The notes beneath the pieces are model-generated. The model had not been told where the DNA came from and ran no database searches. It was given only the letters and a program-made list of their open reading frames with translations. From the NCBI RefSeq assembly GCF_900107015.1, contig NZ_FNOI01000002.1, positions 310,001 to 374,000 of the forward strand: a DNA stretch of 64,000 nt, in the 5' to 3' direction. The DNA comes from Litoreibacter albidus. GTDB lineage: Bacteria > Pseudomonadota > Alphaproteobacteria > Rhodobacterales > Rhodobacteraceae. The position numbers and the translations under genes are program-made. Below, piece by piece: positions 1 through 64,000 of this stretch (the first letter of the stretch is position 1; every line of letters begins with the position of its first letter).

Positions 1-268
1 GGGTAAGCAAGTCCGTCACGGTTTCCGCGCCCTGTCGGGCGACCGCCACAGTAGATTCGCCAAGCGCCAAGCTTTCCGAAATCGCGTTAAAACCTTTAAC
101 GTCTGACTCCATAACTTTTGAAATCGCCCATAACGCCGAGTTGTCTTTTGCTGACGCGACAGATTTGCCAGTTGAAATTTCAGATTGGGTTTGCAGCAAG
201 TTCGAGTTAATTGACTTCAAAGTCTGCAACGCGACCATTGCGCCATTGTTTGTAAGAATACTTGACAT
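1..268 (-). CDS. fliC: Flagellin, N-terminal part (gene runs off the left edge)
   Basis: This is the filament subunit of the flagellum, exported through the flagellar type III apparatus. The reading frame starts at the ATG whose first base is 268, preceded by an AGAGGAAAC ribosome-binding sequence, and continues past base 1 without a stop, so only about 89 residues are visible. It begins MSSILTNNGAMVALQTLKSI and contains the stretch QSEISTGKSVASAKDNSALW, which is the conserved N-terminal D0/D1 flagellin helix region. It lies downstream of, and in the same direction as, the FlgN-like and FlgJ-like genes, with a 204-base gap that probably carries its own promoter and leader. The family call is firm. 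The number of flagellin copies in the genome cannot be seen. Confidence 0.93.
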   Translation of the reverse strand, partial: MSSILTNNGAMVALQTLKSINSNLLQTQSEISTGKSVASAKDNSALWAISKVMESDVKGFNAISESLALGESTVAVARQGAETVTDLLT

Positions 269-472
269 ATCGTTTCCTCTTGAGCAGCGCTTTTAAGCGC
301 CGGATTTTAGCCATGCAGCACGGCTTGAAGAGTCATTTTGACTTTTGCGTGTGTTAACCTCAGTCAAACTCGCGCCACCCCGTTGGTGGGATGCGCTCCC
401 ATCTGGCGTGGAATTCCCTAACGGGCAGCTAAAGGTCACGTGTGCCTTCGATAAGTTTTTAAATACCCAAGC
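269..472 (-). promoter_or_regulatory. Flagellin upstream region / leader
   Basis: This 204-base gap separates the flagellin start from the FlgN-like gene and should hold the flagellin promoter and untranslated leader. Directly upstream of the ribosome-binding site there is a short inverted repeat, GCGCTT-TT-AAGCGC at 287-300, that could form a small hairpin in the leader. I could not identify a convincing sigma-28 or sigma-54 promoter by eye, so only the location is claimed. Confidence 0.35.
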
Positions 473-826
473 CTAAAATTTTCGATCGGTCAGCCCCCGA
501 TTGAAGCAACCCATCGAGCCGCTTCTATTGTATGTTTTCAAGTGTAGATCGGGATTTAGAAAGCCCATCAAACGTTCGTTTGCAGCCTGAAACCCAGCCT
601 GTACAGCGCGGTACAATTGCTGATTCTGCTCAAATTTTATTCGCAAGTTTCTTAGCTCGACTTCGGACCTTCCGTCCCGCGCGGCATAGAAGTCCTGCAA
701 TGCCTCTTCTTTGTCCGCCAATGCGTCTGCGATATCGTCTAGCGCCCCCGCGGTCAGTGTGTCTTGCTCTCGCTCCAAGACTTTCAACAGACGAGCAGAC
801 GGGCTTTGTTTCGAGTAAATACCCAA
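473..826 (-). CDS. FlgN-like flagellar chaperone candidate
   Basis: This is a 117-residue, mostly helical and charged protein (LADKEEALQDFYAARDGR near the N-terminus, NLRIKFEQNQQLYRAVQAGF later). The pattern fits FlgN, the cytosolic chaperone that holds hook-filament junction proteins FlgK and FlgL before export. The start is a TTG at 826, two bases downstream of the stop of the rod-binding gene, with AAAGG upstream. No in-frame ATG lies between that TTG and the upstream in-frame stop. The neighbours are flagellin downstream and a rod-binding protein upstream. FlgN is poorly conserved in sequence, so the name rests on size, helical character and context. Confidence 0.6.
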   Translation of the reverse strand: MGIYSKQSPSARLLKVLEREQDTLTAGALDDIADALADKEEALQDFYAARDGRSEVELRNLRIKFEQNQQLYRAVQAGFQAANERLMGFLNPDLHLKTYNRSGSMGCFNRGLTDRKF

Positions 827-827
827 A

Positions 828-1100
828 TCATTTACCTTTCAAGTTTTTCAAAAAATGGCCGCTCAGACCTAAGCCACCTTTCTCTACAATAAGCTTTGCA
901 TGAGCATCCCGAAGAAACGTTTGAAACTGCTCCTCCCCCGCACCACCGCCGAACTCTCCTGACATTTCTTTCACGCCCATAAATGACAACATCTCAGCCA
1001 GGAATGCTCTCTCAAGACTTTGGGCAACGTCATGCATTTCAGGTGGCTTGTGCTTGCCGACTGGCGCAGCGGCAGGGCGAATAGTTGCTAAATCATTCAT
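828..1100 (-). CDS. FlgJ-like rod-binding protein (muramidase domain absent)
   Basis: This 90-residue protein carries the rod-binding domain: EMHDVAQSLERAFLAEMLSFM and GGAGEEQFQTFLRDAHA correspond to the conserved N-terminal part of FlgJ, which caps and helps assemble the flagellar rod in the periplasm. The C-terminal peptidoglycan hydrolase domain of enterobacterial FlgJ is missing, as is usual in alphaproteobacteria. I chose the ATG at 1100 because GGAGAA lies five bases upstream of it; a TTG at 1115 in the same frame lacks such a site. Its stop is almost contiguous with the FlgN-like start. It diverges from fliK across about 110 bases. Confidence 0.78.
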   Translation of the reverse strand: MNDLATIRPAAAPVGKHKPPEMHDVAQSLERAFLAEMLSFMGVKEMSGEFGGGAGEEQFQTFLRDAHAKLIVEKGGLGLSGHFLKNLKGK

Positions 1101-1210
1101 AAGGTTCTCCGGCAAAAGCGACCTGAGAATATTTATTGGGCAGTAGTAAAGATTGAGTAACTCATGTCTGACATTGTTCTTGCTAACTGAGCGAGAATAA
1201 ACCCAGCATC
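1101..1210. promoter_or_regulatory. Divergent flagellar promoter region
   Basis: This 110-base AT-richer gap separates the leftward FlgJ-FlgN genes from the rightward fliK-flgD genes, so promoters for both directions should lie here. No clear sigma-54, sigma-28 or sigma-70 element was recognised by eye. Confidence 0.3.
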
Positions 1211-2887
1211 ATGAACCTTCCTCCAATACAGACGAGTGCAGAAAGCGGGTCTCCGCCTCATAGGGCGGAACAACCTTCTATTGAGGTCTCTAACGAGATC
1301 ACACCAGACGTGTTTGAGACACTGATAGGTCCTGAGCTGGTAGAGCCGAAGCAGCAGTCACAAATGACGACAACTGCCTTAGTCAGTCCGCTGGAGGTAA
1401 TCGCGAGGCTAATCCGCCTTGCCGACCCAGGCAACATACTCTTTTCGCAACAAATGCCGGATACAGCGACGCCACCGCCGCATCGAGAACCAAACACGAG
1501 CAGTCACTCGGCATCTACAACCTCGCGATCAAATGTACCGCAACTGAAGAACCTCTCTAAGGAGGGCTTTACAGCGCCCTTGTCGCAACCAACAACTACT
1601 CTGCCCTTGGCGCGATCAAAGCCTTCCGACGACATCGCCCGTGGCGCGCCTTCGTTGGGCATCGAAAAGTTAGGCCGTCAGGTGAGCAACGAAGCAACGG
1701 TCGCAAGTGCGCCAACTACAAGTAGAAGCGACCAGAATTCAAAGACGCCCCCCACCCGTCACCTATTAGATACTGGTGCGGCTCATCGAACTCGGCCTGA
1801 TGTCGCACCACAAATTTTCACGGATAAAGCCGTCGATCGCCCGGTACATCTCCCCCCTGTTATTCAGGATGTAGCTGAAGTGCTTCCTGCGAGCGCCTCA
1901 CGCTCGGGGCAAGAACTCGACTCTACACAGAGAAGCACCTCCGGTGTTTCGGAAGACGGGGTGACTCAGGTTGCAGCCAGCTCTCCGCCCCGTCACTTTC
2001 CGAAACGCCCTGCACTTCAGGCTTTACACGTTGAGACACGGTCAACCTCGCCTCATCAATCCCCCCAATTTGCGCCACCGGTGTCTTTGACTGAGCAACC
2101 TAACGCTTCACCTGAGTTGACGACTGCCCGGCCTAAGCCGCAAGGTTCAATGCTCTTCGCTTCCCTCCCCCAGCAACATGCTTCTGCGCCGCGCCCCACC
2201 GCCACGCGAGGCGCCCCACAAGCACAACTGCTGCACAGGCTTACCGTGAGAAGCCACCATAGGGCGACTTCACCTATAACACCAACGGCGGCGCCCAGCG
2301 GCGATCAAGTGAACATACTGGTCAATAAAGAACAGAATCTGGAAAATTTCCTACGCCCCCCTCCCACCAAGAGTCTTACTGAAAGTGTGGGGCAGCCTCG
2401 CGTTGAACCTGAACAGGGCTTGATATTTAGTACGTCGATGGCTGTCGCCAGCCAAAGTACAGCGATTGCAACTCCGCAACACCAGCAGCCACATCAGCCT
2501 CACTTGCCGCAACACATTAGCGCGCAAATATGTGTTGCGGTGGAAGCCTCAGACGAGCGCAGTGTCGAAATCCGCCTCGATCCTGAAGAGTTGGGGCGCC
2601 TGCGCATCGTTCTCTCACCCAAGGATGGTGGCATCGTGGTAACTGTTTTCTCCGAAAAACCCGAGGTGCTCGACTTAATGCGCCGTAACACGAACCAACT
2701 CGAAACCGATTTCTCAGACATTGGATATGACGGCGCCAGTTTCAGCTTTCGAAAGGAAAGTCGTGACGCGGACGACCTATTGGATGCCCCCTCCAGCAAA
2801 ACCAATGAAACCACGCCAGTAAGCTCCCCGCCCGAAGTGCACCTGCAAATCGACGGAACAACCACGAGTCTAGATTTAAGGCTGTAA
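1211..2887 (+). CDS. fliK: Flagellar hook-length control protein FliK
   Basis: This 558-residue protein is the molecular ruler that sets hook length and switches export specificity. Residues about 1-430 are a low-complexity stretch rich in Pro, Ser, Thr, Gln and His, typical of the flexible ruler part. The last ~110 residues hold the conserved hook-length-control domain, with the signature VEIRLDPEELGRLRIVLSPK followed by GGIVVTVFSEKPEVLDLMRR. The start ATG at 1211 has only a weak ribosome-binding sequence. flgD follows after 12 bases, so the pair is probably co-transcribed. The N-terminal two thirds would not be recognisable alone; the C-terminal domain carries the assignment. Confidence 0.88.
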   Translation: MNLPPIQTSAESGSPPHRAEQPSIEVSNEITPDVFETLIGPELVEPKQQSQMTTTALVSPLEVIARLIRLADPGNILFSQQMPDTATPPPHREPNTSSHSASTTSRSNVPQLKNLSKEGFTAPLSQPTTTLPLARSKPSDDIARGAPSLGIEKLGRQVSNEATVASAPTTSRSDQNSKTPPTRHLLDTGAAHRTRPDVAPQIFTDKAVDRPVHLPPVIQDVAEVLPASASRSGQELDSTQRSTSGVSEDGVTQVAASSPPRHFPKRPALQALHVETRSTSPHQSPQFAPPVSLTEQPNASPELTTARPKPQGSMLFASLPQQHASAPRPTATRGAPQAQLLHRLTVRSHHRATSPITPTAAPSGDQVNILVNKEQNLENFLRPPPTKSLTESVGQPRVEPEQGLIFSTSMAVASQSTAIATPQHQQPHQPHLPQHISAQICVAVEASDERSVEIRLDPEELGRLRIVLSPKDGGIVVTVFSEKPEVLDLMRRNTNQLETDFSDIGYDGASFSFRKESRDADDLLDAPSSKTNETTPVSSPPEVHLQIDGTTTSLDLRL

Positions 2888-2899
2888 GGAAACACCATC

Positions 2900-3550
2900 A
2901 TGGACGTAGTCTCATCACCACAATTTAGCGGCGCTGAAGCGGCCCCCGCCCCCACTGCTCACAGCGTTCTGAGTTCCGACTTTGAAACGTTCATCACGAT
3001 GCTGACCGCGCAGATGGAGAACCAAGACCCGCTCAATCCGCTCGATTCGCAGGACTTTGCCACTCAATTGGCAACCTTTTCGGGTGTTGAGCAGCAAGTA
3101 AAAACTAACGACCTACTAAGCGCTCTGGCGTCTCAGCTTCTGGCTTCTAGTCTTGGCGATATGGCGAGCTGGGTCGGCATGGATGCCCGCATAGCAGCGC
3201 CTGCACACTTTGATGGAGCACCCATTGAGTTGGTCGCGAATCCACCTAAACACGCGGAACGCGCCGAATTGGTCGTAACAAATGAAGCCGGCAGCGAGGT
3301 ACAGCGGGTTAGTATCCCAGTCTCTGACCAGCCAATCAGCTGGGCGGGTGTGGGCAGCAGCGGGCAACCCCTAGCCAGCGGTACATACAGCTTCGAAGTG
3401 GAAGCCTTTTCTAAAGATGAGCAGATCGACAGTCATGTGCCGGATATTTTCACCCGCGTTTCGGAGATCCGCACAGTCGATCAAACCGCCGTAGTGGTGG
3501 TTAAGGGCGGCGCAATTCACCCCACGTCTCTGGTCACCGGCCTACGATAG
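2900..3550 (+). CDS. flgD: Hook-capping / rod-modification protein FlgD
   Basis: FlgD sits at the tip of the growing hook as a scaffold for FlgE assembly. The 216-residue product shows the N-terminal capping motif: FETFITMLTAQMENQDPLNP is followed by DSQDFATQLATFSGVEQQ, the most conserved block of the family. The C-terminal half is beta-rich, as expected for the FlgD Tudor/Ig-like domains. The ATG at 2900 follows an AAGGA site. Its 3' end overlaps the convergent ubiB gene by nine bases. FlgE, the hook subunit it caps, is encoded more than 20 kb away at 26571-27878. Confidence 0.93.
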   Translation: MDVVSSPQFSGAEAAPAPTAHSVLSSDFETFITMLTAQMENQDPLNPLDSQDFATQLATFSGVEQQVKTNDLLSALASQLLASSLGDMASWVGMDARIAAPAHFDGAPIELVANPPKHAERAELVVTNEAGSEVQRVSIPVSDQPISWAGVGSSGQPLASGTYSFEVEAFSKDEQIDSHVPDIFTRVSEIRTVDQTAVVVVKGGAIHPTSLVTGLR

Positions 3551-5074
3551 TAGAAGCCATACCACCCAAGCTGCCGCAGCAACCCCAATACCCCACATAA
3601 AACCGATCAGCCGACCATTCGGCTGGTCCTTCCGTATTGCTCTCTCACTGTCGTGAGACTGGTTCAGCGCTGTTTCCATCAATTTTGGAAGCTTCGGCCC
3701 GAAACGGCCCAAGACCTGTACGGTCGAGACCAAATCGCGCAGTAAGGCTTTCGGTCCAACATTTTCTTTGATGTAGTCTTCAACCACTGGCTGAGCAACT
3801 TGCCAGATGTTGATTTCCGGATGCATGGTCCGTGCAACCCCCTCGACAACGACCATCGTGCGTTGCAGCAGGATCAGCTCGGTTCTCGTCTCCATGCCAA
3901 AACGCTCCGTCACCTCAAAAAGGTAGGCAAGCAAATGAGCCATTGAGATTTGCGTGGCGTTCATCCCGAAAATTGGCTCACCCACCGCGCGCAGCGCCTG
4001 TGCAAAATCATCGATATCACGGTCTGCAGGCACGTATCCGGCCTCAAAGTGAACCTCGGCAACACGGCGGTAGTCCTTGCGGATAAACCCGATGAGAATT
4101 TCCGCATAAGCGCGGCGGGTGTATTCATCAATGCGCCCCATAATGCCAAAATCATAGGCGATTATGTCGCCGGAGGGGCTGACCTTTAGGTTCCCTTGAT
4201 GCATGTCGGCGTGAAAATAACCGTCGTTCAGGGCCTGCCTCAAGAACAACTGCAAGACGCGTTCGCCAAGGAGCTTCCGATCATGGCCGGCAGCGTCAAT
4301 TGCCTCCACGTCACCGAAAGCGATTCCCTCTGCCCACTCCATTGTCATGACACGCTCAGCAGAATGGAAGAAATGTGTCTTGGGTACGACGAAGCCAACA
4401 TCGCCAGCCGTCTTTGCGGCATATTCACCAGCGGCGGCAGCTTCCATCCGCAGATCAAGCTCCCCGCGCACAACGCCGTCGAAATGCTTAATCACTTCAG
4501 TCGGGTGTAAGCGACGCGATGACGGGGACAGCAACTCAATCATAGAAGCTGCGAAATAGAACGCGTCGATATCCTTTCGGAATGCCTTTTCAATGCCCGG
4601 ACGCAGGATTTTGACGGCGACCTCTTCGCCTGTCTCTTTAAGGCGCGCCTTATGCACTTGCGCAATGGATGCGGCCGCGACGGGCTCGGAAAACTCTGAA
4701 AAAATCGTCGCCAGCGACGCGCCCAGCTCCTCCTCAACTGTCGCGATCGCATAGGCTGTTGGAAACGGCGGGAGCTTATCTTGTAATACGCGCAACTGTA
4801 GCGCCAGCTCGTCACCAACCACGTCGGGGCGTGTCGATAGAACCTGTCCAAACTTGATGTACGCGGGTCCCAATGCCGACAAAGCACGCACAGCCGGCGG
4901 CATCGAAGGGTCTCCCTTGTGGCCCAACCACTTGAACGGCCAAGCCATGACGCGCGCCACCAAACGCAAAGGTGCAGGAGCGTCAAACGCATCAAGCGCC
5001 AGGTTCATCGCGCCCGTCCGCTCTAGTGTAGCGCCGGTTCGGATAAGTCGCCAAACGTTGTGCGGCCCGCGCAT
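3542..5074 (-). CDS. ubiB: UbiB family atypical kinase/ATPase, ubiquinone biosynthesis
   Basis: UbiB supports ubiquinone assembly, probably by mobilising lipid intermediates at the inner membrane. The 510-residue length matches the family. The ABC1/UbiB signature is visible as GPAYIKFGQVLSTRPDVV (KxGQ motif, about residues 70-87). AVKILRPGIEKAF carries the nucleotide-binding lysine region. HADMHQGNLKVS and IAYDFGIMGRID supply the catalytic-loop and DFG-like motifs. A C-terminal hydrophobic segment, GFMWGIGVAAAAWVVWLLLS, anchors it in the membrane. The start ATG at 5074 abuts the ubiE stop, with GGAAGA inside the ubiE end as ribosome-binding site, so the two are translationally coupled. Confidence 0.95.
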   Translation of the reverse strand: MRGPHNVWRLIRTGATLERTGAMNLALDAFDAPAPLRLVARVMAWPFKWLGHKGDPSMPPAVRALSALGPAYIKFGQVLSTRPDVVGDELALQLRVLQDKLPPFPTAYAIATVEEELGASLATIFSEFSEPVAAASIAQVHKARLKETGEEVAVKILRPGIEKAFRKDIDAFYFAASMIELLSPSSRRLHPTEVIKHFDGVVRGELDLRMEAAAAGEYAAKTAGDVGFVVPKTHFFHSAERVMTMEWAEGIAFGDVEAIDAAGHDRKLLGERVLQLFLRQALNDGYFHADMHQGNLKVSPSGDIIAYDFGIMGRIDEYTRRAYAEILIGFIRKDYRRVAEVHFEAGYVPADRDIDDFAQALRAVGEPIFGMNATQISMAHLLAYLFEVTERFGMETRTELILLQRTMVVVEGVARTMHPEINIWQVAQPVVEDYIKENVGPKALLRDLVSTVQVLGRFGPKLPKLMETALNQSHDSERAIRKDQPNGRLIGFMWGIGVAAAAWVVWLLLS

Positions 5075-5827
5075 CTAGATCTTCCAACCCGCGTGCAACG
5101 CCGCAACGCCCAACGTCATATTGCGGTAGCTCACGTTCTCGAAGCCAGCCGCGCGTATCATCCCGGCAAAGGTGTCTTGGTCAGGGAATTGTCGGATCGA
5201 TTCGACAAGGTATTGGTAGCTTTCACTGTCGCCTGCGATCACCTTCCCCATTTTGGGGATAACGTTGAAGGAATACAGATCATAAGCTTTTTGCATCATC
5301 GGATTGGGCAATTGAGAAAACTCCAGAACCATCAACCGACCACCAGGCCGCAACACACGGTAAGCTTCGCTTAGGGCATCTGCGATACGAGTGACGTTCC
5401 GTATACCAAAGCTGATTGTATACACGTCGAAACTGTTATCCTCGAACGGCAATGCCATTGCATCGCCGACGACCCAATCAAGGCGGTCCGCTAGGGACGA
5501 TGCTTCCGCGCGCTTGCGCCCTTCGACCAGCATCGATTCCGTCATATCCAGAACGACTGCATCCGCGTCACCGGCCCGCGCCAAGAACCGGAAAGACACG
5601 TCGCCCGTGCCGCCGGCCACGTCCAGCAGCCGCTGTCCCGCTCGCGGGGCCAGCCAGTCCATCATCGCATCTTTCCAAATGCGGTGAATGCCCACCGACA
5701 TCACGTCATTCATGATGTCATACTTCGAGGCCACGTTCGTGAACACGCCATGTACCATCCCAGCCTTCTGGTTTTCTGGGACGTCCGTGAACCCGAAGTG
5801 GGTGGTTTTTTGCGAATCTTCAGCCAT
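5075..5827 (-). CDS. ubiE: Bifunctional demethylmenaquinone / 2-methoxy-6-polyprenylbenzoquinol methyltransferase UbiE
   Basis: UbiE is the SAM-dependent C-methyltransferase of ubiquinone biosynthesis. The 250-residue protein has the family signature [22 protein letters not shown] near residues 30-50, followed by the SAM-binding motif [15 protein letters not shown] and the downstream block [13 protein letters not shown] and [14 protein letters not shown]. It is the first gene of a two-gene unit with ubiB and diverges from mutM across a 90-base gap. ubiE-ubiB divergent from mutM, upstream of dnaA, is an arrangement I associate with many Rhodobacterales. Confidence 0.97.
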
Positions 5828-5917
5828 CTGTTCTTGCGGTCCTTACAATCTCACCCTTTCTTATAGGTCTAGCTTGGCGGGTTACAATGCGACCCAAAGG
5901 ACGAATGAGGGTGCGCG

Positions 5918-6766
5918 ATGCCAGAACTACCAGAAGTCGAAACTGTCAGGCGCGGCCTGCAACCCCATATGGAGGGGCGTGTCATGGCACGGGTGGAGGT
6001 CAACCGGCCCGACCTGCGCTGGCCATTCCCCCCGAATATGACGGGCCGGCTTCAAGGAAAGACAGTCACCGCACTGCGTCGACGTTCCAAATACATCTTA
6101 GTTGATCTGGATAGCGCGGAGACTTTGATCATCCACTTGGGAATGTCGGGCCGAATGCAAATTGACGAAGCACCGACGGCGCAGTTCCATCATGAGCCAC
6201 CTGTGGCCCAAAAGCACGACCATGTTGTATTTCACTTACAGGACGGCACGAGAATTGCGTTCAATGATGCTCGCAGGTTCGGCGCCATGGATTTAACACC
6301 GACGGCTGAGGTCGAGAATCACTGGCTCCTTAACAAATTGGGTCCGGAGCCCTTGGGGAATTCGTTCAACGCACCGTATTTGGTCGAAGCCCTGAAAAAG
6401 AAGTCATCCCCGATCAAAACCGCGCTGCTGGATCAACGAGTCGTCTCCGGCTTAGGCAACATTTACGTCTGCGAGGTTCTGTTTCGCACTGGCATCTCAC
6501 CGAAGCGCAAAGCCTCAAACTTGAGCGCCGCACGCGTTGCAAGCCTCGTCCCCGCCATTCGGGATGTCTTGGAGGAAGCCATAGAATCGGGAGGTTCCTC
6601 CCTGCGCGACCATCGGCAAACCAACGGTGAGCTGGGTTATTTTCAGCATAATTTTGCTGTGTACGACCGCGAAGGAGCGCCGTGTCGGAATGAGTGCGGC
6701 ACCAACATTTTCCGTGTTGTTCAGTCGGGGCGTTCCAGTTTTTACTGCCCCAAATGTCAAAGATGA
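5918..6766 (+). CDS. mutM: Formamidopyrimidine-DNA glycosylase MutM (Fpg)
   Basis: MutM removes 8-oxoguanine and formamidopyrimidines from DNA and cleaves the abasic site. The 282-residue protein starts [14 protein letters not shown], giving the catalytic N-terminal proline after Met removal and the adjacent glutamate. [12 protein letters not shown] and [11 protein letters not shown] are conserved structural motifs. [19 protein letters not shown] is the helix-two-turn-helix. The C-terminal zinc finger is C-x3-C...C-x2-C (PCRNECG, then YCPKCQR) with the final SGRSSFYC arginine loop. The first cysteine pair is spaced by three residues rather than the more common two. Confidence 0.97.
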
Positions 6767-6823
6767 ATTGAACCTCGGCGTGAACATGCTACGTCTCATG
6801 ACCTGCTAGCAATGAGGTACATC

Positions 6824-7600
6824 ATGGCATTCAAGACAATTATTGTTGAAATTGAAGAGCATATCGCGCTGATCAAACTGAATCGCCCTGACGCATTGAA
6901 CGCGCTCAATGCGACGTTGCTATCTGAACTCTCGCAAGCACTGACGGACGCGGGCACCAACAAGAAGGTGCGCTGCATCGTCATTACCGGCTCTGAAAAG
7001 GCATTCGCAGCTGGCGCAGATATAACTGAGATGGCCGAAAAGTCCTTCGTCGACGTGTTCGGCGGCGACCTCTTCTCGGAATTTCCGAACACTTTCATGC
7101 GGGTACGCAAACCCATTATCGCCGCGGTCTCAGGCTATGCCTTGGGCGGTGGGTGCGAGTTGGCGATGATGTGCGACTTCATTATCGCATCAGACACCGC
7201 AAAGTTTGGGCAGCCGGAAATCAACCTTGGCGTCATGGCAGGTTTGGGCGGCTCGCAACGCCTGACACGCTTTGTTGGCAAGTCGAAAGCCATGGATATG
7301 AACCTGACCGGACGTTTCATGGACGCCGAAGAAGCTGAGCGCTCTGGACTGGTAAGCCGTGTCGTACCGGCGAAAAAACTGATCAACGAGGCCATGGCCG
7401 CAGCCGGAAAGATTGCTGAAAAATCTGCGCTCGCCACCGTTGCCATCAAAGAATCGGTGAACCGCAGCTACGAGACAACACTCAACGAAGGATTGCTGTT
7501 CGAGCGTCGGGTTTTCCACTCCCTTTTTGCGACAGAAGACCAAGCAGAGGGTATGGCAGCCTTTATAGAAAAGCGCGAACCGCAGTTCCGCGACAAGTAA
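6824..7600 (+). CDS. Enoyl-CoA hydratase (crotonase family)
   Basis: This enzyme adds water to trans-2-enoyl-CoA in fatty-acid or amino-acid degradation. The ATG at 6824 is preferred over the in-frame ATG at 6812 because GAGGT lies five bases before it; this gives 258 residues, the usual length. Oxyanion-hole segments [11 protein letters not shown] and [16 protein letters not shown] are present. The two catalytic glutamates appear in GGGCELAM and [15 protein letters not shown]. It follows mutM in the same direction and precedes rpsT, a common Rhodobacterales arrangement with no obvious functional link. Substrate chain length cannot be read from sequence. Confidence 0.92.
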
Positions 7601-7686
7601 TGCCAATTAGAGCGTTGACTTGAAGGCGAGTCGGTCCTAGAAGCGCATTCTCAGATTTTCACACCGAACCATCGGGGTCCTTACGT

Positions 7687-7950
7687 ATGGCAAATTCGCC
7701 TCAAGCTAAAAAGCGCGCGCGCCAAACAGAGCGCCGCACCGAAGTAAACAAAGCACGTCGCTCGCGCATCCGCACGTTCCTGCGCACAGTTGAAGAAGCA
7801 ATCACTGGTGGTGATTCTTCCGTCGCTAAAGACGCGCTCAAAGCTGCTCAGTCTGAACTGATGCGCGGCGTCTCCAAAGGCGTGATGCACAAGAACACAG
7901 CGGCACGCAAAATGTCGCGCCTGTCATCGCGGGTCAAAGCCATCGGCTGA
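7687..7950 (+). CDS. rpsT: 30S ribosomal protein S20
   Basis: S20 is a primary 16S rRNA-binding protein of the small subunit. The 87-residue product is basic and helical, starting [17 protein letters not shown], with the conserved later segment [20 protein letters not shown]. The upstream gap contains TTGACT at 7616-7621 as a possible -35, with TAGAAG 17 bases further as a weak -10. A strong intrinsic terminator follows at 7986-8012. It is therefore likely a monocistronic, highly expressed gene. Confidence 0.97.
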
Positions 7951-7985
7951 TCCGGTTACAACTGATTACAGTTAAGATTTTCTAG

Positions 7986-8012
7986 AACGCGCCCTTATCG
8001 GCGCGTTTTTTT
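7986..8012 (+). terminator. Rho-independent terminator of rpsT
   Basis: A perfect 8-bp stem (AACGCGCC at 7986-7993 with GGCGCGTT at 8000-8007) encloses a six-base loop and runs straight into a run of T residues to 8012. It lies 36 bases after the rpsT stop, in the right orientation. Confidence 0.9.
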
Positions 8013-8159
8013 GTGCCCGATCCTTGGGGCGCGGCTTTTGCGCCACGGTTAGATTCGAGATCGTACTAAGTATGAGTCAAGCGCGAAGATAAGTTGCGAC
8101 ATGCCCTATCCAGTCGCTATCCATATTGAGCGATTCACTTCGTCTCGGGGGGACATGGA

Positions 8160-8609
8160 ATGAGCACGAACACCAGTTCGGCTGTGCAAGACTTGCGGCC
8201 GGTACAGGCTTGGGACCTTTTAGAAAAGAACCCTACAGCAGTGCTCATCGACGTCAGGACAAAAGCCGAATGGTCTTTTGTGGGGAAACCTGACCTGTCG
8301 ATCCTAAATCGTTCGGTTTTAACAATCGAGTGGTGTAGGTATCCGGATATGTCCGTAAATCCGCGGTTCGTTGAAGAAATGAATGAGGCACTGGGCAACG
8401 TTCTGCCGTCCCAGCTCTTGTTTATTTGCAGGTCCGGTGCGCGTTCTATGAACGCAGCGCTTGCGGTTCACGCTTCCCTTGCCGAGGGAGCGCACCACGT
8501 GGATCTGTTCAATGTAGCCGAGGGCTTCGAAGGCGACTTGGATCAGGAAAAACATCGGGGGGGGCTTAATGGCTGGAAGTCCCACGGGTTGCCATGGGGG
8601 CAATCCTGA
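8160..8609 (+). CDS. Rhodanese-like domain protein
   Basis: This 149-residue single-domain rhodanese carries VLIDVRTKAEWSFVG near residues 34-48 (the conserved DVR entry motif) and the active-site loop LLFICRSGARSMNAA, where the cysteine of CRSGARS is the persulfide-forming residue. Rhodaneses shuttle sulfane sulfur; the physiological acceptor is unknown. It lies 19 bases upstream of dnaA in the same direction and may share a transcript with it. The C-terminus ends in a Gly/Trp-rich tail (NGWKSHGLPWG) seen in related alphaproteobacterial proteins. Confidence 0.88.
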   Translation: MSTNTSSAVQDLRPVQAWDLLEKNPTAVLIDVRTKAEWSFVGKPDLSILNRSVLTIEWCRYPDMSVNPRFVEEMNEALGNVLPSQLLFICRSGARSMNAALAVHASLAEGAHHVDLFNVAEGFEGDLDQEKHRGGLNGWKSHGLPWGQS

Positions 8610-8628
8610 TCTGCGGAACGGGTAAAAG

Positions 8629-10014
8629 ATGACGAACGACACTTGGGGGCAAGCGCGTGAAACGCTGCAAACTACTATTGGTAAGAACAACTACCAAACT
8701 TGGATTGAACCACTAACTTTCATTTCTTGCGACGGTGGCGTCGCTGAATTTGGTGTGCAAACCAGCTTTCAGGGGGACTGGGTCTCTCGCAACTTCGGCG
8801 ACGAAATTCTTCGCCAGTTTGACAAGCTTGGTGAATCCGTTGACCGCCTGAAGTTCTCGGTTCAGAGCAATCGCCCGGTGAAAACTGCAGCACCTGCCAC
8901 GACCACCATCTCGAAGTCCGGACAAACCGCTGCGCCAAAACCTGTTCAGGCCGCAACGCCGTCCGACGATCCCGTGATTGGCGCCCCTCTCGACAAGCGC
9001 TTTACGTTTGACCGTTTCGTTGTCGGGAAACCCAACGAACTGGCGCATGCCGCCTCACGCCGCGTCGCCGAAGGTGGTCCGGTCAGCTTCAACCCTCTGT
9101 TCCTCTACGGCGGTGTTGGCCTTGGTAAAACCCACCTGATGCACGCTATCGCTTGGGAGCTACAGACCCGCTCTCCCGAACTCAAAGTTGTCTACTTGTC
9201 CGCAGAACAGTTCATGTACCGCTTCATCCAAGCGCTGCGCGACCGTCAAATGATGGACTTCAAAAGCCTGTTTCGCTCGGTCGACGTGCTCATGGTGGAT
9301 GACGTCCAGTTCATCGCTGGCAAAGACAGCACGCAAGATGAATTCTTCCACACGTTTAACGCGCTGATTGATCAGCAAAAGCAGATCATCATCTCCGCAG
9401 ATCGCGCACCTGGCGAGATCGACGGCTTGGAAGAACGCATTCGGTCGCGGCTGCAGTGGGGGCTGGTCGTGGATTTGCACCCAACCGACTACGAACTGCG
9501 CCTTGGCATCTTACAGCAAAAGGTCGAGCAGTACCGCGCGCAGTATCAGGAGCTGAAAATCACTGATGGCGTGCTGGAATTCTTGGCGCACCGCATTTCC
9601 AACAACGTGCGTGTCCTAGAGGGTGCGTTGACACGACTGTTCGCGCTGGCCTCACTGGTTGGCCGCGAGATCACGCTGGAGATGGCCCAAGAAAGCCTCG
9701 CCGACATTCTGCGCCAGTCCGACCGCAAGGTGACGATGGACGAAATCATGCGCAAAACCTGCGACTACTACAACGTGCGCATGTCCGACCTGCTGTCGCC
9801 AAAACGGTCACGGAACATTGCGCGCCCCCGTCAGATGGCCATGTGGTTGGCAAAATTGCTGACCCAACGCTCCTACCCTGAAATCGGGAAGCGTTTCGGC
9901 AACCGCGATCACACCACGGTCATCCACGCGGTTCGCAAAATTGACGAGCTAAAAGCGCAAGACAGTCAGGTTGCCGAGGATGCGGAGCTACTTCGTCGCA
10001 TGCTCGAAGCCTAA
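8629..10014 (+). CDS. dnaA: Chromosomal replication initiator DnaA
   Basis: DnaA binds DnaA boxes at oriC and opens the duplex. The 461-residue protein shows domain I (WGQARETLQTTIGKNNYQTW), a Pro/Ala/Thr linker at about 85-115, and the AAA+ domain with Walker A GGVGLGKTHL at 161-170 and Walker B VLMVDDVQFI. The C-terminal DNA-binding domain carries the signature FGNRDHTTVIHAVRKI. dnaN and recF follow in order. The gap before the rhodanese gene and the gap before dnaN do not show an obvious DnaA-box cluster, so the origin need not be here. Confidence 0.99.
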   Translation: MTNDTWGQARETLQTTIGKNNYQTWIEPLTFISCDGGVAEFGVQTSFQGDWVSRNFGDEILRQFDKLGESVDRLKFSVQSNRPVKTAAPATTTISKSGQTAAPKPVQAATPSDDPVIGAPLDKRFTFDRFVVGKPNELAHAASRRVAEGGPVSFNPLFLYGGVGLGKTHLMHAIAWELQTRSPELKVVYLSAEQFMYRFIQALRDRQMMDFKSLFRSVDVLMVDDVQFIAGKDSTQDEFFHTFNALIDQQKQIIISADRAPGEIDGLEERIRSRLQWGLVVDLHPTDYELRLGILQQKVEQYRAQYQELKITDGVLEFLAHRISNNVRVLEGALTRLFALASLVGREITLEMAQESLADILRQSDRKVTMDEIMRKTCDYYNVRMSDLLSPKRSRNIARPRQMAMWLAKLLTQRSYPEIGKRFGNRDHTTVIHAVRKIDELKAQDSQVAEDAELLRRMLEA

Positions 10015-10122
10015 TTGCCTTGACGATCCCGCGATAAAAGCGGACTTTTCAACAAAATGTTTGCATAAGCGGGCGGAGAGGATACCTTCTCCGCCCCAGC
10101 TATCTTCCAAAGAGGGACGGAT

Positions 10123-11241
10123 ATGAAAATCAGTGTCGAGCGCAGCGCCCTGCTCAAGGCTGTGAGCCAAGCTCAATCAGTTGTCGAGCGCCGTAACACC
10201 ATCCCTATTCTGGCCAACGTCCTGATCGAAGCCGAAGGTAACGATGTGACGTTCCGCGCGACCGACCTTGATATCGAAGTTGTCGACAAAGCCCCCGCGC
10301 AAGTTGAACGCGCCGGTGCAACCACGGTATCCGCGACCACCTTGCATGAAATTGTGCGCAAGCTGCCTGATGGCGCGCTCGTTTCTCTTACGGACGACGG
10401 GGCGACAGGGCGGTTGACCGTAGAAGCCGGCCGCTCGAACTTCTCCTTGGCGACACTGCCAAAAGAAGACTTCCCCGTTATGGCGACGTCCGAATACCAG
10501 TCGAACTTCTCCGCACCAGCCCCGATGTTGCGCCGCTTGTTCGACAAGTCCAAATTCGCGATCTCGACCGAAGAAACACGGTATTATCTGAACGGCGTCT
10601 ACATGCACATCTCTGACGCTGACGGCGGCAAGGTGTTGCGCTGCGTCGCGACCGACGGGCACCGTTTGGCCCGCATTGACGCCGACTTGCCGGACGGCGC
10701 CTCAGATATGCCCGGCGTCATTGTGCCACGCAAAACAGTGGCAGAGCTTCGCAAACTGCTTGAAGACGACGACATGCAAATCGCGGTGTCCGTTTCCGAG
10801 ACCAAAATTCGCTTTGCGACCCCCGCTATCACGCTGACATCCAAGGTCATTGACGGCACATTCCCAGATTACACGCGCGTTATCCCGCAGGGAAACACGC
10901 GCAAGTTGGAGGTGGACGCCACAGAGTTTGCAAAAGCCGTGGACCGTGTGGCGACCGTTTCGTCCGAAAGGTCGCGCGCCGTTAAGCTGTCGCTAAGCGA
11001 GGATCGTTTGGTCCTGTCCGTCAATGCCCCCGACAGCGGTGCTGCGGAGGAAGAGCTCGCCGTTGCCTATAGCGACGAGGCGCTGGAGATCGGCTTCAAC
11101 GCCAAGTACTTGTTAGAGATCGCAGGCCAAGTCGACCGTGAGAACGCTGTTTTCATGTTTAACTCAGCGGGCGACCCAACCTTGATGCGTGAAGGCAATG
11201 ACCAATCTGCGGTCTACGTCGTGATGCCGATGCGCGTTTAA
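10123..11241 (+). CDS. dnaN: DNA polymerase III subunit beta (sliding clamp)
   Basis: The beta clamp encircles DNA and tethers polymerase III and repair proteins. The 372-residue length is standard. It begins MKISVERSALLKAVSQAQSVVERRNTIPIL, the conserved first-domain start, includes CVATDGHRLA in the second domain, and ends VMPMRV, matching the usual C-terminal protein-binding cleft residues (MPMR). It is separated from dnaA by 108 bases and from recF by 9 bases, suggesting that dnaN-recF are co-transcribed. Confidence 0.99.
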   Translation: MKISVERSALLKAVSQAQSVVERRNTIPILANVLIEAEGNDVTFRATDLDIEVVDKAPAQVERAGATTVSATTLHEIVRKLPDGALVSLTDDGATGRLTVEAGRSNFSLATLPKEDFPVMATSEYQSNFSAPAPMLRRLFDKSKFAISTEETRYYLNGVYMHISDADGGKVLRCVATDGHRLARIDADLPDGASDMPGVIVPRKTVAELRKLLEDDDMQIAVSVSETKIRFATPAITLTSKVIDGTFPDYTRVIPQGNTRKLEVDATEFAKAVDRVATVSSERSRAVKLSLSEDRLVLSVNAPDSGAAEEELAVAYSDEALEIGFNAKYLLEIAGQVDRENAVFMFNSAGDPTLMREGNDQSAVYVVMPMRV

Positions 11242-11250
11242 CCCGCGCTC

Positions 11251-12357
11251 ATGGCGGGACTGTACCTTTCCGCGCTAGCTTTATCCCATTTCAGGTCCCA
11301 CCGCAGGGTGGAGCTGCAGCTTGACGATCGACCAGTAGCGATTTTCGGCTCCAATGGCGCTGGAAAAACCAACATCCTAGAGGCGATTTCGATGCTCTCT
11401 CCAGGCCGTGGCTTACGCCGCGCCAAGGCCGATGAAATCGCCCGCGCACCAGAAGCCGTGGGCTGGAAGGTATCAGCGCTTCTGCACAGCCTTGGCCAAA
11501 CCCACGAGTTGGAAACCCGCGCGGAGGCTGGTGGGAACCGGACAGTCAGCATTGATGAGAAAACCGCGCCCCAAGTTGCTTTGGGACGCATCGCACGTGT
11601 CGTGTGGCTGATCCCGGCGATGGATCGTTTGTGGCTTGAGGGTGCGGAAGGGCGTCGCCGCTTTCTGGACCGCATCACCCTAAGCTTTGAGCCTAAACAT
11701 GCCGAAGCATCCGTTACCTATGAAAAGGCGATGCGAGAGCGTAACCGCTTGCTCAAGGACATGGTCCGCGACCCAATGTGGTACGGGGCTCTAGAAACCC
11801 AAATGGCCGATGCAGGCGCACAGATCATCGCCAACAGGGCGAACGCATTGGCTCGGTTGCAATCCGCCATGCAAAACGCCCAGACGTCGTTCCCCACCGC
11901 CGACCTATCCATTGAGGCCCCAGATGACGGCGATTTTCTTGACAGCGCCGAGGCGTTGCTCGCCGCCTTCCAAGCCTCCAGATCGACAGACCTACGCGCG
12001 GGCAGAACGCTTGTCGGCCCTCACCGTGTCGATCTGAAAGCCATTTACACAGCGAAGAACATCGAAGCAAAGCAGTGCTCTACGGGGGAACAGAAAGCGT
12101 TACTGCTCTCCCTCATCTTGGCAAATGCGCGGGCGCTATCCGAAGACTTTGGTGCCGCTCCAATCATACTCTTGGACGAGGTTGCGGCCCACCTGGACGC
12201 CGATCGTCGCGCGGCGCTTTATGATGAGATCTGTGCGCTCAAGGCACAGGCGTGGATGACCGGAACCGGCGCGGAGTTGTTCGCTGAGCTTGCCGACCGT
12301 GCGCAGCACCTTGAAGTATCGGACGATAACGGCGCCTCCAAAGTAACCTTTCAGTAA
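11251..12357 (+). CDS. recF: DNA replication and repair protein RecF
   Basis: RecF is an SMC-like ATPase that loads RecA at gaps with RecOR. The 368-residue protein has the N-terminal LSHFRSHRRVELQ motif, Walker A IFGSNGAGKTNILEAIS, the ABC-type signature region STGEQKALLLSLILANA, and Walker B PIILLDEVAAHLD. It starts nine bases after dnaN. The end lies 24 bases before an unrelated LysE-family exporter gene that is inserted between recF and gyrB. Confidence 0.97.
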   Translation: MAGLYLSALALSHFRSHRRVELQLDDRPVAIFGSNGAGKTNILEAISMLSPGRGLRRAKADEIARAPEAVGWKVSALLHSLGQTHELETRAEAGGNRTVSIDEKTAPQVALGRIARVVWLIPAMDRLWLEGAEGRRRFLDRITLSFEPKHAEASVTYEKAMRERNRLLKDMVRDPMWYGALETQMADAGAQIIANRANALARLQSAMQNAQTSFPTADLSIEAPDDGDFLDSAEALLAAFQASRSTDLRAGRTLVGPHRVDLKAIYTAKNIEAKQCSTGEQKALLLSLILANARALSEDFGAAPIILLDEVAAHLDADRRAALYDEICALKAQAWMTGTGAELFAELADRAQHLEVSDDNGASKVTFQ

Positions 12358-12381
12358 CCTTCGCTAAAGTGGGCTGACCAG

Positions 12382-13002
12382 ATGACAATCACACCAGTTG
12401 AACTTCTATTCTACGCGGGCGGGTTGTTCGTCCTATTCCTGACCCCGGGCCCTGTGTGGGTCGCACTTCTGGCTCGCTCTATGTCTGGCGGCTTTCACGC
12501 GGCGTGGCCGCTGGCGCTTGGCGTGGTGGTCGGGGATGTGATCTGGCCACTTATTGCGATCCTTGGGGTGACGTGGATCGTTGATCAAGCCGGCTGGTTT
12601 ATGGATGCCCTGCGGTGGGTCGCAGTCGCAATGTTTCTGGTAATGGGGGTGCTTTTGATCCGGAACGCGGACGCGAAATTACCCGAAAACTCCGCCCTTA
12701 CGCGTCCTGGCATGTGGGCAGGTTTCGTGGCGGGGCTTATCGTCATCATCTCCAACCCGAAGGCCGTTCTGTTCTACATGGGGGTGCTGCCGGGCTTCTT
12801 CGACTTAACCAAAGTGACGCCTTGGGACATCGCTGCAATCTGCGGCTTAAGCTTTCTGGTTCCCCTTATCGGCAATCTTATACTCGCCGTCTCGGTAGAT
12901 CGCGTCAGAGGCGTGCTGAAGTCACCAAGCGCGCTTAAGCGGATGAATACCATCGCGGGTTGGCTCTTGATTGGCGTCGCGGCAGTCATCGCAGTGAGCT
13001 GA
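12382..13002 (+). CDS. LysE/RhtB-family amino-acid exporter
   Basis: This 206-residue membrane protein fits the LysE/RhtB efflux family, which exports amino acids or derivatives. It opens with a hydrophobic segment ending FLTPGPVWVALLARSMSGGF, the family hallmark (TPGP near the end of TM1). Further hydrophobic segments follow, with GLIVIISNPKAVLFYMGVLPGF carrying the conserved NPK motif. About six membrane segments can be counted. It sits between recF and gyrB in the same direction. The substrate is unknown. Confidence 0.9.
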   Translation: MTITPVELLFYAGGLFVLFLTPGPVWVALLARSMSGGFHAAWPLALGVVVGDVIWPLIAILGVTWIVDQAGWFMDALRWVAVAMFLVMGVLLIRNADAKLPENSALTRPGMWAGFVAGLIVIISNPKAVLFYMGVLPGFFDLTKVTPWDIAAICGLSFLVPLIGNLILAVSVDRVRGVLKSPSALKRMNTIAGWLLIGVAAVIAVS

Positions 13003-13089
13003 TTTGAATGCTATATCGCAGCCACTTTCCCACGGTAGTGGATCCCCGCGCATAGTGCTGTGCCGACCACGATATCTTGCGTCAATCGC

Positions 13090-13118
13090 GTGACATCCCC
13101 CAGCAAAAAGCCTATATT
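13090..13118 (+). promoter_or_regulatory. Sigma-70-type promoter candidate for gyrB
   Basis: GTGACA (13090-13095) and TATATT (13113-13118) are separated by 17 bases and lie 28 bases upstream of the gyrB start codon. Both hexamers match the consensus well and the position is right for a short leader. Assigned by eye only. Confidence 0.55.
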
Positions 13119-13145
13119 TGGCCCAACTTAAGCGGGAAATAACTC

Positions 13146-15560
13146 ATGTCCGAAGAGCAAGAAAAACAAGCCGAATACGGCGCAGATTCCATCAAAGTTC
13201 TCAAAGGCTTAGAAGCCGTTCGAAAGCGCCCTGGAATGTACATCGGGGATACCGATGACGGCTCCGGCTTGCACCACATGGTTTATGAGGTCGTGGACAA
13301 CGGAATTGACGAAGCGTTAGCCGGACATGCAGACGCCGTTAACGTAAAAATTCATGCCGATGGTTCCGTTTCGGTCAGTGACAACGGGCGCGGCATCCCT
13401 GTCGGCATTCACGAAGAAGAAGGCGTGTCCGCAGCCGAAGTGATCATGACCCAACTGCACGCTGGTGGTAAATTCGACAGCAACTCCTACAAGGTCTCAG
13501 GCGGCCTGCACGGCGTTGGGGTTTCCGTGGTTAACGCGCTGTCCAACTGGCTGGAGCTACGCATCTGGCGCGAGGGCAAGGAACACATCGCAAGGTTTGA
13601 GCACGGCGACACGGTCAAGCACCTTGAAGTCGTCGGTCCGACGGACCGCACGGGCACCGAGGTCCGCTTCATGGCCTCCTTGGAGACATTCTCCAACCGT
13701 GATTACGTGTTCGAGACACTGGAGAAGCGCCTGCGTGAGCTTGCCTTCCTGAACTCCGGCGTGCGCATCATCTTGGAAGACGAACGCCCCGCAGAAGCCC
13801 TGCGCACGGAGCTGTTTTACGAAGGTGGCGTCAAAGAGTTTGTCAAATACCTCGACCGCTCCAAATCCTCGGTGATGGCAGAGCCGATCTACGTGGTCGG
13901 CGAGAAGGACGACATCGGCGTCGAAGTCGCCATGTGGTGGAATGACAGCTACAACGAAATGGTGCTGCCGTTTACCAACAACATTCCGCAGCGCGATGGC
14001 GGCACTCACATGGCGGGCTTCCGTGGCGCGCTGACGCGCACGATCAACGCCTATGCGCAAAGCTCCGGCATCGCGAAAAAAGAAAAAGTGACCTTCACGG
14101 GCGACGACGCACGCGAAGGGCTGACTTGCGTTCTGTCCGTCAAAGTCCCTGATCCGAAGTTCTCCTCCCAGACTAAAGACAAGCTGGTGTCCTCCGAGGT
14201 CCGCCCAGCCGTTGAGGGGTTGATGAACGAGAAGTTGGCGGAATGGTTCGAGGAGAACCCGAACGAGGCGCGGGTGATCGTTTCCAAAATCGTCGAGGCT
14301 GCTCAGGCACGCGAGGCAGCACGCAAAGCGCGCGAGCTTACCCGACGTAAAAACCCGATGGACATGAACTTTTTGTCTTCAAAGCTAAAAGACTGCTCCG
14401 ACAAAGATCCGTCAAAAACCGAAGTATTTTTGGTGGAGGGGGACTCGGCTGGTGGTTCCGCACAGACGGGGCGCGACCGCCAAACACAAGCAATCCTGCC
14501 GCTGAAGGGTAAAATCCTCAACGTGGAACGAGCCCGCTTTGATCGTATGTTGGGCAGCCAGGAAATCGGCAACATGGTGATGGCGCTCGGCACCGGAATC
14601 GGCCGGGACGAATTCGACATCTCCAAGCTGCGCTACCACAAGATCGTCATCATGACTGATGCTGACGTCGACGGCGCGCACATCCGCACATTGCTGCTGA
14701 CCTTCTTCTACCGCCAGATGCCGGAGCTGATTGAGCAAGGGCACCTCTACATCGCGCAACCCCCGCTCTATAAAGTGGCACGCGGGCGCTCCGAAGTTTA
14801 CCTGAAGGATCAGGCTTCAATGGAGGATTACCTCATTGAGCAGGGTGTCGAAGGTGCTGTTCTGAAGCTGGATTCCGGCGAGGAAATCACCGGCATGGAC
14901 CTGCGCCGCGTCATTGAGGAAGCCCGCACCGTACGCCGCATTTTGCAGGCTTTCCCCACGCATTATCCGCAACACATTCTGGAACAATCAGCCATCGCCG
15001 GTGCGTTCATGGCGGGCCAAGTCGACCAAGACCTGCAAGGCGTTGCAAACACAGTCGCTGAACGTCTGGACCTCATCGCCCTTGAGTATGAAAAAGGCTG
15101 GCAGGGCCGGCCCACGCAGGACAAAGGCATCCGTCTCTGGCGTGTCCTGCGCGGCGTGGACGAGGTCCGTATTCTTGATGGTGGCGTTCTGCGCTCCGGA
15201 GAGGCGCGTCGCCTAGGTCAACTCACCACTAGCCTACAAGACACCTACGCCAAGCCCGCAAAACTGGTTCGCAAGGACCGCGAGCAACCCGTCTTCGGCC
15301 CGATTGATCTGCTGCAATCCATCTTGGAAGAAGGCGAAAAAGGGCTGTCCCTGCAACGCTACAAAGGTCTGGGCGAGATGAACCCCGACCAGCTGTGGGA
15401 AACGACCCTAGACCCAGATGCCCGCACCTTGTTGCAGGTCAAGATCGAGGACATCGCTGAGGCTGACGACATCTTCACCAAGTTGATGGGTGACGTGGTA
15501 GAGCCACGCCGCGACTTCATCCAAACGAACGCGTTGAGCGTTGAGAATTTGGACTTCTAG
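13146..15560 (+). CDS. gyrB: DNA gyrase subunit B
   Basis: GyrB is the ATPase subunit of gyrase, which introduces negative supercoils. The 804-residue length is normal. The GHKL ATPase motifs are EVVDNGIDEALAGHAD, VSDNGRGIPVGIH and GGLHGVGVSVVNALS. The TOPRIM domain carries VFLVEGDSAGGSA and IVIMTDADVDGAHIRTLLL. The C-terminus contains QRYKGLGEMNPDQLWETT. A good -35/-10 pair lies directly upstream, so it probably has its own promoter. Its end faces the convergent phosphatase gene. Confidence 0.99.
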   Translation: MSEEQEKQAEYGADSIKVLKGLEAVRKRPGMYIGDTDDGSGLHHMVYEVVDNGIDEALAGHADAVNVKIHADGSVSVSDNGRGIPVGIHEEEGVSAAEVIMTQLHAGGKFDSNSYKVSGGLHGVGVSVVNALSNWLELRIWREGKEHIARFEHGDTVKHLEVVGPTDRTGTEVRFMASLETFSNRDYVFETLEKRLRELAFLNSGVRIILEDERPAEALRTELFYEGGVKEFVKYLDRSKSSVMAEPIYVVGEKDDIGVEVAMWWNDSYNEMVLPFTNNIPQRDGGTHMAGFRGALTRTINAYAQSSGIAKKEKVTFTGDDAREGLTCVLSVKVPDPKFSSQTKDKLVSSEVRPAVEGLMNEKLAEWFEENPNEARVIVSKIVEAAQAREAARKARELTRRKNPMDMNFLSSKLKDCSDKDPSKTEVFLVEGDSAGGSAQTGRDRQTQAILPLKGKILNVERARFDRMLGSQEIGNMVMALGTGIGRDEFDISKLRYHKIVIMTDADVDGAHIRTLLLTFFYRQMPELIEQGHLYIAQPPLYKVARGRSEVYLKDQASMEDYLIEQGVEGAVLKLDSGEEITGMDLRRVIEEARTVRRILQAFPTHYPQHILEQSAIAGAFMAGQVDQDLQGVANTVAERLDLIALEYEKGWQGRPTQDKGIRLWRVLRGVDEVRILDGGVLRSGEARRLGQLTTSLQDTYAKPAKLVRKDREQPVFGPIDLLQSILEEGEKGLSLQRYKGLGEMNPDQLWETTLDPDARTLLQVKIEDIAEADDIFTKLMGDVVEPRRDFIQTNALSVENLDF

Positions 15561-15594
15561 GGTCATTCCAGAAAAGTCTTCAGGTTAAAAACCT

Positions 15595-15623
15595 CGTTAG
15601 GGTTGCTCTAGGCTGCCCTAACG
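15595..15623. terminator. Inverted repeat between convergent gyrB and App1-type gene
   Basis: CGTTAGGG (15595-15602) and CCCTAACG (15616-15623) form a perfect 8-bp stem with a 13-base loop in the convergent gap. The right arm overlaps the stop codon of the leftward gene. There is no T run, so a role as bidirectional terminator is only a possibility. Confidence 0.4.
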
Positions 15624-16649
15624 GACTGTCGCAGTGCTATCGGGCGTCGCGAACAGGTCGGGCCGCGCCTTAATCAGTCGCTCCTGAAAACCGTCAAAAG
15701 ATGGCGCAGCGAAAGCGAGCCTTTTAGTGGCAAGCAACTGATCTAAATCAGTTAAATCAACCGCATCCATCCCTGGCCCCGGCGCGCGCAAACCTACTGC
15801 TGCGATACGGTCACCGTGACGTTCGATTGCGGCATGGTAGATTTTCGCGTCATGCTGGCCGGTGTCTCCCAACAAGATCGCAGGCAAATCAGGATAGGCG
15901 TTCAAGATGTGGTCGATGCTCGCGCCTTTGTGGTCTCCATGCCCCTCAGTGATGAATTGGGTGTCGCTTAGACCGAGATCGCGAAGGAACATCGGCCCCG
16001 CGATCAGACCAGTATTCGCGAATACCCGTTGCAAGAAGCCATGCATGTTCCAAGGTGAGGAGCTAACATAGAACACCGGATTGCGACCGCCCGCGGACAA
16101 CCACGTCGTCAGCGAAATCGCGTCTGTGTAGGCATGTCGCGTCTTGGTGTTTCCGGTGAATGTAGTGAATAGATTGCGAAGCAGAGAATAGGCACCGGTC
16201 TCTATCATCGTGTCATCAATATCTGAAATGACGATGAACCTTGCATCTGCGCGCGGCGCAAACACGGGGCACGGGACCGCTTCAGCCCGCCCCTCGACGT
16301 GCACATATTCGGTACTCCACCCCTCGCGCTCATCAGCAGGTAGCACCAATGTGAAGTAGCCCTCCTCATCGGTTTGCGCCTTCGTGGCGTCAGAGCACAC
16401 CGTCACATCCGCAACTTCATTGGTAAAAAACAGGTCAAGCATCCGGCGAAAGTTGCCCCATCTGGATTGACCATCCGCCACGTCGTAACTGCGCAAACTG
16501 CCAAGGACTCGCCCCCGCACAATGACATGCTGCTGGGTTGCATAGCCTATGTAGGGGTCGATTTCTCGTCCGCTGGTCGGCCTGTGAAACACACGGTCAA
16601 AACCGCGTTCGGCGATAAGGGCAATCTTGTGCAATACACGTTTAATCAA
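15618..16649 (-). CDS. App1-type phosphatase domain protein (DUF2183)
   Basis: This 343-residue protein contains the DUF2183/App1 phosphatidate-phosphatase-like domain of the HAD superfamily. The catalytic DxDxT motif is in ARFIVISDIDDTMIETGAYS near the middle. VFYVSSSPWNMHGFLQRVF and LPAILLGDTGQHDAKIYHA correspond to the later HAD motifs, the latter with the paired acidic residues. The N-terminal ~130 residues resemble a beta-rich accessory region. Yeast App1 dephosphorylates phosphatidic acid; the bacterial substrate is not known. It is convergent with gyrB and appears to be a single-gene unit. Confidence 0.85.
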   Translation of the reverse strand: MIKRVLHKIALIAERGFDRVFHRPTSGREIDPYIGYATQQHVIVRGRVLGSLRSYDVADGQSRWGNFRRMLDLFFTNEVADVTVCSDATKAQTDEEGYFTLVLPADEREGWSTEYVHVEGRAEAVPCPVFAPRADARFIVISDIDDTMIETGAYSLLRNLFTTFTGNTKTRHAYTDAISLTTWLSAGGRNPVFYVSSSPWNMHGFLQRVFANTGLIAGPMFLRDLGLSDTQFITEGHGDHKGASIDHILNAYPDLPAILLGDTGQHDAKIYHAAIERHGDRIAAVGLRAPGPGMDAVDLTDLDQLLATKRLAFAAPSFDGFQERLIKARPDLFATPDSTATVR

Positions 16650-16727
16650 TGTCGTCTCCTAAGATTCACCTAACCAAACGCGGGGGCTACGGATATTGCT
16701 CCCGAATTTTTACAATTCCTTTGAAGC

Positions 16728-18152
16728 TTACTCCGCAACCAAAGCCTTTGCCTCTGCCAAATCGCGCATCAGAACGTCACGGGCCGTTGACTGTGCAGCA
16801 GTGTCAGGCAGGCGCAAAATATACGCCGGATGATACGTGATCAAAACTGGCACCCCGTCGCGCCCTGCTTCGACCTTGCCGCGACGCCCGCTTATCGGAC
16901 CCTTCCGCCCCGTCAGCGCCATCGCAGCCGTGGCACCGAGCGCGACTACGAGCTTCGGTTGAACGCGCAAAAGCTCCGTATCAAGCCAGAGGCGGCAATG
17001 CTCGACCTCATCGCTGGCAGGCGTCTGGTGAATACGCCTTTTGCCGCGCACGACGTGTTTGAAATGCTTCACCGCGTTGGTCAGGTATACGCGGTCCCGT
17101 TCCAATCCCACATGCTGCATAGCCTGCCCCAGCACCTGACCGGCAGGCCCTATGAACGGCCTGCCGTGCAGGTCTTCAATGTCCCCCGGCTGCTCCCCAA
17201 CGATCATCAACGCGGCCTTGTCCGGCCCACATCCCGCAACAACCTGCGTCGCCTGTGCGTGCAGCGGACAGCGCTGGCACGACGCCAGTGCAGCGGCAAA
17301 ACCGCTCTGCGGCCCATCCCAATGCGCCCCACGTGTGGCTGCACTCTGCACCTTGGCTGCGCGTACTGGCGGCAAGGTTGGTGCGGCTTCCGCCATAGCG
17401 CGTGCCCGTGCGGGGGCCTCGGCGATCAGCCTTGGGATCGCGGCCGCCTCTGGAAGATTTTTCCAGTACTTCTTCGGCATCTCGGACGTCATCGCGTTTA
17501 CCTTCAACCGAGCTGGATTGAAGATGTTGCAGAAATACGTGGTCCAAAGGTCTTCGTGAGCATCTTCGCGCAAATCCGGCTTCGGCAAGTCCACTGCGAA
17601 CCGCAACACGCCGCCCTCAAAAATCGCCGTGACGTCTGGCGTCACAATTCGCCAATCCATATCCGCAAAGCGCTTGACGAAGAACGTTGCTGTTGGCTCC
17701 ATGGTGTGATGCGTCGGCTCGAACCACGCGGCAAAACTGCGGCGCTCCGCTTCAGGATCTCCAATCTCGCGAAACCGAACAAACGCCTTCATTTTATGCT
17801 GACATCGGTAGACCGCCTTCTCCATAGCACGCAGCGATTGCACCAATGGGTCCGCGCGATCCTGCATCAACCCGCGTTCGCGTTGCAGCCGGTACAGGCA
17901 GCTATAAAGCCGATCAAACCGGTCCGCATCAGTATGCCACACGACAGCCCGCGCCAAAGACACAAATGATTTGGGCACGCTCAGGCGGCTGTCGTCCACA
18001 ACGGGTGGCGCAGAAACCTCATCAAATAAACCGCCTGCCGCGCCTTGGCCGAACGTCACATCACGCGGCGACATTCCCGCCGCGAGACAAGCGCGCGCCG
18101 CATCGCGCCAAGCGGTGTCCACTCCCAGCCGAGGCAGTACAATCCGCTTCAT
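16728..18152 (-). CDS. UdgX uracil-DNA cross-linking protein fused to an N-terminal DUF4130 domain
   Basis: This 474-residue fusion joins two families. Residues about 1-240 match the DUF4130 / 'putative DNA metabolism protein' family. Residues about 285-474 form a UdgX-type uracil-DNA glycosylase: GEQPGDIEDLHGRPFIGPAG at about 319-338, the UdgX-specific loop KRRIHQ at 371-376, and ITYHPAYILRLPD near 438. In characterised UdgX the histidine of KRRIHQ (here His375) covalently traps the abasic sugar after uracil removal. Cysteines C292, C295, C308 and C386 are candidates for the family's 4Fe-4S cluster. The start overlaps the stop of the upstream radical-SAM gene by one base (TAATG), indicating coupled translation. 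Confidence 0.9.
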   Translation of the reverse strand: MKRIVLPRLGVDTAWRDAARACLAAGMSPRDVTFGQGAAGGLFDEVSAPPVVDDSRLSVPKSFVSLARAVVWHTDADRFDRLYSCLYRLQRERGLMQDRADPLVQSLRAMEKAVYRCQHKMKAFVRFREIGDPEAERRSFAAWFEPTHHTMEPTATFFVKRFADMDWRIVTPDVTAIFEGGVLRFAVDLPKPDLREDAHEDLWTTYFCNIFNPARLKVNAMTSEMPKKYWKNLPEAAAIPRLIAEAPARARAMAEAAPTLPPVRAAKVQSAATRGAHWDGPQSGFAAALASCQRCPLHAQATQVVAGCGPDKAALMIVGEQPGDIEDLHGRPFIGPAGQVLGQAMQHVGLERDRVYLTNAVKHFKHVVRGKRRIHQTPASDEVEHCRLWLDTELLRVQPKLVVALGATAAMALTGRKGPISGRRGKVEAGRDGVPVLITYHPAYILRLPDTAAQSTARDVLMRDLAEAKALVAE

Positions 18153-19387
18153 TAGAATAGACTAAGCTGCTCTGGTGGGGGCGCGAACAACCCGCGCAAG
18201 TCGGCGCTGTCCGTCAGCCCCCCCGGTGTCCAACCTTTGGCCGTAATAAACACACGCGCCTTCTTCAAGGACGCCCCAAGTCGCGCAATATCCTCGTAGC
18301 GCAAGGTGCGGTGACGGCGCGTCGCGATGATGCGGTTGACCGTTTTCACCCCAAAACCAGGAACTCGCAGCAGCATCTCGCGGGAGGCAGAGTTTACGTC
18401 GACCGGAAACCCTTCTCGGTGCGCCAAAGCCCATGCGAGCTTTGGGTCGATGTCCAGATCAAGGTTGCCGCCCAGCGCTGTGTCCGTAATCTCGTGCAGC
18501 TGAAAGTCGTAGAACCGCAGCAACCAGTCCGCTTGGTACAAACGATGCTCACGCTGCAACGGCGGGCTAACCAGCGGGAGGCGCGACGATGCGTCCGGGA
18601 TCGGACTAAACGCCGAGTAATATACTCGCTTCAAGCCGTAGGAACCATATAGCCGCGTTGACTGGCCCAGAATGGTCGCATCGTTTGCGCCATCGGCCCC
18701 GATGATCACTTGGGTCGACTGGCCCGCAGGCGCAAACTTTGGCGGGCGTTTGCCCGTGTGAGATCGGTCTTTACTCGCGATCTGGCGCAGCTTGACGTCA
18801 GCCATTGCTTTCCGGATTTGATCCGGACTTTTCTCGGGCGCGTATTCCTTCACGGCTTGGTCCGTCGGCAATTCGACGTTTATCGATAGACGGTCCGCCA
18901 ACCGACCTGCCTCCGCTATCAGTTCGGGCGCAGCGTCGGGGATCGTCTTCAGGTGGATATAACCGCGAAAATTTTCCTCTTCCCGCAGCTTCCTTGCAAT
19001 ACGGACCATGTCCTCCATCGTCTTGTCAGGCGACCGGATAATGCCGGACGATAAAAACAGCCCTTCGATGTAATTGCGTCGGTAGAAGTCGATTGTCAGC
19101 TTCACAACTTCATCGACGGAAAACCGCGCGCGCTCCACATTCGACGACACGCGATTAACGCAATACACACAATCGTAGATGCAGAAGTTCGTCATCAGGA
19201 TTTTTAGTAAACTGATGCATCGCCCGTCCGGGGCGTAAGAGTGACATATGCCCGAGCCGGTGTTCGATCCGAGTCCTCTGCCATCGCTGGAGTCCCGCTT
19301 TGTGGAACCCGACGACGCGCATGACGCATCGTATTTTGCGGCGTCGCTTAGAATCGCCAGCTTTTCGTTGATTGATTTTTGAGCCAT
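18152..19387 (-). CDS. Putative DNA modification/repair radical SAM protein (UdgX partner)
   Basis: This is a radical SAM enzyme of the family that typically sits beside UdgX/DUF4130 genes. The cluster-binding motif is NFCIYDCVYCVNR (CxxxCxxC, about residues 75-90). The C-terminal part carries a helix-hairpin-helix DNA-binding-like segment, VNSASREMLLRVPGFGVKTVNRII, where GFGVKT is the hairpin. I chose the ATG at 19387 (411 residues, starting MAQKSINEKLAILSDAAKYD), since the longer frame lacks family-like sequence; no strong ribosome-binding site is visible. The chemistry is unknown. Coupling to UdgX and the HhH segment suggest action on DNA. Confidence 0.88.
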   Translation of the reverse strand: MAQKSINEKLAILSDAAKYDASCASSGSTKRDSSDGRGLGSNTGSGICHSYAPDGRCISLLKILMTNFCIYDCVYCVNRVSSNVERARFSVDEVVKLTIDFYRRNYIEGLFLSSGIIRSPDKTMEDMVRIARKLREEENFRGYIHLKTIPDAAPELIAEAGRLADRLSINVELPTDQAVKEYAPEKSPDQIRKAMADVKLRQIASKDRSHTGKRPPKFAPAGQSTQVIIGADGANDATILGQSTRLYGSYGLKRVYYSAFSPIPDASSRLPLVSPPLQREHRLYQADWLLRFYDFQLHEITDTALGGNLDLDIDPKLAWALAHREGFPVDVNSASREMLLRVPGFGVKTVNRIIATRRHRTLRYEDIARLGASLKKARVFITAKGWTPGGLTDSADLRGLFAPPPEQLSLF

Positions 19388-19552
19388 GTGTTCATGGTAT
19401 GTTCTTATCGTGTTTATTTCAACCTGCCTGTGCGGCATTCCCCCGCGTCACGTGGCCTTCGGGTCGCTTCCTCCCTTTGCGGAACCTTCGAGACGTTAAG
19501 CACGTTTGTACATATCGGTCTCCGCGCGATCGAACCTCAAAAGGAGTTGGAT

Positions 19553-19768
19553 ATGAGCAACATCAGCGAAGGCGACACCGTGAAATGGGACTGGGGAAAC
19601 GGGAGCGCATCAGGCACCGTTCAGTCTGTGTTCTCGGAGAAGACAACTCGCACGATCAAAGGTTCTGAGGTTACGCGCAACGGCACCAAAGACGATCCAG
19701 CTCTCTACATAAAGCAAGACGACGGCGACGCGGTTCTCAAACTCGCATCGGAAGTAAAGACGACATGA
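19553..19768 (+). CDS. HVA1 (DUF2945, TUDOR-like) small protein
   Basis: This 71-residue protein matches the hypervirulence-associated TUDOR-domain (HVA1, DUF2945) family: ISEGDTVKWDWGNGSASGTV at the N-terminus, then GSEVTRNGTKDDPALYI and DAVLKLASEV. The start ATG at 19553 follows AAGGAG by seven bases; a longer in-frame ORF upstream has no support. It overlaps the topoisomerase IB start by four bases (ATGA), so the two are coupled, and it diverges from the radical-SAM gene. The family's biochemical role is not established. Confidence 0.87.
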   Translation: MSNISEGDTVKWDWGNGSASGTVQSVFSEKTTRTIKGSEVTRNGTKDDPALYIKQDDGDAVLKLASEVKTT

Positions 19769-20727
19769 CAGCGGGCTTGGTCTACGTATCGGATGCTGAT
19801 CCCGGCATCTCGCGGCGCCGCTGCGGACGCGGGTTCACCTACACCGCGCCCGACGGGACCACCATCGCGCGCGGAGAAGAGCGTCAACGGATTGAAGCTC
19901 TCGCCGTCCCGCCAGCGTACGAAGACGTCTGGATTTGCGCGCTTGAACTCGGTCACATTCAAGCCACAGGCCGCGACGCGCGAAAGCGCAAACAGTACAG
20001 ATACCACCCCGACTGGTCTGCCGCTCAGGCGGAAACCAAATTTGAACAGCTTCCGGCCTTCGGGGCCGCGCTCCCATCAATTCGCCGACGTGCGGATAGG
20101 GATATCGCCTTGTCCCCAGGAGACGAAGAGTTCGCTCTGGCCGCTGCCGTCATGTTGATCGACCGCACGTCGTTGCGTGTCGGAAATCCTTCCTACGCGC
20201 GTGAGAACGGTAGTTACGGCGCGTTAACGCTAAAACGCCGCCACCTAAGGATGTCGGACGATAGCATCCGGCTGAGCTTCACCGCGAAAGGCGGCAAAAA
20301 AGTTCGGCAGACAATCACCGACCGCAAGCTTCAGAGGCTGCTACACAAAGTGAGTGACCTTTCCGGTGCGACACTACTGTCGTGGTCGGACGATGACGGC
20401 GCGGATCACACAATCTCTTCGCAAAAACTGAATGAATACTTATCCGACGCGGCCGGACAGGCGGGCATCACAGCCAAAGCATTCCGAACATGGGCAGGTA
20501 CACTGGCCGCATTCGAATGTGCAGAAAAAGGCAGCCCGAGCATTAAAGACATGGCGGATGCAGCAGCTAAGCGATTGCACAACACGCCGACAGTGGCGAG
20601 AAACAGCTACATTCACCCAGCTGTAATCGACTTGGCGAGCCGCGCCCAAATCGACCTGAAGCCCACCCAGATGAGAGGGCTATTCGCGGCGGAACAACGT
20701 CTGATGACGTTCTTGGAAACGCACTGA
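19765..20727 (+). CDS. DNA topoisomerase IB
   Basis: A poxvirus/bacterial-type topoisomerase IB relaxes supercoils through a 3'-phosphotyrosine intermediate. The 320-residue protein shows the expected catalytic set: Arg in TSLRVGNPSYA, Lys in GALTLKRRHL, Arg in AFRTWAGTLAAF, and the nucleophilic Tyr in VARNSYIHP near residue 290. The N-terminal part (VPPAYEDVWICALELGHIQATGRDARKRKQYRYH) is also typical, split here as a VPPA motif followed by the QATG and RKQYRYH blocks. It is translationally coupled to the HVA1 gene. Such enzymes are scattered among proteobacteria and are not essential, consistent with an accessory role. Confidence 0.93.
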   Translation: MTAGLVYVSDADPGISRRRCGRGFTYTAPDGTTIARGEERQRIEALAVPPAYEDVWICALELGHIQATGRDARKRKQYRYHPDWSAAQAETKFEQLPAFGAALPSIRRRADRDIALSPGDEEFALAAAVMLIDRTSLRVGNPSYARENGSYGALTLKRRHLRMSDDSIRLSFTAKGGKKVRQTITDRKLQRLLHKVSDLSGATLLSWSDDDGADHTISSQKLNEYLSDAAGQAGITAKAFRTWAGTLAAFECAEKGSPSIKDMADAAAKRLHNTPTVARNSYIHPAVIDLASRAQIDLKPTQMRGLFAAEQRLMTFLETH

Positions 20728-20763
20728 CGCGATAACAGCAGCGTCCGTCATCGCCGGCCAGTT

Positions 20764-21357
20764 TTACACCCGCAACGCTTCAACCTCACCCGCCATGTCC
20801 TCGGCCAGATCATGCAAATCGGCCGAATTCGTGCCCTGATGCAACTCTAACCGCAGCGCCGCGACATTCGCTTGATAGCGACGCGCCAGCCGGTTCGGAT
20901 CAGCTTGCGGGCCAAGCTCACCGGCGATTTTCGCGGCTTCGAATCCGGCCGCAATCTCCAGCCTGATACCTTCCAGATATTCCCGTGATCTCTCGGCAAT
21001 CAATGGGTCCGTGGACTTCGTGTCGACAATCGTCTTGGTCAACATGCACGCCTGCCGCGTGGCGTCCGCTTCCGGCAATAACGCAAAGCCGCGCAGATGA
21101 TCGGCAAGTCCACGCAGCGGTGAGGAACTTTGCGCAAGCATATCTCGAAACGCCTGTCGCGACCGCTCGAAGTAAGCCTGCAAAGCCAGAAGGTACAAAT
21201 TCTCTTTGCTCTTGAACGCAGCGTAGATGCTGCCGGGCTTCATGTTTAACGCAGCTTCCAGATCTTTCAGTGACGTCGCGTGATAGCCCTTATTCCAGAA
21301 CAATGACATCGCGGCATCTAGCGTTCTGTCGCGATCGTAAGGGCTGGCACGCGTCAT
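20764..21357 (-). CDS. TetR family transcriptional regulator
   Basis: This 197-residue repressor-type protein has the TetR N-terminal helix-turn-helix: RTLDAAMSLFWNKGYHATSL followed by KDLEAALNMKPGSIYAAFKS and KENLYLLALQAYF. The C-terminal ligand domain is variable. It lies 13 bases downstream of, and in the same direction as, the DsbA-like gene, and a CMD/AhpD-like gene is further upstream. Genes of this subfamily often control small redox or quinone/electrophile-response genes, so the neighbours are likely targets. The inducer is unknown. Confidence 0.9.
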   Translation of the reverse strand: MTRASPYDRDRTLDAAMSLFWNKGYHATSLKDLEAALNMKPGSIYAAFKSKENLYLLALQAYFERSRQAFRDMLAQSSSPLRGLADHLRGFALLPEADATRQACMLTKTIVDTKSTDPLIAERSREYLEGIRLEIAAGFEAAKIAGELGPQADPNRLARRYQANVAALRLELHQGTNSADLHDLAEDMAGEVEALRV

Positions 21358-21370
21358 GGTTTCATACCTC

Positions 21371-22009
21371 TTATGGCGCCAACTGGCGTAAAATACTTAC
21401 ATAGTTGTCCACACCCTGCGCGCCAGTAACCAGATGTTTGCGGTCAAACACGACTGCTGGCACACCTTGAATGCCCTGTTGCGTCCAGAACGTCTCAGCG
21501 TCTCGGACGGCCTGTGCAAAACGCTGGTCATCAAGAACCGCTGCCGCCTCTTCGCGGTCTAACCCTATCTCGCCAGCAATATCGTTAAGAACCGCATTAT
21601 CGGAAAGGTTTCGACAATCGGTAAAATGGGCCTTGAACAACGCTTGCTTTAGCTCGTGCTTCCGGCTCAGCTCTCCCGCCCAGTGCAGCAATTGATGCGT
21701 GTTGAAAGTGTTGTGCATCCGGAAGTCGCTATCCCAGCTAAATTCGAACTCCAATTCGTCACCAAGCGCGGTCATTTGCGCGCGGCTTTGCGCGGACTGC
21801 TCCGGCGTCGACCCGTATTTCTCGGCAATATGCTCGCGCATGTTTTGCCCCTCGGCGGGCATTTGCGGGTTCAGTTCAAAAGGGTGCCACTGAATTTCAT
21901 GTGCCACGCCGGTTTGCTCCAAGGCACGGGATAATTGGCGATATCCAATGACGCACCACGGACACATTACATCCGAAATAATATCAATTCGAAGGGGTTG
22001 GTCGGTCAT
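21371..22009 (-). CDS. DsbA/FrnE-family oxidoreductase
   Basis: This 212-residue thioredoxin-fold protein carries the active-site CPWC motif at residues 16-19 (IISDVMCPWCVIGYRQL) and the helical insertion typical of FrnE-like 2-hydroxychromene isomerase/DsbA relatives, ending with GIQGVPAVVFDRKHLVTGAQ, which contains the cis-Pro loop (GVPA). There is no signal peptide, so it acts in the cytosol. It is followed 13 bases later by the TetR regulator gene. Upstream on its strand TTGCTG and TATACA are spaced 18 bases apart and may be its promoter. Confidence 0.9.
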   Translation of the reverse strand: MTDQPLRIDIISDVMCPWCVIGYRQLSRALEQTGVAHEIQWHPFELNPQMPAEGQNMREHIAEKYGSTPEQSAQSRAQMTALGDELEFEFSWDSDFRMHNTFNTHQLLHWAGELSRKHELKQALFKAHFTDCRNLSDNAVLNDIAGEIGLDREEAAAVLDDQRFAQAVRDAETFWTQQGIQGVPAVVFDRKHLVTGAQGVDNYVSILRQLAP

Positions 22010-22137
22010 GGTAATTCCCTATTCAGGATAAACGGTCATGGAGACCATGTATAATGCGCACGGCTGTCGATCAGCAACCAGTGCCAGATTTAACTTGCGG
22101 AGAAGGCGCGTGGCCCCCTGAGAGGCCACGCGTATCG

Positions 22138-22701
22138 TTAAGCAGCTGCGTCGTCGCGCGACCAGGCAAACTTCTCAAACACCTTGTCGACAGGTGTTTT
22201 CGCCAAATGGTTTGTGTAGTTCGACATAATCTTTTGGCTATAACCGAGGATGACCTCAAGGATGTTGCGCTGCGTATAGCCCGCGTCCAGAAACGCCTGC
22301 ACGTTGTCGTCCGACACATAACCGCGATCACGAACCAACTGCAGTGTGAAGGTCCGCAGCGCTTCCAAGCGCGCATTCGGCAATGGCGTCTCGTTTCGCA
22401 GTGCTTCGGTGATGTCGTCGTCTACCTTCATCATTTTCGCGATACCTGTGTGTGCAGGCACGCAGTAATGACAGTCGTTTTCAACGTTGATCGCCTGCCA
22501 AACGACAGTCAATTCGTCTTTGTCGAAGCTCGAGTCCAAAAACAACTCGTGGAGTTTTTGATACCCTTCCAACAAACCAGGCGCTTCGGCCATGACACCG
22601 TGGAGGCCTGGCAAGCGCCCATTTGCCGCGATGGATTTAGCCACAAACTCTTTCGAGGCTTCTGGAGCTGAATCTTCGGTGTGAACTGTAAAATTGGTCA
22701 T
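22138..22701 (-). CDS. Carboxymuconolactone decarboxylase / AhpD-like protein
   Basis: This 187-residue helical protein has the AhpD-type redox motif ENDCHYCVPAH: cysteines 77 and 80 and histidine 84 match the CxxCxxxH active site of alkylhydroperoxidase-like members. It probably reduces peroxides or other electrophiles, but true CMD-family substrates vary and cannot be read off. It is the upstream gene in a leftward group with the FrnE-like and TetR genes. Two palindromes at 22852-22893 lie about 150 bases upstream of its start codon and are candidate operators. Confidence 0.88.
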   Translation of the reverse strand: MTNFTVHTEDSAPEASKEFVAKSIAANGRLPGLHGVMAEAPGLLEGYQKLHELFLDSSFDKDELTVVWQAINVENDCHYCVPAHTGIAKMMKVDDDITEALRNETPLPNARLEALRTFTLQLVRDRGYVSDDNVQAFLDAGYTQRNILEVILGYSQKIMSNYTNHLAKTPVDKVFEKFAWSRDDAAA

Positions 22702-22851
22702 AAGTCATTCCTGATGTAGTCAAATTTCAAGGAACAAAGGCGCGCACGAAACTATGACGGCTGATCAGAGAGGCCGTAATTCTTTCGATTTTTCCGCGCT
22801 CCCTCACTCAATGCTGCCCCGTCATCGGGCCATGACGTGCATATGGGATAA

Positions 22852-22869
22852 CTTGAGTGATCACTCAAG
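22852..22869. promoter_or_regulatory. Perfect 18-bp palindrome, candidate TetR operator 1
   Basis: CTTGAGTGATCACTCAAG reads identically on both strands. It sits in the gap upstream of the AhpD-like gene, and a second, slightly degenerate copy follows 24 bases away (centre to centre). Spacing and symmetry are typical of TetR-type operators, and a TetR gene lies in the same cluster. The link to that regulator is inference. Confidence 0.65.
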
Positions 22870-22875
22870 ATGAGC

Positions 22876-22893
22876 TTTGAGCAATCACTCAAA
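22876..22893. promoter_or_regulatory. Near-perfect 18-bp palindrome, candidate TetR operator 2
   Basis: TTTGAGCAATCACTCAAA differs from perfect symmetry only in the central part (GCAATCAC instead of GTGATCAC). It shares TTGAG...ATCACTCAA with operator 1. The two sites are about 2.3 helical turns apart, so two dimers could bind on nearly the same face. Confidence 0.6.
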
Positions 22894-22988
22894 CGTGACA
22901 ACCTATACCCATCTGACACTGGAAGCGTCACGAACAAGTTGCGACACCGGTGGCGGCCCATCGCAACAGAGGACGCCTCGCATCGACA

Positions 22989-24089
22989 CTACTGGACTAT
23001 AAACTCAGCGTGCAGCGCGCCGGCAGCTTTGATGCTTTTGAGGATATCAATCATCGCCATTGGCTTGACGCCAAGGGCATTGAGCCCTGAAATGACATCT
23101 CTCAGAGTGGCCCCCGGTGGAATTTCGGCAAGGCCAGTTCCCTCATCTTCCTCCAGCGTTGCAGCTGTTCGCGGTACAACCACGGTCTCGCCCTCGCTAA
23201 ATGGGTTGGGCTGAATGACAATCGGTGCCTCTTCGATTGTTAACGTGAGGTTGCCTTGCGCAACGGCAACGCGGGATATCCGCACGTTTTCGTCCATCAC
23301 AATCGTGCCGGAGCGCTGATCAATGACCACGCGCGCCCGACGTTCTGGTGCCACAATGATGTTCTCAATTCGGCTCAGAACATGGGCGGGCGATCGCATT
23401 CCTGTGGCATCAATATTCAACTCCACCGTCCCCGAATCCAGCATCAATGCCGCCGGTCGCCCTAAAGCCACGTTCACAGCCTTCTCAATCTTTTCTGCAG
23501 TGGAGAAATCGGGCGTGCGTAGTGCCATTCGCAGGCTCGACAGCTGTGTGAAGTCGAATTCCACTTCGCGCTCCACGCGCCCGCCGGCAGGGACAATTCC
23601 CGCTGTGGGAACCCCGTGCACAACCCGGGCCGCGTCGCCTTCTGCCGACACTCCACCGGCAATGACTGTACCCTGCGCGACAACGTACACGTCGCCATCT
23701 GCCGCATTAAGTGGCGTCATAATTAACGTGCCGCCTAGCAAGCTTTTCGCGTCGCCAATTGCCGAAACTGTGACATCGACCTTACCGCCTGTGCGGCTGA
23801 ATGCGGGCAATGTCGCGGTCACCAATACGGCTGCAACGTTTTTAGGGCGAAACTGCTCTCCGCCGACGTTGACGCCCAGACGCTCCAAGATGTTGATCAT
23901 CATCTCTTCGGTGAAAGGGGAGTTTCGCAGCCCGTCCCCCGTCCCGTTCAGGCCCACGACCAACCCGTAGCCAACCAAGTCATTGCCACGTACGCCATCG
24001 AATTCGACCAGATCTTTCAACCTAACGCTGGAGCCTAACCCGACAGACGGGACAAGCAAGATCAGCAGGAACAGCGCGGCCCGGATCAT
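22989..24089 (-). CDS. flgI: Flagellar P-ring protein FlgI
   Basis: FlgI forms the periplasmic P-ring bushing around the rod. The 366-residue protein begins with a signal peptide (MIRAALFLLILLVPSVGLGS), then SVRLKDLVEFDGVRGNDLVGYGLVVGL, the highly conserved start of the mature chain, and GTGDGLRNSPFTEEMM. The C-terminus includes TLRDVISGLNALGVKPMAMIDILKSIKAAGALHAE. Its start overlaps the flgL stop by four bases. It is the last gene of the motB/flgE/flgK/flgL/flgI arm. Confidence 0.98.
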   Translation of the reverse strand: MIRAALFLLILLVPSVGLGSSVRLKDLVEFDGVRGNDLVGYGLVVGLNGTGDGLRNSPFTEEMMINILERLGVNVGGEQFRPKNVAAVLVTATLPAFSRTGGKVDVTVSAIGDAKSLLGGTLIMTPLNAADGDVYVVAQGTVIAGGVSAEGDAARVVHGVPTAGIVPAGGRVEREVEFDFTQLSSLRMALRTPDFSTAEKIEKAVNVALGRPAALMLDSGTVELNIDATGMRSPAHVLSRIENIIVAPERRARVVIDQRSGTIVMDENVRISRVAVAQGNLTLTIEEAPIVIQPNPFSEGETVVVPRTAATLEEDEGTGLAEIPPGATLRDVISGLNALGVKPMAMIDILKSIKAAGALHAEFIVQ

Positions 24090-25096
24090 CGCAGATAATC
24101 CATCAACCGCAGTTGAGACGTCCGCGCGGTCAGCACATAAAGCGCCTCAACTTGAAATTGCACGGCTTCCAACGCGCTCGCGGCTTCGTATTGATCGACG
24201 CCCGTTATCTTCGACTTGGCCGCCTCCAGAACAGCCCGCTCAACGCCGCCTGCTATGCTGGCCTCCAAGATCAACCCCTGTGTCACCCCCGTATCGCGCT
24301 GCATATCGATCAACGCTTTCTCGGCCGCAATCATGGCCAACCCGGCGTCTGACACCAGACTGCGCTTCTCGGCGGCGGTCACAGCGACCCCTCCCTCCGA
24401 GATCACCGCCGCAATTGCCAGGTTTTTCAAAGTTGCACGAAAGGCGGCATCATCGGCTTTGAACGGCAAACCGACAGACAGCGTGTCCGACAACGCGATC
24501 CCCGATTGCGCCACTGCGTCCCCACCGTAAACCAGCGTCTCGAATCCGCCGCCCGCATCACCAAACCAGGCGTCTATTTGGGTCATGAAATCTGCCGGTC
24601 CACTAGAGCCACTTGCTATGCTGCGCACATGGCTTAGGATAGTTGCTCCGTCCGGAAGCGGTTGCTGGCGCGTCGCCACGCCCGAAAACAGGAACTCGCC
24701 CGAAAGCTGCGTGTTCAGATACGCAGTGACCTGGCTTAACCGACTAGCCGCACTGGCCAGCTTGGCATCAAGCACGTCTGATTGCTCTAGGCTGGCTGCG
24801 GCGAGCATGTCGGTCCCGAACGTCGAAATTGCGCCCTGCATGGCCTCTAGGCTTGTTTGGATTCCTGTCACGCGAAGGTCGACAGATTCCCGCCCGAGGG
24901 CAAAACCATCAAGCCTGCGTAGGGACCGCTCCAACCCCGCCAAGGGGCCAAACTCCCCACGGACATGGCCGCTCAGATCAGACCGCTCCCCCGTGGTCAG
25001 CTCATTTGTCAAATGAGCGAGCGTCGTCTTCAACCCGGCACCTTGGCGCCGCAGCATCATGCTTTGTCCTAAATCGCTAATACTACTGTAGTTCAT
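24086..25096 (-). CDS. flgL: Hook-filament junction protein FlgL (HAP3)
   Basis: FlgL is the outer hook-filament adaptor and is flagellin-like. The 336-residue protein starts MNYSSISDLGQSMMLRRQGAGLK, with the coiled N-terminal D0 region, and ends with VEALYVLTARTSQLRLMDYLR. It lies between flgK and flgI with a 1-base gap and a 4-base overlap respectively, which supports the name. The sequence is fairly divergent in the middle, as usual for this family. Confidence 0.88.
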   Translation of the reverse strand: MNYSSISDLGQSMMLRRQGAGLKTTLAHLTNELTTGERSDLSGHVRGEFGPLAGLERSLRRLDGFALGRESVDLRVTGIQTSLEAMQGAISTFGTDMLAAASLEQSDVLDAKLASAASRLSQVTAYLNTQLSGEFLFSGVATRQQPLPDGATILSHVRSIASGSSGPADFMTQIDAWFGDAGGGFETLVYGGDAVAQSGIALSDTLSVGLPFKADDAAFRATLKNLAIAAVISEGGVAVTAAEKRSLVSDAGLAMIAAEKALIDMQRDTGVTQGLILEASIAGGVERAVLEAAKSKITGVDQYEAASALEAVQFQVEALYVLTARTSQLRLMDYLR

Positions 25097-25097
25097 G

Positions 25098-26546
25098 TTA
25101 TATCCTCAGCAGCGATTGGAGCATTTCGTCGACGGCTTGAATGACCTTTGCGTTTGCCGCGTAACTTCGCTCAATCAATAGTAGCTTTTGCATTTCATGG
25201 TCCGTATCGACGCCACCCGCCTGCTCTGCGTCGCGGAAGGCTTGAACACGTGCCGCTTCAAACCCTTGCCTTTCAACCGATGCCTGTCGGTCTAACCCAA
25301 CCTGCGACAAGAACTGCCCTGCCAATGCGGAGCTGGAACCAGCGTCGAAGCCCACACCACTGGAGGGCAGACGCGCGCCGGATATCGACGTTCTGTATGC
25401 GTTCAAAATGTCATTGGCCGAAGCGGGGCCAGCGGTTGCCGCATTCAAGCCATCGCGTAATCTCCAGACTGCGCCGCCCTGCTCGATCAAAACAGCCGAA
25501 TTAACCGAAAGTCGTGACGCAAGCCCCGCCTCCAACAACGGGTCTAGGGCGCCGCCCGCATCCGTGAATAGCCCAGCCTCTCCCGCTAATAGTGTGGGGT
25601 CAGCAGCATTCGCCCGCTCGATGAGGTCTCTCGACAAGGCGTCCAAGTTAGATTGAATCCTAGGTAGATCATCGTCTCTCAGGGCAAAGGCCGCCGCCAG
25701 AGAACCACCGGAAATTGCTTCAAGCGGGCTACCATTTACGCTTGAGGCGCCAATAATTTGCAAGTCAGACACTGCGCCGCTGGCAAGTGTCATATCCGGC
25801 GTGATCAGGTTGGTCGCCGTGAAGGTAAACGTCGCCGCTTGGTAATCTACGAGGGTTGTGCCATTTGGCGTCAGCAAAGCAATTTGACCGTGTTCGCGCG
25901 GTACGGCCTGTACTCGGATGAACGTCCCGATCTCGTCGACAGCCCGTTGGCGCTGATCCATAAGGCCCGATGGGTCACCGCCGGAGTTGACCTGCTTTCG
26001 GATTTCCCTGTTCAACCGATCAACATCCAAAAGCGCAGTATTCAGCTGCTCCACTTGTGTCGAAATTGATCCGTCAGCGACTTGGCGTTCTTGTTGAATC
26101 CGTCCAGATATCTCGTTGATTTTTCGTGCCAAGCCAACCGCACTATCCACGACGCGGCTTAGCATCGTGCTACTAGATGGGTTTGCCGCCGCGGTGATGA
26201 GGCTTTGCTCAAACCTGTCAACAAAAGCCGACAGCGACGCGTCAGAGTTGGGGGCTCCTATGACCTGCTCCACGCGCGTCAGCACTTGCGCACGCGCATC
26301 ATGGTACCCCAACTCCGCTTCCGCTAATCGCCTGTCAGCGACCGCAGCTTCGTTCACGATCCGCTCAACCCCGTTGACGCGCACGCCCGCGCCGCGACCG
26401 CCGACTGTTTCCGCACTCAGGGATAGCTCCCGCCGACCGTAGCCCTCGGTCATCGAATTCGCCACGTTGGCCGACACAAGTTCAGCCGCGCGCGACACCG
26501 CGTTCAGGCCAGACAGCGCGTTGGAGAGGGATGCGGATATGCTCAT
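25098..26546 (-). CDS. flgK: Hook-filament junction protein FlgK (HAP1)
   Basis: FlgK is the first junction protein on the hook. The 482-residue product begins MSISASLSNALSGLNAVSRAAELVSANVAN, matching the rod/hook N-terminal motif, and ends with the matching C-terminal helix DHEMQKLLLIERSYAANAKVIQAVDEMLQSLLRI. The central region is Ala/Ser-rich. AAGGACC precedes the ATG at 26546. It follows flgE by 24 bases and precedes flgL directly, as in the classical flagellar order. Confidence 0.96.
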   Translation of the reverse strand: MSISASLSNALSGLNAVSRAAELVSANVANSMTEGYGRRELSLSAETVGGRGAGVRVNGVERIVNEAAVADRRLAEAELGYHDARAQVLTRVEQVIGAPNSDASLSAFVDRFEQSLITAAANPSSSTMLSRVVDSAVGLARKINEISGRIQQERQVADGSISTQVEQLNTALLDVDRLNREIRKQVNSGGDPSGLMDQRQRAVDEIGTFIRVQAVPREHGQIALLTPNGTTLVDYQAATFTFTATNLITPDMTLASGAVSDLQIIGASSVNGSPLEAISGGSLAAAFALRDDDLPRIQSNLDALSRDLIERANAADPTLLAGEAGLFTDAGGALDPLLEAGLASRLSVNSAVLIEQGGAVWRLRDGLNAATAGPASANDILNAYRTSISGARLPSSGVGFDAGSSSALAGQFLSQVGLDRQASVERQGFEAARVQAFRDAEQAGGVDTDHEMQKLLLIERSYAANAKVIQAVDEMLQSLLRI

Positions 26547-26570
26547 CGGAGTGGTCCTTCACTACGCAAA

Positions 26571-27878
26571 TTAACGTTTGATGTTTGTTGTTTCTTGCAG
26601 CATCTCATCAACGGTTTGGATGACCTTGGCGTTTGACGAATACGCCCGTTGGGTCTGGATCAGCGCAGTTAACTCGCCCGCCACATCCGTCGTCGATTCC
26701 TCTAACGCGTAGCCAACAATGTCGCCCGTTGGGCCATCGCCCGCGTCCCAAAGGAAAAACGACCCGCTGTCATTTGACGGAACATAGGTTTGGTTATCCA
26801 TCGCGGTCATGCCGTTCGGGTTGGGCAGGTCAACAAGCGGGATTTGGTAGATCGTGCGGGTAATCCCGATATCGAAGGTCGCTTGCACGTATCCGTTGGC
26901 ATCCACCTCCACCGACGTCATATTGCCCACTGGCGATCCGTCTTTGGTGATCTGGGTCGGTGCGAAACTGTCGGACAGTTGCGTCACCCCGGCCCCTGAT
27001 CCCAGCTCCCCGATGGTGATTTCTAAAGGTCCGCCGTCGAGCGTAACCGGAAAACTGCCCGTGACCGGATCATAGTCCCCGCCGACAGCCGATGTCCGCG
27101 TCACGGACGCCAACGTGCCGCCACTGCCACGGGTGGCATCGAAGGTCATGGTGTATTCTCCCACGACCGCGCCCCCGCTTGCGGAGTCGCGCATTTCCAT
27201 TGTCCACTGGTTGGACGCGCCCGAGGCAGGAACCACCGGCGTATAGGTGACCAGCAAGTTTTGCGACGTGCCTAGATTATCAAAATACTCAACCGAAAGT
27301 TCCAATGTTTCCCCGCTGGCCCCCGCTTCGGTCTCGGTCGCGGGTAGGTTCACACCCAAGCCCATGCGGGTCGTAGGCTCGCCTGCGAACTGGTTCGCGT
27401 TGATCTGAATCGGGCGAAGGCCGTCAGCTGTATCGCGCGGGAAGGTCGGAACCGTTCCATCAGAATCCGCGGGCCACCCCATCAGAACCATCCCCGTATC
27501 AGTCGTCAAAAACCCTTGGGAGTCTGTGCGGAATGACCCGGTGGTGGCCAACCGGAACGGAATATCTTCGCCCTGCAGATTGACCGCTGACTCTGTGGTA
27601 ATGGGAAGAAACCCGCGCCCACGAACCGCCAAGTCGGTGGAGTTGTTCGTGGTTAACAGCGATCCCGCCTGATCAATCAACCGTTGTGTGGTGACCCGCA
27701 CCCCGCCCGCCGAATAACTGCCACGGCCGTTCGATATAACCATCGAGTGAAACTCAGTATTCGCCCGCTTGTATCCGTTCGTCCCCGAGTTGGCGATATT
27801 GTCGGAAATGGTCGAAAGGCGGCTCGCGTTGGCCGCAAGGCCGGCCACGCCAGCGTTTAAGGAGGATGAAATTGTCAT
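26571..27878 (-). CDS. flgE: Flagellar hook protein FlgE
   Basis: FlgE polymerises into the hook. I use the ATG at 27878 (435 residues, MTISSSLNAGVAGLAANASR), with AAAGG upstream, rather than a longer in-frame start at 27914. The N-terminal rod/hook motif continues LSTISDNIANSGTNGYKRAN and the C-terminal motif is VAGELTALIQTQRAYSSNAK plus VIQTVDEMLQETTNIKR. The middle carries the FlgE D1/D2 beta domains. It precedes flgK and follows motB. Confidence 0.97.
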   Translation of the reverse strand: MTISSSLNAGVAGLAANASRLSTISDNIANSGTNGYKRANTEFHSMVISNGRGSYSAGGVRVTTQRLIDQAGSLLTTNNSTDLAVRGRGFLPITTESAVNLQGEDIPFRLATTGSFRTDSQGFLTTDTGMVLMGWPADSDGTVPTFPRDTADGLRPIQINANQFAGEPTTRMGLGVNLPATETEAGASGETLELSVEYFDNLGTSQNLLVTYTPVVPASGASNQWTMEMRDSASGGAVVGEYTMTFDATRGSGGTLASVTRTSAVGGDYDPVTGSFPVTLDGGPLEITIGELGSGAGVTQLSDSFAPTQITKDGSPVGNMTSVEVDANGYVQATFDIGITRTIYQIPLVDLPNPNGMTAMDNQTYVPSNDSGSFFLWDAGDGPTGDIVGYALEESTTDVAGELTALIQTQRAYSSNAKVIQTVDEMLQETTNIKR

Positions 27879-27975
27879 TTTGCGCCTTTCTGCAGCATAT
27901 GTCTTAGCGCTCACTATGGGGGCGCTGCCTTAACAGCGCGCTAACAGGTAAAATTGAAGGTAGATTTGCATCGCT

Positions 27976-28791
27976 TCAGCGATCAGACCGCAGCAGTACA
28001 ACCTCCAGCCGGTTGTTCCGCAGCGCCATTGGGTCCTTCAGCAGCGGTTTGCTTTCTCCGAACCCTGTAACCCGCTCCAGCCGACCGGTCTCAAGCCCAT
28101 ACCTCTCCATCAACTCTCTGGTGTGATGCGCACGTGTCGTTGTCAGATCCCACGCAGGGTTTTCACGGATCACGCTAGGATAGGCACTTGAGTGGCTGGC
28201 GATAGCGACACGGTTGCCCACCAATGAGAAGACCTCAACCAGCATTTTGGCAATCTCGCGCAGCACCGAATTGGGCTGTCCGGTTCGTGGGTCAAACAAT
28301 GGCGCGCCTTCCAGGTCGAACACCTCAACTACGAGCCCCTCATCAGTGACATCAGTTATAATGTGCTCAAGCGCCATTTCTTTAATCAGGCTGTCACCGC
28401 CTTTGCCAACGATGCCGGTTGCAAGCTTCTCGAAGGTCAGCTCATCCTGTTCCGCCAATGCGCGCTCTTCATCGCTCTCTTCGGTCGGGATTGTCGGCAT
28501 TCCGCCTTGGCCGGATTGTGGCAAACGACCCTTAATCATGATCGAATCCCCGCCAAACGCACCGTCCCCGCCGCCGGACACCCGCGCGACAGCGATGGTT
28601 GGGGTGAAGTAGTCGGCCAGGCCTTTGCGCTGCTTTTCTGTCGTCGCGTTCAAAAGCCACATCAGCATAAAGAACGCCATCATGGCGGTCACAAAGTCGG
28701 CGTAAGCCACCTTCCACGCGCCGCCGTGGTGCCCCCCGCCGCCGACAACTTTCTTACGTTTGATGATGATCGGGCGGGTGTTGTCGGCCAT
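27976..28791 (-). CDS. motB: Flagellar motor stator protein MotB
   Basis: MotB anchors the stator to peptidoglycan and forms the ion channel with MotA. The 271-residue protein has an N-terminal cytosolic tail, a His/Gly-rich stretch (GGGGHHGGAWKVAYADFVTA), and one transmembrane helix, VTAMMAFFMLMWLLNAT. The aspartate of YADFVTAMMAFFMLMW is the proton-binding residue. The C-terminal OmpA-like domain carries NRVAIASHSSAYP and ERVTGFGESKPLLKDPMALRNNRLEV. motA is not in the window. Confidence 0.95.
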   Translation of the reverse strand: MADNTRPIIIKRKKVVGGGGHHGGAWKVAYADFVTAMMAFFMLMWLLNATTEKQRKGLADYFTPTIAVARVSGGGDGAFGGDSIMIKGRLPQSGQGGMPTIPTEESDEERALAEQDELTFEKLATGIVGKGGDSLIKEMALEHIITDVTDEGLVVEVFDLEGAPLFDPRTGQPNSVLREIAKMLVEVFSLVGNRVAIASHSSAYPSVIRENPAWDLTTTRAHHTRELMERYGLETGRLERVTGFGESKPLLKDPMALRNNRLEVVLLRSDR

Positions 28792-28875
28792 AGTGTCCCC
28801 GTGAAGTGTTACGCGGGGACTAAAGCAGGTTCGATTGAAACACCGGTTAACAAATAGAATTGTCCGGAGTTTTCC

Positions 28876-29298
28876 CTAACCGCGCGCGCGGTCCAACAGC
28901 AAGGATGTTTCGCTGCCAGTCACAGCTTGAACTTCACGCACCTGACGCAGCACACGGTCAAAATCTGGCAGGCTCGCGGTCTCTATATGCGCCACCAAAT
29001 CCCAAACTCCATTGGTGGTGTGAAGATCAACGATTTCGGGCATACGGCGGAGCTGTTTGATAACCGTCGCCGTTTGGGCGCCCTTCACCTCAATCATCAT
29101 AATCGCATGGATCAGGTCATCCGCCTCGCCTGCGCCCATCTCGACGGTAAAGCGCCGGATCGTGCCGTCGCGGCGCATGCGATCCATGCGCGTTTGCACC
29201 GTCACCCGCGAGACGCCCAACTCCCCCGCAAGCGTCGTCACCGATGCCCTGCCGTCGCGCTTAAGAAGCGCTATCAACTTTTGGTCTGTTGTATCCAT
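28876..29298 (-). CDS. Lrp/AsnC family transcriptional regulator
   Basis: This 140-residue regulator has the Lrp/AsnC N-terminal helix-turn-helix, DTTDQKLIALLKRDGRASVT followed by LAGELGVSRVTVQTRMDRM, and a C-terminal RAM ligand-binding domain (IMMIEVKGAQTATVIKQLRR through AHIETASLPDFDRVLRQVRE). It diverges from the arginase-ornithine cyclodeaminase pair across a 134-base AT-rich gap. That is the usual layout of a local Lrp-type activator controlling amino-acid catabolism, probably responding to arginine or ornithine. The ligand is inference. Confidence 0.92.
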   Translation of the reverse strand: MDTTDQKLIALLKRDGRASVTTLAGELGVSRVTVQTRMDRMRRDGTIRRFTVEMGAGEADDLIHAIMMIEVKGAQTATVIKQLRRMPEIVDLHTTNGVWDLVAHIETASLPDFDRVLRQVREVQAVTGSETSLLLDRARG

Positions 29299-29432
29299 GC
29301 ATTCAAATTACTAGTCAAATTAGCAAAGGGATATAACAAAATGATAATTTAATCGCACATATTTTACATAGTGATTGTCGCAAATGTCGAAGCATCTGCC
29401 TACCATCGCCGAAACACCAAAAGGAGAGCGGA
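29299..29432. promoter_or_regulatory. Divergent lrp-type / arginase control region
   Basis: This 134-base AT-rich gap (for example ACTAGTCAAATTAGCAAAGG and the run around ATAATTTAATCGC) separates the Lrp-type gene from arginase. AT-rich, weakly symmetric sites are typical Lrp targets. No exact operator is claimed. AAAGGAG near 29420 is the arginase ribosome-binding site. Confidence 0.4.
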
Positions 29433-30362
29433 ATGACCTCGAAAACTTGCACACTCATCGGCGCCCCCGTTCAATCCGGCGCCAGCCAACCTGGCTGCGT
29501 GATGGGCCCCGATGCCTACCGCACCGCACGCCTGGCCGAGACCCTGCGCGACCTTGGACATGAGGTCAGTGACCTCGGAAACGTCGCGCATGAGCCGCTG
29601 CAAAACGTCACGCACAAGAACGCCGCTATCCACGATCTGCCACAAACGGTGGCGTGGGCCGTCGCGTTGGAACAGGCCGCTTTCGATGCCGCCCAGACGT
29701 CCGAGATGCCGATTTTTCTTGGCGGGGACCATAGCCTCTCCATCGGCACGGTGCCCGGCGTGGCGCGCCACTGGCAGCAACACGACCGCCCGCTCTTCGT
29801 ACTCTGGCTCGACGCGCATCCCGATTTCCACACGCTAGAGACAACAACCAGCGGCAACCTGCACGGCACCCCTGTGGCGTACTTCAGCGGGCTGCCCGGT
29901 TTCGAGGCTTACCCGAAACTCGCCGCGCCAATTGATCCGGCTAACCTTTGCATGCTTGGCATTCGCTCCGTCGATCCGGCAGAGAACGCCGCACTTGATG
30001 CAAACAGCGTCGACGTCAGCGACATGCGCGCCATTGACGAGCACGGCATCGCCGCCCCGTTGCGCGCCTTCCTAGAGCGCGTGCGCGCAGCTGACGGCGC
30101 GCTACATGTCTCCCTTGATGTGGACTTTCTGGAGCCATCCATCGCGCCAGCAGTCGGCACCACTGTCCCCGGTGGCGCAACCTTCCGCGAGGCGCATTTG
30201 GTCATGGAAATGCTCTGCGACAGCGGTCTCGTCACATCCCTCGACATGGTGGAGCTGAACCCGTTCCTTGATGAACGCGGCCGCACCGCAAGCCTGATGG
30301 TCGATCTTTGCGCCAGCCTGATGGGCCGCAAAGTGCTCGACCGTCAAACGCGGCGTTTCTGA
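29433..30362 (+). CDS. rocF: Arginase
   Basis: Arginase hydrolyses L-arginine to L-ornithine and urea using a binuclear manganese centre. The 309-residue protein shows the ligand motifs in order: FLGGDHSLSIGT (His of GGDHS), LWLDAHPDFHT (DAHxD), and LHVSLDVDFLEPSIAP (DxD). GTTVPGGATFREAHLVME and MVELNPFLDERGRTASLMV are also characteristic. It is followed after 33 bases by ornithine cyclodeaminase, so the pair converts arginine to proline. An Lrp-type regulator is divergent. Agmatinase is less likely given the arginase-like C-terminus and the OCD partner. Confidence 0.94.
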   Translation: MTSKTCTLIGAPVQSGASQPGCVMGPDAYRTARLAETLRDLGHEVSDLGNVAHEPLQNVTHKNAAIHDLPQTVAWAVALEQAAFDAAQTSEMPIFLGGDHSLSIGTVPGVARHWQQHDRPLFVLWLDAHPDFHTLETTTSGNLHGTPVAYFSGLPGFEAYPKLAAPIDPANLCMLGIRSVDPAENAALDANSVDVSDMRAIDEHGIAAPLRAFLERVRAADGALHVSLDVDFLEPSIAPAVGTTVPGGATFREAHLVMEMLCDSGLVTSLDMVELNPFLDERGRTASLMVDLCASLMGRKVLDRQTRRF

Positions 30363-30395
30363 TCCAGCCCCGCCCAGAACAGAAAGAATGATACT

Positions 30396-31442
30396 ATGAC
30401 GACACCTTCAAAACTCGCTCTCGTCCCCTTCGTGTCAGTCGACAACATGATGAAGCTGGTAAACAAAATCGGCCCCGCGCAGATGATCGCGGAGATCGCC
30501 GACTACATCGAGGCAGATTTCAAACGGTGGGAGTTGTTTGACAAAACTCCGCGCGTGGCCGCCCATTCTGAGGAGGGCGTAATTGAGCTGATGCCAACCT
30601 CTGATGGCGAAAGCTACGGCTTCAAATACGTGAACGGCCACCCCGCCAACATGGCGCGCGGCTTCCAGACGGTGACCGCGTTCGGCGTGTTGGCGCGCGT
30701 GGACAATGGCTACCCGATCCTATTGTCGGAAATGACAATCCTGACGGCATTGCGCACCGCCGCAACCTCTGCGCTGGTGGCTAAATATCTGGCACCCAAA
30801 GGTTCCAAAACCATGGCGATGATCGGCAACGGGGCGCAATGTGAATTCCAAGCGCTCGCCTTCAAAACCATTGTCGGCATCGACACAGTGCGCCTCTATG
30901 ATATCGACCCCGACGCGACCGCCAAGGCCGCCAAGAACCTCGCGGCGACGGGGCTTGAGGTCATTTCCTGCACCTCCCCCGAGGATGCGGTCGCAGGAGC
31001 GCAAATCATCACCACCTGCACTGCCGACAAACAATGCGCGACCATCCTGACCGACAATATGGTTGGCGCGGGCGTGCACATCAACGCCATCGGCGGCGAC
31101 TGCCCCGGCAAGACGGAACTGCACCGCGACATCCTGCTGCGCTCGGACATCTTCGTGGAGTACCCGCCGCAAACCCGCGTTGAGGGCGAAATTCAGCAGC
31201 TTGACGACGACCATCCCGTGACCGAGCTTTGGCGCGTAATGCTTGGGCAGGCCGAAGGGCGACGCGATGACAAGCAAATCACCCTGTTCGACTCGGTTGG
31301 ATTTGCCACAGAAGACTTCTCCGCCCTGCGCTATATCCATGATCAGTTGGCCCACCACGACACATTTGTCGAATTGGACATGTTGGCCGACCCCGACGAT
31401 CCACGCGATTTGTTCGGGATGGTCGCACGCGCGGCCTCCTAG
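30396..31442 (+). CDS. Ornithine cyclodeaminase
   Basis: This enzyme converts L-ornithine to L-proline and ammonia with bound NAD. The 348-residue protein belongs to the OCD/mu-crystallin family. PILLSEMTILTALRTAATSALVAKYLAP contains the conserved RTAA(T) substrate loop, MAMIGNGAQCEFQA is the Rossmann dinucleotide motif, and HINAIGGDCPGKTELHRDIL is the GxDxPGKxEL motif seen in true OCDs. It follows arginase directly. Together they funnel arginine nitrogen and carbon into proline. Confidence 0.93.
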   Translation: MTTPSKLALVPFVSVDNMMKLVNKIGPAQMIAEIADYIEADFKRWELFDKTPRVAAHSEEGVIELMPTSDGESYGFKYVNGHPANMARGFQTVTAFGVLARVDNGYPILLSEMTILTALRTAATSALVAKYLAPKGSKTMAMIGNGAQCEFQALAFKTIVGIDTVRLYDIDPDATAKAAKNLAATGLEVISCTSPEDAVAGAQIITTCTADKQCATILTDNMVGAGVHINAIGGDCPGKTELHRDILLRSDIFVEYPPQTRVEGEIQQLDDDHPVTELWRVMLGQAEGRRDDKQITLFDSVGFATEDFSALRYIHDQLAHHDTFVELDMLADPDDPRDLFGMVARAAS

Positions 31443-31468
31443 GGCGTATTTACGCTTGCACGCCCCGC

Positions 31469-31493
31469 AACAGCCCTGCATCTTGGGGCTGTT
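31469..31493 (+). terminator. Hairpin after ornithine cyclodeaminase
   Basis: AACAGCCC (31469-31476) pairs with GGGCTGTT (31486-31493) 27 bases after the ocd stop. There is no T run. Its right arm shares the first bases of the riboswitch P1 helix, so the two structures may be mutually exclusive. Its role as ocd terminator is uncertain. Confidence 0.35.
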
Positions 31494-31630
31494 CTCAGGG
31501 CGGGGCGAAATTCCCCACCGGCGGTAAGCGGGTCACACCCGTAAGCCCGCGAGCGCCTTTCCACCGCGAAAGGGTCAGCAGATCAGGTGCGACTCCTGAG
31601 CCGACGGTCATAGTCCGGATGAAAGAGAAC
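31491..31630 (+). ncRNA. FMN riboswitch (RFN element)
   Basis: The conserved RFN parts are all present in order. GTTCTCAGGGCGGGGCGAAA opens the P1 helix, followed by CCACCGGCGGTAAGC, AAGCCCGCGAGCGCC, GTCAGCAGATCAGGTG and CCGACGGTCATAGTCCGGAT. GAAAGAGAAC closes P1, with GTTCTC (31491-31496) pairing GAGAAC (31625-31630). It lies 80 bases upstream of ribH and should repress it when FMN is high. Confidence 0.96.
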
Positions 31631-31639
31631 GAGCATATG

Positions 31640-31655
31640 GCCCCCGCATGGGGGC
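31640..31655 (+). promoter_or_regulatory. Hairpin in the FMN riboswitch expression platform
   Basis: GCCCCC (31640-31645) and GGGGGC (31650-31655) form a 6-bp GC stem with the loop GCAT, followed by TGTTT. It is ten bases after the aptamer closes. It may act as a weak terminator or as part of the switching platform; the mode cannot be decided by eye. Confidence 0.5.
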
Positions 31656-31709
31656 TGTTTGCCCGTGATCGCCTTGGGTGACGTGTCGTTGCTATAAGGA
31701 GAAATCACT

Positions 31710-32144
31710 ATGACACCCACCCGATACGCGTTCGTCAAAGCCAACTGGCACTCGGATATTGTTGACCGAGCGTTGGAAGGTTTCTGCGAATTAATCCCCG
31801 CGTCTCAAGTCGACGTCTTCGATGTGCCCGGCGCATTCGAGATGCCCCTGCTCGCCCGCGATCTGGCGTCCACGGGAAATTACGCCGCCGTAGCATGCGC
31901 CGCGCTGGTCGTGGACGGCGGGATCTACCGGCATGACTTCGTGGCGCAAGCCGTTGTCGACGGGTTGATGCGCGCGGGGCTCGACTCTGGCGTGCCTGTG
32001 CTGTCGGTATCCCTGACACCGCACCATTTCCAAGAGACCCCGCATCACATGGCCATTTATAGCGAGCATTTCGTAACAAAGGGCCGTGAGGCCGCGCAGG
32101 CCGCATTGATGATCGGCAAAGCGAGGGCCGCTGTCGCCGCCTAG
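31710..32144 (+). CDS. ribH: 6,7-dimethyl-8-ribityllumazine synthase (RibH2-like)
   Basis: This enzyme condenses ribityl-aminouracil with dihydroxybutanone phosphate in riboflavin synthesis. The 144-residue protein begins MTPTRYAFVKANWHSDIVDRA, with the F-x-A-x-WH-x-DIV pattern of type II lumazine synthases (RibH2 of Brucella and Mesorhizobium). DVFDVPGAFEMPLLARDLA and DGGIYRHDFVAQAVVDGLM are the other active-site loops. AAGGAG lies eight bases before the ATG. It follows an FMN riboswitch and is the only riboflavin gene in the unit, so it may be the flavin-regulated second copy. Confidence 0.93.
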   Translation: MTPTRYAFVKANWHSDIVDRALEGFCELIPASQVDVFDVPGAFEMPLLARDLASTGNYAAVACAALVVDGGIYRHDFVAQAVVDGLMRAGLDSGVPVLSVSLTPHHFQETPHHMAIYSEHFVTKGREAAQAALMIGKARAAVAA

Positions 32145-32905
32145 GCCAGCTTTTGCGTGTCCCCGCAGATTGAGATCGCCTGCCCAGACGTCGTTCGCCC
32201 CCGATAGGAGGCAAGAAACAAGCACTGGTCGGCAATCTGTTGCGGGGTCACGTATTCCTTTATCGACACGTGGGAAAACGCCTGCGCCTCGGTCTCCTCA
32301 AACGTTTGGCCCAGCCGCTGCGATTTGGCTTCCAAAACGCGGCGCTGACGGTCCCCCGCGACCAACCCCGGCAATATGGCGTTGGCACGAATACCATGCG
32401 GCCCCAACTCCAGCGCCAAAGACTTGGTAAACCCGATCACCCCCCATTTGGCCGCAGCGTAAGGGCTGCGCATCGCAAACCCCACGCGGCCCGCAAGCGA
32501 CGACAGGTTCAGGATTGACGCGTTTCCGCTCGCCTTCAGCGCGTCAACCGCGCAGCGGGTGGTGTTGAACTGGGACGTAAGGCAAACCGCCAATGTGTCG
32601 TCCCAACCATCAGGCGCGATGTCCTCTACCCCGCCGGTTGGCCCCGCGATCCCTGCGTTGTTCACCAGACAGTCCAGCCCGCCCATGGCCTCAATAGACT
32701 GCGCCATGAACGCGGCTACGGCATCACGGTCCGCCACGTCGACCTTCGCCGCCGCCATTCCCTCCACCGTCGCCAACGCAGCCTCATCCACGTCGCAGAC
32801 CGTCACAACCGCGCCCTCGCTGCGAAACGCGTCTGCGATAGCGCGCCCGATACCGCTGGCCCCTGCTGTCACGATCACACGGTGGCCCTTCAACCCTAAA
32901 TCCAC
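32141..32905 (-). CDS. Short-chain dehydrogenase/reductase (SDR)
   Basis: This 254-residue classical SDR is an NAD(P)-dependent oxidoreductase. I chose the GTG at 32905 (product starting MDLGLKGHRVIVTAGASGIG) because AAGGGA lies five bases upstream; longer starts add unrelated residues. The dinucleotide motif is TAGASGIG, followed by NNAGIAG. The catalytic triad appears as Ser in NLSSLAGRVG and Tyr/Lys in SPYAAAKWGV. It diverges from the beta-keto acid cleavage enzyme across 58 bases and overlaps the end of ribH by four bases. The substrate is unknown, probably a hydroxy acid of the neighbouring pathway. Confidence 0.9.
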   Translation of the reverse strand: MDLGLKGHRVIVTAGASGIGRAIADAFRSEGAVVTVCDVDEAALATVEGMAAAKVDVADRDAVAAFMAQSIEAMGGLDCLVNNAGIAGPTGGVEDIAPDGWDDTLAVCLTSQFNTTRCAVDALKASGNASILNLSSLAGRVGFAMRSPYAAAKWGVIGFTKSLALELGPHGIRANAILPGLVAGDRQRRVLEAKSQRLGQTFEETEAQAFSHVSIKEYVTPQQIADQCLFLASYRGRTTSGQAISICGDTQKLA

Positions 32906-32963
32906 AGCTATCCCTTCCCTGAACCCGTTCCCTGCGACAGTATCAGCGAAAAGGAGTCCCGCA

Positions 32964-33887
32964 ATGTCTGATCCCGTTATCATCACTGCCGCCATCACCG
33001 GCGCGATTCACACGCCCACCATGTCAGAGGCCCTACCTGTCACGCCGGAACAAATCGTTGACGCAGCTGTAGATGCCGCCGAGGCGGGCGCCGCCATTGT
33101 TCACCTGCACGCCCGAAATCCCGAAACAGGCGCCCCAGACCAAAGCCCGGAGGCCTTCGCCCCAATCCTTGGCGCGATCAAGGCGCGGGCCGATGTGGTG
33201 ATTAACATCACGACCGGCGGCGCACCCACCATGACCGTGCAGGAACGCGTGCGCCCTGCGGAACACTGGCAGCCGGAACTGGCCTCACTCAACATGGGGT
33301 CAATGAACTTCGGGCTGTTCGGAATGCTGTCCCGCTTCCCCAATCTGAACCACCAGTGGGAGGCCGATTATCTAGGCAACCACGACATCATTTTTCGCAA
33401 CACCTTCCAAGATATCGGCTTTGTTCTAGATACGCTTCAAAGTGCCGGAACGCGGTTCGAGTTTGAATGCTACGACACCGCCCACCTCTATAACCTCGCG
33501 CATTTCCGCGACGCGGGTAAAGTTAGCGGCCCGTTGCTGATCCAAACCGTGTTCGGCCTGCTGGGTGGCATCGGCCCACACCCCGACGATGTGGCCCACA
33601 TGAAGCGCACCGCCGACCGCCTGTTTGGCGATGAATACGTCTGGTCAGTGCTGGGCGCAGGACGTCACCAAATGCCAATCGCCGCGATCTCTGCCGCGCA
33701 AGGTGGCAATGTTAGGGTCGGTTTGGAGGATTCCATCTGGTTGGAGAAAGGCGTGCTCGCGCCGTCCAGCGCGGCGCAGGTCACCAAGGCACGTGAGATT
33801 ATCGAAGGCTTGGGCCGTCGCGCCGCCACCCCCGCAGAGGCCCGCGCGAAGCTGGCCCTGAAAGGTGGCGACAACACCGCGTTCTAG
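32964..33887 (+). CDS. Beta-keto acid cleavage enzyme (BKACE, DUF849)
   Basis: Members condense a beta-keto acid with acetyl-CoA, giving acetoacetate and a new CoA ester. The ATG at 32964 follows AAGGAG and gives 307 residues starting MSDPVIITAAITGAIHTPTM. The zinc-binding HxH is in AAIVHLHARNPETG, and GGAPTMTVQERVRPAEHW and AGRHQMPIAAISAAQGGNVR are further family blocks. It shares a 58-base divergent gap with an SDR gene and ends overlapping a FAD oxidoreductase by four bases. Keto acids in this family range from 3-keto-5-aminohexanoate to dehydrocarnitine; the actual one is not evident. Confidence 0.9.
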   Translation: MSDPVIITAAITGAIHTPTMSEALPVTPEQIVDAAVDAAEAGAAIVHLHARNPETGAPDQSPEAFAPILGAIKARADVVINITTGGAPTMTVQERVRPAEHWQPELASLNMGSMNFGLFGMLSRFPNLNHQWEADYLGNHDIIFRNTFQDIGFVLDTLQSAGTRFEFECYDTAHLYNLAHFRDAGKVSGPLLIQTVFGLLGGIGPHPDDVAHMKRTADRLFGDEYVWSVLGAGRHQMPIAAISAAQGGNVRVGLEDSIWLEKGVLAPSSAAQVTKAREIIEGLGRRAATPAEARAKLALKGGDNTAF

Positions 33888-35083
33888 ATCACTGCGCGCT
33901 CCACAAAGGTGTCGCGGTTCTCGATCCGCTCGAACCCGAACGACGACAGGTCAAGCGACCGGTACTCCCCGTAGGTGATCCACTCCGCAACACCGCGCCC
34001 CATCGCAGGGCTTTGCTGCAACCCGTGCCCAGAGAAGCCGTTCACGAAGATAAAGTTGCTGACCCGCGTGTGCGGACCGATAATCGCGTTTTGGTCAAAC
34101 ACGTTGTAATCGTAATGCCCCGCCCATGAGTTCATCAACTTGATCGCCTCAAACGCGGGCACGCGGTTGGCAAGGGTAGGCCAGACTTTCTCCTCCCAAA
34201 TCGAATGATCCTGCACGAAGTCATCAAACTCCACCGCTGGGTCATCGTCAGGTGGGCACCCCGCAAGATAGTATTTCCCCTCGCTACGCATGTGAACGCC
34301 GCTAGGGTCGATGGTCAGCGGAAGGTCGCGGTCCAACGGCGTCTGGGCCGAGAAGATGAAGGTGTAGCGCTTGCGCGGCTCCACCGGAATGTCCAAGCCA
34401 GCCATACGTGCGGTGTGCGCCCCGCGCGGGCCAGAGCAGTTTACCAACATGCCACAGGACACCACATCACCCGACGCCAAAGTGACGCTTTCGATACGGT
34501 CGCCCGTTGCGTTTTTGGTTATCTCCAGCACTTCGTTGTGTAGGTACTCCGCCCCTTGGGCGCGCGCCTTTCGCCGCCACCAATCAAAAATGGTGCCGCC
34601 GTCAAAGTAACCCTCGTTGATCAGGTTGTGATTGCCGCCAATGATCCCGTCTAGGTTGTAAAACGGATAGGCGGCGTGAATTTCATCCGCCGTCATATAC
34701 TTGGTCCCCGCCCCCAACCGTTGCTGGGTTTTCTGGCTGTCCTTCAGCGTGGCGGCGAACGCTTCGTTGTCAGCTAGATACAGGTAGCCGTAGCTTTGCA
34801 AAACGATCTCCGGCGCTTCATCATCTTGCATAAACTCTTGAAAGCCATGAATAAACTCGGCCCCGAACTGCGAAATCTTGATGTTCACTTCCGCAGAAAA
34901 CTGTTGGCGGATGCAGCTGTTGGTGTGCGACGTCGACGAAAACTCATACGTGGGGTCGCGCTCCACCACGAGGATAGAGCCGTCAAAATCCGGATTGCGC
35001 GACAACCACCACGCGACCGAGGAGCCGTACATAGCCCCCCCCACGATAACCACATCATAGCTTGTTTTCTGGGGTGTCTGCAT
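33884..35083 (-). CDS. FAD-dependent oxidoreductase (DAO family)
   Basis: This flavoprotein of the glycine/sarcosine oxidase (DAO) fold has 399 residues from the ATG at 35083, preferred over TTG at 35089; AAAGGA lies nine bases upstream. The FAD motif is YDVVIVGGAMYGSSVAWWLS, followed by LVVERDPTYEFSSTSHTNSC, and the C-terminal FAD contact is NFIFVNGFSGHGLQQSPAMG. Typical substrates are secondary amines and N-methyl amino acids. It is convergent with BKACE (4-base overlap) and may belong to the same catabolic set, but no co-regulation is visible. Confidence 0.87.
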   Translation of the reverse strand: MQTPQKTSYDVVIVGGAMYGSSVAWWLSRNPDFDGSILVVERDPTYEFSSTSHTNSCIRQQFSAEVNIKISQFGAEFIHGFQEFMQDDEAPEIVLQSYGYLYLADNEAFAATLKDSQKTQQRLGAGTKYMTADEIHAAYPFYNLDGIIGGNHNLINEGYFDGGTIFDWWRRKARAQGAEYLHNEVLEITKNATGDRIESVTLASGDVVSCGMLVNCSGPRGAHTARMAGLDIPVEPRKRYTFIFSAQTPLDRDLPLTIDPSGVHMRSEGKYYLAGCPPDDDPAVEFDDFVQDHSIWEEKVWPTLANRVPAFEAIKLMNSWAGHYDYNVFDQNAIIGPHTRVSNFIFVNGFSGHGLQQSPAMGRGVAEWITYGEYRSLDLSSFGFERIENRDTFVERAVI

Positions 35084-35186
35084 CGCCAATCATCCTTTGG
35101 AACCCGCGGCCAATCTTAGCCGTCACCAAAGCATCAAACAGACGAAGAAACGGTTTGGCAATACTCTGTGAACACCGCCCTAACGA

Positions 35187-35576
35187 TTATCTAGGCTCCT
35201 CTAGGCCGCGCAGGATCGGGCAGTCTGGCCGCCCGTCGCCCGCACAATTTTGCACAAGGCTGCCCAACGTGTCGCGCATGGATTGCAGGTCCGCGATCTT
35301 ACGGTCGATCTCGGCCAGATGCTCTCCCGCGATCCGTTTCACGTCAGCGCTGGCCCGTGACTGATCTTCCCACAACGCCAACAGCGCGCGGCAGTTCTCA
35401 ATCGTAAACCCAAGCGCGCGTGCGCGGCTCAGGAATGTCAGTTTGTGCAAATCCTTGTCGTTGAACGCGCGGTAGCCGTTGGCATCACGGTCGGGCCGGA
35501 TCAGCTTGATGTCCTCGTAGTAGCGAATGGTTTTTGCAGGCAACCCTGCCCGTTTTGCGGCGTCGCCGATGTTCAT
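35187..35576 (-). CDS. cueR: Copper-responsive MerR-family activator CueR
   Basis: CueR activates copper-efflux genes when it binds Cu(I). The 129-residue protein begins with the MerR winged helix ([38 protein letters not shown]) and has the metal-binding loop [13 protein letters not shown], with Cys111 and Cys119 separated by seven residues as in CueR. It overlaps the upstream copA stop by four bases (ATGA), so it is the second gene of a copA-cueR unit. A matching operator is present at the copA promoter, which implies autoregulation. Confidence 0.95.
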
Positions 35577-38017
35577 GACATATCTCCCATGCGCCGTAAC
35601 CGCAGCGCGTTGCTAACCACGAAAACGCTGGATAGCGCCATTGCCCCTGCCGCCAACATCGGTGACATCAGCACGCCCCAAGCCGGATAAAGAATACCCG
35701 CCGCAACGGGGATAAGTGCGGTGTTATACGCGAATGCCCAAAACAGGTTCTGGCGGATATTGCGCATGGTCCGTCCGCTCATCTCGATAGCACGCAAAAC
35801 ACCCGAAAGCGCCCCAGACATCAGCACCACATCCGCCGTCTCAATCGCCACGTCCGTCCCAGTGCCAACCGCAACCCCAACGTCAGCCGCCGCCAGCGCA
35901 GGCGCATCGTTGATCCCGTCCCCGACAAAGGCGAGTGTGCCGGACTTTTTCAACTCTGCTATCGCGTCGGCCTTGCCGTCCGGCATCACGCCTGCAACCA
36001 CCGTCTGAATACCGATCTTACGCGCTACCGCATCTGCCGTGTGCTGCGTGTCACCGGTGATCATAGCCACCTGAATGCCCATTTCGCCCAATTTAGACAC
36101 GAGGTCCGCCGCCTCGGGCTTGATGGGATCCGCCACGGCAATCGCACCAGCGATCACACCGTCCAACGCGATGAACACGGGTGTCTTGGCCTCTTTCGCC
36201 CATTCGTCCGCCTGCGCGGCGAACGTGCCCAGATCAATGCCCTCTCGCACCATGAGACGGTCCGCGCCGACCAAAACCTCGCTGCCACCCACACGCCCGC
36301 GCAGCCCCAACCCCGTGATCGACGCCACATCCGTGGCGCTCAGGATGTCCAAGCCACGCGCCTGCGCATCGCGTACGATAGCTGCGGAAATCGGATGCTC
36401 GGACACCGCTTCCACCGCGGCAACTTTCGCAAGCACGTCCACCTCACTCTGGCCTTCTACGACCTGCAAATTGGTAACCTCTGGGCGCCCCTCCGTCAGC
36501 GTTCCTGTTTTGTCAAAAGCCACCGTTTTCGCCTGTGATAGGGTCTGCAATGCGGAGCCTTTGCGAAACAACACACCAAGCTCAGCCGCCCGCCCCGTAC
36601 CGACCATGACGGAGGTAGGCGTGGCCAACCCCATGGCACATGGGCAGGCCACAATAAGCACGGAGACCCCAGCAACCAACGCGTGGCTCAGCGTCGGCCC
36701 AAAGACCAACCACGCCACAACCGTCGCGCTCGCCGCCAGCAAAACCGCTGGCACAAACCAGCGCACGACTTGGTCCACCGTGGCTTGAATCGGCAGTTTG
36801 GCGCCCTGCGCCTGCTCCACCATGCGCACAATGCCCGCTAGAACAGTGTCGCCCCCGACGGCTGTTGCCTTTACCTGCAACGCCCCCGTGCCATTGACCG
36901 TACCGCCAATTACCGTATCACCGATACCGTGGCTCACCGGAACCGGCTCCCCCGTTATCATGCTTTCATCAACGAAGGATTGCCCCTCCACCACATCGCC
37001 ATCGGTCGCGATGCGCGCGCCGGGGCGGACCAGAACAATGTCGCCACTGGTGATTTCCGAGATCGGTACCTCCACCCAGTCGTCGCCACGCCGCACATCA
37101 ACCACGGTGGGCTGCAGCCCCAGCAAGGACCGTATGGCCGAACCCGTTTGCACCTTAGCCCGCGCTTCCAGCCAACGCCCCACGAGGATCAGCGTCACGA
37201 TGACCGCCGCCGCCTCGAAATACACGTTCCGGCTGCCCGCTGGCAGCAGAAGTGGTGCGAACAAGGCCACCGTCGAAAACAGCCACGCCGCCGAGGTTCC
37301 CAATGCCACTAGCGCATTCATCTCTGGCGCGCCGCGCAACAAGGCCGGAAAACCCTCCCTGAAAAAGCGCTGCCCCGGCCATGCCAGGACCAGTGTGACC
37401 AACACCCATTGCAACATCCAGCTCGCGGGTTGCCCGATGGTCCGCGCCACCAAATCCGCCATTCCCGGGACAAAGTGGCTGCCCATCTCCAACACAAACA
37501 CCGGCAACGTCAGTGCCGAAGCAATAAGCGTGTCGCGCCACAAAGCCTGCGCCTCCGCCTCGCGTTTGTCGTCAATGGTTGGGGTGTTGTTGCCCGCGTC
37601 CAATGCGGTCGCGGGGTAGCCCGCCGCAGTCATCGCGCGGGCCACATCCTCCGTTCGCTGGCTGCCCTTGAGCCATGTCACCGAGGCGGTAGAGGTCGCT
37701 AGATTAACCGATGCCGCGACGACGCCTTGCAAGGCCAGCACCGCGCGTTCTGCCCGCCCGACGCAGGAGGCGCATGTCATGCCGTCCACGCTAAACTGCG
37801 CGCTCTGTGTCACCGCTGGGTAGCCCGCCGCGTCCAGTGCTGCCGTCAGAGGGGCAGCATCAGCGCCATCCCAAGTTACCTCCGCGCGCGATGTTGCAAG
37901 GTTAACCCCAGCAGCCGCAACGCCCGGCACCGATTGCAACGCACGCTCCGCCCGCCCCACGCAGGACGCGCAAGACAGGCCTTCAATTTCGAACGATAGA
38001 CTTTGGGACGTCGCCAT
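35573..38017 (-). CDS. copA: Cu(I)-exporting P1B-type ATPase CopA
   Basis: CopA pumps Cu(I) out of the cytosol. From the ATG at 38017 (GAGGT eight bases upstream) it has 814 residues. There are two N-terminal heavy-metal-binding domains with CxxC motifs ([10 protein letters not shown] near 14-23, [10 protein letters not shown] near 80). The membrane CPC motif is in [15 protein letters not shown]. The phosphorylation site is [13 protein letters not shown] and the hinge is [18 protein letters not shown]. It is followed by overlapping cueR, and a MerR-type promoter lies immediately upstream. Confidence 0.97.
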
Positions 38018-38051
38018 ATTGCGAGACCTCTGAAAAGTGTCAGGGACTCGC

Positions 38052-38082
38052 AATATGGGGCTTCCATTAACTGGAAGGTCAA
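38052..38082 (-). promoter_or_regulatory. CueR-controlled promoter of copA
   Basis: On the minus strand TTGACC (38082-38077) and CATATT (38057-38052) are separated by 19 bases, the overlong spacing typical of MerR-family promoters. Inside the spacer sits the dyad CTTCC-ATTAACT-GGAAG (38061-38077), which matches known CueR boxes (CTTCC...GGAAG). The copA ATG follows 35 bases later. Confidence 0.88.
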
Positions 38083-38086
38083 GGCC

Positions 38087-39109
38087 TCAACCGCGTTTAG
38101 AAAGCCCATCCGGCGAAAAGACGTGCAAACGCTCTGGGATCGCGGTGAAATGCAGCGTGTCGCCATAGGCTTCTGCTGGCGGTTTCTCCATTTTGGCGAT
38201 GAATTCCGAACCTTGAGCTGTGATCAGATGCGCCAGCGCGTATTCGCCCAACTGCTCCACCAGCTCCAGCTTGCCCGACACCAGTGCAGCGCCCGCGTCA
38301 CAGGCAATCAGATGCTCCGGACGGATGCCCAGCGTGTCGCCGTCCACATAACCCGCAGGCCCCGTGGCGACATCGCCACCCGTGAAGAAGTTCATCTGTG
38401 GGCTGCCGATAAATTGCGCCACAAATGAATTTGCGGGCCGCTCGTACAGCTCAATCGGGGAGCCCACCTGCTCCACTCGCCCATCGCGCAGCACCACGAT
38501 TTTGTCTGCCAAGGTCATTGCTTCGACTTGGTCGTGCGTCACATAGATCATCGTCGACTTCAAACGCTCGTGCAGGCGTGCAATCTCCAGTCGGGTCTGA
38601 ACGCGCAAAGATGCGTCCAGATTGGACAACGGCTCATCGAACAAAAACACCTCTGGGTCGCGAACGATGGCACGGCCAATTGCAACGCGCTGGCGCTGAC
38701 CGCCCGACAGGTTGCGCGGGCTGCGCTCCAGATAGTCGTTGATCTGCAAAACCTCTGCGGCAGAGGTCACGCGGCGGTCGATTTCGTCCTTCGGCGTCTT
38801 GGCCTGTCGCAACCCGAAAGCCATATTTTCATAGACCGTCATATGCGGGTAAAGCGCGTAGGTCTGGAACACCATCGCCACGCCACGCTTGGACGGGGCC
38901 ACATCGTTCACTTCACGGTCGCCAATGGACACCGTCCCGTCAGAGATTTCCTCCAAGCCCGCGATCATGCGCAGCAGCGTGGATTTACCACAGCCCGACG
39001 GCCCCACGAACACAACGAACTCGCCGTCCTCAATATCAAGGTCGACCCCGTGCATGACCTGCACGTCGCCATAACGTTTCACCAGATTGCGAATTGTTAA
39101 ACCGGCCAT
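38087..39109 (-). CDS. smoK: Polyol/sugar ABC transporter ATP-binding protein (SmoK-like)
   Basis: This is the ATPase of a CUT1-type carbohydrate importer. The 340-residue protein has Walker A VGPSGCGKSTLLRMIAG (about 35-50), signature LSGGQRQRVAIGRAI, Walker B VFLFDEPLSNLDASLR and the H-loop IYVTHDQVEAMTLAD. The C-terminal third is the TOBE domain. It overlaps the polyol dehydrogenase gene by 13 bases and closes the operon. The mannitol/sorbitol assignment comes from the gene set (polyol dehydrogenase plus SmoEFG-like proteins), not from the ATPase itself. Confidence 0.9.
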   Translation of the reverse strand: MAGLTIRNLVKRYGDVQVMHGVDLDIEDGEFVVFVGPSGCGKSTLLRMIAGLEEISDGTVSIGDREVNDVAPSKRGVAMVFQTYALYPHMTVYENMAFGLRQAKTPKDEIDRRVTSAAEVLQINDYLERSPRNLSGGQRQRVAIGRAIVRDPEVFLFDEPLSNLDASLRVQTRLEIARLHERLKSTMIYVTHDQVEAMTLADKIVVLRDGRVEQVGSPIELYERPANSFVAQFIGSPQMNFFTGGDVATGPAGYVDGDTLGIRPEHLIACDAGAALVSGKLELVEQLGEYALAHLITAQGSEFIAKMEKPPAEAYGDTLHFTAIPERLHVFSPDGLSKRG

Positions 39110-40521
39110 GTTAGCTCCATTTCTGTGATTGCGCCGCGCAGGGCGGTGGAGAAGTCTTGAAAGCGTTCAGGCATATCCGCCCAAAGAAGTCGCGATGTGC
39201 AAAAGGCGTCCAGTCCGGAATCGCCCTGCAACATAGCGTGAAGCGTGTTCCAGCTTGGCTCAAGGTAGGTAAACGGCATCTGCCCCGCAGCTGTGTGCTT
39301 GGCAAAGACATACCAGCTTGCGACCGACCGCAGCCCTGCATGGGGGATGATCCCCTGCTCAAAGCAGCCTTCCAGCGTGGGCCGGATGAAAATCGGGAAT
39401 TTGGCCATACCATCGGCACAAATACGCTCCACAGAGTCCGCGATGGCGGCGTTGCCGAAGCGGTCCGCAATGCTTTGCAGATAGGCGGCACGGTCGAACG
39501 GCAGGTCCAGCGTCAGCGCGGGCAATACTTCGTCCCGCTCATAGGCCCAGAAATGTGCCTTCAACTCTGGGTCATGCATCGCGGCGTCAAAGGTTTTCAA
39601 TCCACGCAGCGCCGCCATATACGTCAGGCAGGTGTGGCCGCCATTCAAGATGCGTATCTTGGCTTCCTCGAACGGGTGAACGTTCGGCGTGACGGTCACG
39701 CCCGCAGCGGCCAAGTCCGGCATCACGCCCGCAAAGTCATCCTCCAGCACCCATTGAACGAAGCTTTCGGCAATCACTGGCGATCCCGCGTCAGCGCCAA
39801 ACAGCGCTTTGATTTCGGCATGCAGATCAGTAGTGCTGCGCGGGGTAATCCTGTCCACCATCGAGCAGGGAAACGTCACATTCGCCGCCACCCATGCCGT
39901 CAGGTCCGCGTCGTCGCGCAGCGCAAGATACGCCAGAAAGTTCGCCCGAAGCTTGATTCCATTCTCGCGAATGTTGTCGCAGCACAAAATGGTAATCGCT
40001 TCGCCGCCCGCCGCCATGCGCGCCCGTAGCCCTGCCGCCAGATAGGCGTAGACTGTCGTGGGATCGCCGCCAGCCACTTCCGCCGAAATTGTGGGATCAG
40101 ACGGGTTCAACGCGCCCGCGTCGTCGGTGTAATACCCGCTCTCGGTTACCGTGATCGTAACGACGTGAACGCTTGGCAATGCTAGCAGCGCCTCTGCGTC
40201 AGCTGCGTTCTTGCTCCAGTCCTCGAAGGCCACATGCGACCGCACACGGCGAAAGCTCACTTGCCCGTCGGGTGAGATGGACTTGATGATATACCCATCC
40301 GCCTCTGCCGAGTGCTGCGCGAAGCTTTCCGCCTCAGCAGCCCGCAAGTTTACTGTGGCGATGCCCCAGCGCAGATCGCCGGTGGCCTCCATCATGTCGT
40401 CCACATATTGGGCCTGATGGGCGCGGTGAAACGCGCCAAACCCCAAATGAACCATGCCAACAGCACAGGCCGTCCGGTCGTAAGTGGTGGTATAAAGGGC
40501 CGCTTGGCTAGGTTTATTCAT
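39097..40521 (-). CDS. mtlK: Mannitol dehydrogenase-family polyol dehydrogenase
   Basis: This long-chain polyol dehydrogenase oxidises D-mannitol, D-arabinitol or D-sorbitol to the ketose with NAD. The 474-residue length fits the family. The N-terminal motif MVHLGFGAFHRAHQAQYVDD binds NAD (GxGxFHRAHQ). The catalytic signature K-x4-N-x2-H is visible as KIRILNGGHTCLTYMAALRG. It lies inside the polyol ABC operon, overlapping the AraC regulator by four bases and the ATPase by 13. This matches the arrangement of mtlK with smo genes in Rhodobacter sphaeroides. Exact polyol preference is not readable. Confidence 0.92.
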   Translation of the reverse strand: MNKPSQAALYTTTYDRTACAVGMVHLGFGAFHRAHQAQYVDDMMEATGDLRWGIATVNLRAAEAESFAQHSAEADGYIIKSISPDGQVSFRRVRSHVAFEDWSKNAADAEALLALPSVHVVTITVTESGYYTDDAGALNPSDPTISAEVAGGDPTTVYAYLAAGLRARMAAGGEAITILCCDNIRENGIKLRANFLAYLALRDDADLTAWVAANVTFPCSMVDRITPRSTTDLHAEIKALFGADAGSPVIAESFVQWVLEDDFAGVMPDLAAAGVTVTPNVHPFEEAKIRILNGGHTCLTYMAALRGLKTFDAAMHDPELKAHFWAYERDEVLPALTLDLPFDRAAYLQSIADRFGNAAIADSVERICADGMAKFPIFIRPTLEGCFEQGIIPHAGLRSVASWYVFAKHTAAGQMPFTYLEPSWNTLHAMLQGDSGLDAFCTSRLLWADMPERFQDFSTALRGAITEMELTWPV

Positions 40522-41411
40522 GACGCACGCGCCCCGTTAGAAACCAGTTCCCGCCGCGCAAACTCGCGGTAGGACGAAGGCGTCATGTCCTTCATCTTCA
40601 AAAACTGGCGGTTGAAATTGGCAAGGTTCTGAAACCCCACGTCGTAGCAAATTGAGGAGATCGGCTCGTCCGTCGCATAAAGCATCCCGCAGGCTTGCCC
40701 GATACGTACGCGGTTCACAAACTCCACGAAACGGTGGCCGGTAACAGCCTGAAAGTTGCGCGAAAATGAGGTCGCACTCATGCGCGCCCTTTGCGCCGCA
40801 AGCTCCACCGAAATGTCATCAGCATAATTCGCGACGATATGGTTGATCACATCCGCAATCCGCGTCTGCTTGCTGCTGCCCTCGGGCTGCACAATCTTCA
40901 TCACAGACAGCGCTTTCTTTTCGGCATGCTCGTTCACGCGGATCAAGAAGCGCAGCAGCGCAACAATGCGTTCCGGCCCTTTGGAATCGCGGATCGCCTC
41001 TAGATGCCCCTTGGCGAACGTCGGGTTAAAGCCGACGAACTCGATGCCCGACTGGGCCAGCGTCAGCATTGGCCGCAGGTCCAAAAACTCTGGGAACGCG
41101 GTGGCGAGGCGGTCCAAGCTGCCCTGACTGAATTGCACCATCATGTCGCGCACCTCGACGGGCTTTTTATAAACCTCGTCGGTGATCCAGTTGTGCGGTA
41201 GGTTGGGGCCGGTCAGGAACAACGCGCCAGCGCTAAAGTCACCGATATAATCCCCGACAAAAGCCTTGCCACGGGTGGCGGTGATCAGGTGCAGCTCGTA
41301 CTCGCGGTGGCTGTGCCAGCGGCACAACTCCGTGGGCCAGCCGTGCTCCAGATAGCGCACGCTTTGCGTGGCGCGATCAACGACTTCGATTTCCGGTTGG
41401 ATAATCGACAT
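40518..41411 (-). CDS. AraC family regulator of the polyol operon
   Basis: This 297-residue regulator starts at the ATG at 41411 (MSIIQPEIEVVDRATQSVRY), overlapping the stop of the permease gene by one base (TAATG). A longer open frame upstream is antisense to nothing useful and is discarded. The N-terminal cupin-like sensing part (HSHREYELHLITATRGKAFV) is followed by two C-terminal helix-turn-helices, ISVELAAQRARMSATSFSRN and ISSICYDVGFQNLANFNRQF. It lies in the middle of the transport operon rather than at its edge. It likely activates the operon in response to a polyol. Confidence 0.92.
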   Translation of the reverse strand: MSIIQPEIEVVDRATQSVRYLEHGWPTELCRWHSHREYELHLITATRGKAFVGDYIGDFSAGALFLTGPNLPHNWITDEVYKKPVEVRDMMVQFSQGSLDRLATAFPEFLDLRPMLTLAQSGIEFVGFNPTFAKGHLEAIRDSKGPERIVALLRFLIRVNEHAEKKALSVMKIVQPEGSSKQTRIADVINHIVANYADDISVELAAQRARMSATSFSRNFQAVTGHRFVEFVNRVRIGQACGMLYATDEPISSICYDVGFQNLANFNRQFLKMKDMTPSSYREFARRELVSNGARAS

Positions 41412-42241
41412 TACTTCACCGCCCCGAAGGTCAAGCCTTGCACCAGCTGCTTTTGCGCCATCCAGCCGAACACCACGATGGGCGCGCAAGCCAGCGTCGA
41501 CACAGCGGAAACCTTGGCCCAGAACAGACCCTCCGGTGCTTGGAAAGATGCCACAAAGGCGGTCAGCGTGCTGGCGTCCGTGGTGGTCAGAACGATCGAC
41601 CAGAACGCTTCGTTCCAGCACAAGATAATCGACAGCAACGCGGTGGAGGCGATCCCGCCCCACGCCAGCGGCAGCACGATCTGGCGGATTTCGTTAAAGG
41701 TTGATGTGCCGTCCATCCGCGAGGCTTCCAGAATTTCCTTCGGGATTTCGCGGAAGTAGTTGAACAAGATCAGCATCACGATCGGCAGGTTCATCATCGC
41801 ATAGATGACCACCAGCAAGGTGCGCGTGTCGAACAGGTCAAACTTCTGCGCCAGAAAGTAGATCGGCATCATCACGCCAACCGCTGGCAACATTTTGGTC
41901 GACAGCATCCACATCAGCACGTCTTTGGTGCGGTGCGTTGTGTTGAAGGCCATCGCATAGGCCGATGGCACAGCGATCAAAAGCGCCAGCAAGGTGCCGC
42001 CAAACGCAGTCACGACAGAGTTCATGGCGAATTTTGCGTAGTTCGTGCGCTCTTGGATTTCCAGATAGTTCTCCAAGGTCGGCTCAAAGATCAACAGAGG
42101 GGGCACTTGAATGGCCTGCCCTTCGGTCTTGAAGCTGGTCAAAACCATCCAGAAGATCGGGAAGAAGAACACGAGCGCGGCGATCCAGGCAGCCGTAACA
42201 GCGGCGCGGTCGATCCAGATTTGGCGTTGTCTATCTGTCAT
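41411..42241 (-). CDS. smoG: Polyol ABC transporter permease (SmoG-like)
   Basis: This 276-residue MalG-type membrane protein of the CUT1 family has about six transmembrane segments, beginning AAWIAALVFFFPIFWMVLTSF. The conserved EAA loop is in PKEILEASRMDGTSTFNEIR, with the following ILPLAWGG equivalent. It starts two bases downstream of the first permease stop and overlaps the AraC start, so translation is coupled through the operon. Confidence 0.93.
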   Translation of the reverse strand: MTDRQRQIWIDRAAVTAAWIAALVFFFPIFWMVLTSFKTEGQAIQVPPLLIFEPTLENYLEIQERTNYAKFAMNSVVTAFGGTLLALLIAVPSAYAMAFNTTHRTKDVLMWMLSTKMLPAVGVMMPIYFLAQKFDLFDTRTLLVVIYAMMNLPIVMLILFNYFREIPKEILEASRMDGTSTFNEIRQIVLPLAWGGIASTALLSIILCWNEAFWSIVLTTTDASTLTAFVASFQAPEGLFWAKVSAVSTLACAPIVVFGWMAQKQLVQGLTFGAVK

Positions 42242-42243
42242 GA

Positions 42244-43104
42244 TTACACCGTCAATGTTTTGCCAACGGCGCGGATCAGGAACAGCGCGACAATGTTGGC
42301 GAGGATGATTGCAAAGACACCACCGGCAGAGGCAACGCCCACGTCAAAGGCTTGCTGCGACTGGATGTAGATCAGGTATGTCAGGTTGGTTGACGACACG
42401 CCCGGCCCACCGGAGGTGGTCACGAAAATCTCGGCGAAGATCGACAGGTGAAAGATCATCTGGATCAGCAGCACGATAGAAATGGGGCGCGCAAGATGCG
42501 GCAGCGTCAGGTTCCAGAACTGGGACCAGAAGCCAGCGCCGTCCAAAGTGGCGGCCTCCTTCTGCTCTTGATCTTGAGATTGCAGCGAGGTCATGAAAAT
42601 CAGGATTGCAAAAGGCGTCCACTGCCAGCTGACCATTACGATGATGGAAAACAGCGGGTATTGTGCCAGCCACTCAACGGGCTGCAATCCAAGCGCTTGG
42701 GAAAACGCCGCGAACAACCCGTTGTTGGGGTCCATCAGCATGTTTTTCCAAACCAGCGCCGACACGGTTGGCATAATGAAAAACGGAGAGATCAGCATCA
42801 CGCGGGCAATGCCGCGGCCCCGAAACGGGCGGTCGATCAGAATGGAAATCGCCAGACCCAGAACGATGGTGATCACCAGAACGGACCCCACAAGGATCAG
42901 CGTGTTGATCAGCGCGGGACCAAACGACGGGTCCGTCGCAAAGAACCGGTAGTTATCAAGCCCGATAAAGCCCGTCCGCTCTGGGTACAGAAGGTTGTAC
43001 CGGATGGTAGAGAAGTAGACCGTCATGCTCAGCGGCACGATCATCCACAACAACAGCACGAAAATGCTGGGGGCCTGAAGCCATCTAACAAGTGTCGGGT
43101 TCAT
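42244..43104 (-). CDS. smoF: Polyol ABC transporter permease (SmoF-like)
   Basis: This MalF-type permease has 286 residues from the ATG at 43104 (MNPTLVRWLQAPSIFVLLLWMIVPL); the upstream extension to 43155 shows no family features. It has about six transmembrane helices, and its EAA loop is in QEQKEAATLDGAGFWSQFWN. It follows the binding-protein gene by 114 bases, a gap that holds a strong hairpin. It should pair with the SmoG-like permease and the SmoK ATPase in the inner membrane. Confidence 0.93.
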   Translation of the reverse strand: MNPTLVRWLQAPSIFVLLLWMIVPLSMTVYFSTIRYNLLYPERTGFIGLDNYRFFATDPSFGPALINTLILVGSVLVITIVLGLAISILIDRPFRGRGIARVMLISPFFIMPTVSALVWKNMLMDPNNGLFAAFSQALGLQPVEWLAQYPLFSIIVMVSWQWTPFAILIFMTSLQSQDQEQKEAATLDGAGFWSQFWNLTLPHLARPISIVLLIQMIFHLSIFAEIFVTTSGGPGVSSTNLTYLIYIQSQQAFDVGVASAGGVFAIILANIVALFLIRAVGKTLTV

Positions 43105-43180
43105 GGGTATGTCCCTTGGTTGGGCGGGGTATAGCGGGGATGGGTAAGGCGGCACGTTGTCCGCCTCACGGATCTTGAAT

Positions 43181-43206
43181 GTAGGGTGGGGGTTGCCCCA
43201 CCCTAC
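43181..43206. repeat. 11-bp perfect inverted repeat between binding protein and permease
   Basis: GTAGGGTGGGG (43181-43191) and CCCCACCCTAC (43196-43206) form a perfect 11-bp stem with a 4-base loop, 13 bases after the stop of the binding-protein gene on the minus strand. There is no T run. A position between a binding-protein gene and permease genes is typical of mRNA-protecting or partly terminating hairpins that raise binding-protein levels. Similar G-rich stems recur at 45841 and 51868. Confidence 0.8.
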
Positions 43207-43218
43207 GGGTGCCTGGGC

Positions 43219-44526
43219 TTAGTAGTAGCCGGCTTTCTTCATCTCACGGTCCGCAGCCGCTTGGCTGTTCGCCAAGGCTTCTTCAACCGTGATGTTGCCT
43301 GCCAAAGCGTCGGTCATTTGCTGACCAACAGCCGTACCAATCGCTTGGAACTCAGGGATCGCAGCGAACTGAACGCCCACATATGGGGATGGGTTCAGGG
43401 TGCTGTCTTCTGGGTTCGCCGACAGAATGGCTTTCAGCTCTGCTTCGTCAAAGGTGGCAGCTTCTTGGAAGTTCGGGTTGTCGTATGTCGACTGACGTGT
43501 GCCTGTCGGCACGGCGCCCCAACCGTTCTTTTCAGCAACCATTTCGATGTAGGCTTTGGAAGTCGCCCACTCTACGAAGGTTTTCGCGTCTTCGCTTTGC
43601 TTGGTGCCAGCCGGTACAGCCAAGGACCATGCCCACAGCCAGTTTGCACCTTTGGTGGTCGCTTTTTGTGGCGATTGAGCGAAGGCGATCTTGTCTGCAA
43701 CTTTGGACTGCGCAGGGTCGGTCACGAAGGATGCCGCAATCGTCGCGTCAATCCACATGCCGCATTTGCCTTCGTTGATCAAAGCAAGAATCTCGTTGAA
43801 CGAGTTACCTTCAGAGCCGGGAGGGCCCGATTCATTCAGCATATCAACATAGAAGGTCACAGCGTCATTCCATGCGGCGGAATCCAGCGCTGGTGTCCAG
43901 TCTTCGTTAAACCACTGCGCACCGAAGGAGTTCGCCATGGTCGTGATGAACGCCATGTTGTCGCCCCAGCCCGGCTTGCCGCGCAGGCAGATGCCGTAAA
44001 CGCCTTCGTCTTTGTTGGTGATCGCTTTGGCAACTTCGCGAACGTGGTCCCAAGTCGGGTTGTCCTCGATTGTCATGCCAGCCGCGTCGACCAGGTCCTT
44101 GCGGTACATGATCATCGACGATTCGCCGTAGAACGGTGCCGCGTACAGTTTGCCTTCATGGCTCAAACCGCCGCGCATCGCTGGCAGGATGTCCTCAACA
44201 TCGTACTCAGCGTCGAACGTCAGCTCTTCCAGCCAACCGCGTGCGCCCCAGATCGGCGCTTCATACATGCCGATTGTCATAACGTCGAACTGGCCACCCT
44301 TGGTGGTGATGTCCGTTGTGACGCGGGACCGCAGGGTGCCTTCGTCCAAAGTCACCCAGTTCAGGGTGATGCCGGGGTTGGCGGCTTCAAACTCCGGGGT
44401 GAATTTTTGCATTTCGACCATGTGGCCGTTGTTTACAGTTGCGATTGTCAGCTCGCCGGCGGCTGCGACAGAAGCGCCAGCTACACCAAGGGCCAAGCCC
44501 AACGCGGTATTGCGAAGAGATTTCAT
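43219..44526 (-). CDS. smoE: Polyol ABC transporter substrate-binding protein (SmoE-like)
   Basis: This periplasmic binding protein has 435 residues from the ATG at 44526, with GGGAGGAAAAC directly upstream. A signal peptide is clear: MKSLRNTALGLALGVAGASV ending VAAA before GELTIATVNN. The mature chain is a cluster-B (CUT1) binding protein, with MIMYRKDLVDAAGMT and LWAWSLAVPAGTKQSEDAKT as typical blocks. It is the first gene of the operon. Homology to the sorbitol/mannitol protein SmoE and the in-operon polyol dehydrogenase support a polyol ligand. Confidence 0.9.
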   Translation of the reverse strand: MKSLRNTALGLALGVAGASVAAAGELTIATVNNGHMVEMQKFTPEFEAANPGITLNWVTLDEGTLRSRVTTDITTKGGQFDVMTIGMYEAPIWGARGWLEELTFDAEYDVEDILPAMRGGLSHEGKLYAAPFYGESSMIMYRKDLVDAAGMTIEDNPTWDHVREVAKAITNKDEGVYGICLRGKPGWGDNMAFITTMANSFGAQWFNEDWTPALDSAAWNDAVTFYVDMLNESGPPGSEGNSFNEILALINEGKCGMWIDATIAASFVTDPAQSKVADKIAFAQSPQKATTKGANWLWAWSLAVPAGTKQSEDAKTFVEWATSKAYIEMVAEKNGWGAVPTGTRQSTYDNPNFQEAATFDEAELKAILSANPEDSTLNPSPYVGVQFAAIPEFQAIGTAVGQQMTDALAGNITVEEALANSQAAADREMKKAGYY

Positions 44527-44615
44527 GTTTTCCTCCCTGAAATCACGGTCAATTAATTCCGTAGTCCTATGGTGCTGGGTTCGCCTTGCGTCAGCCAATA
44601 CCATTTTTTCAAGTC

Positions 44616-44644
44616 ATGATACTTTTTCGACTCTATCAGGTCAA
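44616..44644 (-). promoter_or_regulatory. Promoter of the polyol transport operon
   Basis: On the minus strand TTGACC (44644-44639) and TATCAT (44621-44616) are 17 bases apart, about 90 bases upstream of the smoE-like start codon. This is the best -35/-10 pair in the 340-base gap between smoE and msrB. Assigned by eye. Confidence 0.6.
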
Positions 44645-44654
44645 AAAAGCCGTA

Positions 44655-44666
44655 TATAGCGCTATA
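44655..44666. promoter_or_regulatory. 12-bp palindrome upstream of the polyol promoter
   Basis: TATAGCGCTATA is a perfect palindrome 11 bases upstream of the -35 hexamer of the polyol promoter. That is a typical position for an activator site, but AraC proteins more often use direct repeats, so the binder is unknown. It also lies upstream of msrB on the other strand. Confidence 0.4.
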
Positions 44667-44866
44667 ATAATACAACTCTGACATTCAACTGCCTAAGTAT
44701 AGCCTGATTCTCACCAATCCCCGCGCCCGAATTCGAGCCACTTAGTGCCCCGATATGTGGGGCCATGAGGGGCCGGTCACAAACTCTTGAAATGGCAGAA
44801 TGGTAAATCAGACGCCAAGCCCCTACTTTCGGTACAACCAACGACAAACACCCTAGGAGCCGCGCA

Positions 44867-45313
44867 ATGAAGTACGCAAAATCCGACGAAGCCATATCCA
44901 AGCTGTCCCCCGAACAATACCGCGTCACTCAGGAAAGCGGCACGGAGCGCGCGTTCACCGGCCCCCTGAATGACAATAAGGAACCTGGCATCTACGTTGA
45001 TATCGTCTCGGGTGAGCCGCTGTTTGCCTCCTCCGACAAATACGATGCCGGCTGCGGCTGGCCAAGCTTCACCAAGCCTATCGTCACCGAGCACGTGACG
45101 GAACACACTGACGACACCCTCGGCATGGTGCGCACCGAAGTGCGTTCCCTGCACGGCGATAGCCACTTGGGCCACGTGTTTCCGGACGGCCCCGCCGACC
45201 GTGGCGGGCTGCGCTACTGCATCAACTCCGCCAGCCTGCGGTTTATCCATCGTGACAACATGGTCGCGGAAGGCTACGGCGACTTACTGAACCAAGTGGA
45301 GGAAGTAGAATGA
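44867..45313 (+). CDS. msrB: Peptide-methionine (R)-S-oxide reductase MsrB, zinc-less form
   Basis: MsrB reduces methionine R-sulfoxide in proteins. The 148-residue protein has the catalytic cysteine in [14 protein letters not shown] (Cys118) and a second cysteine in DAGCGWPSF (Cys63), suited as resolving residue. The two CxxC pairs that bind structural zinc in E. coli MsrB are absent: the corresponding places read [11 protein letters not shown] and [22 protein letters not shown] is conserved. There is no signal peptide. It overlaps msrA by four bases, so both stereoisomers are handled by one transcript. Confidence 0.95.
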
Positions 45314-45816
45314 CAACTCGTGCTGTACTCGCAGGCGGCTGCTTTTGGGGTATGCAAGACCTGATCCGTAAGAAACATGGCGTGATCTCTACCCGTGTCG
45401 GCTACACCGGCGGCGACGTGCAAAACGCGACATACCGCGACCACGGCACCCACGCCGAGGGGATCGAGATCACATTTGATCCCGACATCATCAGCTACCG
45501 CCAGCTGCTGGAGTTCTTCTTCCAGATCCACGACCCGACCACAGAAAACCGCCAAGGCAACGACCGCGGCATGTCTTACCGCTCCGCGATCTACTACGTG
45601 GACGAGGACCAAAAAGCCGTGGCGCTGGACACGATCGCGGACGTGGATGCCTCCGGCCTCTGGCCCGGCAAGGTCGTGACAGAGGTAGAGCCGGTTGGCG
45701 ACTTCTGGGAAGCGGAGCCAGAGCATCAGGATTATCTGGAGCGCCTGCCCAACGGTTACACCTGCCACTTCGCCCGCCCCGATTGGGTCTTGCCCAAACG
45801 CGCGGCGGCTGAATAA
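45310..45816 (+). CDS. msrA: Peptide-methionine (S)-S-oxide reductase MsrA
   Basis: MsrA reduces methionine S-sulfoxide. The 168-residue cytosolic protein carries the active-site motif [11 protein letters not shown] (Cys11), followed by [15 protein letters not shown] and [11 protein letters not shown], all conserved. [22 protein letters not shown] is also typical. There is no obvious C-terminal resolving-cysteine pair, so the recycling mechanism may differ from E. coli MsrA. It is translationally coupled to msrB. Confidence 0.97.
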
Positions 45817-45840
45817 GCGAGCAGTTACCACAGAACACTT

Positions 45841-45865
45841 AGGTTAGGGGCACCGCCTCTAACCT
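45841..45865. terminator. Hairpin between convergent msrA and siderophore ATPase genes
   Basis: AGGTTAGGGG (45841-45850) and CCTCTAACCT (45856-45865) form a 10-bp stem with one G-T pair and a 5-base loop. The right arm overlaps the stop of the leftward ATPase gene. The place between convergent genes suggests a bidirectional terminator, although there is no T run. Confidence 0.55.
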
Positions 45866-46604
45866 ACACCTGAACCAAAGGCCGCCCGTCGATCTGATGC
45901 ACGGTCGCCCGCGTCCCGAAAACATCCGCCAGCAAGTCTTCTGTCACCACGTCAGCAGGTGTGCCGACCGCGTGAATGCGGCCATCCTTCATAGCCACGA
46001 TCTGATCCGCATAGCTGCTGGCGTAGTTGATGTCGTGCAGCACGATCACCACCGTGCGCCCAAGCGCCCGCAACATCCGCATCAACGACCGCGACGCCGC
46101 GATATCAAGGTTGTTCAACGGCTCATCCAGCAGCACATAATCGGTGCTTTGCGCATGGATCATCGCCACCTGTGCCCGCTGGCGTTGCCCGCCCGACAGC
46201 GTGTCCAGCTGTCGGCCTGCCAGATCATTCAACCCGAACCGGTGCAACGTCTGCGCCACGATCTGCGCGTCTTCCTCCGTGCCGCGCCCCTTGTGGTAAG
46301 GGTAGCGCCCAAAGCTGACCAAATCGCGCACCGTCAGACGCGGCGCCGCATCCGCACTCTGCGGCAGGATCGCCAGTTTGCGCGCCAGTACATCCGACGG
46401 ACAGGCCCCGATGGTCAGATCATCCACCGTGATCGACCCGCTTTGCAGCGGGATCAGCCGCGCAATAAGGGACAGCAACGTCGACTTGCCCGCGCCGTTA
46501 GGCCCGATCAGCGCGGTCACCCCACCCGCTGCCAGCTCGACACTGACATCAGACAGGATCGTGGCCCCGCCAATCCGGTGCGTCACATGAGAGACCTTAA
46601 TCAC
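45864..46604 (-). CDS. Siderophore ABC transporter ATP-binding protein
   Basis: This is the ATPase of an iron-chelate importer of the FecE/FepC/YclP type, 246 residues. The start is a GTG at 46604 overlapping the upstream permease stop (GTGA); a longer frame to 46973 lies inside the permease gene and is rejected. Walker A is ALIGPNGAGKSTLLSLIARL, the signature is LSGGQRQRAQVAMIHAQ, Walker B is YVLLDEPLNNLD and the H-loop is VIVLHDINYASSYAD. It is the last gene of the binding protein-permease-permease-ATPase operon. Confidence 0.93.
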   Translation of the reverse strand: MIKVSHVTHRIGGATILSDVSVELAAGGVTALIGPNGAGKSTLLSLIARLIPLQSGSITVDDLTIGACPSDVLARKLAILPQSADAAPRLTVRDLVSFGRYPYHKGRGTEEDAQIVAQTLHRFGLNDLAGRQLDTLSGGQRQRAQVAMIHAQSTDYVLLDEPLNNLDIAASRSLMRMLRALGRTVVIVLHDINYASSYADQIVAMKDGRIHAVGTPADVVTEDLLADVFGTRATVHQIDGRPLVQV

Positions 46605-47545
46605 CTGCTCATCCCCTTTAGAAGTAACCCCAAGAACACCGCCCCGCCGAGCAGGTCGATCACCACCGAAAGCGGCGTCGACAACGCCAGAACCCGCTCC
46701 AAAACCGTCTGCCCCCCGATCAAGGTGATCGCGCAGATCAACACGGCGCAGGGCAGCAAAACCGCGTGGCGCGCGGCGGGGGTGACTTGATGCGCAAGGC
46801 TCACCACCAGCAGTCCAAGGAACACAATCGGCCCGACCAAGGCCGTCGACACCGACACCAAAGCCGCGACGATTACCAAAACCTGCAACGTTGCCCTCTG
46901 CGGGGTTTCCCCCAAATTCGTCGCCGTATCGTGCCCAAGCTCCAACACGTCCAGCCGGTGCCGCATGCGCCACGCAAATGCCAAGGCGATGCCCGCAAGG
47001 ACCGCTGCAATCAGCAGCAGGTCAGTCTCGATCCGGCCAAACCGTGCGTAGGAATTCACCTGCACCACCGCGTACTCGTTCGGGTCAATCATGCGTTGTA
47101 GAAAACCCGTGACCGCACGAAACAGCACCCCGAATATGATCCCCGTCAGGATCATCCGCATTATGTCTTGGCGGGCTTGCGACAGCAGCGTGCCGAACAG
47201 CACCAGCGCCGCCCCCATCAGCAGCCCCACGTTCAGAACGAACTGCCCGATCACAGGCAGCCGCACGTACTCCTGCCCGCCCAGCACGAAAATCAAGGCC
47301 GTCAGTATCAGCACATACAGCGCGTCAAACCCCATGATGGAGGGCGTCAGAATTCGGTTCTGAGTAATCGTTTGAAACAACACCGTGGATGTCGGAACAG
47401 CCAATGCCACCAGTAGCAACGCCGCCAGCTTTGCGCCCCGAAACGGCAGGACAAACCCCCAGCTGCCCTGCGCCCCAAGGGTCATATACCCCGCAACGCA
47501 GATCGCCAGCACCGCCGCTAAACCGATTAAACGCCTAGGGTACAT
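46601..47545 (-). CDS. Siderophore ABC transporter permease (second)
   Basis: This FecCD-family permease has 314 residues from the ATG at 47545, with GAGG five bases upstream. It overlaps the first permease gene by 11 bases. Many hydrophobic segments are visible (about eight to nine), including LAALLLVALAVPTSTVLFQT and LVGPIVFLGLLVVSLAHQVT, the latter being the conserved GPIxFxGL motif. The spacing between PTSTVLFQTITQNRILTPSI and the rest matches YclO/VctG-type permeases, used for catecholate siderophores such as petrobactin or vibriobactin. Confidence 0.92.
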   Translation of the reverse strand: MYPRRLIGLAAVLAICVAGYMTLGAQGSWGFVLPFRGAKLAALLLVALAVPTSTVLFQTITQNRILTPSIMGFDALYVLILTALIFVLGGQEYVRLPVIGQFVLNVGLLMGAALVLFGTLLSQARQDIMRMILTGIIFGVLFRAVTGFLQRMIDPNEYAVVQVNSYARFGRIETDLLLIAAVLAGIALAFAWRMRHRLDVLELGHDTATNLGETPQRATLQVLVIVAALVSVSTALVGPIVFLGLLVVSLAHQVTPAARHAVLLPCAVLICAITLIGGQTVLERVLALSTPLSVVIDLLGGAVFLGLLLKGMSR

Positions 47546-48473
47546 GACGCCTCGGAACGTACAGCAGCCACAGAAACACCCCTGTCCCGATAATCCCGAA
47601 CACGGTGCCAACCGGTATCTCATAAGGGTAGCGCAGCAACCGGCCCAGAATATCGCTCGCCAACACGAAAGCCGCCCCCGTGAAGGCAGTCACGGGCAAG
47701 GTGGTGCGCAGGTTTTCACCGTAGAGGCGCGAAATGATGTTCGGCACCACCAGCCCCACAAACGGGATCATTCCGACAGTCACCACGGTCAACGCGGTCA
47801 CAACCGATATGGCCACCAGCCCGATGAGCACAACCTGACCGTAGTTCAAGCCAAGGTTCACGCTGGCCACTCGCCCCATGCCAACAATTGCAAACTGGTC
47901 GGCTGCAAAGTAACTGGCGGCGGCGACAATGGCGGCGACCCACAACAACTCGTAACGCCCCTGCAAAACGCCAGAGAATTCTCCGTTCATCCAAACATCG
48001 ATGTATTGCAACAAGTCCGCCTGAAACGCGACATAGGTGACCCCTGCCCCGATGATGCCCCCGTAAATAATGCCCACCAAGGGCACCAGCAGCGGCTGCG
48101 TCGGTGGCAGGCGGCGCACGATGGCAAGAAAACCAAGGCTACTTCCCAACGCCGTCGCAGAGGCCAGCACCATCTTCACAAAGATGGAGGCCTGCGGCGC
48201 GAACAACGTCACCAGCAAGATACCCAAAGCTGCGCCTTGCCCTGTGCCCGACGTCATCGGCTCCACAAACCGGTTGCGCACCAGCATCTGCATAATCGCC
48301 CCGCAAATGGCCAGCCCCGCACCCGTGATAAGCACCGCGATGGTGCGCGGCACGCGACTGATCACCAGCACCTGCCACGCCTTGGCGTCGGCGGTCAGAT
48401 CAATGACCCCGACGCCAAGCGACAACAGACACAAGATTAGCAGCGCAAACGCCGCCCAGAAAACGCGGAGCAC
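47535..48473 (-). CDS. Siderophore ABC transporter permease (first)
   Basis: This FecCD-family permease has 312 residues and starts with GTG at 48473, nine bases after the binding-protein stop. SRVPRTIAVLITGAGLAICG followed by AIMQMLVRNRFVEPMTSGTGQGAALG is the conserved RxPR...GxxLAxxGxxxQ...NPLAxP-type block (here NRFVEP). IPFVGLVVPNIISRLYGENL is the second conserved motif. It should heterodimerise with the following permease. Confidence 0.93.
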   Translation of the reverse strand: MLRVFWAAFALLILCLLSLGVGVIDLTADAKAWQVLVISRVPRTIAVLITGAGLAICGAIMQMLVRNRFVEPMTSGTGQGAALGILLVTLFAPQASIFVKMVLASATALGSSLGFLAIVRRLPPTQPLLVPLVGIIYGGIIGAGVTYVAFQADLLQYIDVWMNGEFSGVLQGRYELLWVAAIVAAASYFAADQFAIVGMGRVASVNLGLNYGQVVLIGLVAISVVTALTVVTVGMIPFVGLVVPNIISRLYGENLRTTLPVTAFTGAAFVLASDILGRLLRYPYEIPVGTVFGIIGTGVFLWLLYVPRRHVP

Positions 48474-48482
48474 CTAGTCGCC

Positions 48483-49364
48483 TCAGAACGCGGATTCGAT
48501 GTCTTTCAGGGTTTGCGTCATAGACTGGATGCCGCCCCCTGCGATGTAAATCGGGGCGGGATTCAGATAAAGCACATTGCCGTTCGCCCACGCCTTTGTC
48601 TCATGAACCAGCGCGTTATCAAGCGTCGCCTTGGCATTATCGCCGTCCGTCCCGATGGCAGCGAGACGGTCGACGATCAGCAGAATGTCAGGGTTGGCAT
48701 CGCGAATAAATTCGAAGCTGACCGCCTCGCCGTGGGTGGATTGCGCCACCCCGTCCACGGCCTCCGGCAGGTCCAACGCGCTATGCAGCCAGCCAAAGCG
48801 CCCACCGACACCGTAGGTCGACACCTTTGGCCCGTTGGTCATCACGATCAGCGCCGTGCCCTTATCCGCCACCGCATCCTTGGTCGCTTGAAGTTGAGCC
48901 TCAAAACCCGCCTTCAACGCGGCCGCCTCATCTGCCTTGTCAAAAATGGCACCGTAAGCTTCCAGTCGCGCCAACCCTTCGCCAACGACGTCATCATAGA
49001 TTGTCATGTCGAGTGTCGGCGCAATTTTGGCCAGTTCCGGCACCTGCTCGGACGACCGCCCGCCCGCAATAATCAGGTCCGGCTGCATGGCGTTCACCGC
49101 CTCGAAATCCGGCTCGAATAGTGATCCCACGGCGGTGGTGCCCGTCGCCGCGCTTTCCAGATAGGGCAGATAGACCGGCGAAACCAAGCCGTCGACCGCG
49201 ACGCCCAAGGCCTGCAATGTGTCCATCGCCGCAAGGTCGAACACGGCGATCTTGTCGGGGCTCGCCTCGACACTCACGGAGCCTGTGAAGGTTTCCACCT
49301 CAACGGTTTGTGCGATGGCTGGGCTGGAAAGCCCAATAAGAACAACGGCTAGCTGCTTTAGCAT
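48483..49364 (-). CDS. Siderophore ABC transporter substrate-binding protein
   Basis: This cluster-A (class III) periplasmic binding protein has 293 residues from the ATG at 49364, with AGGAG upstream. The signal peptide is MLKQLAVVLIGLSSPAIAQ. The mature part (SVEASPDKIAVFDLAAMDTL, then PDLIIAGGRSSEQVPELAKI and FGWLHSALDLPEAVDG) resembles the YclQ/VctP group that binds catecholate or mixed siderophores. It heads the four-gene importer and is divergent from a DUF2218 gene; a TonB receptor lies just beyond. Confidence 0.9.
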   Translation of the reverse strand: MLKQLAVVLIGLSSPAIAQTVEVETFTGSVSVEASPDKIAVFDLAAMDTLQALGVAVDGLVSPVYLPYLESAATGTTAVGSLFEPDFEAVNAMQPDLIIAGGRSSEQVPELAKIAPTLDMTIYDDVVGEGLARLEAYGAIFDKADEAAALKAGFEAQLQATKDAVADKGTALIVMTNGPKVSTYGVGGRFGWLHSALDLPEAVDGVAQSTHGEAVSFEFIRDANPDILLIVDRLAAIGTDGDNAKATLDNALVHETKAWANGNVLYLNPAPIYIAGGGIQSMTQTLKDIESAF

Positions 49365-49439
49365 AGGACAACTCCTGTCATGCTGCATGGCTAGCACCGG
49401 ACCCGTTTGGCTGGGGTGGCTTGGCTTTGCGTTAACGAT

Positions 49440-49468
49440 TTGACCTTCCTTAGAACCTGCCATATGTG
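49440..49468 (+). promoter_or_regulatory. Promoter candidate for the DUF2218 gene
   Basis: TTGACC (49440-49445) and TATGTG (49463-49468) are separated by 17 bases and lie 50 bases before the DUF2218 start. The same 153-base gap must also carry the divergent binding-protein promoter. I could not identify a definite Fur, Irr or iron-rhodo box. Confidence 0.4.
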
Positions 49469-49517
49469 GTGTCCAGAGATTCCTTACTCTTTTAATCAGT
49501 TACTCAAGGAGACCCAC

Positions 49518-49814
49518 ATGCCCAAGACAATTGGACGGGTTGAGACGGCGAATAGCTCCAAATACCTGCAACAGCTTTGCAAGCATTTTGCGCATAAAAT
49601 TACCGTCGAGCATGACACCCATTCCGGCCGCGCAGAGTTCTCGCTTGGTACGGCAACGCTGAAGGCAGACGACGATGTGCTGACCGTGGAATTCGACCTT
49701 AACAGCGCCGAAGACACCGCCATGGCCCACCGCGTCATCGACAGTCATCTCGAAAAATTCGCGTTCCGCGAACAAATCACTGGGCTTGATTGGTCCACAC
49801 CAGCCGCTGGGTAA
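49518..49814 (+). CDS. DUF2218 domain protein in the siderophore locus
   Basis: This 98-residue small protein starts at the ATG at 49518 with AAGGAG upstream; a longer frame from 49407 lacks support. It matches DUF2218: KYLQQLCKHFAHKITVEHD, GRAEFSLGTATLKADDDVL and a C-terminal HRVIDSHLEKFAFREQITGL. It is predicted cytosolic, with several histidines. It lies between the siderophore ABC operon and the TonB-dependent receptor. Proteins of this family are frequently found beside iron-siderophore genes, which suggests a role in handling the imported chelate or iron; the function is unproven. Confidence 0.85.
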   Translation: MPKTIGRVETANSSKYLQQLCKHFAHKITVEHDTHSGRAEFSLGTATLKADDDVLTVEFDLNSAEDTAMAHRVIDSHLEKFAFREQITGLDWSTPAAG

Positions 49815-49916
49815 CCCCAGCGCCAAATCAACCCACGACCCCCTAACTCTCGGCAGCCAAGGCGACGACGCCCCAGCAACCTATACCTCCACTTCCTGCG
49901 TATAAGGTGCCGCACC

Positions 49917-51860
49917 ATGAAGACCCTTCCCATATTTATTCTGACCTCCACGGGTCTGGCCGCGACCGGCGCATTCGCGCAGTCCGGTGAGCCGTTTGAA
50001 CTCAACACAATCACCCTAGGCGTCAGCGCTGAAACCTCGGTCGACGTCACCGCCGAAGACATAGAGCGTCAGAACCCCGCCGACCTACAGGATCTCTACA
50101 AAAGTGAGCCATCCGTCGCCGTTGGCAGCTCCATCCCCGCATCTCAGAAACTCTATGTAAATGGGGTGGAGGAAACGAACCTGTCGGTGTCTATCGACGG
50201 CTCCCGCCAGAACAACAAAATCTTCCACCACAATGCGACAACCCTCATTGATCCGGCCCTGCTGAAAGCCGTCCGCATCGAACCCGGTGTAGCGGCGGCG
50301 GATGCCGGTCCCGGCGCGCTTGCCGGCTCCGTCGCCTATGAAACCAAAGATGTTGCTGACCTGCTGGACCCAGACCTGACATTCGGCGGTTTCGTCAAAG
50401 GCGAATACGACAGCAACGGCAACGTGTTTACCAACAGCACGTCCCTTTACGGGCGCAATGGCAACTTCGAATACCTCGGCTTCTTCAAGGTTGCGAACGG
50501 GGGCCTGCGCAAAGATGGCGATGATCTCGATATCATCGGTTCCGGCACCGGCATGTTCAGTGGCTTGGCCAAGGCTGCCTACACCACGGACACCGGCCAC
50601 CGGTTTGAGTTGTCCTACGAGAAGGTCAACGACGACGAAGCCCGCCCCTACCGCGCCAACATCGGGCAGATCATCGGCGGGCGCCCCGTGCCGCTGACCC
50701 GCAATTACGACTTGTCCCGTGAGAACGTGGTATTCACCTACAGCAACGACCAGCTGGGTGGCATCTGGGATCCGACCGTCACGCTGGCCTATAGTGCCAC
50801 TGATCTGGATATCGTGGAGACAAGCCAAACCAGCCGTGGCACCACACAAAGCTTCAATGGCTCGATTAAAAACCGGTTCGCGTTGGACGGCGGCTCTGTC
50901 ACGGCGGGGCTCGACTTCTATTCCGATCAGGCGGAGCTGGACTACCGCTCCGCCTCAGCCACGCAAACCCCGTCGGAGAAATCCAGCAACATCGGCATTT
51001 TCGCGCAAGCGCGCTTGGACCTGTCGGACCGCGCGCGCGTGTCGTTCGGCGGGCGCGCCGACTTTCAAAGGCACACCGGCATAGACGGCACCAAGTCTAA
51101 CGACAACGGCCTGTCCGGTAACATCAGCGGTGAGTTTGACCTCAACGACGTCGTCACCCTCAGCGCGGGCTACTCCCATGTTTGGGGCGGGGTAACGCTG
51201 GCCGAAAACTTTATCATGAACCCCGCATGGACCTACCCCACGGACGGCATAGAGGCGGCCACATCCGATAACCTGTTCGTCTCGGCGCGGGCCGACTTTG
51301 GCCACTGGGATGTGAAGGGTAAGCTGTTTAAAACCGACGTAGATAACGCGCGGACACCGTCCTATAGCGGCGGGCCAGACGGCACCACCAGCTTCACCTC
51401 TCGCGGGTTCGAGCTGGGGTTCGGCTACAACTGGGATAACGGCTTCCTGCGGCTGGGTTACGCGAACATCGACACAGAAATCGAAGGGCGCGTCGCGGAT
51501 TCCTACACCGGCAATTACCTGACCACCCCCATCGGCGAAATCATCACCATTGAGGCCGTGCACGCCCTGCCGCATCATGGCCTCACCTTCGGGGCAGACG
51601 CGCAGATCGTGCTGGAGGAAACCAACACCTATAGCTCTGCTGGTGGAAATGGTCCGGCCTTGCCCTCCTACGAGGTGGTGAACGCATTTGTTGAGTATAA
51701 GCCAAGCCGGGTAAAGAACCTGTCCCTCCGCGGCGAGATCAACAACATGTTCGACGCAAGCTACGCCAGCCGCGCCACCTACGGCCAAGAGTACGGCACG
51801 GTCGTGCCACTCAACGAGCCGGGCCGGTCCGTCAAAATCAGCGCGACGCTGAATTTCTAA
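49917..51860 (+). CDS. TonB-dependent siderophore receptor
   Basis: This outer-membrane gated channel has 647 residues. The signal peptide MKTLPIFILTSTGLAATGAF is cleaved near AFAQ. A TonB-box-like stretch (NTITLGVSAETSVDV) precedes the plug domain (DLQDLYKSEPSVAVGSSIPA, VEETNLSVSIDGSRQNNKIF, IEPGVAAADAGPGALAGSVA). The remainder alternates as beta strands with long loops, and the C-terminus is EPGRSVKISATLNF, ending in the expected aromatic residue. The neighbouring importer implies an iron-siderophore ligand, possibly heme, though the classical heme-receptor FRAP/NPNL box was not recognised. Confidence 0.92.
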   Translation: MKTLPIFILTSTGLAATGAFAQSGEPFELNTITLGVSAETSVDVTAEDIERQNPADLQDLYKSEPSVAVGSSIPASQKLYVNGVEETNLSVSIDGSRQNNKIFHHNATTLIDPALLKAVRIEPGVAAADAGPGALAGSVAYETKDVADLLDPDLTFGGFVKGEYDSNGNVFTNSTSLYGRNGNFEYLGFFKVANGGLRKDGDDLDIIGSGTGMFSGLAKAAYTTDTGHRFELSYEKVNDDEARPYRANIGQIIGGRPVPLTRNYDLSRENVVFTYSNDQLGGIWDPTVTLAYSATDLDIVETSQTSRGTTQSFNGSIKNRFALDGGSVTAGLDFYSDQAELDYRSASATQTPSEKSSNIGIFAQARLDLSDRARVSFGGRADFQRHTGIDGTKSNDNGLSGNISGEFDLNDVVTLSAGYSHVWGGVTLAENFIMNPAWTYPTDGIEAATSDNLFVSARADFGHWDVKGKLFKTDVDNARTPSYSGGPDGTTSFTSRGFELGFGYNWDNGFLRLGYANIDTEIEGRVADSYTGNYLTTPIGEIITIEAVHALPHHGLTFGADAQIVLEETNTYSSAGGNGPALPSYEVVNAFVEYKPSRVKNLSLRGEINNMFDASYASRATYGQEYGTVVPLNEPGRSVKISATLNF

Positions 51861-51867
51861 ACACGCA

Positions 51868-51889
51868 GAGGTGGGGGCACCCCCACCTC
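51868..51889. terminator. G-rich hairpin after the TonB receptor
   Basis: GAGGTGGGGG (51868-51877) and CCCCCACCTC (51880-51889) form a perfect 10-bp stem seven bases after the receptor stop, with a minimal 2-base (realistically 4-base) loop and no T run. It closely resembles the hairpins at 43181 and 45841. Confidence 0.6.
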
Positions 51890-52022
51890 ACACCCGCGAC
51901 AACTACTTAAGAGCCGCTAGGGGACCAAGCCGGTTGACAGAAACCACTGTGAGGCAAAGGATCACCGAAAACCCCTTAAAGAAGGGCGTATCGCATACCA
52001 TCGGTCAAATTGTGCAGCAAAC

Positions 52023-52098
52023 TGGTGCCCCATGACGGACTTGAACCGCCGACCTTGTCCTTACGAAGGACCTGCTCTACCAGCTGAGCTAATGGGGC
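52023..52098 (-). tRNA. tRNA-Thr (anticodon CGU)
   Basis: Read on the minus strand, a 7-bp acceptor stem GCCCCAT/ATGGGGC is followed by a D-arm (GCTCAGCTGGTAGAGC), an anticodon loop TTCGTAA with anticodon CGT, and a T-arm GGCGG-TTCAAGT-CCGTC. The CCA end is encoded (bases 52025-52023). This decodes ACG threonine codons. The outermost anticodon-stem pair is a G-A mismatch. Confidence 0.97.
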
Positions 52099-52140
52099 TT
52101 CGGCGCGGGAAATAGCACCCTGTGCGCCGTGGGGGAAGTG

Positions 52141-53637
52141 TTATTTTTGCCCCTGATCCGCAGCTTTTTCGGCCGCATCATCATCCAGCTCCACGACGAT
52201 CACCTCGTGGTCAGGAACCACTTCGGCGTCCTCCGCCGCAGGCGCGTCGGGCGTGTTATCCAACGCCCCGACAATCAGCGGCAACATCGCCGTACCGGCT
52301 GGCATAGAGACTGAGGTTTCCGGCGCATCCGTCCAGCTTAGCGTGTCCAAGCTGCCGCAGCCCGCGCAGGTCGGCGCCCAATGCGCATGCACGTTCTGGC
52401 ACTTCTCGCAGACCCATTGCGGACCGCGCGGTGCCGACAAAGCCCGCGTCAGCCAGCCGCGCACCACGGCGTCGTCGGCACCCTCGCCGCGTTCCACCGC
52501 CGCCATGATCGTCAGTACCCGTGCGGTCGGCGCGGTCTCGACTAAATCCCCGATAGCGCGACGCGCGGCGGGGAAGTCTTCGGCGGCAATGTTCAGCTCT
52601 GCCAGCAGCATCTTGGTTTCCGCATGCTCCGGCGATACCCGCGTCAACACGCTGAACCGTTTGATACGCGCCTCCGGCGACTCGTCAGGGGCAATCTCGG
52701 CAAAGACGGCGGCCAGATCGGGATGCGGCTGCGCGCCCCATGCCTTCTTGATCACACGGGCCGCGTATTTCGGTTTGCCCTGCTCGATATAGCCCCGCGC
52801 GGCCAGAACCGCGGCAGGGATCAGATCCGGCGACAGGCGGTTGGCCTCGATCGCGGTTTCGCGCGCCTCAATGCTGGAGCCCTCCAACATCACGTCCTTT
52901 GCCTCCGACAAGGCCAGCACCGCGTCACGGCGGCGGTGCACGTCGCGTGGCAGGCTGCCGTGCTTCAGCTTCGCGTTCAGCGTCTTGCGCGCGCCGGTCC
53001 AATCCTCGGACTTCGCTTGCAGCGACAGCAGCACGTCTTGCGTGTCTTCATGTTTCGGCTTCAGCGCAAACGCTTTCTCCGCCAGCTTCAGCGCAGTGTC
53101 TGTGTCGCCCTCCGCCAGCTTCTGCTTCATGATCCCGCGCACCCCGACAAAGCGCGTGCGCTCGTCGGTCAGCAGACGTTTGTAAACCTCTTGCGCCTTC
53201 TTGCTGTCGCCCGCCGTCTCAGCCGCCTGCGCGGCCAGAAGGTTGGTCAACTCGGGGCGGGCCAGATATTTCTCCGCTTTCGCCGCCTTCGCCATCGCGG
53301 TGCGGCCTTCGCCGGACGCCACCGCCATCAGCCCATCCGCCAAAGCCTCAAAGCCTTTGCGCTCGCGGTTACGGGTGAAGTAGCGGCTGATCGCGGTCTC
53401 GTCGCCGTTCAGGAAATGGAACGTGGCGCTCAGCAGTCCGATGACCTTGAGCAAAACCCAAAACGCCGCCAGCATCGCGACAAGGCCCAGAATGGTCATC
53501 AACGGGGTGAAGGTGAACTCCGTGTTGGCCACCGAGACCCGCACACCGCCGCTGGTTTCCAGCAACATGCCCAAGCCCCAAGTGATTGCCACGATGACGC
53601 CCACAAACAGCAGAATTTTAATAAGAGACCAAAGCAT
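52141..53637 (-). CDS. hemY: HemY-like TPR membrane protein with C-terminal zinc ribbon
   Basis: This 498-residue protein corresponds to the HemY family located in heme operons. Two N-terminal transmembrane segments (IKILLFVGVIVAITWGLGML and TILGLVAMLAAFWVLLKVIG) precede a long TPR-like helical region, in which GEGRTAMAKAAKAEKYLARP is typical. Near residues 415-435 there is a C-x2-C...C-x2-C zinc-ribbon-like motif (WVCEKCQNVH, then APTCAGCGSLD). The tail is acidic. It is downstream of a Mic60-like gene and hemD. It probably acts as a membrane scaffold rather than as an enzyme; the name follows the family. Confidence 0.88.
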   Translation of the reverse strand: MLWSLIKILLFVGVIVAITWGLGMLLETSGGVRVSVANTEFTFTPLMTILGLVAMLAAFWVLLKVIGLLSATFHFLNGDETAISRYFTRNRERKGFEALADGLMAVASGEGRTAMAKAAKAEKYLARPELTNLLAAQAAETAGDSKKAQEVYKRLLTDERTRFVGVRGIMKQKLAEGDTDTALKLAEKAFALKPKHEDTQDVLLSLQAKSEDWTGARKTLNAKLKHGSLPRDVHRRRDAVLALSEAKDVMLEGSSIEARETAIEANRLSPDLIPAAVLAARGYIEQGKPKYAARVIKKAWGAQPHPDLAAVFAEIAPDESPEARIKRFSVLTRVSPEHAETKMLLAELNIAAEDFPAARRAIGDLVETAPTARVLTIMAAVERGEGADDAVVRGWLTRALSAPRGPQWVCEKCQNVHAHWAPTCAGCGSLDTLSWTDAPETSVSMPAGTAMLPLIVGALDNTPDAPAAEDAEVVPDHEVIVVELDDDAAEKAADQGQK

Positions 53638-53646
53638 ATAACTATC

Positions 53647-54930
53647 CTAATTCGCGTTCAGCGCGTCTGTGAGACCTTCAAATGCGACAAGCGCATCACG
53701 CCGCGTCGCCGCGACACCCGCCCAATCGTCCAGCTTGGCCCGACCGGCCTCCGGCAGGGCGTCAATCGTTGTCAAAGCAGTGTCCAGATCACCGGCTTTC
53801 GTCGCAGCTTCGGCGCGGGACAACACCGCGTCAGGGTCATCCCCGTCGCGCGGCGTCAAGGAGCGCGCACCAAGCTGGTCCTTCAAGAAGAACGTCAAAC
53901 GCTCCGTCGTGCTGTCGCCCGCCGTAGCCTTCAATGACGCCGATAAGGCCGCACGCGCACCGTCCGCAAACTGGCCCTCCACGGCGGCGGCGGTTGGAAT
54001 GCCCGTCTCCGCGTTGGCGCTCAGCACGTCCGGCACGTTGGTCGCGGCGGCAATGTCTGGGATCACGGACGCATAGGGCGCGCCCGTCTCTAGGGCGGAT
54101 CGCAGCGCGTTCAGCGCGCCCCTTGCCTTCACACGCGCTTCAGCTTCGGCGGCGCTTTCCTGTTGTGCCTGCGCGGTGGCGATCTGGTCTTGCGTCAGGG
54201 ACCGCATCTTTTCCAGATTGGCCTCCAGCGCTTCCATCTCGGCGCGCTGCGCGTCCAGCATGGCTTGCACATCGTCTGGCAATGGCGCGGCGCTTTGGGT
54301 CGGCAGCGCGTCGATACGCGCGCCTAGCGCTTCGTCGGCGGTCACGCTGTTGGTCTGCGCCACGTCCAACGCGGCTTGCAGGGCGGCAATGGTTTTGGCC
54401 TGCTCTACGAACATCGCGTCGACGTCAGCGCCGTCGTTGAAAATCGGCCACTCCGCCGCTTTGAAATAGATCGCCCCGCCAAAGCCGATCACCGCCGCCA
54501 AGGCGCCGCCCATCAACGTCGCCCAAAAGCCGCCGCGCCGCTCCACCACGGTGGGCGGGGTGGGCACAATCGGGGCCGTGATCACAGGCTCTGCTTCGGG
54601 CCTGGCTTCGGGCTTCTCATCGCCCTTATCTTCAGGCATGTCCTCGACGATCTCCGCCTCCGGCACGTCCTCTGGCTCAGACTCCGGCTCAGACTCAGAC
54701 TCATTCGAAGCCGTATCCACCTCGACATCCTGCGCCACACCGTCTTCAGGCGCATCTTCCGGCCCGCCTAGCGCCACGCCCTCCACCTTGGTGTCGGCCA
54801 TCGCGGCGTCCAACTCGTCAAATTCCGCGCCTTTTACAACGCCGGATATCGCGCCAGCTTTTGACGACCCCGCTTTTGCATCGGTTGCACCAGTCTTGGA
54901 CGGGGTATTCTTCTTACGGGCCAAGCGCAT
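53647..54930 (-). CDS. Mitofilin / Mic60-like inner membrane protein (COG4223)
   Basis: This 427-residue protein starts at the ATG at 54930 (AAAGGAA upstream). It has a basic N-terminus (MRLARKKNTPSK), a long acidic Glu/Pro stretch (SESEPESEPEDVPEAEIVED), one transmembrane helix (WATLMGGALAAVIGFGGAIY), a coiled coil (AQRAEMEALEANLEKMRSL) and a C-terminal mitofilin-like domain ending DDWAGVAATRRDALVAFEGL. This is the layout of alphaproteobacterial Mic60, ancestor of the mitochondrial crista-junction protein, which is encoded between hemD and hemY in this group. It likely shapes or organises the inner membrane. Confidence 0.85.
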   Translation of the reverse strand: MRLARKKNTPSKTGATDAKAGSSKAGAISGVVKGAEFDELDAAMADTKVEGVALGGPEDAPEDGVAQDVEVDTASNESESEPESEPEDVPEAEIVEDMPEDKGDEKPEARPEAEPVITAPIVPTPPTVVERRGGFWATLMGGALAAVIGFGGAIYFKAAEWPIFNDGADVDAMFVEQAKTIAALQAALDVAQTNSVTADEALGARIDALPTQSAAPLPDDVQAMLDAQRAEMEALEANLEKMRSLTQDQIATAQAQQESAAEAEARVKARGALNALRSALETGAPYASVIPDIAAATNVPDVLSANAETGIPTAAAVEGQFADGARAALSASLKATAGDSTTERLTFFLKDQLGARSLTPRDGDDPDAVLSRAEAATKAGDLDTALTTIDALPEAGRAKLDDWAGVAATRRDALVAFEGLTDALNAN

Positions 54931-55025
54931 ATTCCTTTTCGCTTCAATCGCGGGGCGACTCTCTAAAATATGGGCCGCCACGTCTGACCTTAGACCAACA
55001 GCCCGCTAACGCTCAAGCAGAACAC

Positions 55026-55697
55026 CTACCCTCGGGCGTCCTGAATGGCGTGTAACATCGCCACGGCATCTGGCGCATCCGCTACCCGCGCCACGGTCAG
55101 ACCAGCGCTCCGCGCCACCTCTGCCGCTGCGTCGCTGATCACAATGACATGCAGCGCCGCAACCTCGTCACCCGTTAACTGTTTCGCAAACAGCGCCACG
55201 CTTCGCGGGGAAAACAACGGCACGATAACCGTGCCCTCCGTTCGCAGCACGCCGCGTGCCTCTGCCGATAGGGCCAGCGGGCGTTGCTCATAGACGGTCA
55301 GGGGCGTGGCCCCCATGTCCACATCGCCCGCAACATGCCGCCCGCGCGGATGCACAAGGCGCAGCCCTTCGGCGCGTGCCGCCAGCAGCCGGTTCAAGTC
55401 GCGCAAATCGCCATCCGCACTTTCCGCGTCGAACCCAGCGCCCTCAGCCTCCGCTGCGGTTCTGCCGCCCACGCAAAACGCCCGCCCGCGCCATGCGTGG
55501 CCGCGCACAAATCCGCGCACGCCGTTCTCCGAGGTGAAAACCACCGCATCCGGCGCTTGCTCCAAGGGGGCGAAATCAAGAAACACGGTTTCCATCAACG
55601 GCGACAAGATCACCGGCGCGTCCAATTCGGCGGCAAAGCGCGTCGCAGCCGCCAAGGGCCGCGTCAGAAGCACGGGGGGTGGGATTGTCTGGGCCAT
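55026..55697 (-). CDS. hemD: Uroporphyrinogen-III synthase
   Basis: HemD cyclises and inverts ring D of hydroxymethylbilane to give uroporphyrinogen III. The 223-residue protein starts at the ATG at 55697 ([21 protein letters not shown]). The family is weakly conserved, but [32 protein letters not shown] and [18 protein letters not shown] match its usual segments. It heads a leftward unit with the Mic60-like and hemY genes and is divergent from tsaD across 48 bases. hemC is not in the window. Confidence 0.88.
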
Positions 55698-55745
55698 GCC
55701 AAAGGTGTTACCCGTTGCCAAAGCCCCGCACAACAGGCCGAACCC

Positions 55746-56843
55746 TTGGCAAAAACCCTCACCATCCTAGGCATCGAAAGCAGCTGTGATGACACCGCAG
55801 CCGCCGTGGTCCGCCACACTGACGGCCAACCGCCCGAAATCCTGTCGAACGAGGTGTTCGGCCAGACAGACCTGCATGCCGACTTCGGCGGCGTGGTGCC
55901 TGAAATCGCAGCCCGCGCCCACGCCGAAAAGCTGGATGTGATGGTGGAGGCCGCCCTTGCAACGTCCACCCTGTCCTTGGCCGATATAGACGCCATCGCC
56001 GTCACCGCTGGCCCTGGCCTGATCGGCGGTGTCATGTCCGGCGTGATGTGCGCCAAGGGGCTGGCCGCAGGGGCTGGCAAGCCCCTTATCGGGGTGAACC
56101 ATCTGGCGGGGCACGCCTTGACGCCGCGCCTGACCGATCAGTTGGAGTTTCCCTACCTGATGCTGCTGGTCTCCGGCGGTCACTGCCAGTTCCTGATCGC
56201 CCATTCCGCGACCAAATTTCAACGCCTCGGCGGCACCATCGACGACGCCCCGGGAGAGGCATTTGACAAGGTCGCCAAGCTCATCGGCCTTCCCCAACCC
56301 GGCGGCCCGTCGATTGAACATGCCGCAAAATCCGGCGATGCGAAATCCCACAAGCTGCCCCGCCCCATGCTGGACCGCGACGGCTGCGATATGTCCTTCT
56401 CCGGCCTCAAGACCGCAGCCCTGCGTGCCCGCGATGCGTTGGTTGGGGCGCAAGGCGGGCTGCACCCGCAAGATCAGGCCAACCTGTCCGCCAGCTTCCA
56501 AGCCGCCGTCACCGACGTGCTGGCAGAGAAGACCCGCCGCGCCTTGGCGCTCTATCTCGAACTTGAACCCAAGGCCCCCGCCATCGCCGTCGCCGGTGGC
56601 GTCGCCGCCAACCAAACCATACGCGCCAGCCTGCAGGCGCTGGCCACGGACCACGGCGTGCGCTTCACCGCGCCGCCGCTAAAGCTGTGCACCGATAACG
56701 CCGCCATGATCGCATGGGCGGGGATGGAGCGGTTCCGCCTTGGCCTGATAGACGATCTGGCTCTCGCCGCGCGTCCGCGCTGGCCGCTGGACACCGCCGC
56801 CCCCGCCATGCTGGGATCCGGCAAAAAAGGAGCAAAGGCATGA
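55746..56843 (+). CDS. tsaD: tRNA N6-threonylcarbamoyladenosine transferase TsaD
   Basis: TsaD transfers the threonylcarbamoyl group to A37 of ANN-decoding tRNAs. The start is a TTG at 55746 ([20 protein letters not shown]), 365 residues; a longer frame from 55284 runs over hemD and is rejected. The metal-binding HxxxH is in [14 protein letters not shown], and [13 protein letters not shown] and [15 protein letters not shown] are the nucleotide-binding parts. It overlaps gpsA by four bases. Next-door occurrence with hemD on the other strand is common in Rhodobacteraceae. Confidence 0.97.
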
Positions 56844-57811
56844 GCAAGATCACCGTCGCTGGCGCAGGGGCGTTCGGCTCCGCACTCGCTGTCGCGCTCG
56901 ATATGGCTGGGCGCGAGGTCACGCTTGTGGGCCGCAACGTCGATGCCTTCCGCAGCAGCCGCGACAACCCGCGCCTGAAAGGCGTGCCGATCCCCGAAAG
57001 CATCACGCTGGCCACCGAGTTGAACGTGACGCGCGACGATATCCTGCTGCTGGCTGTGCCTATGCAGGCGCTGTCGGGGTATCTGGAGCAAACCCGCCCC
57101 ACCCCGAAGGCCGCTGTCGCGTGCAGCAAGGGTGTGGACCTCGCCAGCGGACGCGGCCCCACCGCGATCATCGACGATCTGCTCGACGCGCCCTCCGCCA
57201 TTCTGACCGGACCCAGCTTCGCCGCCGACATCGCGCGCGGCCTGCCCACGGCGCTGGTCATCGCCACGCGAAGCGACACGGGCGCGGACCTGCAAGAAAC
57301 ACTGTCCACCGACACGCTGCGCCTTTACCTGTCCGACGATCCCATCGGCGCGGAACTTGGCGGGGCGCTCAAGAACGTGATCGCCATTGCCTGCGGCATC
57401 TGTATCGGCGCGGGGCTTGGGGAAAGCGCACGCGCCGCCCTGATGACACGCGGCATGGCGGAAATGCTGCGCATGGCCGTCGCGATGGGGGCCAAGCCGG
57501 AAACCCTTGCCGGTCTGGCGGGCTTCGGCGATTTGGCGCTGACCTGCACATCCGCGCAATCGCGCAACTTCTCCTTCGGTCTATCGCTAGGCGGAAAAGG
57601 CCCCGCGCCCACCGCCACCACCGAGGGCCGCCACACCGCGCGCGCCATTGTGAAGCTGGCCGAGACCAAAGGCGTAGATATGCCCATCGCCAAAATGGTA
57701 GCAGGGATGGTAGAAGGGGACTTAACACTGCAACAGGCGCTGTCTTTGCTCCTGTCGCGCCCGCTGACAAAGGAATGGCCATATGCTTATCGCACTGATC
57801 TGCACCGATAA
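56840..57811 (+). CDS. gpsA: Glycerol-3-phosphate dehydrogenase [NAD(P)+]
   Basis: GpsA makes sn-glycerol-3-phosphate from DHAP for phospholipids. From the ATG at 56840 it has 323 residues. The Rossmann motif is [54 protein letters not shown] and [20 protein letters not shown] (with the catalytic lysine) follow, then [20 protein letters not shown]. Its start overlaps the tsaD stop (ATGA) and its end overlaps the yciI gene by 29 bases. Confidence 0.97.
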
Positions 57812-58055
57812 ACCCGATCACTTGGAGACGCGCAAAGCCAACCGTGACGCGCATGTGGCTTATCTGAAGTCGTCGGGATGCGTGGTGCAGGCTGGCCCGT
57901 TTCTTGATGAAAGCGGCGATATGTACGGCTCCCTCGTGGTGCTTGATCTGCCCGATATGAACGCCGCCCATGCATGGGCGGCCGCCGATCCCTATGCCAA
58001 GGCCGGTCTCTTCTCCGAGGTGCGGTTGGAGCAGTGGAACAAGGTGATCGGCTGA
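57783..58055 (+). CDS. YciI-like protein
   Basis: This 90-residue YciI/dehalogenase-like ferredoxin-fold protein starts [20 protein letters not shown] and contains the conserved His/Asp region NRDAHVAYLKSSGCVVQAGP, with GSLVVLDLPDMNAAHAWAAA later. The biochemical role of the family is unsettled. It begins within the last 29 bases of gpsA and overlaps the next gene by one base, so it is part of a tightly coupled four-gene transcript. Confidence 0.9.
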   Translation: MLIALICTDKPDHLETRKANRDAHVAYLKSSGCVVQAGPFLDESGDMYGSLVVLDLPDMNAAHAWAAADPYAKAGLFSEVRLEQWNKVIG

Positions 58056-58468
58056 TGCGCTACTGGCTGTTCAAATCGGAGCCCTCCACATGGTCTTGGG
58101 ACCAGCAGGTTGCCAAAGGCGACGCGGGCGAGGAATGGGACGGCGTGCGCAACTACCAAGCCCGCAACTTCATGCGGGAGATGAAGCTGGGGGACCTCGG
58201 CTTCTTCTACCACTCCCAAAAAGACCGCGAGATCGTCGGCATCGTGGAGGTCTGCGCCGAGGCGCACCAAGACAGCACCACCGATGATGACCGCTGGGAA
58301 TGCGTCAACATCAAGGCCGTGGAGCCGCTGAAAACCGGTGTCACCCTCGCGGACATCAAGGCCGACGGGCGCTTTGACGAGATGGCGCTGGTCAAAAGCT
58401 CCCGCCTGTCGGTGCAGCCCGTCACAGCCGACGAATGGGCGATGATCCGCAAAATGGGCGGCCTCTAA
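58055..58468 (+). CDS. EVE domain protein (PUA-like)
   Basis: This 137-residue protein starts at the ATG at 58055, overlapping the yciI stop (TGATG). It has the EVE signature: MRYWLFKSEPSTWSWDQQVA, GVRNYQARNFMREMKLGDLGFFYHS and GIVEVCAEAHQDST, ending LALVKSSRLSVQPVT-like sequence (here MALVKSSRLSVQPVTADEWA). EVE domains have an aromatic pocket, here lined by Trp/Tyr residues, and are related to YTH and PUA folds that recognise modified bases. Its place after tsaD, a tRNA-modification gene, may be meaningful or only historical. Confidence 0.93.
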   Translation: MRYWLFKSEPSTWSWDQQVAKGDAGEEWDGVRNYQARNFMREMKLGDLGFFYHSQKDREIVGIVEVCAEAHQDSTTDDDRWECVNIKAVEPLKTGVTLADIKADGRFDEMALVKSSRLSVQPVTADEWAMIRKMGGL

Positions 58469-58620
58469 CCCCGCCACCCCACACGCAGCAAGACTTACAC
58501 GCCGCAGAGAAGGACGAATCGCCGTCCGCCAGCGCCGTCTTTGCGCGTGCTCACGTCTCCCGTGCACCTCCAAAGCCCTTCGCCGTAAGGCACAACTCAA
58601 ATAAATTGACGCAAAATTCT

Positions 58621-58637
58621 AATTGGTATACTAGAAT
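58621..58637. promoter_or_regulatory. TGGTATAC motif at the TRAP promoter (candidate GntR operator)
   Basis: AATTGGTATACTAGAAT holds TGGTATAC at 58624-58631, overlapping a possible -10 (TATACT 58627-58632, or TAGAAT 58632-58637) below TTGACG at 58606-58611. The same octamer occurs upstream of the gntR gene at 61684-61691. FCD-type GntR regulators often use sites with GTnnAC cores, so this is a plausible shared operator. Confidence 0.55.
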
Positions 58638-58729
58638 ACATTATGCGATTAACACGCCCTTGGCAGAGGAGGAAATCTGCCAAGCCAGCGATGACCCGCA
58701 CATAAAACCAGACGATCAGGGAGGATCGA

Positions 58730-59725
58730 ATGACATTTATCTCAAAGTTTAACACAACAGTGGCCAGCGCGGTTGTAGGCGGCTGCCTTGCCGTTGCCGC
58801 AACAACGGCCAGCGCCGCCGAACTGCGCGGCTGGAACATCCACGTCGAAGACTACCCCGTGTCCATCGCGATGGAATCCTTCATGGCCGAAGTGGCCGAG
58901 AAGACAAACGGCGAAATCACCGGCAAAACCTATCATAACGGCGTGCTGGGCAACCAACCTGACGCCATCGAGCAGATCCGTCTTGGCGTGATCGACTTCG
59001 GTGAATTCAGCCTTGGGCCAATGGGCCAGTCAGTGCCTGAAACCAACGTCGTGTCCCTGCCCTTCATCTTCAAAAGCATCCCGCAGATGTACAAGCTGAT
59101 GGACGGCGAAGTTGGCGAAGCCATCGGCGCTGGCATGATGAAAAAAGGCATGGTGCCGCTCGGTTGGTACGATGCGGGCGCGCGCTCCTTCTACAACTCC
59201 AAGACGCCGATCAACACGCCGGCTGACGTTGAGGGCCTGAAAATCCGCGTCATGAGCAACGACCTCTTCGTCAAAATGGTTGAATCCATGGACGGCAACG
59301 CGACGCCAATGGCGTTCGGCGAGGTCTACCAGTCGATCAAAACCAGCGTTGTGGATGGCGCGGAAAACAACCCGCCCTCCTACGAGTCGACCAACCACTA
59401 CGAGGTCGCCAAGTACTACTCTCTGACAGAGCACCTGATCATTCCGGAATGCCTGTGCATGAGCCTAAAAACTTGGGAGAAAATGACACCGGAGCAGCAA
59501 GCGATCCTGAAAGAAGCAGGCCAGAACAGCGCCGTAAAACAGCGTGAGCTGTGGCAGGCCCGCGAAGCCGCAAGCATGGAAACAGTCAAAGCAGGCGGCA
59601 CGATTGTGAACACAATCGCCGACAAAGGCCCGTTCCAGGCCGCTATGGCGCCCGTCTACGACGGCTTCCTTGCAGCCAATCCGGAGCTGACCGATCTGGT
59701 CAACATGATCCGCAACGCGGACTAA
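58730..59725 (+). CDS. dctP: TRAP transporter solute-binding protein DctP
   Basis: This periplasmic binding protein of a tripartite ATP-independent transporter has 331 residues. It starts with a signal peptide (MTFISKFNTTVASAVVGGCL, ending near ASAAEL). The mature protein has the DctP-fold blocks GAGMMKKGMVPLGWYDAGAR, VEGLKIRVMSNDLFVKMVES (the conserved substrate-binding arginine in KIRV), and VYQSIKTSVVDGAENNPPSY. It is followed by dctQ and dctM genes. A sugar-acid or similar carboxylate ligand is likely for this subgroup; the exact one is unknown. Confidence 0.95.
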   Translation: MTFISKFNTTVASAVVGGCLAVAATTASAAELRGWNIHVEDYPVSIAMESFMAEVAEKTNGEITGKTYHNGVLGNQPDAIEQIRLGVIDFGEFSLGPMGQSVPETNVVSLPFIFKSIPQMYKLMDGEVGEAIGAGMMKKGMVPLGWYDAGARSFYNSKTPINTPADVEGLKIRVMSNDLFVKMVESMDGNATPMAFGEVYQSIKTSVVDGAENNPPSYESTNHYEVAKYYSLTEHLIIPECLCMSLKTWEKMTPEQQAILKEAGQNSAVKQRELWQAREAASMETVKAGGTIVNTIADKGPFQAAMAPVYDGFLAANPELTDLVNMIRNAD

Positions 59726-59816
59726 TGTGACCTGCTGACAATTGGCCCGCTGTATCTCTTGTGCGGCGGGCCTTTTGCACCTCAACACCCCATACCCCAT
59801 CAGCGCGGAGACTGTG

Positions 59817-60347
59817 ATGTCCGACCAATCCCCCTTCATTCGACGGTTAGAGCAGGTCTTGGACTGGGCACGGTCTTTTTGCATCCTCATCTCGTCGCTC
59901 GCGCTTGTCACCTTGGTCACCACCTTCGGCTGGCTGGTCTTCGGGCGCTACGTGCTCAACGTGACCCCCACGTGGGTGGAGCAACTGGCCCTGCTGCTGA
60001 TCTGCTACATCGCCTTCCTTGGTGCTGCGGCAGGTGTGCGCGAGGACACGCACATCGGCGTCGCGCTGTTTCGTGACATGATGCCTTTCACCATCCAGAA
60101 AGTCGTGATGGTCGCCATCGACCTCATGCTCGCCGCATTCGGGGCCATCATGCTGATCGCAGGGATCACGCTGATGAAATTCGGGTGGGACACTGCCCTG
60201 CCCATGCTCGAAATTCCAGAAAGCTTCCGCACTCTGGCAATCACTTCCTGCGGCGCGCTGATCTTTATCTTCTCCGGCTCTCGCGGGCTCATTCGTATTC
60301 TTACTTTTCGGGCGTGGTCGCCTGAAGCTGACTTGAAGGACCTCTAA
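59817..60347 (+). CDS. dctQ: TRAP transporter small membrane subunit DctQ
   Basis: This 176-residue protein begins at the ATG at 59817 (MSDQSPFIRRLEQVLDWARS). Four hydrophobic segments are visible: ILISSLALVTLVTTFGWLVF, WVEQLALLLICYIAFLGAAA, VMVAIDLMLAAFGAIMLIAG and TLAITSCGALIFIFSGSRGL. The conserved VTPTWVEQLALLL and GVREDTHIGV motifs mark the family. It joins DctM in the inner membrane. It lies two bases before the dctM start. Confidence 0.94.
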   Translation: MSDQSPFIRRLEQVLDWARSFCILISSLALVTLVTTFGWLVFGRYVLNVTPTWVEQLALLLICYIAFLGAAAGVREDTHIGVALFRDMMPFTIQKVVMVAIDLMLAAFGAIMLIAGITLMKFGWDTALPMLEIPESFRTLAITSCGALIFIFSGSRGLIRILTFRAWSPEADLKDL

Positions 60348-60349
60348 GC

Positions 60350-61630
60350 GTGGGACTAGCTATTCTTCTTTGCGTCTTTGGCGTGGGCGTCGTGATCGGC
60401 GCACCTGTTGCATTCGCCATGGGTATCGCCGCCGCTGCGGCCTTCTGGTACGAAGGCTTCCCCCTTCTCATCACCTTCCAGCGGGCGACGGCGGGCGTGT
60501 CGGTCTTCTCGCTGCTGGCGATCCCCTTCTTCGTCTTCGCGGGTGAGATCATGCTTCACGGCGGCATTGCCCGCCGCTTGGTCAAGCTGGCGTCGGCCTT
60601 GGTCGGCCACCTCAAGGGTGGCTTGGCGATGGTCAACATCTTCTCCAGCATGCTGTTCGGTGGCATCTCCGGCTCCGCCGTCGCGGATATCTCCGCGCTT
60701 GGCTCGCTGCTGATCCCTGTGATGAAGGAACGCGGCTACCGCCCCGACTTCGCGGTCAACGTCACCGTGACCTCCTCCATCGCGGGCATCGTGATCCCGC
60801 CCAGCCACAACATGATCATCTTCGCAGTGGCTGCTGGTGGCGGCATCTCCGTGTCCAAGCTGTTCTTGGCGGGCGTCATCCCCGGCATCTTGATGTGCGT
60901 CTGCCTCGCCATCGCCGCCTACATCCTGTCGATCAAGCACAACTACCCGTCAGAGCCATTCCCCGGTTGGGGCGAGGTTGGGCGCAGTGCGGCCGACGCC
61001 ATCCCCGGTTTCATGACGGCGGTGATCATCGTAGGCGGCACCCTGTCGGGCGTCTTCACCGTCACGGAATCCGGTGCCTTCGGCGCCATCTACGCGGTGC
61101 TGCTAACCAAGTTCTACTACCGTGACCTTAGCTGGCAGTCCTTCGTGAGATCCGTCACGGGCGCGGTGCGCACGACGGCAATGGTGATGATCCTCATCGC
61201 CTTCGCCAGCTCTTTCGCCTACCTGCTGGCGCTCTATCAGGTTCCGGCCAAGCTCAGCACCTTGCTGGTGTCGATCTCTGACAACCCGATCATGATCCTG
61301 CTGATGATCAACCTGATTTTGCTGATCCTCGGGATGATCATGGACATGGCCGCGCTGATCCTGATCTGCACACCGATCTTCCTGCCCATCGCAAAGGGCT
61401 TGGGCATGGACCCGACGCAGTTCGGCATCATGATGTTGATCAACCTCGGGCTGGGCCTGTGCACGCCCCCCGTCGGCACCTGTCTCTTCGTCGGCTGCGC
61501 CGTGGGCAAAATCAAGATCGAGCAGGCGTTGAAATCAATCTGGCCGTTCTACGTCGCCATCTTGGGCGCGCTGCTTCTGGTCACCTTCGTGCCGCAGGTG
61601 TCGCTCTGGCTCCCGTCGCTTTACGATTGA
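60350..61630 (+). CDS. dctM: TRAP transporter large permease DctM
   Basis: This 426-residue permease has about twelve membrane segments and starts with GTG at 60350; GAAGGA overlaps the end of dctQ. The family signatures are LAIPFFVFAGEIMLHGGIAR, FGGISGSAVADISALGSLLI and IVIPPSHNMIIFAVAAGGGI, and the C-terminal repeat mirrors these in GLGLCTPPVGTCLFVGCAVG. It performs sodium-coupled substrate import with DctP and DctQ. It is followed after 92 bases by a GntR-type regulator gene in the same direction. Confidence 0.96.
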   Translation: MGLAILLCVFGVGVVIGAPVAFAMGIAAAAAFWYEGFPLLITFQRATAGVSVFSLLAIPFFVFAGEIMLHGGIARRLVKLASALVGHLKGGLAMVNIFSSMLFGGISGSAVADISALGSLLIPVMKERGYRPDFAVNVTVTSSIAGIVIPPSHNMIIFAVAAGGGISVSKLFLAGVIPGILMCVCLAIAAYILSIKHNYPSEPFPGWGEVGRSAADAIPGFMTAVIIVGGTLSGVFTVTESGAFGAIYAVLLTKFYYRDLSWQSFVRSVTGAVRTTAMVMILIAFASSFAYLLALYQVPAKLSTLLVSISDNPIMILLMINLILLILGMIMDMAALILICTPIFLPIAKGLGMDPTQFGIMMLINLGLGLCTPPVGTCLFVGCAVGKIKIEQALKSIWPFYVAILGALLLVTFVPQVSLWLPSLYD

Positions 61631-61682
61631 TCAAACAGAGGTCAGCCAGAGGTCACGGGCGGCGGTAGATTCACCGTGGCTT

Positions 61683-61692
61683 CTGGTATACG
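61683..61692. promoter_or_regulatory. TGGTATAC motif upstream of the GntR gene
   Basis: CTGGTATACG carries the same octamer as the TRAP promoter site (58624-58631) and lies 32 bases before the regulator's start codon. It is the second member of a candidate shared operator pair, which would give autoregulation. Confidence 0.5.
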
Positions 61693-61722
61693 TAGCCGTC
61701 AATTCTATGGTGGGACAACGAC

Positions 61723-62403
61723 ATGACACAGCTAACAAACGCAGCGGAGCGCCGCACCAATGTGGATGAGGTCTTCGAGGCGTTGCACCACGAGATCGTG
61801 ACATTGGAGCTGATGCCGGGCACCAAGATTTCCGAGGCGGAGATCGCCAGCAAGTTCTCTGTCTCGCGCCAACCCGTGCGCGACGCCTTCGCGCGGTTGG
61901 GCAATTTGGGGCTGCTGTTGATCCGCCCGCAAAAGGCCACGGTGGTGCGCAAGTTTTCCATGCCAGAGATTTCGCACGCCCGCTTTGTGCGCACCGCGAT
62001 AGAGGTGGAGGTGCTGCGCAACGCTATCCACAAGTGGCCAGACATCGACACGTCGGACATTCGCGAAAACATGAAGCGCCAAGCCGCCAGCGTCGCCGCC
62101 AAAGACACCGTGCTGTTTCACGAGCTGGACTATGAGTTTCACAAAAGCCTCTGCGTCGGGGCGGGATTTGAGCTGGCGTTCGAGACGATCTCGGAGATGA
62201 AGTCCAAAGTCGACCGCCTGTGCAGCCTGTCGCTGGCGGAGCCCACTGAAATGGAAATCCTGCTCGCCGATCACACCCGCATGATTGCGGCGCTGGACGA
62301 CGGCGACGCCGCCGCGTTGGAAACCGTCATTCGCCAGCACCTTGCGCGGCTCGACACAGTGGTGGACCGCATTCAGCAAAAGCATTCGGAATACTTCGAG
62401 TAA
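61723..62403 (+). CDS. GntR family regulator with FCD domain
   Basis: This 226-residue regulator has the N-terminal winged helix (VFEALHHEIVTLELMPGTKI, SEAEIASKFSVSRQPVRDAFARL) and a C-terminal all-helical FCD domain. The domain includes ETVIRQHLARLDTVVDRIQQ and DHTRMIAALDDGDAAALETV, whose Asp/His residues usually bind a metal and the effector acid. It follows the TRAP operon in the same direction and is likely its repressor, released by the transported carboxylate. Confidence 0.94.
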   Translation: MTQLTNAAERRTNVDEVFEALHHEIVTLELMPGTKISEAEIASKFSVSRQPVRDAFARLGNLGLLLIRPQKATVVRKFSMPEISHARFVRTAIEVEVLRNAIHKWPDIDTSDIRENMKRQAASVAAKDTVLFHELDYEFHKSLCVGAGFELAFETISEMKSKVDRLCSLSLAEPTEMEILLADHTRMIAALDDGDAAALETVIRQHLARLDTVVDRIQQKHSEYFE

Positions 62404-62431
62404 CCGCCACCCGACCGCCAAAATGAAAAGA

Positions 62432-62453
62432 GGGTTCCGACCCCCCGGAACCC
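62432..62453. repeat. Hairpin after the GntR gene
   Basis: GGGTTCCG (62432-62439) and CGGAACCC (62446-62453) form a perfect 8-bp stem with a C-rich 6-base loop, 29 bases after the gntR stop. No T run follows, so it is only a possible transcription end. Between it and 62622 I see no further feature. Confidence 0.5.
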
Positions 62454-62621
62454 CCTTCTACCCCACGTGTTTGGTTACTCGCACCACGTGTCTTGGAAAC
62501 TGGATCCGGCCCTACTGGCTCGGCATGCTTATGGGTAGCGACGGCGCGGCGGCATTGCAAACAAACTCTGCGCGCAATTCGAACCCCATTCCTGTCAAAT
62601 TTTCCGCACCCCTCGGGGAAC

Positions 62622-62653
62622 AGAAAACGCCCGCGCGAAAATCGGCGGGCGTT
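62622..62653 (-). terminator. Terminator of the DUF2853 gene
   Basis: On the minus strand AACGCCCGC (62653-62645) pairs with GCGGGCGTT (62634-62626) over nine bases with a 10-base loop, followed by TTC. Counting the last two stem bases the T run is four. It lies 27 bases after the DUF2853 stop. Confidence 0.65.
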
Positions 62654-62679
62654 CAGATCGCGTCAGCCTGTGGTGCGGC

Positions 62680-63021
62680 TTAGCCGTACACGGACTCTTT
62701 GTTGAAGTGCTTGGTCAGCATGTAGTAGACGACCGCGCGGTATTTGTTGCGCTCGGACTTGCCGTATACTTCGATGACCGAATTGATGGCTTCCATCAGC
62801 TGCGGGCTGTCGGACAGGCCCAGCTTTTTGATCAGGAAGTTGTTCTTAACAGTTTCCAGTTCCTCGGCTTGGCTGCCAGCAACTGTGGATGCGTCTGCGT
62901 TGTAGATTGCAGGGCCGCAACCGATTGTGACTTTCGTCAACAGATCCATATCGGGCGTCATGTTGCATTTGTTTTTCAGATCGTCCGCATAGATTGCGAT
63001 CAACTCGTCACGTTTTCCCAT
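62680..63021 (-). CDS. DUF2853 family small protein
   Basis: This 113-residue protein starts at the ATG at 63021 (MGKRDELIAIYADDLKNKCN) with GGGAG upstream; a longer frame to 63051 has no support. It is helical, with DLLTKVTIGCGPAIYNADAS and the C-terminal NKYRAVVYYMLTKHFNKESV typical of DUF2853. The family is common in marine alphaproteobacteria and Bacteroidetes; its function is unknown. It has its own terminator-like hairpin downstream and is probably monocistronic. Confidence 0.85.
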   Translation of the reverse strand: MGKRDELIAIYADDLKNKCNMTPDMDLLTKVTIGCGPAIYNADASTVAGSQAEELETVKNNFLIKKLGLSDSPQLMEAINSVIEVYGKSERNKYRAVVYYMLTKHFNKESVYG

Positions 63022-63160
63022 TGAAATATCTCCCACCAATGTTCGGGCCAACTGCCCCTGTTACAGCCCGTCAAAACGGGCCTTGAAGCGGACAATACTG
63101 GCTAAATCAGCCAATCCAAAGGAAAAATGCAGTGACTTTTCCCCGCAGGCGACAATGGGC

Positions 63161-63874
63161 CTAGCGGCAGGTCCCCCAGCCGTTGTTTTGCATGTGGAAG
63201 TGGTCGGCGTGCAGCGCGTTATACTCCGGACCCAGCACAGTGGAGAACCACTGGCACCCGCTATCGCGCAACTCTTGGAAGAACGCTTTTTGGGCGGGCG
63301 GGCCGGTCCAGCCCGACAGCAGATCAATCCGCGTCCCATCGGCCAGAACCACGCCGCGTATATCAATGGAGGCCGCGGTGGCATGGGTGCTCATCCGTGT
63401 TCTCGCCCCGCGGATAGGGCGGCAATTGTAGCTGCCGATGTGGCGCAATTCTTTGACACCCTGCCCGAAATGCGCCTCTGCCGCCGGTTGCACGCCGTGC
63501 TGTTCCCACATCGCGACCCTGAGGGCGGTCTCGCAAGAGGTCTCGACCGCGCGCAGTCGCGCAGCCCCCACGCCGGACAGATCGACACGGTTGGCGATGC
63601 CGCAGCGCTCCCCCTCCACCAGTGGCGGCATTGATTGGTAGCGCCCGCCTTGCGCCAAGACTTGCAGGCAGATGTCAGGGTCATCCAAGACCCGCCGCAG
63701 CTTGAAATGCGTCACCGGCGTCACGGGATCGGTCACCACCAATTCGCGCAACGGGTTCCATTCGCGCGGCAACGGGCTGCTTGGGTCGGTAAAGGCCCAA
63801 TGAACGCCAAACGCCACCGCAGCAAAGGCTACGGTGGCGCTTAGAATACTCAAGACGACCCGAAAGGCCGTCAT
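63161..63874 (-). CDS. Extensin-like C-terminal domain protein
   Basis: This 237-residue protein has an N-terminal hydrophobic anchor or signal (TAFRVVLSILSATVAFAAVA) and an extensin-like C-terminal domain: GVKELRHIGSYNCRPIRG, MSTHATAASIDIRGVVLADG, and the terminal HADHFHMQNNGWGTCR. The HATAxxIDI and HADHFHM histidines and Asp resemble the zinc site of M15-type peptidases, so a cell-wall peptidase-like role is plausible. The start could instead be a TTG at 63892. It lies 27 bases downstream of ahcY in the same direction. Confidence 0.85.
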   Translation of the reverse strand: MTAFRVVLSILSATVAFAAVAFGVHWAFTDPSSPLPREWNPLRELVVTDPVTPVTHFKLRRVLDDPDICLQVLAQGGRYQSMPPLVEGERCGIANRVDLSGVGAARLRAVETSCETALRVAMWEQHGVQPAAEAHFGQGVKELRHIGSYNCRPIRGARTRMSTHATAASIDIRGVVLADGTRIDLLSGWTGPPAQKAFFQELRDSGCQWFSTVLGPEYNALHADHFHMQNNGWGTCR

Positions 63875-63901
63875 CGCGGGATGGGCTTTCAACCCGCGAC
63901 C

Positions 63902-64000
63902 CTAGTAACGGTAGTGCTCTGGCTTGAACGGGCCGTCAGGCGACACGCCGATATAGTCGGCCTGCTCTTTGTCCAGCTTCGACAGTTTCACGCCGATGCG
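63902..64000 (-). CDS. ahcY: Adenosylhomocysteinase, C-terminal end (runs off the right edge)
   Basis: Only the last 32 residues are in the window. They read [20 protein letters not shown] and end [11 protein letters not shown] before the stop at 63904-63902. This is the strongly conserved C-terminus of S-adenosyl-L-homocysteine hydrolase (LxxLxxxQAxYIGVxxxGPFKPxHYRY), where the final Lys and Tyr contact NAD across the subunit interface. The enzyme splits SAH to adenosine and homocysteine. The N-terminal part lies beyond base 64000. Confidence 0.94.

Follow-up and report, generated by a model that had tools for sequence, protein, structure and literature searches.

A putative SOS-induced radical-SAM/DUF4130 lesion-processing gene pair with an optional UdgX domain in Litoreibacter albidus

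What does a radical-SAM enzyme do beside a DUF4130-UdgX fusion, and do the topoisomerase IB and HVA1 genes that lie next to them belong to the same system? The question arises from a locus of Litoreibacter albidus contained in a 64,000-nucleotide stretch of DNA, the whole of which is referred to here as the window. The four open reading frames were all confirmed as they had been described in the initial annotation. The UdgX domain, whose KRRIHQ loop begins at residue 371 and contains His375, is indeed fused behind DUF4130, and the start of the fusion overlaps the stop of the radical-SAM gene by a single base common to TAA and ATG (TTCTAATGAAG). The radical-SAM protein bears a CxxxCxxC motif, read as CIYDCVYC, and a helix-hairpin-helix, read as GFGVKT, which falls slightly below the Pfam gathering score. 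Divergently, HVA1 and topoisomerase IB overlap by four bases (ATGA, 19765-19768). The features are as follows.

16728-18152, minus strand: DUF4130-UdgX fusion CDS, 474 aa (TIGR03915 and TIGR03914 over cut-off; PF13566 and PF03167)
17445-18152, minus strand: DUF4130 (TIGR03915) part, residues 1-236 (TIGR03915, PF13566)
16755-17438, minus strand: UdgX part, residues 239-466, carrying the motifs GEQPG, KRRIHQ (R-loop) and HPAYILR (TIGR03914)
17028-17030, minus strand: His375 codon, counterpart of M. smegmatis UdgX (MsmUdgX) His109 by motif position
18152-19387, minus strand: radical-SAM CDS, 411 aa, likely start ATG 19387 judged from relatives (TIGR03916)
18155-18169, minus strand: C-terminal QLSLF, residues 407-411, matching the sliding-clamp consensus by motif comparison
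19160-19183, minus strand: radical-SAM CxxxCxxC (C69, C73, C76), from alignments A1 and A2
19217-19321, minus strand: extra invariant C23, C48, H49 and C57, a possible auxiliary Fe-S or Zn site, from alignments
19390-19404, no strand assigned: LexA-type SOS box GTTCATGGTATGTTC, GAACN7GAAC on the minus strand, directly upstream of the radical-SAM start codon
19553-19768, plus strand: HVA1 (Hva1_TUDOR) gene, a neighbour outside the operon (PF11160; start read from sequence)
19765-20727, plus strand: gene for a bacterial DNA topoisomerase IB, a neighbour that is also a phyletic partner (PF01028, PF21338)

The mechanically called radical-SAM frame opens at 19438. Its true start is likely ATG 19387 (MAQKSINEKL), because the preceding stretch is occupied by the LexA-type box and is interrupted, in 18/80 relatives, by a stop codon ahead of the conserved KLxIL. 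YHEHM was rejected as a conserved protein segment, being the LexA-type box in translation.

The radical-SAM protein is a member of TIGR03916 (584 bits against a curated cut-off of 343.5; Pfam match PF04055), a family that we take to be the same as COG4277. Its partner matches TIGR03915 over residues 13-236 (187 bits, cut-off 112.25) and TIGR03914 over residues 239-466 (300.5 bits, cut-off 189.95). The pair is the already named NCBIfam set TIGR03916/03915/03914, and the accessible part of PMC8565304 describes, as putative, a COG1573-COG4277 'UDG base excision repair' SOS operon that agrees with the present one in its families, its two-gene layout and its SOS regulation. To call the locus an undescribed system was too strong, since NCBIfam already gives the pair a name and the accessible parts of PMC3765255 and PMC8565304 treat it. 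Our search found no literature treating UdgX and radical SAM together and, in the accessible text of the literature searched, no measured chemistry or substrate for the TIGR03916 enzyme or DUF4130. In contrast to the present locus, the accessible descriptions of PMC8565304 and NCBIfam were found to mention neither a clamp motif nor an additional set of cysteines nor UdgX dispensability. This analysis found conserved LexA-type boxes, a clamp-type tail, an extra Cys/His set and an invariant UdgX histidine.

A LexA-type box stands at the radical-SAM start in 80/80 relatives, where 0.35 would be expected from the 23 boxes lying outside these stretches. Seventy-nine of the boxes are exact GAACN7GAAC, and L078 has only GTTCN7GTTC at -29. 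The box is not a product of sampling, since none of the 80 loci contains the single search peptide that overlaps it. Among radical-SAM genomes, the alpha-type box is present in 16/16 Alphaproteobacteria and CTGTN8ACAG in 4/6 of the others, and no LexA-type box was found in genomes G074 and G094. Two of 12 non-alphaproteobacterial loci carry a tandem GAACN4GTTC; the box is absent from ten, some with short upstream stretches or an approximate start, and two of these ten (L140 and L300) have just a degenerate GGAN5TCC match. Judged from these motifs, the box type is the one that follows each lineage's own operator, and SOS control of the operon is not shown in every lineage. The radical-SAM/DUF4130-UdgX pair appears from its upstream sequence to be LexA-regulated and switched on by damage, and SOS links for the pair in other lineages are given in the accessible parts of PMC8565304 and PMC3828012.

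The radical-SAM gene is paired with TIGR03915/DUF4130 in the window and at 80/80 relative loci. Likewise, DUF4130 is present in 22/22 radical-SAM-bearing genomes among 150 Pseudomonadota genomes searched, with 243-844 bp between the domain matches. The TIGR03916/03915 pair was found in Pseudomonadota, Bacillota, Bacteroidota and Fusobacteriota. Viral contigs searched with the single radical-SAM protein gave no relative, and two matches (L296 and L297) were obtained with the alignment; L296 shows no DUF4130 in the 0.8 kb remaining downstream, and L297 ends at the contig edge.

UdgX follows a looser pattern. It joins DUF4130 in 15/16 alphaproteobacterial radical-SAM genomes and passes its cut-off in 17/22 radical-SAM genomes overall, with none over cut-off anywhere in 5/22; conversely, 4/21 UdgX genomes have no radical-SAM gene. 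DUF4130 occurs without UdgX at 9/77 close-relative loci, and pairs without fused UdgX are seen at the loci of Fusobacterium, Clostridia and Bacteroidota, for which the loci alone were considered. These counts bear on the proposal that the covalent adduct of UdgX with DNA is what the pair resolves, modifies or reverses. The 17 genomes with UdgX favour it, as does the crosslinking histidine, kept in 68/68 UdgX-bearing relatives (GEQPG in 67), from which suicide chemistry would be retained where the pair carries UdgX; but pairs devoid of UdgX, UdgX devoid of the radical-SAM gene and DUF4130 on its own all argue the other way. Adduct resolution was set aside as a general role because the pair exists without UdgX, and we regard this reading as distinctly improbable. 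What stands of the proposal is a DNA-repair-type gene pair, not a general device for UdgX adducts.

M. smegmatis UdgX (6ajp, 6ail) and the window protein both contain GEQPG, the R-loop KRRIH with the crosslinking-type histidine and HPxxxLR, and the AlphaFold model of the fusion (mean pLDDT 86.7) matches 6ajp over the UdgX part with E 1.1e-19, TMt 0.85 and 43% identity. The MsmUdgX chains, whose His109 role is given in the accessible part of PMC10359453, have about 210 residues and no DUF4130, whereas the window UdgX is fused and operonic with a radical-SAM gene. The conservation of the crosslinking histidine throughout the fusions suggests in vivo selection for a suicide crosslinker. The SRAP/HMCES (YedK) abasic-site shield offers a works-like comparison only: that protein also crosslinks to an abasic site and is unrelated to UdgX. 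In the accessible texts, SRAP/HMCES is placed in SOS-linked gene contexts (PMC3765255), and UdgX, in contrast, starts from uracil and produces the abasic site itself (PMC10359453). For DUF4130, residues R126, F127, P146, F158, R161, I169, R215 and P226 are present in 27/27 rows of the alignment, the window sequence accounting for two of them. Its fold was not found; of the 50 matches listed from each library, the strong ones are UDG-type proteins or DNA polymerases containing a UDG-type domain.

In the radical-SAM protein, CxxxCxxC is invariant in alignments A1 (20 rows) and A2 (68 rows), and so are C23, C48, H49 and C57 ahead of it, the last of these cysteines sitting 12 residues upstream of the motif. 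The extra set is also invariant in 15/15 canonical radical-SAM proteins, five of them already in A1 or A2. In paralog L138, which lacks DUF4130, all four residues are changed together, a joint loss seen in this single paralog. Furthermore, the helix-hairpin-helix HHH_3 was matched in 16/20 members at E 0.01. The four residues could form a second metal site, possibly an auxiliary Fe-S cluster or zinc.

The AlphaFold model of this protein is poor over the cysteine region (residues 19-82 below 50), and at the head of the 50 listed of 987 PDB matches from the fold search made with it stand TM_1862, human lipoyl synthase, viperin and HydE. The best of these were TM_1862 (2qgq, which we take to be a RimO; E 8.3e-4) and human LIAS (E 1.5e-3), both weak, with TMq 0.31-0.35. 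A sulfur-inserting, methylthiotransferase- or lipoyl-synthase-like enzyme acting on DNA, with its auxiliary cluster at C23/C48/C57, would agree with these top matches and with the extra cysteine shortly ahead of CxxxCxxC, an order similar to that of LipA. However, with matches so weak, a cysteine region that is unreliable in the model and a C/C/H/C set equally compatible with a zinc site, we hold it to be very unlikely. Profile matches extend to ThiH, HydE and LipS1, which speaks against a direct reversal of a pyrimidine lesion in the manner of spore photoproduct lyase. No such lyase appeared among the 50 listed of 987 PDB matches, the model being poor, and to our knowledge the extra Cys/His set is no feature of that enzyme. 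This reading, or its variant in which the pair modifies thymine and UdgX removes the products, draws on the accessible text of PMC3765255, which terms the associated proteins SplB-like and proposes thymine modification; we consider it unlikely.

The window radical-SAM protein ends in QLSLF, which lies within the low-confidence tail of the model and corresponds to the sliding-clamp-binding consensus QL[S/D]LF (accessible parts of PMC9690074 and PMC3716654). A loose clamp pattern, defined after inspection of the tails, fits 67/68 proteins of the family, 21/21 of the phylum and 12/13 others (100/102 in total), against shuffled-tail expectations of 2.1, 1.0 and 0.5, respectively. The two tails that fail it are QLELFG in full, clipped by the reference, and QLSIF. 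Strict QL[SDA]LF occurs within the last 60 residues in 30/68, 7/21 and 4/16 proteins of the family, the phylum and other groups, and exact QL[SD]LF at the extreme C-terminus in 28/68 radical-SAM proteins. The C-terminus is of the sliding-clamp-motif type as far as its residues tell, and clamp tethering may follow from it. Pol V (UmuC), an SOS-induced clamp client under SOS control, has a QLxLF-type clamp motif as well. The UmuC motif is given as QLNLF in the accessible text of PMC3716654; unlike Pol V, the window protein is a radical-SAM enzyme and no polymerase, and carries its motif at the extreme C-terminus.

The initial annotation had further placed the pair in a compact group with HVA1 and topoisomerase IB, whose protein carries PF01028 (Topoisom_I core) and PF21338 (Top1B_N_bact). 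Within the family, topoisomerase IB is present in 15/21 genomes with the radical-SAM gene versus 7/99 without (p 1.3e-9), and on the tree 5.8 of 9 independent pairs go in the same direction and 0.2 in the opposite one. The association persists in Ku-negative genomes (7/12 versus 7/95) and in genomes of 3.5-5.0 Mb (14/19 versus 5/63), both statistics ignoring kinship, so explanations through Ku alone or genome size are unsupported. Ku also co-occurs with the radical-SAM gene (9/21 versus 4/99) and retains weight beside topoisomerase IB in a logistic fit, so that a general complement of repair genes accounts for part of the signal. Next to topoisomerase IB, HVA1 carries hardly any weight, and it seems to follow that gene. 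The co-occurrence of topoisomerase IB with the radical-SAM gene holds after tree correction too.

Linkage tells against the group. Topoisomerase IB and HVA1 lie near the radical-SAM gene in 1/80 relative loci and in 1/15 family genomes having both the radical-SAM gene and topoisomerase IB; the genes are neighbours in the window, in L002 and, as a second neighbourhood, on Phaeobacter plasmids. No LexA-type box was found upstream of topoisomerase IB/HVA1 in 22/23 loci, and in L002 the box is the radical-SAM gene's own. A four-gene operon was discarded in view of this linkage and these promoters, and the compact group is not borne out. The idea that all four genes work as one unit, with topoisomerase IB and HVA1 contributing to a shared reaction, gains from the co-occurrence and the few shared neighbourhoods but is contradicted by the rarity of the latter, the missing boxes, the Ku signal and the near weightlessness of HVA1, and it is very doubtful. 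A topoisomerase acting in the same response is not supported, given the lack of a box of its own in these 23 loci.

We consider it moderately probable that the locus encodes a lesion-processing complex, SOS-induced and clamp-tethered, of the radical-SAM enzyme and DUF4130, to which UdgX adds an optional trap for uracil. Its core would be the two-gene operon of radical-SAM and DUF4130(-UdgX). Upon DNA damage, LexA would leave the box over the radical-SAM start; the enzyme would probably contact DNA through its C-terminal helix-hairpin-helix, and its clamp-type motif would keep it at replication forks or repair gaps. Together with DUF4130 it would act by radical chemistry on a nucleotide that is damaged or unusual, perhaps with the help of the second metal site of C23/C48/H49/C57. 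UdgX, by the chemistry of other UdgX proteins, would excise uracil and then covalently cap the abasic site through its R-loop histidine, most likely serving as a uracil-specific trap that recruits the complex to single-stranded abasic sites at stalled forks, or shields such sites; its adduct is less likely the substrate for which the radical-SAM enzyme evolved. Topoisomerase IB would be a separate accessory gene tending to occur in the same genomes.

A bolder version, which we think rather improbable, has the SOS-induced, clamp-tethered enzyme with its second metal site repair or rewrite a DNA lesion with DUF4130; UdgX would serve as a covalent uracil/abasic anchor from which the lesion is passed on, with topoisomerase IB assisting at the same forks. 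If true, it would constitute a repair pathway beyond base excision, nucleotide excision and photolyase-type reversal. With a clamp-type motif, invariant possible metal ligands and boxes that follow the lineage, a 'putative DNA modification/repair' function becomes specifically testable, in terms of residues, partner and timing of expression.

The four genes described in the initial annotation are present in the window as open reading frames with profile matches: the radical-SAM gene (rSAM, TIGR03916), DUF4130 (TIGR03915) with UdgX (TIGR03914) fused behind it, HVA1 and topoisomerase IB (TopIB). The rSAM/DUF4130 pair is already known. In a sample of 150 Pseudomonadota genomes, 22 scored above the cut-off for rSAM, these 22 and one remnant (G071) for DUF4130, and 21 for UdgX, 17 of them shared with rSAM; five rSAM genomes (G023, G046, G074, G082 and G099) are without UdgX, and four UdgX genomes without rSAM. 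In all 80 close-relative loci, one of them truncated at the end of its contig, DUF4130 follows rSAM; these are the best 80 of 412 in genome contigs, come largely from a single family and are not independent. Of these, 77 were read as proteins: UdgX is found in 68, and nine end after DUF4130. The pair also occurs without fused UdgX in loci from Clostridia, Bacteroidota and Fusobacterium. Because the pair is found without UdgX in these genomes and loci, the unit, to judge by its distribution, is rSAM plus DUF4130, and UdgX is an addition; action of the pair on the UdgX-DNA adduct, the mechanism first envisaged, is thus unlikely as a general role. The crosslinking-type histidine is retained in 68/68 fusions, and GEQPG in 67/68 (AEQPG in L032).

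Several loci deserve separate mention. In G071 (locus L151), the conserved C-terminal end of DUF4130 precedes UdgX and rSAM is absent, likely a fusion remnant. The pair in L137, filed as Acinetobacter phage MD-2021a, is surrounded by glyS, glyQ and other cellular genes and looks bacterial, while L023, a Roseobacter-like rSAM locus on a contig titled Nocardioides marinus, is probably contamination. Downstream of UdgX in the window lies an APP1-like phosphatase gene (15618-16649), which follows in the relative loci L002 and L054 too.

The rSAM start was moved from 19438 to the ATG at 19387, since the stretch upstream of this ATG contains a stop codon in 18 of the 80 relatives and its residues YHEHM are the translation of a LexA-type box that reads GAACATACCATGAAC on the minus strand and lies 2 bases before the ATG. 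In a stretch running from 150 bp before the matched start to 90 bp past it, GAACN7GAAC or GTTCN7GTTC occurs in 80/80 loci, the exact GAACN7GAAC in 79, with L078 carrying only GTTCN7GTTC at -29; the chance expectation is 0.35 (0.38 by a cruder count), from 23 boxes elsewhere in the same 1.27 Mb. One of the six search peptides used overlaps the box, and it is present in none of the 80 loci. When the 22 rSAM genomes of the Pseudomonadota sample were searched over a span reaching 400 bp upstream of rSAM and 60 bp into it, this alpha-type box was found in 16/16 genomes of the window's class, and CTGTN8ACAG in 4/6 outside it. A further set of 13 loci gave tandem GAACN4GTTC in L299 (Clostridia) and L298 (a faecal contig), an alpha-type box in L304 (Methylobacterium), only a weak GGAN5TCC in two, and no LexA-type box at rSAM in eight. 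A UDG-COG4277 operon has already been published as being under SOS control (PMC8565304), a clostridial rSAM operon is predicted to be LexA-controlled (PMC3828012), and drying upregulates an rSAM of this name in Acinetobacter (PMC13130816). The window holds a further GTTCN7GTTC at 25390-25404; another, at 19619-19633 within HVA1, is probably due to chance, since L002 has no box at the corresponding place.

Judged from its sequence, the rSAM C-terminus is of the clamp-motif type. A loose clamp-type pattern, defined after the tails had been inspected, is met by 67/68, 21/21 and 12/13 tails in three sets (family, phylum and other rSAM proteins), as compared with 2.1, 1.0 and 0.5 shuffled tails, and elsewhere in the proteins by two chance matches per set. 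The strict QL[SDA]LF lies within the last 60 residues in 30/68, 7/21 and 4/16, and nowhere else in the proteins; the sliding-clamp consensus published in PMC9690074 and PMC3716654 is QL(S/D)LF.

Besides the CxxxCxxC motif (C69/C73/C76), rSAM has an extra putative ligand set, C23, C48, H49 and C57, invariant in two alignments (20 and 68 rows) and in a set of 15 canonical proteins, five of them also in these alignments. All four are altered in one case, a paralog on a Gemmatirosa plasmid (L138, 3977-5257), which scores 303 bits, short of the NCBIfam cut-off of 343.5, and has no DUF4130 in its 9 kb locus but a QLSLW motif near its end; this paralog may mark a second rSAM subfamily. Sequence-profile comparison of rSAM with solved structures gave no good match (best E 0.005). 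AlphaFold modelled DUF4130-UdgX well (mean pLDDT 86.7) and the N-terminal part of rSAM poorly. Fold matches of rSAM, led by TM_1862 and human lipoyl synthase, are weak.

The proposed compact four-gene group was not borne out: TopIB/HVA1 lie near rSAM in only 1/80 loci (L002), 63 of which hold at least 16 kb, and among 15 family genomes with both genes TopIB is close to rSAM only in that of the window. A Phaeobacter inhibens plasmid carries a different TopIB (52% identical) one gene from rSAM, with a ligase/exonuclease pair nearby, and four more Phaeobacter records have the two about 1.6 kb apart; on an Azospirillum plasmid no TopIB is annotated within 8 kb of rSAM, and 100 kb separate the two genes on a Paracoccus albus plasmid. 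HVA1 is at most 0.6 kb upstream of TopIB in 9/23 relatives and in the window. TopIB is also grouped with repair genes in the alphaproteobacterial region L141 (G043, 4268-11406), where it adjoins, by eye, a LigD-polymerase-like gene, and a stand-alone UdgX is about 3 kb off.

As for co-occurrence, among 120 family genomes, one per genus, TopIB was found in 15/21 with rSAM versus 7/99 without, HVA1 in 13/21 versus 16/99, and Ku in 9/21 versus 4/99. A quick GyrB tree covering 117 of them gave at least 16 changes of rSAM; in nine supported independent pairs TopIB changed the same way in 5.8 and the opposite way in 0.2 (median p 0.031, range 0.016-0.69), HVA1 in 4.5 and 0.3, and Ku in 3.5 and 0.1 (median p 0.125 for each). 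Ignoring the tree, TopIB remained associated in Ku-negative genomes (7/12 versus 7/95, p 7.6e-5) and at 3.5-5.0 Mb genome size (p 4e-8), while Ku was not clearly so in TopIB-negative genomes (1/6 versus 4/92, p 0.28). A regularised logistic fit, also ignoring the tree, gave point weights of 2.9 for TopIB, 2.1 for Ku, which thus retains weight beside TopIB, 0.14 for HVA1 and 0.18 for size. As TopIB co-occurs with rSAM yet seldom adjoins it, TopIB is a phyletic partner of rSAM, outside its operon and LexA-type box.

Of most use among these results are the clamp-type motif of rSAM, its extra ligand set, the LexA-type boxes whose type matches the lineage, and the co-occurrence with TopIB. With moderate confidence, we propose that rSAM could function tethered to the clamp and under SOS control.
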